Source: Erysipelotrichia bacterium (lineage in GTDB: Bacteria > Muiribacteriota > Ozemobacteria > Ozemobacterales > Ozemobacteraceae). Taken from it: a stretch of 37,613 nt of DNA. Position 1 is the first letter of the stretch; the number at the start of each line of letters is the position of its first letter. Location of the stretch: assembly GCA_009928855.1 (NCBI GenBank), contig SABV01000007.1, forward strand, positions 1 through 37,613, read 5' to 3'. The notes under the pieces are model-generated. The model was given only the letters and a program-made list of their open reading frames with translations. It searched no databases and had not been told where the DNA came from. Below are positions 1-37,613 of this stretch, in pieces. Made by a program: the position numbers and the translations under genes.

Positions 1-770
1 TCATCTGTACCGAACAGCACAAGGCCTTCGAGGGCTATTTCCCTGATGCGGGTTCGAGCATCTTCAAAAAGCAGCTGAAATATGTTTCGGTCTTCAATGA
101 GAGGCCTGCTTACAAGAGCTTCGGCAATAACCTGCCTGACTTCGGCATTCGATGATTTTACAAGACGGCGCACGTGCGCGTAAGCGCCCTCGTCTTTAAG
201 GCGTGACAAAGCAATACTGGCAACCAGTGACACCCCCCAGTTAGCACTACCTGTGAGCATTTTAAGAGATGTGTGCCGTTCTGGTGACGGGTGCCTGACA
301 AAATAATTTACCGCAGTAAAAAGCAGTTCAGGGTCACGTGTCTGGCCGATGATTTCGTTCATCAGCGATGCAACTCTTATGTCGTCATAGCTAGACAGAA
401 GTTCTAGAAGCTTTTTGCGCACCGAAGTCGGCTGATCGGCGCTGCATGACCTGACCACTATATCGACAGCCGGCAAAAAGTTGAAGCTTTTAAGAGCGTT
501 AAAAGCAACGTCAGAGAGAGTTCCGGCATCGTTAAGTATGAATTCAACGATATGTTTGACAGAGCCAGGGTTGCCAATTCTGCCCAGAGCCTTGACAACC
601 TGTTCTACCACTTCGCTATCTGGCGACGACAACAGGTCTACAAGCAAATCTGCATGGTTTTTAACACGCAAAATACCGAGAGCAGCCACCGAAAGCAGCT
701 TTTCTTCTCTGTTGGTGCTTTTGAGACCATCAATTAGATTTTGAAAGCGGCTTTTTCCGGTTTCTGGCAT
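1..770 (-). CDS. HEAT-repeat protein, 3' end outside window
   Basis: An open frame runs from an ATG at 770 to the left edge without a stop, giving about 256 visible residues. The ATG is preceded by AGGAG eight or nine bases upstream. I translated this frame directly. It is a series of paired amphipathic helices of about 30 residues, with HEAT-like stretches such as SPDSEVVEQVVKALGRIGNP and SNAEVRQVIAEALVSR. There is no signal peptide or membrane segment, so it is probably cytoplasmic. HEAT repeats usually serve as protein-binding scaffolds; no catalytic domain is visible in this part. It begins 16 bp after murA stops and is likely the last visible gene of the rpiB-upp-murA operon. A second, larger HEAT protein lies at 30612-33710, so this genome uses the fold more than once. 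Specific function unknown. Confidence 0.8.
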   Translation of the reverse strand, partial: MPETGKSRFQNLIDGLKSTNREEKLLSVAALGILRVKNHADLLVDLLSSPDSEVVEQVVKALGRIGNPGSVKHIVEFILNDAGTLSDVAFNALKSFNFLPAVDIVVRSCSADQPTSVRKKLLELLSSYDDIRVASLMNEIIGQTRDPELLFTAVNYFVRHPSPERHTSLKMLTGSANWGVSLVASIALSRLKDEGAYAHVRRLVKSSNAEVRQVIAEALVSRPLIEDRNIFQLLFEDARTRIREIALEGLVLFGTD

Positions 771-786
771 GGCGATCACTCCTGTT

Positions 787-2058
787 TTATTTTTCTGTGT
801 GCGGTTCTTCGATTCGTTGTATGCTGGCACCCAGCTTACGAATACGGCCGACCAGGTCTTCATAACCCCGATCAATGTGGAAAACCTGGCTTATTTCTGT
901 GCAACCCTGCGCCACAAGACCAGCCAATACCATTGCGGCACCGGCACGCAGGTCTGTTGCCGAAACCGGCGCGCCCTTAAGAGATTCAACACCGTGTATA
1001 ACGGCTGTGCGATCGTGAATATTGATGTTTGCGCCCATTCTGGCCAGTTCGGATACGTGCATAAACCTATTTTCGAAAATGGTTTCAGTTATAGATGAAG
1101 TTCCGCTGGCAATACACATGGCCGCCATCAACTGTGCCTGCAGATCAGTTGCAAAACCAGGAAACGGCAGAGTTTTTATTTCTACAGCTTTCAAGCGCTG
1201 TTGAGCAGAAACCACCAGAGCATTCGATTCGGTAATAACGTCTGCGCCCATTTCACGAAGCTTGTTAATAAGTGCAAGCAGGTAATCAGGATCACAGTTT
1301 TCGACCCTGACAGGCCCACCGGCCATAGCACCAAGTACAGCAAACGTGCCGGCTTCAATGCGATCGGGCATAACACTGTATTCACCGCCACCCAGTCGCT
1401 CTACTCCGTCGATAATAATACTCGGATTGCCGGCACCTTCTATCTTAGCGCCAATAGTATTCAAAAACCTTGCCAGATCAACTATTTCCGGTTCCTGGGC
1501 GGCATTTTCGATAACAGTGCGACCTTCGGCAAGAGTTGCCGCCATCATCAGATTTTCGGTAGCCCCGACAGACGGAAAATCAAGCAGAATTTTGCAACCA
1601 CGAAGCTTTTCTGCAACCGCCACAGCACAGCCACCTTCAATTGAAACCTGTGCTCCGAGAGCCTCAAAACCCTTAAGGTGAATATTAACCGGTCTTACGC
1701 CAATGGCGCAGCCCCCCGGCAACGGCACTCGCGCTTTTTTTAGCCTGGCAAGCAACGGCCCCATGACAAAAAAGCTTGCACGCATGGTTTTGACCAGCTC
1801 ATAAGGAGCTTCATCGCTGATCTGACCTGAAGCATCAAAATCGTAAACATTAGCGCGAGCCAGGTTGACCTTCGTTCCAAGAGCCTCAAGGACTCTGGCC
1901 ATGGTGTCAACATCGTTAAGCGCCGGTACATTGAGCAATCTGACCGGTTCACTGCTCAAAATAACCCCGGCCATAATCGGAAGCGCCGCATTTTTAGCGC
2001 CACTTACCTTGATACTGCCACTAAGGGGTTTTCCGCCCTCAATAAGAATTTTTGCCAT
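787..2058 (-). CDS. murA: UDP-N-acetylglucosamine 1-carboxyvinyltransferase
   Basis: MurA transfers enolpyruvate from PEP to UDP-GlcNAc, the first committed step of peptidoglycan synthesis in the cytoplasm. The 423-residue protein has the family's usual length and starts MAKILIEGG. The substrate-binding K22-N23 pair is in the GAKNAALP motif, and the catalytic cysteine is C117 in PGGCAIGVRP. This cysteine form is the fosfomycin-sensitive type, as known for the family. The C-terminal GYEDLVGRIRKLGA signature is present. The gene starts 3 bp after the dCMP deaminase stop, so it is translationally close to it and part of the rpiB-upp-dCMP deaminase-murA operon. I recall a similar gene order near the ATP synthase operon in Firmicutes. 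No unusual features. Confidence 0.97.
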   Translation of the reverse strand: MAKILIEGGKPLSGSIKVSGAKNAALPIMAGVILSSEPVRLLNVPALNDVDTMARVLEALGTKVNLARANVYDFDASGQISDEAPYELVKTMRASFFVMGPLLARLKKARVPLPGGCAIGVRPVNIHLKGFEALGAQVSIEGGCAVAVAEKLRGCKILLDFPSVGATENLMMAATLAEGRTVIENAAQEPEIVDLARFLNTIGAKIEGAGNPSIIIDGVERLGGGEYSVMPDRIEAGTFAVLGAMAGGPVRVENCDPDYLLALINKLREMGADVITESNALVVSAQQRLKAVEIKTLPFPGFATDLQAQLMAAMCIASGTSSITETIFENRFMHVSELARMGANINIHDRTAVIHGVESLKGAPVSATDLRAGAAMVLAGLVAQGCTEISQVFHIDRGYEDLVGRIRKLGASIQRIEEPHTEK

Positions 2059-2061
2059 GAC

Positions 2062-2553
2062 TCACTCTATTTCAATCCTTTCGAGCGTAATCTTACCTTC
2101 TTTGAGCATTTCAATCGAAAGATCGTCCGGGTAGCTGCCCAAAAAAACAACTCGCTTTATACCTGCATTGATAAGCATTTTACCACAAGTCACGCAGGGC
2201 TGATGAGTGCAATATAAGTCGCCACCCTTGAGGGAAACACCAAATGCGGCCGCCTGCAATATAGCATTCTGCTCGGCATGCAAACCGCGGCAAAGCTCCT
2301 GGCGTTCTCCTGATGGAATATTTCGGGCTTCACGCAAACACCCGCCCGGAAGCTGAAAACAATGCGCAACACCGTTTGGTGCGCCATTATAACCGGTAGC
2401 AAGAATGCGATTTTCTCTTACAATTACAGCGCCTACCTGGCGACGCAGGCATGTAGAGCGCTGTGCAACCAGTTTAGAAATTCTAAGAAAATAGGTATCC
2501 CAGTCTGGGCGTTCAGAAATGTGATCAAATTGCGCGGGTTTATTTTGTTCCAT
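2062..2553 (-). CDS. dCMP deaminase (ComEB-like)
   Basis: A zinc-dependent cytidine/deoxycytidylate deaminase family enzyme, predicted to convert dCMP to dUMP for dTTP synthesis. Zinc ligands and the catalytic glutamate are visible as H92-A-E94 and C120-V-T-C123 in the 163-residue form. An upstream in-frame ATG at 2571 would add MPETVY, but only the ATG at 2553 has a Shine-Dalgarno (GGAG, nine bases upstream), so I chose 2553. With either start the gene overlaps the 3' end of upp (14 bp for the chosen start), pointing to translational coupling. Its neighbours upp and rpiB belong to nucleotide and pentose metabolism. Assignment to dCMP rather than another deaminase rests on family resemblance and context. 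Confidence 0.88.
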
Positions 2554-3169
2554 ATAAACGGTCTCCGGCATCGCCCAGGCCAGGAAGAATGTATCCCTTG
2601 TTGTTCAAACCTTTATCAAGCACACAGGTATAAATATCCACATCGGGGTGTGCATTCTGAAGGAATTCAACGCCTTCCGGGCACGAAACCACGCACAGAA
2701 ACCTGATTTTTGTGGCGCCAGCCTTCTTGATTATTTCGATCGATTTTGCAACCGTGCCGCCGGTAGCCAGCATTGGGTCGAGAACAAAGACTTCCATATC
2801 GGAAATGCCTGACGGAAGTTTGCAATAATATTCAATCGGCTGCAATGTCTCATGATCTCGGTAAAGACCAATATGACCAACTTTGGCCATCGGCATAAAA
2901 CTCAATAATCCATCGACCATTCCGAGACCGGCTCTTAAAACGGGTACGATTGCAAGCTTGTCCGTAGAAATAAGGTGGGCTGATGCCTGCATCAATGGCG
3001 TTTCACAGGTAGTTTCTTCAACAGGAATAGTACGGGTAGCTTCATAAGCGAGAAGCATTGACAATTCCTGTATCAGCTGCCGAAAAACCTGAACCTCAGT
3101 GTGTTTTGAACGTAAAAAAGTGATTTTGTGTTTTACCAGCGGATGATCAACAACGATCAGTCTGCCCAT
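2540..3169 (-). CDS. upp: Uracil phosphoribosyltransferase
   Basis: This pyrimidine salvage enzyme makes UMP from uracil and PRPP. The 209 residues match the length of the E. coli enzyme. The PRPP-binding loop is visible as [11 protein letters not shown], and the C-terminal uracil-binding region as [18 protein letters not shown]. It lies 2 bp after the rpiB stop and overlaps the dCMP deaminase start, so it is an internal gene of the operon. Upp, dCMP deaminase and RpiB link ribose phosphate, UMP and dUMP supply. Regulation presumably comes from the promoter in front of rpiB; I see no PyrR-type leader in the short gaps. Confidence 0.97.
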
Positions 3170-3171
3170 TT

Positions 3172-3618
3172 TTATTGCCGCCCTTCCTGGGTTATTTCGA
3201 TTTTTACAATGCGATTGGCGTGTCGACCACCTTCAAATTCAGTTGATAAAAACTTTTCGAGAATATCGAGGGCCATAGCCTCACCAACAAGCCTTCCACC
3301 CATTACCAGAACATTGGCATCGTTATGTTTGCGTGCCAGTTCGGCTTCGAGAGAGTTGTGACATAAAGCGGCTCTGATGCCGTGATGACGGTTAGCAGCA
3401 ATCGAAATACCAATACCTGAACCACAGGTCAGCAGTCCAATAGAGCCTTCTTCTGCAATCACGCCGGCTGCGACTGCATGCGCATAATCAGGGTAATCAC
3501 ATGAAGCCGGCGAGTGCGTTCCCACGTCTTCTACCTGATGACCAAGTTCGTGGAGTCGCTTGAGCAAAAGCTTTTTAAGCTCGAATCCGCCATGGTCAGA
3601 GCCTGCATATATCTTCAT
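3172..3618 (-). CDS. rpiB: Ribose-5-phosphate isomerase B
   Basis: This enzyme interconverts ribulose 5-phosphate and ribose 5-phosphate in the pentose phosphate pathway. The 148-residue protein begins MKIYAGSDHGG, which carries the conserved D8-H9 pair, and has the catalytic cysteine C65 in LLTCGSGIGISIAANR. The start is supported by a strong AGGAGG eight bases upstream. It is the first gene of the operon rpiB-upp-dCMP deaminase-murA-HEAT; a good sigma-70-type promoter lies 30-60 bp upstream. The RpiB/LacAB family also contains sugar isomerases of galactose-6-phosphate type, but the C65-bearing RpiB pattern and the operon favour RpiB. Confidence 0.95.
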   Translation of the reverse strand: MKIYAGSDHGGFELKKLLLKRLHELGHQVEDVGTHSPASCDYPDYAHAVAAGVIAEEGSIGLLTCGSGIGISIAANRHHGIRAALCHNSLEAELARKHNDANVLVMGGRLVGEAMALDILEKFLSTEFEGGRHANRIVKIEITQEGRQ

Positions 3619-3650
3619 CTACAAATTCCTCCTGGCTTGCGCGATGCTCC

Positions 3651-3680
3651 ATAATACACAGTTAGAGGTAAAACTTTCAA
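3651..3680 (-). promoter_or_regulatory. Putative sigma-70-type promoter of the rpiB operon
   Basis: On the minus strand, TTGAAA (3675-3680) is separated by 18 bp from TATTAT (3651-3656), 33 bp before the rpiB ATG. Both hexamers are close to consensus. It would let the operon be transcribed independently of lptD, which ends 109 bp upstream. Confidence 0.6.
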
Positions 3681-3727
3681 CCGTAAAATGAACTGACGCC
3701 GAAAAGACAGGCGATATTATTATCTGG

Positions 3728-5839
3728 TTAATAACCATTGTCATAACGCTGGGTCATCTGATCATAGGCTGCGAGCTTCGCTTCAAGCTTGTTGTCTTCC
3801 ATGCCGTATCTAAAACGACCTGTGTCGTTGGGGTAAGCCTTGAGATAAAACTCGATCCAAAATTCCTGGCGTTCGTGGTTATACTCGGCCTTTGCTTCCC
3901 AGCAATGAAGATCACGAACAAGACCAATAGTAAGGGGACTGAATTTTTCGTTGAGATGGTTGTAGTTGCCCGATGCTGAAACTGCCCACAAAGGCCTGAT
4001 GGTAGCACGGTAATTAAACGAAGTATTAGTGATTCTTCCGTATTCATGGGGGTAAGTAACGCTGGTATCGAACGACCAGAGGTTTGAAGACATGCGATAC
4101 CTGGCATTCATATTACCCGGCGTAAGCTTCGTAAGATCCATTTTTTCGAGCGAAACATCACCGGGCACATAATCACGTCTGATAAAAAACTCCCAGTTAC
4201 GGTAAGCATCTGGGCGAGAACGGCGTGAATAATCCCAGAAAACTTGCTCAAGCCTGCTTCTGACACGATTGTAATTAAAATTGATCGGGTTGAGTGTCCA
4301 TGAATTCTCGGCAAATCTCAGTCTGGTCGATAAAATATCAGTGCTGGTAAATGAGTCAAACTGAAACGGCGATTTGCCCTTAGAAGTCGAAATATTATAA
4401 TTGAATTCCATATTCGTGACTTTTGAAAACTTGTGATTGGCTCTGACCATCGTAGTACCGTTTTCGCGTTCGATACCGCCAGAATAAAAGTTTTTCTGAA
4501 AATTGTATGATGGCGTCAGATCGAATCGTTCATGCACCTGAACAGTTGGCACAGTAAAATTAAACCTGAGGTCTTTTTTCTCTGTCTCTTTGGTATCGCT
4601 CAAAGTACCTTCTTCATAACGCCCATACATACCCGAGAAATTGACGCTCAAAGGCACGAACGGAGTTGTATACGCCGGCAGACTGAAATTGATTTCGGGC
4701 AATCGATTGAGTTGCTGATAACCGCTGTCAAGCGTGTATTTGTCGCCATCAAGATCGTAGAATTTGTTGGCGGTAACATTCATGGTCATAAAGCTTAAAA
4801 CCGGGCGGTAATTGAGCTGCACCGTCAAATCTTCGTTTTCAGCCTGACCGGTATATTTGTCGGCGGTGTAATTAATGCTGGTGCTGATGCTCTGACCGTC
4901 TTCCATACGATAATTATGGGTCATATTCAGCTGGGTATTGGTGTGATTGCGCTTGGTTTCATTGAGGCTGTAGAGATAAATCGATCCATCTCCCTTACTG
5001 GCGCTGGTCCAGTTGCCGTTGAATCCATAACCGTTACCGCGTTTTTCAAAAAAATCAGCGTTGAATTTACCCGAAATATTTTTATTTACCATCAGATCGG
5101 TAGCAAATTTAAAGAAAATTCCGTCAATCTGAGACATGCCCTGACGGGTGGTAAAAAACTTTTGACGATCTTTGAATTCTGAATAATCACGGCCGCGATG
5201 ATAAAGCGTCTTGCCTTTCCATTTTACCCGAAGGTTTTCGAGCAGCATTGAATGACCCGGGTATGTTTCGATTTTGTCGCTGTTTATACGATAATGCGGG
5301 TGATCGACATTGTCGCAGGTTGTCTGCATTACATTATGCGCAATGCTGTAACGGGGGCTTACATAAACATCTTTGGCGCTGAAATAGTTGCGGTTTTTTC
5401 TGATAGCCGCGTCACGCATCCAGCCTTCACCAGTTTTCATGTTGTAAACCATAAAATCGCCGCTGGTCTGGTCGTAACCTTTCCAGAAATCAACATTGCC
5501 CTGGGCAAAAATATCCTCGGTTTTCGTATTGGCCTGAATGTTTTCTGCACTTATTTTCATATCCTGATACGAGATGTAAGCCTTGCCCTTGGTAACTATC
5601 TGCTCTGCTTTGGTGCGATATTCGAGATAATCACCGTAAACCTCCACAGGAAACTTCTGGGTATCGATCGATGGCACATCGAAAGCATGCGCAGGCACGA
5701 TTCCAGCAAAAAATACTGAAATCGCAGATATTACCAGCAGCAACCTGCAGATTTGCCGACTGTAAATGACGTTTAAGCGCAAATTTTTACCCGCATGACA
5801 CAGAATCGCAGAAAGCTGAGATTCCCGCTTCTGCATCAT
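3728..5839 (-). CDS. lptD: LPS-assembly outer-membrane protein LptD
   Basis: LptD is the outer-membrane barrel that inserts lipopolysaccharide in the outer leaflet together with LptE. After a Sec signal ending at ...VPAHA, an OstA/LptA-like jellyroll region follows (KFPVEVYGDYLEYRTKAEQI... IFAQGNVDFWKGYDQTSGD), then a long stretch of alternating aromatic beta strands typical of a barrel. Two family-typical cysteine positions are visible: one in TTCDNVDHPHY about residue 175, one in RDLHCWEAKAEYN about 60 residues from the end. At 703 residues it is somewhat shorter than E. coli LptD (784). The start is uncertain: ATG 5839 is used here, TTG 5908 and ATG 5883 would lengthen it, and a TTG at 5782 would give a more compact signal peptide. 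None has a clear Shine-Dalgarno. It is divergent from the OPT transporter. Confidence 0.88.
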   Translation of the reverse strand: MMQKRESQLSAILCHAGKNLRLNVIYSRQICRLLLVISAISVFFAGIVPAHAFDVPSIDTQKFPVEVYGDYLEYRTKAEQIVTKGKAYISYQDMKISAENIQANTKTEDIFAQGNVDFWKGYDQTSGDFMVYNMKTGEGWMRDAAIRKNRNYFSAKDVYVSPRYSIAHNVMQTTCDNVDHPHYRINSDKIETYPGHSMLLENLRVKWKGKTLYHRGRDYSEFKDRQKFFTTRQGMSQIDGIFFKFATDLMVNKNISGKFNADFFEKRGNGYGFNGNWTSASKGDGSIYLYSLNETKRNHTNTQLNMTHNYRMEDGQSISTSINYTADKYTGQAENEDLTVQLNYRPVLSFMTMNVTANKFYDLDGDKYTLDSGYQQLNRLPEINFSLPAYTTPFVPLSVNFSGMYGRYEEGTLSDTKETEKKDLRFNFTVPTVQVHERFDLTPSYNFQKNFYSGGIERENGTTMVRANHKFSKVTNMEFNYNISTSKGKSPFQFDSFTSTDILSTRLRFAENSWTLNPINFNYNRVRSRLEQVFWDYSRRSRPDAYRNWEFFIRRDYVPGDVSLEKMDLTKLTPGNMNARYRMSSNLWSFDTSVTYPHEYGRITNTSFNYRATIRPLWAVSASGNYNHLNEKFSPLTIGLVRDLHCWEAKAEYNHERQEFWIEFYLKAYPNDTGRFRYGMEDNKLEAKLAAYDQMTQRYDNGY

Positions 5840-5945
5840 ATGTATCGACCGGTAAGCCAAAAAGCCGAAGAAAAATTGCATGGATTTTCGGCAAAAATGC
5901 CTCTGCAAACACGCAAAACCGCAGAAAATTTTCCGGCTTTTCTGT

Positions 5946-5975
5946 TTGGCATTGCAAATAGCGCTGTGGTATTCT
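5946..5975 (+). promoter_or_regulatory. Putative promoter of the OPT transporter gene
   Basis: TTGGCA (5946-5951), an 18-bp spacer and TATTCT (5970-5975) sit 27 bp before the ATG at 6003. It lies in the divergent region shared with lptD. Moderate match to consensus only. Confidence 0.4.
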
Positions 5976-6002
5976 GACGCAAAGCCAATTAGAGGAGAGA
6001 AT

Positions 6003-8312
6003 ATGAGCCAGAATGACAGACTCTCGCCGAAAGCCTACGAAACCGTAGACGGCAAAGAATACCCGAGCTTCATACCGCCCGGTGAAACCCCACTTGAATT
6101 TACACTTAAAGCTGTAGTTATCGGCATGATCATCGGATCAGTCTTTGGTGCCGCCAATGCTTACCTGGGCCTCAAAGTCGGTCTTACCGTTTCGGCGTCT
6201 ATTCCGGCAGCAGTTATGGCTGTTGCGATTTTTCGCATATTTTTCAAACAGGGCACTATTCTCGAAACTAATATAGTGCAAACCGTTGGTTCGGCTGGTG
6301 AATCACTCGCTGCCGGCGTTATTTTTACGATTCCGGCTTTTTTTATCTGGGGCATGGAACCCTCTAAACTTGAAATAACGGTAATCGCAATCGTAGGTGG
6401 CGCTATCGGCGTTCTGTTTATGATTCCGCTGCGGCGTTACCTCATTGTTCAAGAACACGGCAAGCTGCCATACCCAGAAGGAACGGCCTGCGCCGAAGTT
6501 CTTGTGGCAGGTCAGGGTGACATATCAAAAGCTAAAACCCTCTTTCAGGGAATGGGCATCGGGGCTCTCTACCAGGCATTGATGCACAACCGCCTCTTTG
6601 GTCTCTGGAGCAAAGAACCGGCAAGTCATATTCCAGGTTTCAAGGGCGCTGAAATAGGCGCTGAAGTTACCCCTGAACTGTTGGGTGTCGGTTACATTAT
6701 TGGCCCAAAAATATCGGCAATTATGCTCAGCGGAGGCATGATTGGCTGGCTGGTGCTGATACCGTTGATTTACCTGTTCGGTGAACATTGCACCTCGCCA
6801 ATTTACCCGGAAATGAGCAATTTGATCAAAGATATGGCACCCGGCCAGATATGGTCTCGTTATATCCGCTATATTGGTGCCGGCGGCGTTGCTTTTGCCG
6901 GTATTTTCTCGCTGATAAAATCAATTCCGGTAATTCTTTCAAGCTTCAAAGCAGGTTTTTCACAGCTTGGCAAAAAATCTGACGAAGAAACCACAATTAG
7001 AACCGACCTCGACCTGCCCATGAGCGTAATTCTTGGTGGTTCGGCGTTTCTGGCTCTTGCAGTTACCCTTTTTCTAAACTTCTCAATCTTTCACTCGTTC
7101 GCAATGTCAGCCATTGCAGGTGTTTTGATCATTGTTTTCGGCTTCTTCTTCGTCACCGTATCTTCACGCATTGTCGGTCTGCTAGGCTCATCTTCAAACC
7201 CAATATCGGGAATGACTATCGCTACTCTGCTGCTGACCTGCGTCATATTTATTCTCGCCGGCATGGCAGGTATGCCAAATGTTAAAATCGCAGTGTTGAC
7301 GGTTGGTGCTTTTGTGTGTATCGCAGCTGCCATTGCCGGTGACACCTCTCAAGACCTTAAAACAGGATTCTTGATCGGCGCTACGCCAAAATATCAGCAG
7401 ATCGGTGAATTCATAGGTGTTGTCTCTTCGGGTCTGACAATGGGTTTTGTCATGTATCTGCTGAAAGATGCCATTACTACTGGCGAATTGCCGGCACCAC
7501 AGGCAAATTTGATGAAACTGGTAGTTGATGGTGTAATCGGCGGAAACCTGCCTTGGAATCTAGTGTTCAGTGGCATGTTCATTGCAATGGGAATTGAACT
7601 GCTCGGCATCAATTCTCTGGCATTTGCAGTTGGTCTTTATCTGCCCCTTTCGCTTTCGACACCAATCATGGCTGGCGGTATTATCCGCTGGATTCTCGAA
7701 AAACGCACTAACGACCCTGAACTCGAAGAAAAACGCGAAACCGGCGTTCTGTATTCTTCTGGCCTTATTGCCGGCGCCGCATTGACAGGTGTATTTATAA
7801 TGTTATTGATGGGTGTAGCCGAAAAAGCCCCTGGGTTACTTGAAGGAATCAACCAGCCCGGCATCCATATTGCCTCGGCGCAACTCAGTGATGTGCAAAT
7901 CAATGGTCAACCCCTCAGCGGCACTTATCACAAAGTTTCACCGGCTATTTACCCAGCCACCGATGATCTTGTCGAAAAAGTTACTCTGGCCAAGCGCGAA
8001 CTGCAATCGATTACTCCTGCAAATGTAGCCGCAACAGAAGCAAAAACTTCTGAAATAGCTGTTCTAAGCGAACAACTGCAGAAGGCAAAAACACGTGAAT
8101 TTATCATAAAAGCTTCTGTTAATGGCACTTCTGTTGAAAAAACGATAGAACTGAGCAAATGGGAAAAAACCTATATTTCGGTAACTAACGGGCAACTAGA
8201 AACCGCAGAAGAACCAGTCGATAATAAGTCACGGGCTGTAATGGCATTTCTGGCACTCTGCGCAACTCTTGCCTACTTTGCAATGCGTAAACCCGTTAAA
8301 AACGGAAACTGA
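6003..8312 (+). CDS. OPT-family oligopeptide/metal transporter
   Basis: A 769-residue integral membrane protein with many hydrophobic segments. The family-typical GxxxGxxxGxxNAYLGLKVGLTVSASIPAAV region lies near residues 35-65, and LPYPEGTACAEVL follows near 150-165. OPT proteins import oligopeptides or metal chelates using the proton gradient; the bacterial branch is poorly characterised and the substrate cannot be read from the sequence. The ATG at 6003 is chosen because GAGGAGA precedes it; an upstream in-frame extension overlaps lptD and lacks support. A soluble, helix-rich insert of about 125 residues (roughly 616-738) precedes the last membrane segment. The gene is monocistronic between its own promoter and a strong terminator. 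Confidence 0.92.
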   Translation: MSQNDRLSPKAYETVDGKEYPSFIPPGETPLEFTLKAVVIGMIIGSVFGAANAYLGLKVGLTVSASIPAAVMAVAIFRIFFKQGTILETNIVQTVGSAGESLAAGVIFTIPAFFIWGMEPSKLEITVIAIVGGAIGVLFMIPLRRYLIVQEHGKLPYPEGTACAEVLVAGQGDISKAKTLFQGMGIGALYQALMHNRLFGLWSKEPASHIPGFKGAEIGAEVTPELLGVGYIIGPKISAIMLSGGMIGWLVLIPLIYLFGEHCTSPIYPEMSNLIKDMAPGQIWSRYIRYIGAGGVAFAGIFSLIKSIPVILSSFKAGFSQLGKKSDEETTIRTDLDLPMSVILGGSAFLALAVTLFLNFSIFHSFAMSAIAGVLIIVFGFFFVTVSSRIVGLLGSSSNPISGMTIATLLLTCVIFILAGMAGMPNVKIAVLTVGAFVCIAAAIAGDTSQDLKTGFLIGATPKYQQIGEFIGVVSSGLTMGFVMYLLKDAITTGELPAPQANLMKLVVDGVIGGNLPWNLVFSGMFIAMGIELLGINSLAFAVGLYLPLSLSTPIMAGGIIRWILEKRTNDPELEEKRETGVLYSSGLIAGAALTGVFIMLLMGVAEKAPGLLEGINQPGIHIASAQLSDVQINGQPLSGTYHKVSPAIYPATDDLVEKVTLAKRELQSITPANVAATEAKTSEIAVLSEQLQKAKTREFIIKASVNGTSVEKTIELSKWEKTYISVTNGQLETAEEPVDNKSRAVMAFLALCATLAYFAMRKPVKNGN

Positions 8313-8326
8313 CAATAAATAAAAAA

Positions 8327-8362
8327 CGCCGGTAACGATCTATTCGTTACCGGCGTTTTTTT
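8327..8362 (+). terminator. Rho-independent terminator after OPT gene
   Basis: A perfect 12-bp stem CGCCGGTAACGA / TCGTTACCGGCG with a 5-nt loop is followed by seven T (8356-8362). It begins 14 bp after the OPT stop codon. An A run on its left side would also allow termination in reverse. Confidence 0.93.
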
Positions 8363-8370
8363 CGATGCTT

Positions 8371-8406
8371 AGAAGTAATTGACAATCACTTCTCATTGTC
8401 TAAATT
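8371..8406 (+). promoter_or_regulatory. Putative promoter with overlapping inverted repeats
   Basis: TTGACA (8379-8384) with a 16-bp spacer to TAAATT (8401-8406) is a plausible promoter for the secreted-protein gene at 8437. Two interleaved inverted repeats cover it: AGAAGT/ACTTCT (8371-8376 and 8388-8393) and GACAAT/ATTGTC (8381-8386 and 8395-8400). Such repeats over a -35 element often mark a repressor site; that role is inference. Confidence 0.45.
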
Positions 8407-8436
8407 TATATAAAAACAAAGTTAAGGGGAGCAAAC

Positions 8437-8958
8437 ATGAAAACCAAAACCGTTTTAAAATATTTGTGCGTAATACAGTTTTTATTACAACTTACCGGGC
8501 TTTTTGCAGCAGAACTGACAATTCCGGCCGCCACCCTGGTTCGCCTTAATCTCGAAGAAAATCTTTCGACAAGAAGCAGCAAAACAGGAGAAATGGTTAA
8601 ATTTACTGTGGTTGAAACCATCAAAATCGGCTCGAAGACAATCATAAAGCAAGGGGCTGTGGCCAGAGCGCAACTTGAAAAAGTACGCCGACCCGGAAAC
8701 TTTGGCCGCAACGGCAGCTTAAAACTACGCTACCTGACAGTTACTTCTGCCAGAGGCAAAGAAATACCCATAACTCTTGGCGAAAAGTCTATTAAAACAA
8801 ATGAGCAAATGGGCCTGGCGGCCGGTGCCTCTCTGGGTGGTTATATGATTTTGGGGCCTATCGGGCTTATCGGCGGAACTTTTGTCAGAGGCAAACACAT
8901 AGATATTCCCAAAGGAACTCAGCTTGTAGTTGAAGTCGCCCAAGATACAAAATTCTGA
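8437..8958 (+). CDS. Secreted protein of unknown function
   Basis: A 173-residue protein with a clear Sec signal peptide (MKTKTVLKYLCVIQFLLQLTG, cleavage probably after FAA). The mature part begins IPAATLVRLNLEENLSTRSSKTGEMVKFTV, a beta-rich pattern I associate with small periplasmic proteins that set a pore or barrel-like fold (IPAGTxVxVxL... type). A glycine-rich stretch (MGLAAGASLGGYMILGPIGLIGG) is followed by IDIPKGTQLVVEV. No catalytic motif is seen. The start is fixed by AAGGGGAG eight bases upstream. It is a single gene, convergent with clcA, with only 20 bp between the stop codons and no visible terminator. I do not recognise the family with certainty. Confidence 0.85.
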   Translation: MKTKTVLKYLCVIQFLLQLTGLFAAELTIPAATLVRLNLEENLSTRSSKTGEMVKFTVVETIKIGSKTIIKQGAVARAQLEKVRRPGNFGRNGSLKLRYLTVTSARGKEIPITLGEKSIKTNEQMGLAAGASLGGYMILGPIGLIGGTFVRGKHIDIPKGTQLVVEVAQDTKF

Positions 8959-8978
8959 AAAAATCTTCGCTAAAAACT

Positions 8979-10265
8979 TCAACTCAAATCAATGGCTCTG
9001 CGTTTTTCCAGTTCGACATCAAGAAGTTCATCGTAGACAGGTTTGTTATGGAAAAATTCAGGTACAGCGTAAGCCATTATTGCCACAATCATTAGTGGCA
9101 GTAATAGCATGAATTCGTTTGTCATCTCTATAATCAGCACCGTGCCAGTCAGGGGGCTACGCACAATTGCCGAAAACAAACCGCACATTCCAAGAACCAG
9201 AAACACAACGAGATCAAAGTCTCCCGGTTGAACCAGATTAACCAGATTATAAAAAATACCGCCACTGATAGCGCCAAGCAAAAGTATAGGCGCAAAAATA
9301 CCACCGGGAGCTCCGGTATTATAGCTTAGCAACGTCAACAGAAAACGTGCGATAAGAAATACAAAGAGTATTTTTAAAGGAAATCTTCCGGCAAAAACAT
9401 GTTCGGTTAATCTATGACCTGATCCGAGCAGGTCGGGATAATAGAACCCGGTAAAACCAAACAGTACGCCCAGCAAAACGCCTAACGCCATTCTCACCGG
9501 CCCGAATACACGCAAAGATTTAATCAGCAGCCGGTTAAAGGCCAACCCAAGAAAGCCAAGAATGACACCAAACAGCAAACTCCATAAAATAAGCTTCAGA
9601 TCTGGGTAAGCCAGCAGCTTCAGCTTATAAATGGGGCTCTGACCGAGTAACAGTCGGCAGACAATATTTGCCGATATAGTTGCCGCAAAAGCAACTACTA
9701 GACTGAAACGATCGAGTTTCTGCTGAAGTTCTTCAAGAATAAACAATAAACCGGCAAGCGGAGCATTAAAAGCCGAAGCAAGCCCTGCACCTGCACCGGC
9801 ACACAGCAACAAATTTCTTTCATGTGTATTTGACTTGAAAAAATCAGAGCATATCGAACCAACGGCAGCGCCCATCTGCACTGTCGGGCCTTCGCGTCCC
9901 AGAGCCAGGCCAGACCCGATTCCGATAATGCCTCCAAAAAATTTAACCAGAATTACCGGCACAGCACGAAATTCAAAACCCTCCCGTAAAACTCCTTTTA
10001 AGTGTGGAATACCACTACCAGAAGCTTCAGGAGCCCATCTTTTAAGACAAATAAGAATTATTGCCATACAAATAGCAAAAATCAACGAAGGAGCCAAAGC
10101 ATAAGAATTTCGCAGCAAAGACAGGAGCAATGCCCTTATTTCTTCGGCTTTTTCAAGGCCTAGACGAAACATAACGGCTATCAGCCCAGATAAGCAGCCA
10201 AGCAATATTGATTTTGCGGCTAAATTGCGGCGTTTCATAAAGCAATAAGTTTGTTGAATTTCCAT
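8979..10265 (-). CDS. clcA: ClC-family chloride/proton antiporter
   Basis: A membrane protein of 428 residues with the three ClC anion-selectivity motifs: GSGIPH (83-88), GREGPTVQMGA (123-133) and GAPGGIFAP. The gating glutamate is E125. The internal proton-pathway glutamate is also present as the second E of FILEEL (E179, aligned to E203 of E. coli ClcA), so by family knowledge it should be an H+/Cl- exchanger rather than a channel. There are no C-terminal CBS domains. The start ATG at 10265 has GGGAG 13 bases upstream; an internal Met 10 (10238) is possible but lacks a ribosome site. It is separated from the upstream aspartokinase by about 100 bp. In other bacteria ClcA helps acid resistance or anion balance. 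Confidence 0.93.
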   Translation of the reverse strand: MEIQQTYCFMKRRNLAAKSILLGCLSGLIAVMFRLGLEKAEEIRALLLSLLRNSYALAPSLIFAICMAIILICLKRWAPEASGSGIPHLKGVLREGFEFRAVPVILVKFFGGIIGIGSGLALGREGPTVQMGAAVGSICSDFFKSNTHERNLLLCAGAGAGLASAFNAPLAGLLFILEELQQKLDRFSLVVAFAATISANIVCRLLLGQSPIYKLKLLAYPDLKLILWSLLFGVILGFLGLAFNRLLIKSLRVFGPVRMALGVLLGVLFGFTGFYYPDLLGSGHRLTEHVFAGRFPLKILFVFLIARFLLTLLSYNTGAPGGIFAPILLLGAISGGIFYNLVNLVQPGDFDLVVFLVLGMCGLFSAIVRSPLTGTVLIIEMTNEFMLLLPLMIVAIMAYAVPEFFHNKPVYDELLDVELEKRRAIDLS

Positions 10266-10332
10266 GCAAAGAATAATACTCCCACATAAAAAAATTGCAA
10301 GACAAAACAGGGCATATATGATCTTAAACGGC

Positions 10333-10344
10333 TACTGATCAGTA
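10333..10344. promoter_or_regulatory. 12-bp perfect palindrome between ask and clcA
   Basis: TACTGATCAGTA lies 68 bp upstream of the clcA start. It could be an operator for clcA; there is no further evidence. Confidence 0.25.
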
Positions 10345-10368
10345 ATAAAAAAGTTTTTCGTCTTGTAG

Positions 10369-11583
10369 TTAAATAGACGATTGAGAGGTTATTACTCCAT
10401 GAAGGGCTTCCATGGCCGGTTTAACACGATCTTTTTCAATGGCAAAACTCAGTCTTATATGGTCGTGTTGTTCAACAACAGGAACAATATCGCCTAATGC
10501 GCGCGAAAAGACGGCAGCAAGCTGTTCGTTTTTTTCGAGACCACAACCAACAAGAGTTATGGTGGTAAGGTTGGCAAAACAGTCTACCTCTTCAGCGCCA
10601 AGTCTGGCGGCATGTTCCCAGCAAAATGGAATCGCTGTAAAAGAATCGATGCGTCTGAAGCCAAGGCGAAAACTTCCCTGTAATTCATTATAAGGCTTGA
10701 ACTGCATCATCACAGGTTTAAATGATAAGTTCGACAAATCCGAGATCATTGCAGTATCGGGGCGATCAATACCATGAATACGCGCATAAACAAGCTTGTT
10801 ATCGCAGGTAATGCTTTTAACCGGAATCTGGTTATCGCCATCAGGACCGACAATACTGCCTTCAGCAGCAGAAAAACTCGAACGAACATGAATTCTTATT
10901 TCGCTGTCCCGGGCGCTGGAAATAGCCCTCGGATGAAGAATACCATTGCCAAAGTGTGCTAACGCAAGCATTTCGTCATAATTCAGATGCCAGACTTTTC
11001 GGGCATCTGAAATAATCCTTGGATCAGCCGTGTAAATACCGTCTTCATCAGTATATTTTTCGCAGACCTTTTGACCGAGTTCACGCGTCAGAACTACAGC
11101 TGTCAGATCTGAGCCGCCACGACCGAGTGTAGTCAAGTCTCCGCTGTCAGTAATCCCCTGAAAACCTGCAACAACAGCCACGCTACCAGGTTCAAGAAAC
11201 TTTGCAAGTTGATTAGACCGGCCAATTTGCACAATGTTATAGTCTTCACCCTGCATTTCAGAAAGCAAATGCAGATTAAAGGCATTATAAGAACGGGCTC
11301 TGATACCAAGTTCACATAATGCTGCCGCAGCAAGAGAAGCACTGACCATTTCGCCGGTAGCCATTATATGGTCGAGTTCACGGCGCTCAGGCACAGGTGT
11401 TACCTTGTTCATCAAAGCAATCAGATCGTCAGTTGTGTCGCCCATGGCTGAAACAACAACTACTATTCTGTGACCACGCACCGCCTTTTCTGCAATACGT
11501 TCGGCAACTTTTCTGATGCGCTCAACAGAGCCCATTGATGAGCCGCCAAATTTTTGAATAAGAACATCGCCATTGGCAAACAT
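10369..11583 (-). CDS. lysC: Aspartate kinase
   Basis: Phosphorylates aspartate, the first step to lysine, threonine, methionine and diaminopimelate. The 404-residue protein has the amino-acid kinase fold with K11-FGGSSMGS near the N-terminus, LGRGGSDLTAVVLT, and YTDEDGIYTADPRI, all kinase active-site signatures. The C-terminal 140 residues should be two ACT domains, but their sequence is far from the usual ITGVA-type pattern, so allosteric control may differ. The ATG at 11583 is 4 bp after the stop of the homoserine-dehydrogenase-like gene, suggesting coupled translation. As the last gene of accB-lpd-HSDH-like-ask, it is probably driven from the accB promoter. Confidence 0.95.
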   Translation of the reverse strand: MFANGDVLIQKFGGSSMGSVERIRKVAERIAEKAVRGHRIVVVVSAMGDTTDDLIALMNKVTPVPERRELDHIMATGEMVSASLAAAALCELGIRARSYNAFNLHLLSEMQGEDYNIVQIGRSNQLAKFLEPGSVAVVAGFQGITDSGDLTTLGRGGSDLTAVVLTRELGQKVCEKYTDEDGIYTADPRIISDARKVWHLNYDEMLALAHFGNGILHPRAISSARDSEIRIHVRSSFSAAEGSIVGPDGDNQIPVKSITCDNKLVYARIHGIDRPDTAMISDLSNLSFKPVMMQFKPYNELQGSFRLGFRRIDSFTAIPFCWEHAARLGAEEVDCFANLTTITLVGCGLEKNEQLAAVFSRALGDIVPVVEQHDHIRLSFAIEKDRVKPAMEALHGVITSQSSI

Positions 11584-11587
11584 TATG

Positions 11588-12769
11588 TCATGCCTGCCTG
11601 ATAAAGCGGAACAAGGCCTTTAAGCCAGCCAATTTAACATGTTTGCTGACCATTGCCAGGTTTTTTTCGAGATTATCACGAGTAGTTTTGCCTGTTACTA
11701 AAACAACAGTCTGACCCGCGCTATTAGAAGTTTCACGTGAAACTCCCGCAACAGGTTGATAAATTTTTTCGATTTCAATGTTACTTCGGTTAAACAGCTC
11801 CAGCAAACGTGCAAGAGTGTCTGTTATATTGACAATATTGAATCTAAGATAAAAACTGTCTGAAAAACTTTCTACTTTTTCATGAAGCTGAATATTTTCG
11901 GAAAAGTCCCTGGATGTATCAAAAAGGTCCGAAAGAATGCCGCTTATTTGCATTTCGGGCGATGTACCCGGACATGAGTAGACTTGCGAAGAACCATCGA
12001 GAGTTTTCACATAAATCATTTCAGAACCACCACGAGCCTGAGCCAGCAAATATTTTTCGGGAATCATGCATGGTTCGACTATAGCTTGTAAGACATCTGA
12101 TCGATATTGTGCCATGCCAAGCAGCCTTATTGAAAATCCCAGTTCTGTGGCTATTCTGACATCTTCAATGGCAAGATTGTTTATACCAAAGGCTTTGATT
12201 GACTCTGGCCTGATTATGCGGCCAAAAATATGTGCAATCTGTAATATAAGACGATTGCGAGTCACCATTCCGTGCAGATTTAAACTCGGATTTCCGCCAA
12301 CAAGTTTTTCCCATTGTGCTTCATGAATGGCCTGTTCAAGATTTTTGCTTTCTTTTTCCATTTTGCTGAGAATAAAACCAACAACCGAATCATTTAGAAC
12401 AATGAATTTTTCAGGGCGGGAAACAACATACTTAGAACAGATAATATGCTGAAATGGAAAAGTACTGCCTATGGCTGCACTAAAAAACGTTTGCCTGAAT
12501 TTTCCCTCTAAGAGCCTGTTTATAGCCAGCTCAGCATCTGTAGTAATAAGATTTTCAGGTAATCGCCTGATGTTGTTGGTGCCAGCAAAATGAATGCCTG
12601 TTTGAACAGCCGAAAAAAAGTCTTCAAGATCAAGTGTAACCCATGGGCTCTCGGCGTTTTCACGACCCAGAACAGGAAACCTCAGCATTTCTTCACGGCC
12701 AAGTTCTGTCAGAATTTCCTGTAACCTGTTTTTCCAATCTGGAAGGTTGATAAACCCGGCACTCTTCAT
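11588..12769 (-). CDS. Homoserine-dehydrogenase-like protein, apparently non-catalytic, with ACT domain
   Basis: Of 393 residues, those from about 75 to 285 align by eye with homoserine dehydrogenase (HSDH): FILSKMEKE, ATELGFSIRLLGMAQYRSDVLQAIVEP, IPEKYLLAQARGGSEMIYV and PGTSPEMQISGILSDLFD. A C-terminal ACT-like domain follows (about 305-390, FYLRFNIVNITDTLARLLELF). But the N-terminal Rossmann part is shortened, with no GxGxxG. The active-site block (family pattern AExDPSxDxxGxDxxxK) reads VGGNPSLNLHGMVTRNR, losing the Glu, both Asp and the Lys. The NGTxN motif reads NDSVVG. It is therefore likely a pseudoenzyme, perhaps a regulatory partner of the aspartokinase encoded immediately downstream. 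The lpd stop is 2 bp upstream. A parS-like site lies within the gene. The homology call is firm; the role is inference. Confidence 0.8.
   Translation of the reverse strand: MKSAGFINLPDWKNRLQEILTELGREEMLRFPVLGRENAESPWVTLDLEDFFSAVQTGIHFAGTNNIRRLPENLITTDAELAINRLLEGKFRQTFFSAAIGSTFPFQHIICSKYVVSRPEKFIVLNDSVVGFILSKMEKESKNLEQAIHEAQWEKLVGGNPSLNLHGMVTRNRLILQIAHIFGRIIRPESIKAFGINNLAIEDVRIATELGFSIRLLGMAQYRSDVLQAIVEPCMIPEKYLLAQARGGSEMIYVKTLDGSSQVYSCPGTSPEMQISGILSDLFDTSRDFSENIQLHEKVESFSDSFYLRFNIVNITDTLARLLELFNRSNIEIEKIYQPVAGVSRETSNSAGQTVVLVTGKTTRDNLEKNLAMVSKHVKLAGLKALFRFIRQA
11730..11745. promoter_or_regulatory. parS-like ParB-binding site
   Basis: AGTTTCACGTGAAACT is a perfect 16-bp palindrome whose inner 14 bases equal the well-known bacterial parS consensus TGTTTCACGTGAAACA. 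It lies inside the HSDH-like gene, about 3.1 kb from the DnaA-box region. parS sites normally cluster near oriC and load ParB for chromosome segregation. I saw no second copy in the window. Confidence 0.85.
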
Positions 12770-12771
12770 GT

Positions 12772-14139
12772 TCAGCTGTGAACCCCTTCACCCGTGGTAT
12801 TTTCAACGGCTTCCATGAATGCCTCAGAAAGGGTCGGGTGCGGGTGAATCATTTCGGCAAAATCATGGCTGCTAATCGCAAATTGCGTCATCATGGTGGC
12901 CTCATTGATGATATTGCTGGCTTCAGGGCCCCATATAACCGTGCCAAGAAGGTTTCCCTCGAGTGAAAACAATGTCTTGATCTGGCCATCACCTTCACCG
13001 ATAGTGAGAGCTTTACCGTTTGCAGAAAAAAGACTTCGGCCAGTTTTAAATTCTATGCCTTTTTCTTTGAGGGCATCTTCATTTTGCCCAACCCAGGCTA
13101 TTTCAGGGTGTGTATAAACACATGACGGAACAAGTGAATAATCGGCCTCAATCTTCTTGCCGGCCCATTGTGAAGCTAGAATCATAGCATCATAAGATGC
13201 TTTATGAGCAAGCATCGGCCCTTTAATAGCATCGCCGATCGCATAAACCCCAGGTTCGCTCGTCTGAAATTCAGCATTTGTTTTAATCAAACCACGTTCA
13301 ATTTCGAGCTGAACGTCTGTTTCATGCATAAAACTCATATTTACACGTCGGCCAACAGCTATAAGAACCTTGTCAAATTCTCGTTCGACTCCTTCAATAA
13401 TAGCTAAGGCCCTGCCATTTTTTTCGTGCAGCGAGTCAACTTTTTTGCCGGTCATGATTTCCATGCCAGACTTTTTAAACACGGGTAACAGACGTTTTGC
13501 CGTTGCATTATCAAGCCCCGGTAAAATCTGCGGCATCATTTCTACAATACAAACCTTGCAGCCAAATTCGGCAAATACCTGCCCCAGTTCAAGACCTATA
13601 ACTCCGCCACCCACAACCAGAAGACTTTCTGGAATTTCTGAAGCATTTAAAGCTTCGTTACTGCTCCAGAATATTTTTCTGTCTGTAGGAAAAACCGGTG
13701 GTATAGAAGGATTAGAGCCAACTGCCAGGCAAATACGCTTGCCCTGTAAAGTTTCATCATAACCTGAAACTTTTACAACACGGTCTTTATAAAGCTTTCC
13801 GATTCCATTGAATATGGTAACCCCGCTTTTTTCAAGCATTTTTACAATACCAAGACGCAACTGACCGGTTATTCTGTTTTTTCTTTCGAGAACTTTTGAC
13901 CAGTCAAAACAGGCGTTAGTACAGCTTAAACCAAATTCGGCAGCATTTTTTAGCAAATGAAAATTTCGGGCAGAAGCCAATAAAGCCTTAGTTGGTATAC
14001 AACCCCAGTTCAGGCATGTTCCGCCGAATTCGTTTTCATTGTTTACAATTGCGACCTTCTGGCCTGTGCGTGCTATTCTGGCTGCGAGAGGGTATCCACC
14101 CGGGCCGCCACCAATTATGATCAGATCAAAAGTTTGCAT
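12772..14139 (-). CDS. lpdA: Dihydrolipoamide dehydrogenase
   Basis: An FAD-dependent disulfide oxidoreductase (E3) that reoxidises lipoamide of 2-oxoacid dehydrogenases or the glycine cleavage system with NAD+. The 455 residues show the FAD-binding GGGPGGYPLA, the redox disulfide C42-LNWG-C47 in GGTCLNWGCIPTKALL, the NAD-binding VVGGGVIGLELG, the second FAD motif YAIGDAI, and the C-terminal HPHPTLSEAF with the catalytic His-Glu pair. It follows accB by 2 bp. No lipoylated E2 or E1 gene is next to it, so its complex cannot be named. Mercuric reductase and similar flavoproteins are excluded by the complete HPHPTLSE motif. Confidence 0.95.
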   Translation of the reverse strand: MQTFDLIIIGGGPGGYPLAARIARTGQKVAIVNNENEFGGTCLNWGCIPTKALLASARNFHLLKNAAEFGLSCTNACFDWSKVLERKNRITGQLRLGIVKMLEKSGVTIFNGIGKLYKDRVVKVSGYDETLQGKRICLAVGSNPSIPPVFPTDRKIFWSSNEALNASEIPESLLVVGGGVIGLELGQVFAEFGCKVCIVEMMPQILPGLDNATAKRLLPVFKKSGMEIMTGKKVDSLHEKNGRALAIIEGVEREFDKVLIAVGRRVNMSFMHETDVQLEIERGLIKTNAEFQTSEPGVYAIGDAIKGPMLAHKASYDAMILASQWAGKKIEADYSLVPSCVYTHPEIAWVGQNEDALKEKGIEFKTGRSLFSANGKALTIGEGDGQIKTLFSLEGNLLGTVIWGPEASNIINEATMMTQFAISSHDFAEMIHPHPTLSEAFMEAVENTTGEGVHS

Positions 14140-14141
14140 GT

Positions 14142-14657
14142 TTATTCCTCGATGTATATGAGCGTTGTGCCTTTTTCAACAGACTGACCGTTTTCAATGA
14201 GAATTTTTATAATCTTGCCGGCTTTATCTGACTTGATTTCATTCATCATTTTCATCGCCTCTACAATACACATTGTCTGCCCTGGCTTTACAACATCACC
14301 TTCTTTAACAAAAGGCTGTGAATCAGGAGATGGTGAGCGATAAAAGGTGCCGGTCATTGGTGAAACAAGGGTTTTGTAATTATTTTTTGTTTCAGAAGCA
14401 GTGTTTTTTTCACTTTGAACAACGGGAGCAGCTTTAGAAAGGGGTTTGACAGATTCAGTTACAGGCATTGCCATGCTGGCAACAGGAGCATGAACGGTAT
14501 GAATATGCACTGGAGAATGCTTTTTAAGGCTGAGTTTGAGTTCAGAAGTTTCGAGTTCGATCTCAGCCAGCTTGTTTTCGCCCATGAACTTGATTATATC
14601 AACGACCTGGTCGATCATCTGGTTTTCAGAAGTTTGCAGATTCTTTGCTTTTGCCAT
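14142..14657 (-). CDS. accB: Biotin carboxyl carrier protein of acetyl-CoA carboxylase
   Basis: This carrier brings carboxybiotin from biotin carboxylase to the carboxyltransferase in fatty acid synthesis. The 171-residue protein has the family layout: a helical N-terminal part (to about residue 45), an Ala/Pro/Val-rich linker, and a C-terminal biotinyl domain with EAMKMMNEI, where K136 is the biotin site. The start is supported by AAGGA six bases upstream. It is the first gene of the operon with lpd, HSDH-like and ask. accC, its usual partner, is not adjacent, which is unusual. A near-consensus promoter precedes it, facing away from the DnaA-box region. Confidence 0.95.
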   Translation of the reverse strand: MAKAKNLQTSENQMIDQVVDIIKFMGENKLAEIELETSELKLSLKKHSPVHIHTVHAPVASMAMPVTESVKPLSKAAPVVQSEKNTASETKNNYKTLVSPMTGTFYRSPSPDSQPFVKEGDVVKPGQTMCIVEAMKMMNEIKSDKAGKIIKILIENGQSVEKGTTLIYIEE

Positions 14658-14685
14658 GGTTTTTCCTTACAATAAAGTGAGCCCG

Positions 14686-14715
14686 AGTATACCAGATTGC
14701 AAAATTAAGGGTCAA
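14686..14715 (-). promoter_or_regulatory. Putative promoter of the accB operon
   Basis: On the minus strand TTGACC (14710-14715), an 18-bp spacer and TATACT (14686-14691) lie 29 bp before the accB ATG. This is a good sigma-70-type match, firing leftward out of the origin region. Confidence 0.65.
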
Positions 14716-14815
14716 TAATGTATTTGCTTGTTTGCTGAAGTTTATTTTTGCACATTGCCTATCTTTTATGTGTACATAATTAAATATAAAAATCAGTCGT
14801 CGTATTATTAGAACC

Positions 14816-14833
14816 TGTGGAAAATGTGGAAAA
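14816..14833 (-). promoter_or_regulatory. Tandem abutting DnaA boxes (module D, copy 1)
   Basis: Two copies of TGTGGAAAA stand back to back (TTTTCCACA on the minus strand), followed by CCATGGG. A third GTGGAAAA lies 45 bp further on at 14870. The same arrangement recurs at 25811-25870. Confidence 0.75.
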
Positions 14834-14936
14834 CCATGGGTACAACTTTAATCATGCGGTTTGAGTCTGGTGGAAAAGGTTGTTGATAATATGTCAAAGT
14901 TTTTCACTGTTTATTAACATCTTTCATTGTTTGACG

Positions 14937-14967
14937 TTATTCACAGTTTATCCACTGGATATCCACA
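14937..14967 (+). promoter_or_regulatory. Cluster of three plus-strand DnaA boxes
   Basis: TTATTCACA (14937-14945), TTATCCACT (14948-14956) and ATATCCACA (14959-14967) are 11 bp apart start to start, one helical turn. Each is zero to one mismatch from TTATNCACA. They face the opposite way to the boxes at 14816-14833. Confidence 0.75.
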
Positions 14968-15009
14968 TGGTTTTCCAGATCGTTATCAGAACTTTGATGT
15001 TAAAAGTCC

Positions 15010-15038
15010 TTGCAGGTAAGGCTTTTGTCTGGTATGAT
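15010..15038 (+). promoter_or_regulatory. Putative dnaA promoter
   Basis: TTGCAG (15010-15015), a 17-bp spacer and TATGAT (15033-15038) with an extended -10 TGG just before it. The predicted leader is about 83 nt and holds two TGTACA words (15109 and 15123) next to the start codon. Confidence 0.6.
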
Positions 15039-15127
15039 TCAACAATCTCAACGAACTCAAAAACAACCAGTTTTCGCTATTTATGTTTTTCTGTTTGTTG
15101 TACACAGAAGTTGCGAGGTCGCTGTAC

Positions 15128-16513
15128 ATGATGTCATCTATTGATTCGCTCTGGAATAAAATAACCTCAGGAATACAGGCTAGCGAAGGAAGCAAAGCTG
15201 GCTCGAAAATTTTCCTAAATTCCATAAAACCGACCGCAATTGAAGGCGATCAGTTTGTAATGGAAGCCGTTAATGATTTTTGTCGCGACTTCGTTGAAAA
15301 ACGCTATGCAGATGTAATTTTGCGTATTTTGAGTAGTGAAAAACCTGCTATGAAATACCGTCTTATTACCAAAACAGGCAGAACCATTATTGAAAAACCG
15401 GTTCAACCTGTTTTGCCAACAATAGCTAAGACGGATGATGAGCCTGTAAAGGCTGTTAAATTGCCCTCTACAGCTAAATATGATGGTATGTTTAACAGCA
15501 AATACTCATTTGATTCATTTGTCGTCGGTAAAAGCAACCAGTTTGCTTATGCCGTCTGTCAATCTGTCACCCGCAACCCCGGTAATTTGCATAACCCTGT
15601 ATTCATATACGGGGGCGTAGGTCTTGGCAAAACCCATTTGATGCAGGCTATTGGTCAGGATCTCATCAAAAACAATCCAAAAGCCCGCATTGCATACTTG
15701 TCTTCAGAGGCTTTTACAAACGAATTCATTGATTCTCTCAAAGATAAAAAAGCCGAAGCTTTTAGATCTAAATACCGAAAAATAGATTTGCTTCTTATAG
15801 ATGACGTACAGTTTTTTGCTGGTAAAGAACAAACACAGGAAGAATTTTTTCATACGTTTAATGAACTGTTTCAGCAAAAAAAACAAATCGTTCTCACCTC
15901 AGATTCACCCCCCGAAAAAATCCAGCGTCTTGAAGAGCGTCTGGCATCTAGATTTGCCATGGGTGTGGTTGTAGACATTCAGCCACCAGACCTGGAAATG
16001 CGTGCCGCTATTCTCAAAAAATGCGCTAGTCAGTCGATGGTTGAGGTGTCTGACGAGGTAATTATGTATCTGGCTCAAGGAGTCACTTCTAATATTCGCG
16101 CACTTGAGGGCGCTTTTAACAGCGTGCTTGCTTTTGCGGGTATTGTTGGCAAACCAGTCAGCAAAGACCTTATCGACCAGGTTTTAAAAGATCTGCTGCG
16201 CGAAAACTCCGGGGGCAAGATAAGCATTCCATGGATTCAGAAACGTGTTGCTGAATTTTATGATATTTCTGAAGATGAAATTACAGGAAAACGACGCTCA
16301 CAAAATCTTGTGCTGCCGCGTCAAATTGCCATGCGGCTTTGCCAGGTCTATACCGATGCTTCTTTAAATCAGATCGGAGAAAAATTTGGCGGCCGTGATC
16401 ATACAACCGTTATGCATGCCTGCGATAAAATTAATCGCAGACTTAAACAAGAAAAAGCTTTTGCCGAAGAATTTGAGCGTTTAAAACGTTTCGTGGATCC
16501 CGATAAGCAATAA
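15128..16513 (+). CDS. dnaA: Chromosomal replication initiator DnaA
   Basis: DnaA binds DnaA boxes, opens oriC and helps load the helicase. In the 461-residue form, domain I starts MMSSIDSLWNKITSGI. A linker follows, then the AAA+ domain with Walker A GGVGLGKTHL (about 162-171) and Walker B LLLIDDVQFF (about 221-230). Domain IV has the DnaA-box recognition signature GGRDHTTVMHACDKI near residue 421. An upstream in-frame TTG/ATG extension is rejected because GAGG stands nine bases before the ATG at 15128. It sits next to the DnaA-box region and leads the plus-strand replication block. A hairpin terminator follows it, so dciA-gyrBA have their own promoter. dnaN does not follow, unlike in many bacteria. 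Confidence 0.98.
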   Translation: MMSSIDSLWNKITSGIQASEGSKAGSKIFLNSIKPTAIEGDQFVMEAVNDFCRDFVEKRYADVILRILSSEKPAMKYRLITKTGRTIIEKPVQPVLPTIAKTDDEPVKAVKLPSTAKYDGMFNSKYSFDSFVVGKSNQFAYAVCQSVTRNPGNLHNPVFIYGGVGLGKTHLMQAIGQDLIKNNPKARIAYLSSEAFTNEFIDSLKDKKAEAFRSKYRKIDLLLIDDVQFFAGKEQTQEEFFHTFNELFQQKKQIVLTSDSPPEKIQRLEERLASRFAMGVVVDIQPPDLEMRAAILKKCASQSMVEVSDEVIMYLAQGVTSNIRALEGAFNSVLAFAGIVGKPVSKDLIDQVLKDLLRENSGGKISIPWIQKRVAEFYDISEDEITGKRRSQNLVLPRQIAMRLCQVYTDASLNQIGEKFGGRDHTTVMHACDKINRRLKQEKAFAEEFERLKRFVDPDKQ

Positions 16514-16524
16514 GCCTTTATAAC

Positions 16525-16563
16525 AACACAGAGGATGCTTTTAATGCGTTCTCTGTGTTTATT
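16525..16563 (+). terminator. Terminator-like hairpin after dnaA
   Basis: A 9-bp stem AACACAGAG / CTCTGTGTT with a 17-nt loop is followed by a T-rich stretch (TTATTTT). It starts 12 bp after the dnaA stop. Confidence 0.65.
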
Positions 16564-16580
16564 TTAGCCAAATCGGCATC

Positions 16581-16609
16581 TTGAAAAAAAGTTCATTTTA
16601 GAGTAGTAT
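16581..16609 (+). promoter_or_regulatory. Putative promoter of the dciA-remB-gyrB-gyrA block
   Basis: TTGAAA (16581-16586), a 17-bp spacer and TAGTAT (16604-16609). Its -10 element overlaps the ATG at 16608, which argues that the downstream ATG at 16662 is the true start of the DciA-like gene. Confidence 0.55.
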
Positions 16610-16618
16610 GGTTAACCC

Positions 16619-16632
16619 TCTCTATATAGAGA
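16619..16632. promoter_or_regulatory. 14-bp palindrome at the predicted transcription start
   Basis: TCTCTATATAGAGA is a perfect palindrome about 10 bp after the -10 element of the dciA promoter, where a repressor would block initiation. No known regulator is recognised. Confidence 0.4.
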
Positions 16633-16661
16633 CCAGGGTAATTGATTCACAAGAGAAGACG

Positions 16662-17620
16662 ATGGAATATCGAAAGCAACCAGCACGCAACAGAACCGGC
16701 GAAATAAAGCCTGTTGGTTTTACCCTGGTAAAAGCATTATCTGGATTACGCGAAACCAATTGTCGGGCATCAGAAGAAAAGCAGAGATATTTTCTGACCG
16801 CTCGCGAAATGCTGGTTCTTGGTAAACTCATCAATTCATGGAAAAACGTGGTTGGTTTGCAACTGGCTCATAAAACCTGCCCAACCAGGCTTATAAATGG
16901 CAGATTGTATCTAGCTGTAGCAGATAGCCAATGGATGCAGACTCTGGTATTTCTCAAACCGAAAATAATCGAGAAGCTTAAAGAAATTTTTCCAGACATA
17001 AAAATAACGGATATTCTCGGTAAACCTGGTGCAATACCGCCAGAAGTTGAAAAAATAGTGAAAAATGCCGAGTGGCCTGACTGGCATTGCGAAGACCATA
17101 TCGAAATGCCGGGTATCAAAGATGAATCATTGTTAGAACAGCTTGATATCTGCAGAAAAAAACTGAATGCGCGTCTTAAAGGCCTCGAATCAAGAGGTTA
17201 TAAATTATGTTTGCTTTGCAAAGCTTCAGTCACCCAATCTGAAGAGGGTGTGTGCGCTGTGTGTCAATATAACAGCCGCGAAGAAGAGCGAATTCAGGTA
17301 GAAACAATTATTGCCGATATGCCATGGCTGACTCATGAAGAGCTTCTCGGGTTCGACCCGAATTTTACGCTGGTTGAATATGAGGCTATCAGGGCCAGGT
17401 TGCTTGATGATTGTCTTCGTATGATAGACGATCTGGCGGCCGATATAGCTGTTTTTTTTGACGAGAATAATTTTAAATGTATGAAAAAGGAAATGATCAG
17501 GGCAATGATGCTGTTTACAGGTTCTATGCCTGATCAGGTAGATTTGTATAGTCTTTCTGCAGACGAATTTCCTGATCGTAACTGGCTTGAATATCTCGCA
17601 ATTACTCCAGGAGAAAAAGA

Positions 17621-17627
<7 letters not shown>
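16662..17627 (+). CDS. DciA-like (DUF721) protein with C-terminal zinc ribbon
   Basis: Residues about 45-120 of the 321-residue form match the DUF721/DciA pattern: LGKLINSWKNVVGLQLAHKT, LINGRLYLAVADSQWMQTLVFLKPKIIEKL. DciA is the widespread loader of the replicative helicase in bacteria without DnaC/DnaI. DUF721 genes are often found near recF and gyrB, as here between dnaA and gyrB. After it comes an extension with two CxxC pairs (C183/C186 and C198/C201; CLLC and CAVC), a likely zinc ribbon, then about 120 helical residues. DciA proteins are normally far shorter, so this is a fusion or an enlarged form. An ATG at 16608 would add 18 residues but overlaps a promoter -10. The stop overlaps the next gene by 7 bp. 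Confidence 0.72.
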
Positions 17628-19931
<2,304 letters not shown>

Positions 19932-19949
19932 TTAAGGGGCTGACTTAGA

Positions 19950-22649
19950 ATGGATAACATCAACGAAAATATTCCTGTCGAGGAAAATGGTGGGGTAAAT
20001 GTACCCCCTCCGCCTCCACCGCCTCCGACAGGCATCAGAAATATCAATATCGAAGACGATATGAAGGCTTCGTATATCGATTACGCTATGAGCGTTATCG
20101 TAGGAAGAGCCCTGCCGGACGTAAGAGATGGTCTGAAACCTGTTCATCGACGTGTGCTGTATGCCATGTTCGATCAGAACATAACCAGTAAGAGACCATT
20201 TGTTAAGTCTGCCCGTACCGTCGGGGAAGTTTTGGGTAAATATCACCCTCATGGTGATTCGGCTGTTTATGATACTTTGGTACGCATGGCTCAAGATTTC
20301 AGCTTGCGTTACCCGCTGATCAACGGTCATGGTAACTTTGGTTCAATCGATGGTGACGAGGCAGCGGCAATGCGTTACACAGAAGCGCGTCTTGAAGCCC
20401 TTGCCGAAGAATTGCTGAAAGACATAGAAATGGAAACCGTCGAATGGATGCCAAACTTCGATGGTTCTCTCAATGAACCGATTGTTCTGCCCAGCAAATT
20501 TCCGAATTTGCTAGTCAACGGCTCATCAGGTATTGCCGTTGGTATGGCCACCAATATGCCTTCTCATAACCTCAGAGAGGTTATAGACGGTTTGATACAG
20601 CTGATTGCCAACCCTGAGATCACTATTGACGAATTGATCAGTTATATTCCCGGCCCGGATTTTCCGACCGGCGGTATAATAATGGGCACTGATGGTATTG
20701 AATCAGCTTTTAGAACCGGTCGCGGCAGCATTATGGTGCGTTCAGTCGTTGAAATAGAAGAGTTTAACAAGGGTCGGGACCGTATAGTTGTTAAAGAATT
20801 GCCTTATCAGGTTAACAAAGCCCGCCTGGTCAAGTCTATTGCTGACTTGATCAAGGATAAAAAGATTGATGGCATTACTGATCTGCGTGATGAATCAAGC
20901 CGCGAAGGCATGCGTGTTTGTATTGAGCTTCGCAAGGGTGTTAATACTGATGTTATTTTGAACCAACTCTACAAACACACGCAAATGCAGTCTAGCTTTG
21001 GCGTAATAAATCTGGTTCTTGTAGACAACCGACCGCTGGTTCTTAATCTCAAGCAGATGATGGAGTATTACATCAATCACTGCCGCGAAGTCATCAGACG
21101 CAGAACCGTATTTCAGTTACGAAAAGCAGAAGAAAAAGCGCACATACTCGAAGGTTTAAGCATCGCTCTCGATAATCTTGATGCAGTAATAGCTCTTATT
21201 AAAGGTGCTAATGATCCTGTTGAGGCTAAACAGGGTCTTATGGACACCTTCATGCTTTCTGAAAGACAGTCTCAGGCTATTCTTGAGATGCGTTTGCAGC
21301 GCCTGACAGGCTTAGAACGCGACAAGATCATCGCTGAATACCACGAAACTCTGGCTTTGATCCAGAAACTCAAAGGCATTCTCGAATCAGATGAAAAAGT
21401 CAGAGAAATCATCAAAGAAGAACTTCTTGATATCAAAGAAAGATTTGGCGATGCCAGACGCACTCAGATCACCAGGTCATCGGCAGAAAAGCTTGATATC
21501 GAAGATCTTATGCAGGAAGAAGACATAATTATAACGCTTACCAAAAACGGTTATGTTAAACGTATGTCTCCAAGTGTGTTCCGACAGATCAGTCGCGGCA
21601 GCAAAGGCAGTAATGTCATGGGCGTCAAAGACGAAGATGTCGTTGAACATATGTTTCTGGCAACCACTCACTCTTATCTGCTCGTCTTTACATCTATCGG
21701 TAAAGTTCACTGGATAAAAGGCTATCAGATACCCGAAGGCGGTCGACAGGCCGGCGGTCGTGCCATAGTTAACCTGTTGCAGTTTGAAGAAAACGAAACC
21801 TTGACAGCGATCATGCCAATCAAAAAATTTGATGATGAGCGCCGTGTATTCATGGTTACCAGATGTGGTGTGTCTAAGATGGTAATGCTTTCGGCCTTCT
21901 CCAGACCTCTGGCACGTGGCATTATTGCTCTCAGACTTGATGATGGTGACGAACTTATAGCCGTCAAGCCTATTCATGGTGGAGAACAGGTTGTAATTGC
22001 TACGCGCAATGGTTATGCCATAAGATTTCCCGAAAGTGAAGTTCGGGTAATGGGTCGTGCGGCACGTGGAGTCAAGGCTATTTCCTTCAGAGATCCTTCT
22101 GATGAAGTAATTGGCATGGAAGTTTTCAGTCAGCAGACTGAAGATTCCGGCGAATTCCACGTGGCAGTGGTTTCATCTGAAAATAGCAATCTGACGCTTG
22201 CAGCAGAAGCCGAAATTATACCTGAAGAAGCTGATGATGTGTCTGCAGAAGAGATTATTGAAGAAGAAATCGTCGAAGAGATTGTAGACGACGAAAATGC
22301 GCCTGTCGAAGACACAGGAAAATACAAAGGCAAACTGCTGACAGTTTCAGCTTTTGGTTTTGGTAAAAAGACCGACATCAATAATTATCGCGTTACTCAC
22401 CGTGGCGGCAAGGGTGTAATCAATCTCAAGATAATGGAAAAAACCGGCGAAGTTCTTGCAATCAAGCGAATGTTTGAAGGCGATGAGCTTATGGTTGTAA
22501 CCACTAACGGCAAGGTTGTACGTCTTAACGCCGATTCAATACGAAATACCGGTCGAGCTGCTTCAGGTGTAAAGCTAATTACGCTTGACGCTGACGATCG
22601 CCTGATTTCAGTTGTCAGAATTCCTTCAACCGAAGAACTGGCAGATTAA
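19950..22649 (+). CDS. gyrA: DNA gyrase subunit A
   Basis: The DNA-cleaving subunit of gyrase. The 899 residues open with a 21-residue extension over E. coli GyrA that holds eight prolines in a row. Then comes the breakage-reunion domain with the catalytic tyrosine at Y143 (AAMRYTEAR). The quinolone-determining segment [13 protein letters not shown] keeps the Ser (104) and Asp (108) of sensitive enzymes. The C-terminal pinwheel starts near residue 530. Its canonical GyrA box (family QRRGGKG) reads ISRGSKG (547-553), while an RGGKG appears in a late blade (818-822), and an acidic insert of about 45 residues (747-793) interrupts the pinwheel. A GC-rich hairpin follows the stop. Confidence 0.95.
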
Positions 22650-22659
22650 CGACAATATT

Positions 22660-22682
22660 CCGGGCAGGCTCAGCCTGCCCGG
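22660..22682 (+). terminator. GC-rich hairpin after gyrA
   Basis: A 10-bp perfect stem CCGGGCAGGC / GCCTGCCCGG with a TCA loop begins 11 bp after the gyrA stop. There is no clean T tract after it (ATTCGCATTTCT), so it may be a weak terminator or an mRNA-stabilising structure before ftsB. Confidence 0.6.
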
Positions 22683-22727
22683 ATTCGCATTTCTAATATT
22701 GAGTTTGTGGCAGAGGTGCCTGTTTGT

Positions 22728-23090
22728 ATGAACGAAGAAAAAGTGCCGGTAAAACGCAAACGCGTGCGTTTTTCTACTGAAATCATGTTTATTTTGTCGG
22801 TAGTTTTCTGTGTGGCTCTGTCAATTACCTATCTTGTTCGCTATAACAATATTCGCACTCTTATGCAACGCGAAACTGAGCTGCGTCAGCGTGTTGAATC
22901 ACTTGAACGCGAAAATCGTCATCTCAAACAGAATCTCGAGATGCTTTCGACTCCCGAAGGAATAGAACGCCTGGCTCGTGAACGCCTTGGCCTGGTTAAA
23001 CCTGAAGAACTGGTTATTTACACAATTAATGAAAAAAATGAGCCGGTTCAGCCACCTGTAGCAAGCCAGACACCAGCCGCCAACGAATAA
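22728..23090 (+). CDS. FtsB/DivIC-family cell-division protein
   Basis: A small bitopic membrane protein of the divisome. In the 120-residue form there is a basic N-terminus (KRKRVRFS), one transmembrane segment (IMFILSVVFCVALSITYLV), a coiled coil (TLMQRETELRQRVESLERENRHLKQNLEML) and the FtsB/DivIC signature ERLARERLGLVKPEELVIY, ending in a Pro/Ala-rich tail. The ATG at 22728 is preferred over a GTG at 22707 because AGAGG lies before it at an acceptable distance. FtsB and DivIC connect FtsL with FtsQ/DivIB in the periplasm. It lies downstream of gyrA, separated by a hairpin. Confidence 0.88.
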   Translation: MNEEKVPVKRKRVRFSTEIMFILSVVFCVALSITYLVRYNNIRTLMQRETELRQRVESLERENRHLKQNLEMLSTPEGIERLARERLGLVKPEELVIYTINEKNEPVQPPVASQTPAANE

Positions 23091-23139
23091 TTTCTGCTTC
23101 AGAAACAGAGATTCTTATCTCATTTTTCGGTAAAAACTC

Positions 23140-23168
23140 TTGATTTTATTTTGTACATGTGCTATTTT
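23140..23168 (+). promoter_or_regulatory. Putative promoter of the tRNA-SRP RNA cluster
   Basis: TTGATT (23140-23145), a 17-bp spacer and TATTTT (23163-23168) with extended -10 TGC. The predicted start is about 5 bp before the first tRNA. A TGTACA palindrome (23152-23157) lies in the spacer. Confidence 0.6.
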
Positions 23169-23179
23169 TATATCGCACT

Positions 23180-23262
23180 GGAGGAATGGCCGAGTGGTCT
23201 AAGGCGGCGGTCTTGAAAACCGCAGGGTGAAAGCTCCGTGGGTTCGAATCCTACTTCCTCCG
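23180..23262 (+). tRNA. tRNA-Ser(UGA)
   Basis: The acceptor stem GGAGGAA/TTCCTCC pairs fully, with discriminator G. The anticodon arm GCGGT-CTTGAAA-ACCGC gives anticodon TGA. There is a long variable arm typical of serine tRNAs and the T arm GTGGG-TTCGAAT-CCTAC. The 3' CCA is not encoded. Confidence 0.96.
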
Positions 23263-23273
23263 TTTGCTCGTCT

Positions 23274-23362
23274 GGAGAGATGGGTGAGTGGCTTAAACCA
23301 ACAGTTTGCTAAACTGTCGTACTGGGTAACTGGTACCGGGGGTTCAAATCCCCCTCTCTCCG
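23274..23362 (+). tRNA. tRNA-Ser(GCU)
   Basis: The acceptor stem GGAGAGA/TCTCTCC pairs fully, with discriminator G. The anticodon arm ACAGT-TTGCTAA-ACTGT gives anticodon GCT. It has a long variable arm and a T loop TTCAAAT. CCA is not encoded. It lies 11 bp after tRNA-Ser(UGA). Confidence 0.96.
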
Positions 23363-23370
23363 AAGTGAAT

Positions 23371-23445
23371 GCGCCCGTAGCTCAGTTTGGATAGAGCACC
23401 AGATTGCGGATCTGGGGGTCAGAGGTTCGAGTCCTCTCGGGCGCG
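23371..23445 (+). tRNA. tRNA-Arg(GCG)
   Basis: The acceptor stem GCGCCCG/CGGGCGC pairs fully. The D stem is GCTC/GAGC with the TGGATAG loop (A20, an arginine identity feature). The anticodon arm CCAGA-TTGCGGA-TCTGG gives anticodon GCG, and the T arm is AGAGG-TTCGAGT-CCTCT. CCA is not encoded. A GCG anticodon for arginine is uncommon in bacteria, which usually use ACG modified to ICG. Confidence 0.95.
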
Positions 23446-23494
23446 ATTGCTTTTTCTGGGCATTTTTGTTTTACAAAAAAACCCAAGAAAACCA

Positions 23495-23582
23495 GGAAAG
23501 GTGGCTGAGTTGGTCTAAGGCACACGCCTGGAAAGCGTGAGTGGGGGCAACTCCACCGCGGGTTCGAATCCCGCCCTTTCCG
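23495..23582 (+). tRNA. tRNA-Ser(GGA)
   Basis: The acceptor stem GGAAAGG/CCTTTCC pairs fully, with discriminator G. The anticodon arm CACGC-CTGGAAA-GCGTG gives anticodon GGA. It has a long variable arm and T arm GCGGG-TTCGAAT-CCCGC. CCA is not encoded. The SRP RNA begins 2 nt later. Confidence 0.96.
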
Positions 23583-23584
23583 TT

Positions 23585-23857
23585 GTCGTGCTAGATGGAG
23601 GGCTCGGGGTCCTCTATACACCGCAAATCCCCGCCAGGCGGATCGAATTCCTGCCAGAGGGCACTGTTGGTGGTAACGGCCAGTTCTAGAAGCATCGAAG
23701 GATGGGTTCCACACGGCGAAAGTCCGTGAACTCCGCCAGAACCGGAAGGTAGCAACGGTAAACGATAACTTTCGGGTGATGTGGCAGCGCCTGTCCGGAG
23801 CCTATAGTTCAGGATACGTGCCATTGATCTGTGTTCGAGGGCAGGTGCACGACTTTC
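23585..23857 (+). ncRNA. ffs: Signal recognition particle RNA, long form with Alu domain
   Basis: The hallmark of SRP RNA helix 8, the GGAA tetraloop with the asymmetric AGCA loop, is visible as CCGGAAGGTAGCAACGG near 23740-23760. The 5' GTCGTGC (23585-23591) pairs with the 3' GCACGAC (23847-23853), closing the long helix. The 5' part (GTGCTAGATGGAGGG... TATACACCGCAAATCCCC) resembles the Alu domain of long bacterial SRP RNAs, so at about 270 nt it is the Bacillus/Thermus-like form, not the 4.5S form. A terminator hairpin follows at once. It guides Ffh to ribosomes making membrane proteins. The ends are estimated. Confidence 0.93.
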
Positions 23858-23861
23858 CAAT

Positions 23862-23885
23862 ACCCAGCAATGGGTCTTTTTTTTT
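23862..23885 (+). terminator. Terminator of the tRNA-SRP RNA cluster
   Basis: ACCCA-GCAA-TGGGT is followed by C and nine T. The short stem with a GNRA loop and a long T run is a typical intrinsic terminator. Confidence 0.9.
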
Positions 23886-23944
23886 ATGGCTTGATCTGCT
23901 ATTCTGGCATGCATGTTTCATGCGTATTACAATGGAGAAATTAC

Positions 23945-25663
23945 ATGACCGCTCCCGCACGTCAGAACCTTTATCGAAAATACCGGCCACAGAGATTTGC
24001 TGAACTATCTGGCCAGGAACACATCTCTCGCACCATACAATCAGCTGTTTCTTCAGACCGTATTTCGCATGCTTACATGTTTTCTGGGCCTCGTGGTACC
24101 GGCAAAACTTCGGCTGCCCGTCTGCTGGCAAAAATTCTCAACTGTCTTAATCCAGAAATAGATAGTCGCGGTTTGCCTGATTGTTGCCGTATTTGCAGTA
24201 ATTGTCAGCGCATAGAAGAGATGAATTTCATGGATATCATTGAAATAGACGCTGCCAGCAACAACAGTGTCGAAGATATTCGCCAGATGCGTGACAAAGT
24301 TAAATACCGCCCGGTTGAAGGCAAATACAAGATTTACATTATTGATGAAGTTCATATGCTCTCTGGATCAGCTTTTAACGCTTTTCTCAAAACACTGGAA
24401 GAACCGCCGCCAAATGTTCTTTTTGTGCTCGCGACCACTGATCCGCAAAAAGTGCCGGCAACAATAATTTCGCGCTGCCAGTGTTTCGATTTTCATTCTG
24501 TGTCGCGGCGCACTATTCAGGCTCGTCTCGAAGAGATTGTTAAACTTGAAAGTGCCGAAGGGCAGTTCCCTGATTTTGCTGCTGAAGCTCTTGCCATGAT
24601 TGCAGAATGTGCTCAGGGTGGGTTCAGAGATGCTTTGAGCCTGCTTGACCAGATAGCTTCATCTTCGGCAGAACCCGTTATAAGTCTCGATCATGTGCTG
24701 AATATGACGCGAAGGCTCAGCTATTCTACTCTCAAAGAGATCAGCACTGCTATTTTTGCCCATGACCTTGCTAATCTGGTGCGTAATCTTAATGACCTCT
24801 ATTTCAGAGGTTATGAGCCACTGACCATTGGTCGCGATATGCTTGAATACATGCGACGTTGTATGCTTCTCAAGATAGATGCTGAAGCAAATCAGATTCT
24901 ATATTTGCCCTCGGAGCAGGCCGACGAAATCAAGGCTCAAGTCACGCCTTTGACAACTCGTTTTCTTATTGGTTCGGTAACGCGTGTCGAACGGGCATTG
25001 ATGAATATTCGCAATTCTTTTCAGGCGCGTATTCTTCTCGAATCAGAGCTTATAAGACTTGCCATGGGTGAAGAAATTTTTGCAACAGAAGCCCTTGAAA
25101 AAAGGGTAGAACAGCTTGAACAAAAACTTCTGGCTGTAAAACGTCTTGGTAGCGCTCCTGCGGCCAGACCATCTACAAGAGCAGTCTCACCGGTTGCGCG
25201 TTCTGCTTCGCCGGTGTCTGCTTCAACCAGACCGGCGTATCTGCCTGAAAATGTTGTGCCAATGACTGTAGTCAGCAAGGTTGGTGATCGGTTTACCGAT
25301 TTTGTAAACGCGGTTGGAACCCGTTCAAACATTTGTCGGGCTTTGCTGGTGAGTGCAAAATTCAACCAGCCTGAAAAAGGAATTCTGACTATTCAGCTTG
25401 AACAGTCTTTTGCTGCGTCCAAGCTCAAAGAAGAGAAAAACATAGCTTTTCTTCTCGAAGCGGCTCGCGAAATTTTTGGTCAGGTAAACAGCGTTCAGAT
25501 AAATGTTCCGGGCGCTACCACAGAAGTTGTACCGCAAAAAAATAATCACCAGGAACAAATTGCTAAAATTGATGAACAGGCTCGACAGAAACTTTTGCAG
25601 AAGGCTTCTATTGCAGATGCAGTAGAGGTTTTCGGGGGTGAAATAATCGATCTTGGCGACTAA
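23945..25663 (+). CDS. dnaX: DNA polymerase III subunit gamma/tau
   Basis: The clamp-loader ATPase. In the 572-residue form, RKYRPQRFAELSGQEH is followed by Walker A G48-PRGTGKT, the zinc-binding cysteines (C67, then CCRICSNC at 80-87), Walker B IIDEVHML and the SRC sensor motif (TIISRCQCFDF). A Pro/Ala/Ser-rich linker near residues 400-435 leads to a tau-type C-terminal domain. The ATG at 23945 has GGAGA upstream; longer in-frame extensions run into the SRP RNA and are rejected. A run of seven A in frame A AAA AAT at 25536-25542 could allow a -1 shift that ends at once (533 residues). ybaB and recR, frequent neighbours, do not follow; a strong terminator does. Confidence 0.96.
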   Translation: MTAPARQNLYRKYRPQRFAELSGQEHISRTIQSAVSSDRISHAYMFSGPRGTGKTSAARLLAKILNCLNPEIDSRGLPDCCRICSNCQRIEEMNFMDIIEIDAASNNSVEDIRQMRDKVKYRPVEGKYKIYIIDEVHMLSGSAFNAFLKTLEEPPPNVLFVLATTDPQKVPATIISRCQCFDFHSVSRRTIQARLEEIVKLESAEGQFPDFAAEALAMIAECAQGGFRDALSLLDQIASSSAEPVISLDHVLNMTRRLSYSTLKEISTAIFAHDLANLVRNLNDLYFRGYEPLTIGRDMLEYMRRCMLLKIDAEANQILYLPSEQADEIKAQVTPLTTRFLIGSVTRVERALMNIRNSFQARILLESELIRLAMGEEIFATEALEKRVEQLEQKLLAVKRLGSAPAARPSTRAVSPVARSASPVSASTRPAYLPENVVPMTVVSKVGDRFTDFVNAVGTRSNICRALLVSAKFNQPEKGILTIQLEQSFAASKLKEEKNIAFLLEAAREIFGQVNSVQINVPGATTEVVPQKNNHQEQIAKIDEQARQKLLQKASIADAVEVFGGEIIDLGD

Positions 25664-25682
25664 TTATCCGAAAAATGATAAT

Positions 25683-25726
25683 AGAATAAAAAAAAACTGC
25701 GGTAATCCGCAGTTTTTTTTTATTCT
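25683..25726 (+). terminator. Strong bidirectional terminator after dnaX
   Basis: Two perfect 20-bp arms (25683-25702 and 25707-25726) enclose a TAAT loop. The GC core is CTGCGG/CCGCAG, flanked by nine A and nine T, so it can act in both directions. It separates dnaX from the second DnaA-box region. Confidence 0.94.
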
Positions 25727-25809
25727 GTATATTATGCACTCTTTGAAATCGGCATAGACAAAGAGAAAGATCGTTAGTCAGACCGCTTTTTTTTTGTACG
25801 CTGCAACTG

Positions 25810-25870
25810 CGTGGAAAATGTGGATAACCTTGGGGAAAAGCATTGGAAGTGATGTTGCCGTTGTGGAAAA
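25810..25870 (-). promoter_or_regulatory. DnaA boxes (module D, copy 2)
   Basis: CGTGGAAAA and TGTGGATAA abut at 25810-25827, then TGTGGAAAA at 25862-25870. All read as TTWTCCACA-type boxes on the minus strand. The middle one is a perfect TTATCCACA. Confidence 0.75.
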
Positions 25871-26005
25871 ATAAAAAAGCTACCCTCTTGACAAAGACTG
25901 TTTAAGGCCATCTAAGGGGTTTGGACAAAAGCGGTAAAATTTTTCTTGCCAAAAATAAAACTTATAAAGTCAAGACTGTGTACATAATTTTTGAGAAATT
26001 CTTAA

Positions 26006-26043
26006 GGTTTACATAAGACAATGTACACTGTTTTATGTAAACC
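26006..26043. repeat. 38-bp inverted repeat
   Basis: The arms GGTTTACATAAGACA (26006-26020) and TGTTTTATGTAAACC (26029-26043) pair with one mismatch around ATGTACAC. Two mini-hairpins follow directly: ACCGG-GTG-CCGGT (26041-26053) and GCGG-GT-CCGC (26056-26065). No T tract follows, so a protein-binding site or structured DNA/RNA is more likely than a terminator. Confidence 0.85.
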
Positions 26044-26208
26044 GGGTGCCGGTTGGCGGGTCCGCTTAGATCTTTGTGTGTACACGGTTTTAGGAAAACT
26101 TTATGCTCTCTTGCTCGTATTATTATCGACAGCATGTGTCTTTTTGTTTATATGAATGCGCGTGAAAAATATCTCTCTAAAAAGCAGGGTGATTAATGTT
26201 ATAGCCCT

Positions 26209-26236
26209 TTGATTCAACTGGTTTTTTCATTATAAT
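26209..26236 (+). promoter_or_regulatory. Putative promoter of the metallopeptidase gene
   Basis: TTGATT (26209-26214), a 16-bp spacer and a perfect TATAAT (26231-26236). The predicted leader is about 68 nt. Confidence 0.6.
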
Positions 26237-26309
26237 GACAAGAATATTTTTTGTTATTTGCTGAAGTTTTTAATTCGAGCCTTTGCTCGTAATGACAGGA
26301 GAACCGCTT

Positions 26310-27587
26310 GTGAAGATAAATATGCCTTTGAGACTGATGTTTATGGTTCTGTTACTGTGTCTGTTTTCACTTTCTGTTTCTGCCAAAGAAACAGAATTTG
26401 AATTTTATTACCAGCGCATCGAAAAAGTGGTCCAGATAAATAATCCTGAGCCAAAAGGCTGGTGGGAAACCGCTAAGAGCATTGTTAAAAGTGGCGTAAA
26501 CCTCGCTAAAAAAACATGGGAAAAAGCGATTACCCGCAACTTCAACCCAGGCGAAGGCACCAAACGCTGGTATTCTGATAAAGATAAAAATATGGCGTAT
26601 GATGTGAGTCGTGTAAAAGTGACCAGCGAAAAGCATCTGTTTGAACTTATGGGTGCTAAGAGCGAAAATGAACTGACTGACGGCCAGAAAGCTCTACTGG
26701 CTGTTTATCGTCATTCTAAATCACAGGCTGTTAAAGACCGTATGGCATACAGCTATCGTTCGTCGATTAACGTAATACTGTCTGATACTACAGGGTTTGA
26801 TAGTCCCGCCGCTTATCCGAATGTAGAACAGGATTTTTGGCCATACTCCAGCGGCATGACAATTCAGATGTCAAGTGGACGCTATAATTGGCCCGGGTCT
26901 GAAGACTCAGCGAAATCGACTTTCGTGCATGAGTTTTCCCATTCAATGGATCGTACTATAAAAGAAATTATCAATCCATACGGCAAAGACGGTAGTCACT
27001 TCGGAAATGAGCTCACAAAACCCAGAACCGCTTTTGTTGAAGGCTGGGCTGAATTCAATGAGATGCTTGATTCTGAAAGCAAAGCAAGAAGCATAAAAAA
27101 CAATATTGGTGTTATCAAAATCGAAGATAAAAAGAAAGCCGGAACATACACCAACGTCGAACCCGAAACTCTCTCTGGAGATGATCTTCTTTCTGTGGAA
27201 GGCATTAACGCAGTTATTATGTATAGAATTGCCAAAGAAAGCGAAAATGGTCGCAAAAAAATCTTTGATGCCTTTACTTCAAGCCGTTGGAAGCTCTTTA
27301 GAAGCCTCAAAACAATTACTCTTGAACTGGCAAAAAAGAATCCCGCTGACATTGCTTTAATCGGAAAAATTATTGATGAACAGACGCTTGGCAAGCTTTC
27401 TGATACTGAAATGATGAAATTTATTGGCGAATCAGACGAGGCAAAAGCATATCTGCAGAGCCGTGCTGAAGCTCAGGCAACAGAAGAGAATGCGGCAGAC
27501 AATTCTGGGGTCAGTGCCACCACCAACGGGTCACCTCTCGATATCGAAGTTAAAACCGAAAGCAGTAATCCGTTCTCGGTAAAATAA
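26310..27587 (+). CDS. Secreted HExxH zinc metallopeptidase-like protein
   Basis: A 425-residue protein with a Sec signal (MKINMPLRLMFMVLLLCLFSLSVSA). The zinc-protease motif H207-E208-FS-H211 is visible in STFVHEFSHSMDR. A downstream FVEGWAEFNE (glutamates about 244 and 248) could supply the third zinc ligand, as in gluzincins. Flanking regions are not recognised; the last 40 residues are a low-complexity Glu/Ala/Ser tail. The GTG at 26310 is chosen because AGGAG stands eight bases upstream; an upstream TTG at 26283 has no such site. It is a single gene with its own promoter and a strong terminator. The substrate is unknown; a role as periplasmic or secreted peptidase is inferred from the motif only. 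Confidence 0.8.
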   Translation: MKINMPLRLMFMVLLLCLFSLSVSAKETEFEFYYQRIEKVVQINNPEPKGWWETAKSIVKSGVNLAKKTWEKAITRNFNPGEGTKRWYSDKDKNMAYDVSRVKVTSEKHLFELMGAKSENELTDGQKALLAVYRHSKSQAVKDRMAYSYRSSINVILSDTTGFDSPAAYPNVEQDFWPYSSGMTIQMSSGRYNWPGSEDSAKSTFVHEFSHSMDRTIKEIINPYGKDGSHFGNELTKPRTAFVEGWAEFNEMLDSESKARSIKNNIGVIKIEDKKKAGTYTNVEPETLSGDDLLSVEGINAVIMYRIAKESENGRKKIFDAFTSSRWKLFRSLKTITLELAKKNPADIALIGKIIDEQTLGKLSDTEMMKFIGESDEAKAYLQSRAEAQATEENAADNSGVSATTNGSPLDIEVKTESSNPFSVK

Positions 27588-27600
27588 AATCAGCCTGATA

Positions 27601-27648
27601 AAGCCGGGCGACCTTCGCGTGCAAACACAGGGGTCGCCCGGCTTTTTT
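27601..27648 (+). terminator. Strong terminator after the metallopeptidase gene
   Basis: A 13-bp perfect stem AAGCCGGGCGACC / GGTCGCCCGGCTT with an 18-nt loop, followed by a T run ending at 27648. It stands between convergent genes. Confidence 0.92.
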
Positions 27649-27658
27649 GCACAGACGA

Positions 27659-28147
27659 TCAGCTGAATTCCTTGAGCATAGCTTCTAGTTCGGGGTCGTC
27701 GAAAGGCTCGTCCTGGGTTTCTCTTACCATATAGACCAGTTTTTTCAGATCCAGTTCCGAAAGGCTTCCACGATCCTTGAGAGGTATTTTTTCGGCCTCT
27801 TCGTGAATGAGCTTTTTTATGAACTTTTCCCGGGTTGGTCGGTCAGCAATAACCTGATAGATCTTTTCGGCGAGCACTGCCGGATCGACCAGTTTGTATG
27901 TGCCATCCTGCACCTGTCGGGCAATTTCCTGAAGCCTCTGCATGTGCACAAGCTGCTGCTGTTGCACCACTTTTAGATTGTTTTGCAGCAGACTGCCGCG
28001 CGAAACCACTGGCTCGGAACTTTCTGTTCCAGAAGTCCTGTCTTTTAAAGCTCCATCGAAAGATGTCTTCTTTTCAACAGGCTCTTTAGCCTTGGGTTTG
28101 GTAGTTATTATTATCTTTTTCCCAGGCCCCTGAATGGATTCAACCAT
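27659..28147 (-). CDS. FlgM-like protein (possible anti-sigma-28 factor)
   Basis: A 162-residue, charged, soluble protein. The first 50 residues are Lys/Pro-rich and probably disordered. Residues about 68-100 (QRLQEIARQVQDGTYKLVDPAVLAEKIYQVI) resemble the sigma-28-binding part of FlgM (xxI..G.Y.VD...VAEKI). A further helical region follows (DRPTREKFIKKLIHEEAEKI...) that ordinary FlgM, about 100 residues, lacks. The ATG at 28147 has GGGAG seven bases upstream; a TTG at 28180 is less likely. A sigma-28-like promoter lies about 60 bp upstream, which would fit the autoregulatory loop known for flgM in enterics. It is convergent with the metallopeptidase gene. The FlgM assignment is plausible, not certain. 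Confidence 0.55.
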   Translation of the reverse strand: MVESIQGPGKKIIITTKPKAKEPVEKKTSFDGALKDRTSGTESSEPVVSRGSLLQNNLKVVQQQQLVHMQRLQEIARQVQDGTYKLVDPAVLAEKIYQVIADRPTREKFIKKLIHEEAEKIPLKDRGSLSELDLKKLVYMVRETQDEPFDDPELEAMLKEFS

Positions 28148-28207
28148 ACTAAAACTCCCTGTAACTTCCTTGTTAAACAAGCATATTTTTCCCTTATCCC
28201 AATTTAA

Positions 28208-28235
28208 TTATCGTCACTTTTGCTTTAAAAGTTTA
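28208..28235 (-). promoter_or_regulatory. Sigma-28 (FliA)-like promoter
   Basis: On the minus strand TAAACTTT (28228-28235), 12 bp, then GACGATAA (28208-28215). The enteric FliA consensus is TAAAGTTT, 11 bp, GCCGATAA, so each box has one mismatch. It points to the FlgM-like gene, leader about 55 nt. Confidence 0.5.
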
Positions 28236-28329
28236 TGCCATGCAGAAAAATTTAATCGGTCATAAAACTTTTTTTTGCACAGCTGATTGCCGATACACCA
28301 TGTAGATAATAATTTTCGGAGGCAACCCT

Positions 28330-30060
28330 GTGCAAAAAAATATTTTGCGGTGCGCAATCTTTTCTTCTCTCATTTTACTGGCTTCTTCAGGCGCTACCTA
28401 TGCATCAGCAGACTATAACAGCCATTTTTCAGCAGGGGAAAAGGCTTTTGCGGCCAGCAATTTTGCCGGTGCTGCCGAGAGCTTCGCACAGGCTCTCAAA
28501 TATGTTCCTGAAGATCTTAAATCACGATTCAGGTATGGCCAGGCGTTGTATTCGCTTGATAAATTTTCTGAAAGTTACAATCAGTTTCAGGCCGTATTGC
28601 AGAATTCTCCCGGAAACATAATTGCACGCGTCTATCTGGCTGAAAACCTCGTGCGTCTTGGCCGAGCACCTGAGGCGCGTACACATGTCGAGTGGATACT
28701 CAAGATACAGCCAGGACACAACCGAGCTCAGCAGTTACTTGATGCTTTAAACGCTAAAACTTCCCTTCCGCTTGCTGCACCTGAAAAAGCTGCCGCTAAT
28801 AACAACCCAGCGCCCCGGTCTGTCAAAACCGCTAAAAATTATGATTTCGCATCTTTTCTCAAGGCGGGGTCTGACTCTTTTCTTATAAATCTTGAACAGG
28901 CACGGTTTTATATCGAACAGGGAGATCTTTCATCGGTTTCGGGATATCTTGAAAAGGCCGAAAAGCTGGCTCGCAACAGCCGTGATCATCGCAGATTTCT
29001 TGAAATACAGATTTTAAACAGTCTGGTATTTGTTTATAAGCGTGATTTTAAAGGTTTCGGACAGCATCTGATGAAGCTGAAACCGGTCCTTTCGCCCGAG
29101 TCTTATCAGTCTTTTCTCGATATTTATAATCAGGGCATAGAGCTTAAAGATAGCTGTGAACAGGCACGACTGGCTGCCGGAGTTGCTATGGGCGCTGGCC
29201 ATTACGCGATTGCACTTCCTCTGCTGTCTGAAGCATTCAATAAATACCCCTCAGATCCTTTGATTGCAAGTTTGCTGGCTGATGCACAGATGCAGAGTCT
29301 CGACTACAAAGGTGCCGAAGTGACTTTGTCGCACATAGCCCGTAATGATAAACAAAATGGCGAAGCTTATTTTAATCTCGCCAGATTCTATTTGACAGTT
29401 TTTTATAAGCCAGAGCAGGTGCGCAGTTACGCAAATTATGCGGCATCGTTAAGGCCTGATGACGCCAGAAACTCAATATTACTGGCTTTGCTTGATTATT
29501 CTGAAGGCAGGATAAAAGAGGGTGTCGAAAGAATTAAGGGCTTGATTACACAGATAAAAGACCCCGCGCTCAATGGGGTATGTGAAAAAATTATTTCTGA
29601 TGGTGAAACCGCAAACACATTGGCCGACACAAAAAAACAGGTGAATTTTGCCGCTGTTTTGGCTTTGCCCGGTGCTCCTCATGCTCCGTTGGGCAATTAT
29701 GCATTGCTTGGCGAAGATTTTTTGCGTCGGGGCTCATTTTTTACTGCGATGAAATATTTTACTATGGCTCAAGACCTTTCTGAAATCGGCAGAACATATC
29801 TTGGTGTTTCTTCGGCTCTAAAAAACGTGGGAGAAATTGATCTGGCAACAATAGCAGCAGATTATGGCCTGAATGTACTTAATCAGGAAATAGCCCGCAA
29901 GCCTGCGAATGCCAGAGCTCATCTGTATCTGGCGCTTTACCATTTTGACAGTGGCGACAAGGTAGCGGCGCGTAAGTCGGTTGAATATGGTCTGGCAGCT
30001 GGCGGAGAACGCCATACCAGAGCAAGTTTGACCGCAATCCTTAAAGCTCTCAAATCTTGA
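28330..30060 (+). CDS. Secreted TPR-repeat protein
   Basis: A 576-residue protein with a Sec signal peptide (MQKNILRCAIFSSLILLASSG, cleavage near TYASA). Several tetratricopeptide repeats follow: residues about 30-140 (GEKAFAASNFAGAAESFAQAL, YGQALYSLDKFSESYNQF, YLAENLVRLGRAPEA) and again in the second half (ALPLLSEAFNKYPSDPLIASLLADAQMQ, YFNLARFYLTVF, ALYHFDSGDKVAARKSVEYGL). A Pro/Ala-rich linker near 150-165 separates the blocks. TPRs mediate protein contacts; no enzyme domain is seen. The start is GTG with GGAGG eight bases upstream. Predicted periplasmic. It is divergent from the FlgM-like gene; a GCCGATAC element at 28289 resembles half of a sigma-28 promoter but lacks a matching -35. Confidence 0.85.
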   Translation: MQKNILRCAIFSSLILLASSGATYASADYNSHFSAGEKAFAASNFAGAAESFAQALKYVPEDLKSRFRYGQALYSLDKFSESYNQFQAVLQNSPGNIIARVYLAENLVRLGRAPEARTHVEWILKIQPGHNRAQQLLDALNAKTSLPLAAPEKAAANNNPAPRSVKTAKNYDFASFLKAGSDSFLINLEQARFYIEQGDLSSVSGYLEKAEKLARNSRDHRRFLEIQILNSLVFVYKRDFKGFGQHLMKLKPVLSPESYQSFLDIYNQGIELKDSCEQARLAAGVAMGAGHYAIALPLLSEAFNKYPSDPLIASLLADAQMQSLDYKGAEVTLSHIARNDKQNGEAYFNLARFYLTVFYKPEQVRSYANYAASLRPDDARNSILLALLDYSEGRIKEGVERIKGLITQIKDPALNGVCEKIISDGETANTLADTKKQVNFAAVLALPGAPHAPLGNYALLGEDFLRRGSFFTAMKYFTMAQDLSEIGRTYLGVSSALKNVGEIDLATIAADYGLNVLNQEIARKPANARAHLYLALYHFDSGDKVAARKSVEYGLAAGGERHTRASLTAILKALKS

Positions 30061-30151
30061 AGCTGTCTTTTGGCTGAATTGAGAATAAGGAAATAATTTT
30101 CTTTTTTTGCGTCTTGTACATTTGAATGCTGCTTTTTATTGATTATTTGGG

Positions 30152-30181
30152 TTGCATTTTACTTGAATTTCTACTTATAAT
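30152..30181 (+). promoter_or_regulatory. Putative promoter of the CheY-HEAT/CheR operon
   Basis: TTGCAT (30152-30157), an 18-bp spacer and a perfect TATAAT (30176-30181), 39 bp before the receiver gene ATG. A TGTACA palindrome lies at 30115, upstream of the -35. Confidence 0.6.
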
Positions 30182-30220
30182 TTGCTCTTAAGATTCCAGA
30201 TTTCCGGAGGATTCCAGATA

Positions 30221-30607
30221 ATGGCCAAAACTATACTTGTGGCTGAAGACTCCTTGATGTTGCGTAAAGTAGCATGTTTTCCACTCGAAAAACAGGGCTA
30301 CAAAGTGCTCGAAGCTAATAATGGCATCGAGGCTATTGAAGCAATGTCAAAGAATGAAGTAGATATCATCATTACAGACTTAAATATGCCGGGCATGGAT
30401 GGTTTCGAGCTCATTAGCCAGGTCAAGGAAAACGAAAAATTTAAACATATTCCTATTATTATTCTTACCACCGAAGGCAAAAAAGACATGGTAATGAAGG
30501 GTTTGACGCTGGGGGCCAATGCTTTCCTTCAGAAACCTATCAAGCCTGATGTCATGCTGAAAGAAGTAGAACGCCTTCTTAGCAAGTCTACAGGAAAGGG
30601 GGTCTGA
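30221..30607 (+). CDS. CheY-like single-domain response regulator
   Basis: A 128-residue receiver domain with no output domain. The acidic pocket E9-D10, phosphoacceptor D53 (IIITDLNMPGMDG), switch T83/T84 and K105 (LQKPIKP) are all present, so it should be phosphorylated by a histidine kinase encoded elsewhere. The ATG at 30221 has GGAGG eight bases or so upstream; a longer in-frame form is not supported. It starts an operon whose next gene, 4 nt after the stop, encodes a HEAT-CheR fusion. Receiver plus CheR-type protein recalls chemotaxis-like signalling, but no CheA, CheB or receptor gene is in the window. It lacks the usual CheY aromatic residue pattern needed to claim motor binding. Confidence 0.92.
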   Translation: MAKTILVAEDSLMLRKVACFPLEKQGYKVLEANNGIEAIEAMSKNEVDIIITDLNMPGMDGFELISQVKENEKFKHIPIIILTTEGKKDMVMKGLTLGANAFLQKPIKPDVMLKEVERLLSKSTGKGV

Positions 30608-30611
30608 TTGA

Positions 30612-33600
30612 ATGACAAGTTCATCGGCATTGCTGGAACAATTAAAAAACTCAGATCCATCCTTGAGACGCAAAGCAATTCGCGAACTGGCCAGATATCC
30701 GGAGCAGATGGAAGTAATAGATGCTCTGTGCCTGGCTCTTGGCGACCCAAATAAGGGTGTACAGAACATTTCCATCGAAGCTCTTTCTTCGATGCAACAC
30801 GAAAATGTTATTCACGGGCTGATTCCTGTGGTCAAAAGCTCTGATTTGAATACCAGAAATGCTGGCATGACCATTCTGAGAAATCTTGGCTCGATGGCCG
30901 TAGATCCTTTGATTAAGGCCGTCACAACATCTGAAGATGTTGACGAAATAATTCAGATTCTTGTGATTCTCGGTGATATTCATTCTCCCCTTGCAACAGA
31001 CACAGTTATGAAGTTTCTCGGCCATGCCGACGACAATATAAAAACTACCGCTGTCGAATCATTGGGCAAAATCCAGGACCCAAAAGCCGTAGACATATTG
31101 CTTGAAACATATAAAAGTTCAGACATTCTTAAATACTCTGTTGTTGAAGCTCTGGGCAATATTTCTGTGCCCAAGGCCATGCCGATATTGCTTGGCGCCC
31201 TTGAATCTGCTGATATTCTTGAATATTTTACAGCTATTGGTGCCATAGGTGCCATGGAATCAGTCGATTGTATCGAACCTCTTTTTAACAAAATATTCAA
31301 AGAAGAAGACAGTGGCACCCGCCGCCTGATCTTTAAATCGCTGGCTCAGATAGAAGAAGCAAACCCGGGTTCGCTTAAAAAACATGACCAGTCGGTTCTC
31401 AGACCAATTTTGTTGTCGCTTCTCGAAAATCAGGATGCCGCAGAATACCACCTGCTGGTAAAAGTGGCTGCTGCATTGCAAGACGACGAATACATTCCGG
31501 TTCTTTTGGCTGCTATCGAAAATGATGAAGCTGAAATAGCTGATGTCGCATTTGAAGGCCTTGTCAACATAGGGAAAAATGCCGTCAAACCTGCCCTTGC
31601 TAAAATAAGCTCTGTTAAGCCCTCGGTTGCCGCTAAAATCCTTGCGCTTCTCGAAAAATTTCCGTCACCCGAAATTTCACCGGCAATAGCTTCGTTGGCC
31701 AAGAATTCAGACGATGTTTTGCGACAGGCTTTGGCAAAAACTCTTGGCGCAAATCCTTCTGAAGCTTCTTTTGCAACCCTCAAAGAAATGCTTGAAGACC
31801 CTGATGAAACGGTCCGTCGTAACGTAGTTGCCGCTATGTCGGGTATGTTAGACCATGATGGATCACTGGCTCTGCTGTTTAAGAAGCTTAAGGATATAAA
31901 TGGTCACGTCAGACGTGAGGCATGTTTTTCTCTGGGAAAATCTACCTCAAGCCAGCTTACTGAGCCTCTTTTTGAAGTTATTAACACAGAGCCCTACGGA
32001 GACGTTCGTGAAGCAGCAGCTTCTGTTCTGGCCGGCAGAAAAGATCCTCAGACAACCAGAAGACTTCTAGAACTTCTTGACAGCGACAATTCGAGAGTTC
32101 GCGAAACCATTTCCAGAACCATCTGGCAGTGCGGGTCTACTCTCGCTGTTGATTCACTGATTCAGAAATTGAATGATAAAGAATGGCGCGTGGTCGTAAA
32201 TTCGTGTAATTCTCTCGAGAACATGAAAGACCTCAAGTCTATTTTTCCGCTCAAAGAACTGCTGAAAAGCCCCGACTGGCAGATAAGAATCGCTGCTTTG
32301 TCTGCTTTGCGTTCTTTTAAGAGCAAAGAACTCAAGCAATTTTTTGTGCCCATGCTCTCTGACGAAAATGCTCAGGTGGCAAAACTTGCTGTTGTGGCAC
32401 TCAGTGAACTCGGCGACAAGTCGCTCGACATTGATTTGCAGAAGCATATCAAGCACACCCGCTGGGAAGTCAGATACCAGATTGTCAAAGCTCTCGGAGA
32501 TATAAAGAGCCAGGGCAGCGTCAGTTTGCTGACTCAGATGGTTGAAAAAGACGAAAGCAATGCAGTCAGGGCGCGTGCAATTTTTGCCCTGGCCAAAATC
32601 GGTGATAAAAAAGCTGCAGAAACCGTTTATACGGTATTAGACAACAGCGACCGCAATCTTGTGATTTCTGCAATCAAGTTTTTCAGGGATACGGGCGAGA
32701 ATCCGATGAATGGCCTTGAAGATAAACTGAGAACCATCTTTTTGCGTGATGCCTGGATAAGAAATTATTTTATCAACACCTTTTCGCAGAATCGTTCAGC
32801 TTTTATCGAAAAGATACTTAAATCTGTCATATCGCCGCGTCAGTCACGCCTCATTGATCGTCTCAAAACTGTGTCGGTAGAAGAAAAGGGTATAAATACC
32901 GAAGAAGCTCTGTTGCTGCGTGATATCATTGCCGAAAAATGCGGCGTAGACATTGCTGATAAAGCAACTCTAGAACAGAAACTATCGCGCAATTTCGGTC
33001 GGTTCTTCATCACCTCCTGGATAGAATATTACCATTCTCTCAGATACGGAGCAGAAGAAGGTAGTGACTTGTTAATAAATCTGTATGATTCAATAACCAA
33101 TCCAACCACTGAATTTTTTGCTGAAGCTGAACAGAATAAGGTTCTTGTTTCCAGTATTATACCTGACCTGATTGAATCAAAGGTTAAAAGTGGTGGCGAT
33201 GAAATAAAGATTCTTTGCTGTGGTGTATCTTTTGGACCTGAAGCTTATTCAATGGCTATGAGCGTTCTTGAAGATGTGCATTCTGATAAGGCAAAAGTGA
33301 AGGTTGTCGGCATTGACGTTTCGCATATATGCCTTAACACCGCTCGTCGCGGTATTTATAAGCGCGAAATGTTCAGGCAGATAGATCAGAAATATACTGA
33401 CCTGTATTTTGAAGACGACCGTGGTGATCTGCGCGTTAAAGACCAGGTTAAGAATCTTGTAGAATTTAAATATACCAACGTGGTCAATGCCGAAGCCATG
33501 GAGCAACTCGGTGAATTCGATGTCGTAATCTGCCGCAACCTGTTTTCTGATTTTGCTCAGAAATCCAGAGAATATATGGCTGAAAATATCTACAATATTC

Positions 33601-33710
33601 TCGTGCCCGGCGGAGTACTGCTGATTGCTGCCAAAGAAACTCTGTATAACGTCAGCAAGGCTTTCAGATTACAGACTTTTGATAAAGTGGTGGCCTATCG
33701 GAAACTTTAA
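30612..33710 (+). CDS. HEAT-repeat protein fused to a CheR-type methyltransferase domain
   Basis: Of 1032 residues, about 1-740 are roughly twenty HEAT-like repeats (for example DPNKGVQNISIEALSSM, DSNAVRARAIFALAKIGD-type units). Residues about 755-815 match the helical CheR N-terminal domain and 815-1032 the SAM-dependent domain (ITNPTTEFFAE, CGVSFGPEAYSMAM, ARRGIY, FDVVICRNL, LVPGGVLLIAAKETL). CheR methylates chemoreceptor glutamates. Compared with Salmonella CheR, the Arg of FFRE (R98) is Ala 837 and the Tyr of RNVMIYF is Asp 980. These residues are thought to act near the methyl transfer, so catalysis is doubtful though SAM binding may remain. The start has a GGGGG run nine bases upstream. 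No membrane segment. Coupled to the CheY-like gene; presumably a signalling scaffold. Confidence 0.85.
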   Translation: MTSSSALLEQLKNSDPSLRRKAIRELARYPEQMEVIDALCLALGDPNKGVQNISIEALSSMQHENVIHGLIPVVKSSDLNTRNAGMTILRNLGSMAVDPLIKAVTTSEDVDEIIQILVILGDIHSPLATDTVMKFLGHADDNIKTTAVESLGKIQDPKAVDILLETYKSSDILKYSVVEALGNISVPKAMPILLGALESADILEYFTAIGAIGAMESVDCIEPLFNKIFKEEDSGTRRLIFKSLAQIEEANPGSLKKHDQSVLRPILLSLLENQDAAEYHLLVKVAAALQDDEYIPVLLAAIENDEAEIADVAFEGLVNIGKNAVKPALAKISSVKPSVAAKILALLEKFPSPEISPAIASLAKNSDDVLRQALAKTLGANPSEASFATLKEMLEDPDETVRRNVVAAMSGMLDHDGSLALLFKKLKDINGHVRREACFSLGKSTSSQLTEPLFEVINTEPYGDVREAAASVLAGRKDPQTTRRLLELLDSDNSRVRETISRTIWQCGSTLAVDSLIQKLNDKEWRVVVNSCNSLENMKDLKSIFPLKELLKSPDWQIRIAALSALRSFKSKELKQFFVPMLSDENAQVAKLAVVALSELGDKSLDIDLQKHIKHTRWEVRYQIVKALGDIKSQGSVSLLTQMVEKDESNAVRARAIFALAKIGDKKAAETVYTVLDNSDRNLVISAIKFFRDTGENPMNGLEDKLRTIFLRDAWIRNYFINTFSQNRSAFIEKILKSVISPRQSRLIDRLKTVSVEEKGINTEEALLLRDIIAEKCGVDIADKATLEQKLSRNFGRFFITSWIEYYHSLRYGAEEGSDLLINLYDSITNPTTEFFAEAEQNKVLVSSIIPDLIESKVKSGGDEIKILCCGVSFGPEAYSMAMSVLEDVHSDKAKVKVVGIDVSHICLNTARRGIYKREMFRQIDQKYTDLYFEDDRGDLRVKDQVKNLVEFKYTNVVNAEAMEQLGEFDVVICRNLFSDFAQKSREYMAENIYNILVPGGVLLIAAKETLYNVSKAFRLQTFDKVVAYRKL

Positions 33711-33729
33711 CACCTGAAAATTCGTGTTT

Positions 33730-33768
33730 ATGGGCTGCTTTGCTTCTGCAAAGCAGCCCATTGTTTTT
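33730..33768 (+). terminator. Strong terminator after the HEAT-CheR gene
   Basis: A 14-bp perfect stem ATGGGCTGCTTTGC / GCAAAGCAGCCCAT with a TTCT loop and a TGTTTTT tail, 20 bp after the stop. Confidence 0.93.
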
Positions 33769-33820
33769 CTGTGTGGTTTTCTGGTACAGTTGTCTCAACT
33801 ACATCAATCTGGAGTTGATA

Positions 33821-35254
33821 ATGCGTAAGTTGAATTTTATGTCTCTGATTTTTATGGCGCTGGCTGTTGCTTTATCTATTGGTTGTGACGGTAATTCAAA
33901 GGGTGGGCCAGTGATTCCGCCAATATTGACAACCCTTGAAGGGACTCTGGTGGCCCCGGCCAGAATAGAGTCATCACTGTTGCCTGCAATCCTTGAGAGC
34001 ACCGATACAACAGTAAGAAACGCTTTTGAAGACGCTCAGGTTTACGTTAATGGTTATCGGCTCGCAAGTTTTACCCTTGATGCCCCTTCTGGCGCGCAGG
34101 AGTGGCCTCTAAAACTTTATAATGTTCCTGAATCAGCGAATCAGAAGTATCTTGTAGAAGTTGTCGTTAATAAAGTTATTTTAAAGTCCTGGGTCAGAAG
34201 CTCTGAAAAAAGTAATTTTAGCGTAAATATCGAAACCACTGCTGCGGCAATGCTCTCAGAAGCATTTGGCAAAGATCAACATGACCTTATTGCCAGTTAC
34301 CCATTTCTGGTTAACAGTCTTAAAACTGATCTGACTGCCGCGTTTCTTAAAACAGCTTCACAGCTCGGCAATAATACAACTCTTGCCACTGAAATCGTTA
34401 ATAAGGTAAACGGATATAAAACTTTGTTTACGGCGCTTAATGGTATTGAAAGCAATTCAAAACTGGCATACCTGCAGCAGGAAAACGACCTGGACGGTGA
34501 TGGCGTAAGCGACTTTTTTGTAAGGCCCAATGGCGATAATACGCGAATAAGGTTTTCGACGGCCCTTTCAAGCTATACTTCAATGATTGAGTCGGTGCAG
34601 TCTCTCGAAGACTATAGCAACAGCGCTTTATTGCAAGACTTTGCAGACAATTCCCTCAGTGACCTGCGCTATTTCAGCCAGGATGCCAAAAACATTGCTT
34701 TGGGGATATTTTTTAAAACATCAGCTTCGGCAGATGTTTATATCAAGCTTTTTATTCACCGGGTTGATCTTGTTGATGGCGCATTTAAGGGTGTGGCGGT
34801 TGAATATTGTTTTGTTGAAACTCTTACCACGGCTTTGTTAAGTGGAACCACAACATTGATGTTGTCTGGCGAAACTCCATCAGAAGGCGCTGTGGTGGCG
34901 ACTGATTTTATCAACAGTGGTGCAGCCAATGAAAACAGGCTGATGTTTGTCAGTTCTGCAGCCGGTATTGGTTGTTTTTCGGGCAATGTAAGATTAGTAA
35001 AAGCGATAGATGGCCAACCAGACCTCGAAAAACTTTCATTTGCCGAAAAATATACACCTGGCACGTATTTTGTAAATACAACTCTGGCTCTGCAGGCGAT
35101 TTATCAAGATCGACCTCTTGAGAACGGTGACGTTTTCAGCGCTTATTTTCCAGATATTCAATGTTATGCACTTTTTAAAATCAAACAGATTGGCAGCGAC
35201 CGCATTACTGTAGATTACAAGATAAATACCAGCAAAGAAGCACGCTTCAAATAA
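33821..35254 (+). CDS. Putative lipoprotein of unknown function
   Basis: A 477-residue protein with a lipoprotein-type signal (MRKLNFMSLIFMALAVALSIG-C22). The lipobox is imperfect (S-I-G-C) but a single Cys follows the hydrophobic stretch. Residues about 35-110 have a beta-rich pattern (LEGTLVAPARIESS... AQVYVNGYRLASFTLDAPSGAQEWPLKLYNVP) like small carboxypeptidase-regulatory or Ig-like modules. Near residue 223 the stretch ENDLDGDGVSDFF resembles an EF-hand-like calcium loop. The rest is unrecognised. The ATG at 33821 has GGAG seven bases upstream; a longer frame from 33740 overlaps the preceding terminator. A single gene with its own terminator, probably anchored in the inner or outer membrane. 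Confidence 0.8.
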   Translation: MRKLNFMSLIFMALAVALSIGCDGNSKGGPVIPPILTTLEGTLVAPARIESSLLPAILESTDTTVRNAFEDAQVYVNGYRLASFTLDAPSGAQEWPLKLYNVPESANQKYLVEVVVNKVILKSWVRSSEKSNFSVNIETTAAAMLSEAFGKDQHDLIASYPFLVNSLKTDLTAAFLKTASQLGNNTTLATEIVNKVNGYKTLFTALNGIESNSKLAYLQQENDLDGDGVSDFFVRPNGDNTRIRFSTALSSYTSMIESVQSLEDYSNSALLQDFADNSLSDLRYFSQDAKNIALGIFFKTSASADVYIKLFIHRVDLVDGAFKGVAVEYCFVETLTTALLSGTTTLMLSGETPSEGAVVATDFINSGAANENRLMFVSSAAGIGCFSGNVRLVKAIDGQPDLEKLSFAEKYTPGTYFVNTTLALQAIYQDRPLENGDVFSAYFPDIQCYALFKIKQIGSDRITVDYKINTSKEARFK

Positions 35255-35268
35255 GTTTCTTAAAAAAT

Positions 35269-35302
35269 GATAGGCTGCCTTGTTTCTTTAAGGCAGCCTA
35301 TC
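35269..35302. terminator. Hairpin between convergent genes
   Basis: A 13-bp perfect stem GATAGGCTGCCTT / AAGGCAGCCTATC with an 8-nt loop. An A run precedes it and GTGTTTATT follows, so it could serve the lipoprotein gene from one side and the DHOD-like gene from the other. Confidence 0.85.
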
Positions 35303-35321
35303 GTGTTTATTCAGAGTGCAA

Positions 35322-36314
35322 TTATTTTTGCGAAGCGTAACCACCAAAACTGCTCACATACTGAGCACGTTCGTATGCCCCCGGGTTAGCTGCTTTTGTC
35401 AGACTTAATTTGCCTTTGAAATCTGCGAGACTTTCGTAATCTTTTTGCTGCATCCATGTTTCGATATTTTTGCGTAACTCGACAAGGTATGCCGGGCTTT
35501 TTTTATAGAATATCGAAGCCATTTGCACTGCGCTGGCACCGGCCAGAAGCATTTTTATTATGTGTTTGGCATCATGAATACCGGTTGATGCAGCTATCGG
35601 GCTTTTTAATCTCGGGCTGAGAATGCCAACCCAGCGTAGAGGCAACAGATGCTCTGTGTCGTTGCTGGTGGTAGCGGCTTCAAAAACCTTCTCTTTGTCT
35701 ATGTCGATATCAGGGCTTGAGAAACGGTTGAACATGGTTATTCCAGCCAGATTTTCGCAATCAAGCTCGTGGCATATAGACGCCAGATCAGAAAAATAGC
35801 TGCTTATTTTTACCGATACCGGTATTTTAACGTGCCTGGTCGTTTCTTTGACTGCATCCAGGTAGAATTTGCGGTTGTCTTCGGCTTTACGTGTCGGATC
35901 GAATGGCATAACAAAAAGGTTTAGTTCAATAGCATCGGCTCCGGCGTCTTCAACCTGAGAAGCAAATTGCAGCCAGTCACCTGAAGAAATGCAATTGATA
36001 CTGGCAACTATAGGCACCTGGCTGACTTCTTTGGCTGATCTTATTAACTGACCGTAATTTTCAAGTATTTGACCACGAATTTTGTAGTCAAAGTAGTCCA
36101 TGAATTCATGAAAATGCGCAGAAGTTTTAGATTTGGCTACCTGGTTGTATTCATTGATTATTTCTTCTTCAAAAACCGATTTAAGAACGATGGCACCGGC
36201 GCCATTACCTGAGAATTCCTTTATTTTGCTGACGTCAGCAGTAAGACTGCTGCTGGCTATTATCAGCGGATTTTTGAGCTCGAGACCAAAAAATCTGGTT
36301 TTCAGGTTTATCAT
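35322..36314 (-). CDS. Dihydroorotate-dehydrogenase-like FMN protein
   Basis: A 330-residue TIM-barrel flavoprotein resembling class 1 dihydroorotate dehydrogenases: MINLKTRFFGLELKNPLIIASSSLT at the start, DAIELNLF, IPVSVKISSYFSD, SPIAASTGIHDAKHIIKMLLAGASAVQMAS near the FMN phosphate site. The usual NCPN/NxSCPN stretch reads ELNLFVMP, so it is not a standard PyrD. It fits the dihydroorotate-dehydrogenase-like family I recall as PRK07565, whose substrate is unclear. The ATG at 36314 with GGGGA upstream is preferred; a GTG at 36335 would overlap the previous stop by 4 bp. It follows the GltD-like gene, and the pair recalls PreT-PreA of dihydropyrimidine dehydrogenase, but there is no ferredoxin domain here. 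Confidence 0.8.
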   Translation of the reverse strand: MINLKTRFFGLELKNPLIIASSSLTADVSKIKEFSGNGAGAIVLKSVFEEEIINEYNQVAKSKTSAHFHEFMDYFDYKIRGQILENYGQLIRSAKEVSQVPIVASINCISSGDWLQFASQVEDAGADAIELNLFVMPFDPTRKAEDNRKFYLDAVKETTRHVKIPVSVKISSYFSDLASICHELDCENLAGITMFNRFSSPDIDIDKEKVFEAATTSNDTEHLLPLRWVGILSPRLKSPIAASTGIHDAKHIIKMLLAGASAVQMASIFYKKSPAYLVELRKNIETWMQQKDYESLADFKGKLSLTKAANPGAYERAQYVSSFGGYASQK

Positions 36315-36331
36315 TTTGGTTTTTTCCCCGT

Positions 36332-37613
36332 TCACAGATTGTATTTTTTCTTGAGAAAATCATGCATTGAAGCGGCGGCTTTACGGCCATCGCCCATTGC
36401 CAGAATAACTGTTGCGCCACCTCTTACAATATCGCCGCCGGCAAATATTTCGGGTATTGAAGATTGCATTGTTGCTTCATTTACCTCTATAGTGCCCCAT
36501 TTCGACATTTTTATGCCTGGCAGACATGCAGGAATCAGAGGATTGGGCGAAACGCCTATAGCTACAATTACCAGGTCGACGTCTATTTCAAGTATATCGC
36601 CTTCAATTTCCACCGGGCGCCGACGACCAGAAGCGTCAGGCTCACCAAGTTTCATTCGTTGCAATCTGGCTTTGGCAACCCTTCCCTCAGCGTTTGCCAG
36701 GTACTCGATCGGGTTAGCCAGATTCATAAATTCTATGCCTTCTTCTTCTGCGTGCTTTATTTCTTCAAGGCGAGCCGGCATCTCTTCGCGCGATCGCCGA
36801 TATATGATGATAGAGCGCTCTGCGCCCAGACGTTTTGATGTTCGCACGGCATCCATGGCTGTGTTGCCGCCGCCGATTACCACGACACATTTGCCTCGTA
36901 ATACAGGCGTGTCAGAGTCGGGCTGATTGGCATACATAAGATTGACGCGCGTCAGATACTCGTTTGATGACATGACGCCGTTAAGGTTTTCGCCGGGAAT
37001 ATTCATAAAATTGGGCAGGCCGGCTCCGCTGCCAACAAAAAATGCCTGGTAGCCCGCTGCTTTTATATCTTCAAATGATGCTGTTCGCCCGACGACAAAA
37101 TTTTTCTCAAAATTGACGCCCATGTGTCTGAGATTCTCAAGCTCTACGTCAACCACTGCATTAGGCAGTCTGAATTCTGGAATGCCGTATTTGAGCACGC
37201 CGCCAATTTCATGTAGAGCTTCAAAGACGGTTACATCATAACCGAATTTAATCATGTCGCCAGCGAAAGAGAGTGAGGCTGGCCCTGAGCCAATGGCTGC
37301 GACCTTGATACCGTTGCGTTCTTCTATTGCCGGAACCTGAATTTTGCCGGACTCACGCTCGTAATCGGCGGCAAATCTTTCAAGGTAGCCTATGGCAACG
37401 GCATCTTTATGCATTTTTTGTGTGTAGAAACACTTGCTTTCGCACTGTTTTTCCTGCGGACATACACGCCCGCAGACAGCCGGAAGAGCACTATATTCTT
37501 TCAGAACGGCAGCAGCTTCAAGAAAGGCACCGCGTTCGATGTTTTTAACAAATTTGGGTATGTTGATGCTTACCGGGCACCCTTCGATACAGGTTGGGTT
37601 AACGCAATCCATG
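36332..37613 (-). CDS. GltD-like NADPH-dependent flavoprotein, 5' end outside window
   Basis: At least 426 residues are visible; the frame is open to the right edge and the Met at 37612 is internal to the family's N-terminal iron-sulfur region. Cysteines for two [4Fe-4S] clusters appear in CVNPTCIEGCPVSI and CGRVCPQEKQCESKC. Then come the FAD site IKVAAIGSGPASLSFAGDM, GGVLKYGIPEFRLP, the NADPH site CVVVIGGGNTAMDAVRTSKR, and the second FAD motif EIFAGGDIVRGGATVILAMGDGRKAA. Family members are glutamate synthase small subunits, NfnB/SudB-type subunits and PreT; all pass electrons between NAD(P)H and a partner. The stop overlaps or adjoins the DHOD-like gene, the likely partner. Confidence 0.9.
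   Translation of the reverse strand, partial: MDCVNPTCIEGCPVSINIPKFVKNIERGAFLEAAAVLKEYSALPAVCGRVCPQEKQCESKCFYTQKMHKDAVAIGYLERFAADYERESGKIQVPAIEERNGIKVAAIGSGPASLSFAGDMIKFGYDVTVFEALHEIGGVLKYGIPEFRLPNAVVDVELENLRHMGVNFEKNFVVGRTASFEDIKAAGYQAFFVGSGAGLPNFMNIPGENLNGVMSSNEYLTRVNLMYANQPDSDTPVLRGKCVVVIGGGNTAMDAVRTSKRLGAERSIIIYRRSREEMPARLEEIKHAEEEGIEFMNLANPIEYLANAEGRVAKARLQRMKLGEPDASGRRRPVEIEGDILEIDVDLVIVAIGVSPNPLIPACLPGIKMSKWGTIEVNEATMQSSIPEIFAGGDIVRGGATVILAMGDGRKAAASMHDFLKKKYNL

Follow-up and report, generated by a model that had tools for sequence, protein, structure and literature searches.

A CheY-like receiver paired with a HEAT-CheR fusion protein lacking both CheR catalytic residues in a family of Candidatus Riflebacteria

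Introduction

In Salmonella CheR, R98 and Y235 are the key catalytic residues, and the R98A substitution abolishes swarming (PMC3447774). CheR domains are also found fused to other modules. In the CheR-TPR proteins, among them FrzF and WspC, CheR is joined to an α-solenoid repeat; the main group is catalytically intact, carries its TPRs at the C-terminus and is encoded in che clusters, while a small subgroup with N-terminal TPRs has also been noted to be without the catalytic residues (PMC3447774). The closest described system is CheW-CheRlike of the spirochaete F2 chemosensory systems (TDE1492 in Treponema denticola), in which the equivalents of both residues are lost (R79W, Y218F). This protein is fused to CheW, is co-transcribed with CheA and is part of the array; it is predicted to be inactive but binds SAM with a Kd of 8.8 µM, and ordered receptor arrays depend on it (PMC7666581).

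Here we describe a gene pair in which a CheR-like domain without these two residues is fused to a HEAT solenoid and partnered by a receiver. The window, as we call the whole stretch of 37,613 nucleotides analysed, is a contig (contig 656) of a 4.47-Mb draft genome; among named genomes, MAGs of Candidatus Riflebacteria, Ozemobacter and Rifleibacterium are the closest to it. No publication describing a HEAT-CheR fusion or a chemosensory protein of Riflebacteria was found in the open-access literature.

Results

Organization of the gene pair

A sequence-only reading of the window had described a single-domain receiver followed 4 nt later by a HEAT solenoid fused to a full CheR module; its coordinates and reading frames are right, and Pfam agrees for both genes (Table 1). 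The receiver stop and the HEAT-CheR start are 4 nt apart in the window; over all 21 orthologous junctions this spacing ranges from -4 to +4 nt, and the end of the receiver gene has a purine- or G-rich stretch there too. The two genes are apparently translationally coupled. Sigma-70-like sites are fewer in the region than expected by chance (2 found, 6.7 expected), and no Rfam match to a SAM riboswitch was obtained before the pair.

Table 1. Features of the gene pair and of its surroundings in the window.
Feature	Position	Strand	Evidence or remarks
CheY-like single-domain receiver, 128 aa	30221..30607	+	Pfam Response_reg, 5e-29
HEAT-CheR fusion protein, 1032 aa	30612..33710	+	Reading frame and Pfam; 21 other genomes have an orthologue, in one case cut off at a contig end
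HEAT α-solenoid, about residues 1-740	30612..32831	+	Pfam HEAT_2, 5e-84; AlphaFold2
CheR N-terminal helical subdomain, about residues 756-831	32877..33104	+	Foldseek to full-length CheR structures (low-confidence model)
CheR SAM-binding domain, residues 832-1032, both catalytic residues lost	33105..33707	+	Pfam CheR, 8e-39 (residues 832-1022); phmmer
Codon of A837, CheR Arg98 position (TEFFaEAE)	33120..33122	+	Alignment
SAM-binding motif I GVSFGPEAY, residues 871-879	33222..33248	+	G, S, G, E and Y invariant
D902, SAM-binding Asp154 position	33315..33317	+	Invariant
Codon of D980, CheR Tyr235 position (CRNLFSdF)	33549..33551	+	Alignment
Ribosome-binding-like stretch GGAAAGGGGG, within the end of the receiver gene and 9 nt upstream of the HEAT-CheR ATG	30593..30602	+	Sequence
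Weak match to a sigma-70-like promoter, upstream of the receiver gene	30070..30097	+	9/12 matches; not significant
Strong intrinsic terminator hairpin, 14 pairs then TGTTTTT, ending the two-gene unit	33730..33761	+
173-aa protein, weak FlgM-like (anti-sigma-28) match	27659-28180	-	E 1.4e-4, just below the Pfam cut-off
Secreted-looking protein with HEFSH zinc-metalloprotease-like motif	26283-27587	+	No convincing family match in Pfam or NCBIfam
Four tRNA genes, then large bacterial SRP RNA	23180-23852	+
Another HEAT-repeat-like protein, running off the window start	3-875	-	Reading of the sequence

The HEAT solenoid and the predicted structure

The N-terminal part was modelled by AlphaFold2 as continuous paired helices (pLDDT mostly 80-90; input of seven orthologues), and its most conserved stretch in a conservation profile comprises residues 461-600. 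The product of the second gene gave no match to an ordinary TPR family in Pfam and none to CheW. Its repeats differ from those of the CheR-TPR proteins in being HEAT repeats, N-terminal and about 740 aa in extent.

In the full model the CheR part has low confidence, and Foldseek with that model returned only general HEAT or α-solenoid proteins. The sequence-only reading had called for a structure prediction of the C-terminal part. Modelled alone, this part remained poor (pLDDT 54), and no detailed pocket geometry is claimed from it; the ten best Foldseek matches in the PDB were nonetheless all CheR, most of them aligned over both subdomains, so that the prediction is supportive only. Independently of any model, phmmer matched the CheR structures 5xly, 5ftw and 1af7 (E 5e-20 to 4e-13). 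The C-terminal part of the fusion therefore has the sequence and fold of CheR, with an N-terminal and a SAM-binding subdomain. Both subdomains and the SAM pocket are shared with the canonical proteins 1af7, 5ftw and 5xly; the protein described here differs from them in lacking Arg98 and Tyr235, in its HEAT fusion, and in having a receiver as partner instead of CheB.

Catalytic residues and SAM pocket of the CheR domain

Twenty-two orthologous HEAT-CheR domains were aligned with 37 other CheR domains of the phylum. The columns of A837 and D980 are unambiguous, being flanked by conserved FF.E and CRN...F residues. The Arg98 position is occupied by G, A, S or D in the orthologues (the small residues G, A or S in 21 of 22) and the Tyr235 position by D, A, S, V or T (Asp in 14 of 22), so both catalytic residues are absent from all 22. 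Among the other CheR domains, Arg is present in 37/37 and Tyr in 36/37, the exception being one Phe; this comparison set consists of best-scoring matches and under-samples degenerate CheRs, some of which exist. Since the 22 orthologues come from independent MAGs, the two substitutions, which had been noticed in the window as Ala for Arg and Asp for Tyr, are real and not an accident of sequencing or alignment. The good overall match to CheR would suit an ordinary CheR with shifted or compensated substitutions, the explanation that an alignment had been proposed to check; that is very unlikely, because the flanking columns align cleanly in all 59 sequences, with no neighbouring Arg or Tyr to stand in for the lost residues. 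A third proposed loss did not hold: AAKE had been taken for a degenerate GHSE motif, but its Glu (E1009) is kept in 22/22, and the rest of the motif also varies among the active CheRs of the same genomes (SANE, GESE, SATE), so no loss has occurred there. On this evidence the domain is a member of the CheR superfamily that lacks the catalytic residues of the receptor methyltransferases.

The outline of the SAM pocket, in contrast to the catalytic residues, is kept as the sequence-only reading had proposed. G871, S873, G875, E877, Y879, D902, N956 and R975 are present in 22/22 orthologues and N976 in 20/22. In the Treponema CheW-CheRlike, residues next to the pocket are less conserved (PMC7666581). 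Because the pocket is so well kept, the main rival to a non-catalytic role is a neofunctionalised methyltransferase that uses SAM on a substrate other than receptor glutamate, with the HEAT part recruiting the substrate and the receiver regulating the reaction. The Arg and Tyr that handle glutamate would then have been replaced, the invariance of the whole pocket is stronger than a mere scaffold needs, and the predominance of Asp at one position and of small residues at the other would fit. No new residue is fixed at either position, however, which is unusual for a selected active site, and the closest precedent with the same losses is considered inactive and still binds SAM (PMC7666581). We regard a changed substrate as unlikely.

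Distribution and conservation

Of the 24 genomes of this family of uncultured bacteria (Ca. Riflebacteria), 22 have the HEAT-CheR gene, full-length in 21 and truncated by a contig end in one. It was not found in G012 and G019, MAGs that are 83% and 69% complete, and no full-length counterpart was found in 16 genomes of the other families of the phylum. The fusion search used patterns from close relatives, and statements on whole genomes rest on family searches.

Conservation within the protein peaks in the CheR C-domain, whose mean pairwise identity is 72% as against 60% and 68% for the two HEAT halves. Compared with an intact CheR type (C439) of the same genomes, the dead domain is the more conserved (71.7% vs 50.9%), its identity being higher in 55 of 55 pairs from 11 genomes. 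A phylogenetic tree from a quick search, run without bootstrap and leaving out the two catalytic columns, united the 22 HEAT-CheR domains (support 100); their stem is 1.4 changes per site long, and the branches within the group are short. The catalytic loss, shared by all 22, is fixed in the lineage, and the role of the domain changed once, after which it was strongly constrained. Decay of a CheR domain on an otherwise functional HEAT protein would account for the loss of catalytic residues taken alone, but the domain surpasses the rest of the protein in conservation and stays open in all orthologues; decay was rejected on the ground of this conservation, and we give that explanation almost no credence. 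The pattern shows instead strong purifying selection on the dead domain, with the SAM pocket retained.

Other CheR-like proteins with degenerate domains were also seen. One, mostly of 200-215 aa but lying within a longer frame of 693 aa in L120, is encoded in che clusters of the same family near a CheA/CheW gene (L124:5409-6032, L121:4900-5541, L122:5037-5657, L119:8183-8788, L120:13421-15499), most of which also hold an intact CheR. It keeps Arg98 where that position is covered, has His for Tyr235 (CKNVLLHF) and often has Gln for the late Glu. Proteins of about 1370 aa in the two genomes of one genus (L128:3554-7678, L129:3220-7329) carry a strongly degenerate N-terminal CheR domain, with Gln or Lys at the Arg98 position and Lys at the Tyr235 position.

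The receiver and its pairing with the HEAT-CheR gene

The receiver has the receiver fold, an acidic pocket (E9/D10), a phosphoacceptor (D53), T83 and K105, and no output domain, as do CheY-like single-domain receivers. These pocket residues are unchanged in 21 orthologues, which are 83-95% identical. Beyond them, no receiver of the phylum exceeds 44% identity (36-44% for the nearest paralogues), and several of the nearest paralogues sit on contigs with che genes. Descent from a chemosensory CheY is plausible from these sequences. Compared with CheY-type single-domain receivers, the phosphorylation site is likewise intact, but the receiver described here is an orphan coupled to the HEAT-CheR gene and is distinct from the receiver found on a CheA contig. 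That it is the flagellar CheY was considered and is less likely; in G014 and G020 the contig that carries the CheA genes encodes a different single-domain receiver. Small relatives have only 2-3 single-domain receivers, that of the pair among them.

The receiver orthologue occurs in all genomes in which the start of the HEAT-CheR gene lies on a contig and in no others, and it is always directly upstream. The co-occurrence of the two genes, one of the checks that had been suggested, is thus perfect wherever it could be assessed (21/21). The module is specific to one Riflebacteria family, in which the intact receiver is strictly co-inherited with the pseudo-CheR fusion.

Genomic and chemosensory context

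No other gene always adjoins the pair, and the flanking genes differ between genera. TPR, FlgM-like and metalloprotease-like genes upstream are common to many relatives, including those for the 173-aa and the secreted-looking proteins of Table 1. A larger conserved operon was rejected, since the downstream genes change and L098 and L099 are also without the usual upstream genes. In one relative a CRISPR array lies a few kb downstream of the pair (L087:14123-16700), with about 36 copies of the repeat GTTTCAGTTACTTGTTCTTTGACAGAGCCTCTGTTAC at a spacing of 69-74 nt.

In agreement with the sequence-only reading, the ORFs of the window include no recognisable CheA, CheB or receptor; the che genes are elsewhere in the genome. 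These encode CheA, a CheA/CheW-like protein, a further CheW, a CheR-CheB pair and another CheR; the catalytic residues of both these CheRs are intact. The genome also has four MCP matches, FliG and many type II/IV secretion ATPases. With its CheA, CheW and MCPs, a phosphodonor and possible targets exist in the cell; none is linked to the pair.

In relatives the genes for CheA and the CheA/CheW-like protein adjoin flhA-, flhB-, flhF- and flhG-like genes (named by reading the sequences). Directly downstream of CheA there is, throughout the family, a second protein of about 506-532 aa (L101:10015-11571, L130:7952-9469, L134:8831-10369) that begins like CheA at its N-terminus and contains a CheW domain, apparently without a kinase domain. 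In several relatives a conserved HEAT-repeat protein of about 405-412 aa is encoded convergently to the CheA genes (L101:8768-10003, L130:6725-7942, L134:7602-8816).

Given the chemosensory genes of this genome and the direct precedent of the Treponema CheW-CheRlike (PMC7666581), the fusion might be a purely structural array component, its pseudo-CheR packing among receptors or CheA and the receiver being merely a co-transcribed neighbour. The protein has no CheW domain and no adjacent che genes, however, and a receiver so well conserved and never found without its partner is more than a passenger. This makes a purely structural role improbable.

Discussion

The HEAT-CheR protein resembles the spirochaete CheW-CheRlike in having a CheR fold fused to an interaction module, in the absence of the same two catalytic residues and in its conservation within a lineage (PMC7666581). 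It differs in its HEAT solenoid, in its receiver partner and in having neither a CheW domain nor a place in a che cluster. By analogy it may work like CheW-CheRlike; for the last two reasons it is not a member of that group. The HEAT-CheR architecture and the partnership with a receiver appear to be new, the genome search having covered close relatives.

We favour, as the probable reading, an output module of two genes: the HEAT scaffold would provide a docking site for the receiver, and the pseudo-CheR would bind SAM/SAH or a partner without methylating receptors. A kinase, probably CheA, would phosphorylate the receiver, which in that state would dock on the solenoid or, alternatively, on the pseudo-CheR domain. 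The CheR domain, as a SAM/SAH-binding, non-methylating interaction domain, would anchor the complex to a target such as a chemoreceptor array, CheA or another effector, or would modulate that target. The protein would then be a pseudo-enzyme scaffold in the manner of CheW-CheRlike and not a receptor methyltransferase. The principle is already known, because CheW-CheRlike, with the same two losses, still binds SAM and organises receptor arrays.

The sequence-only reading had likewise suggested a SAM-sensing or docking scaffold in place of a receptor methyltransferase, and a distinct signalling pair. Both suggestions gain support from the fixed catalytic loss, the SAM pocket that is kept, the strong purifying selection on the dead domain and the strict pairing with one receiver in a two-gene unit outside any che cluster. 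A narrower version, in which the pseudo-CheR is a true SAM/SAH sensor whose cofactor occupancy changes the HEAT scaffold, is put forward tentatively, as possible but doubtful. If it were true, the module would integrate methylation state or metabolism with the phosphorylated receiver; to our knowledge such integration is undescribed for CheY outputs.

With the HEAT-CheR protein, the retention for another role of a CheR methyltransferase without these two catalytic residues would be known twice, from unrelated phyla. Its unusually clean receiver partner makes the role of the dead CheR directly testable with two proteins. The finding suggests that annotating every CheR domain as a methyltransferase makes it easy to miss CheR-like scaffolds.
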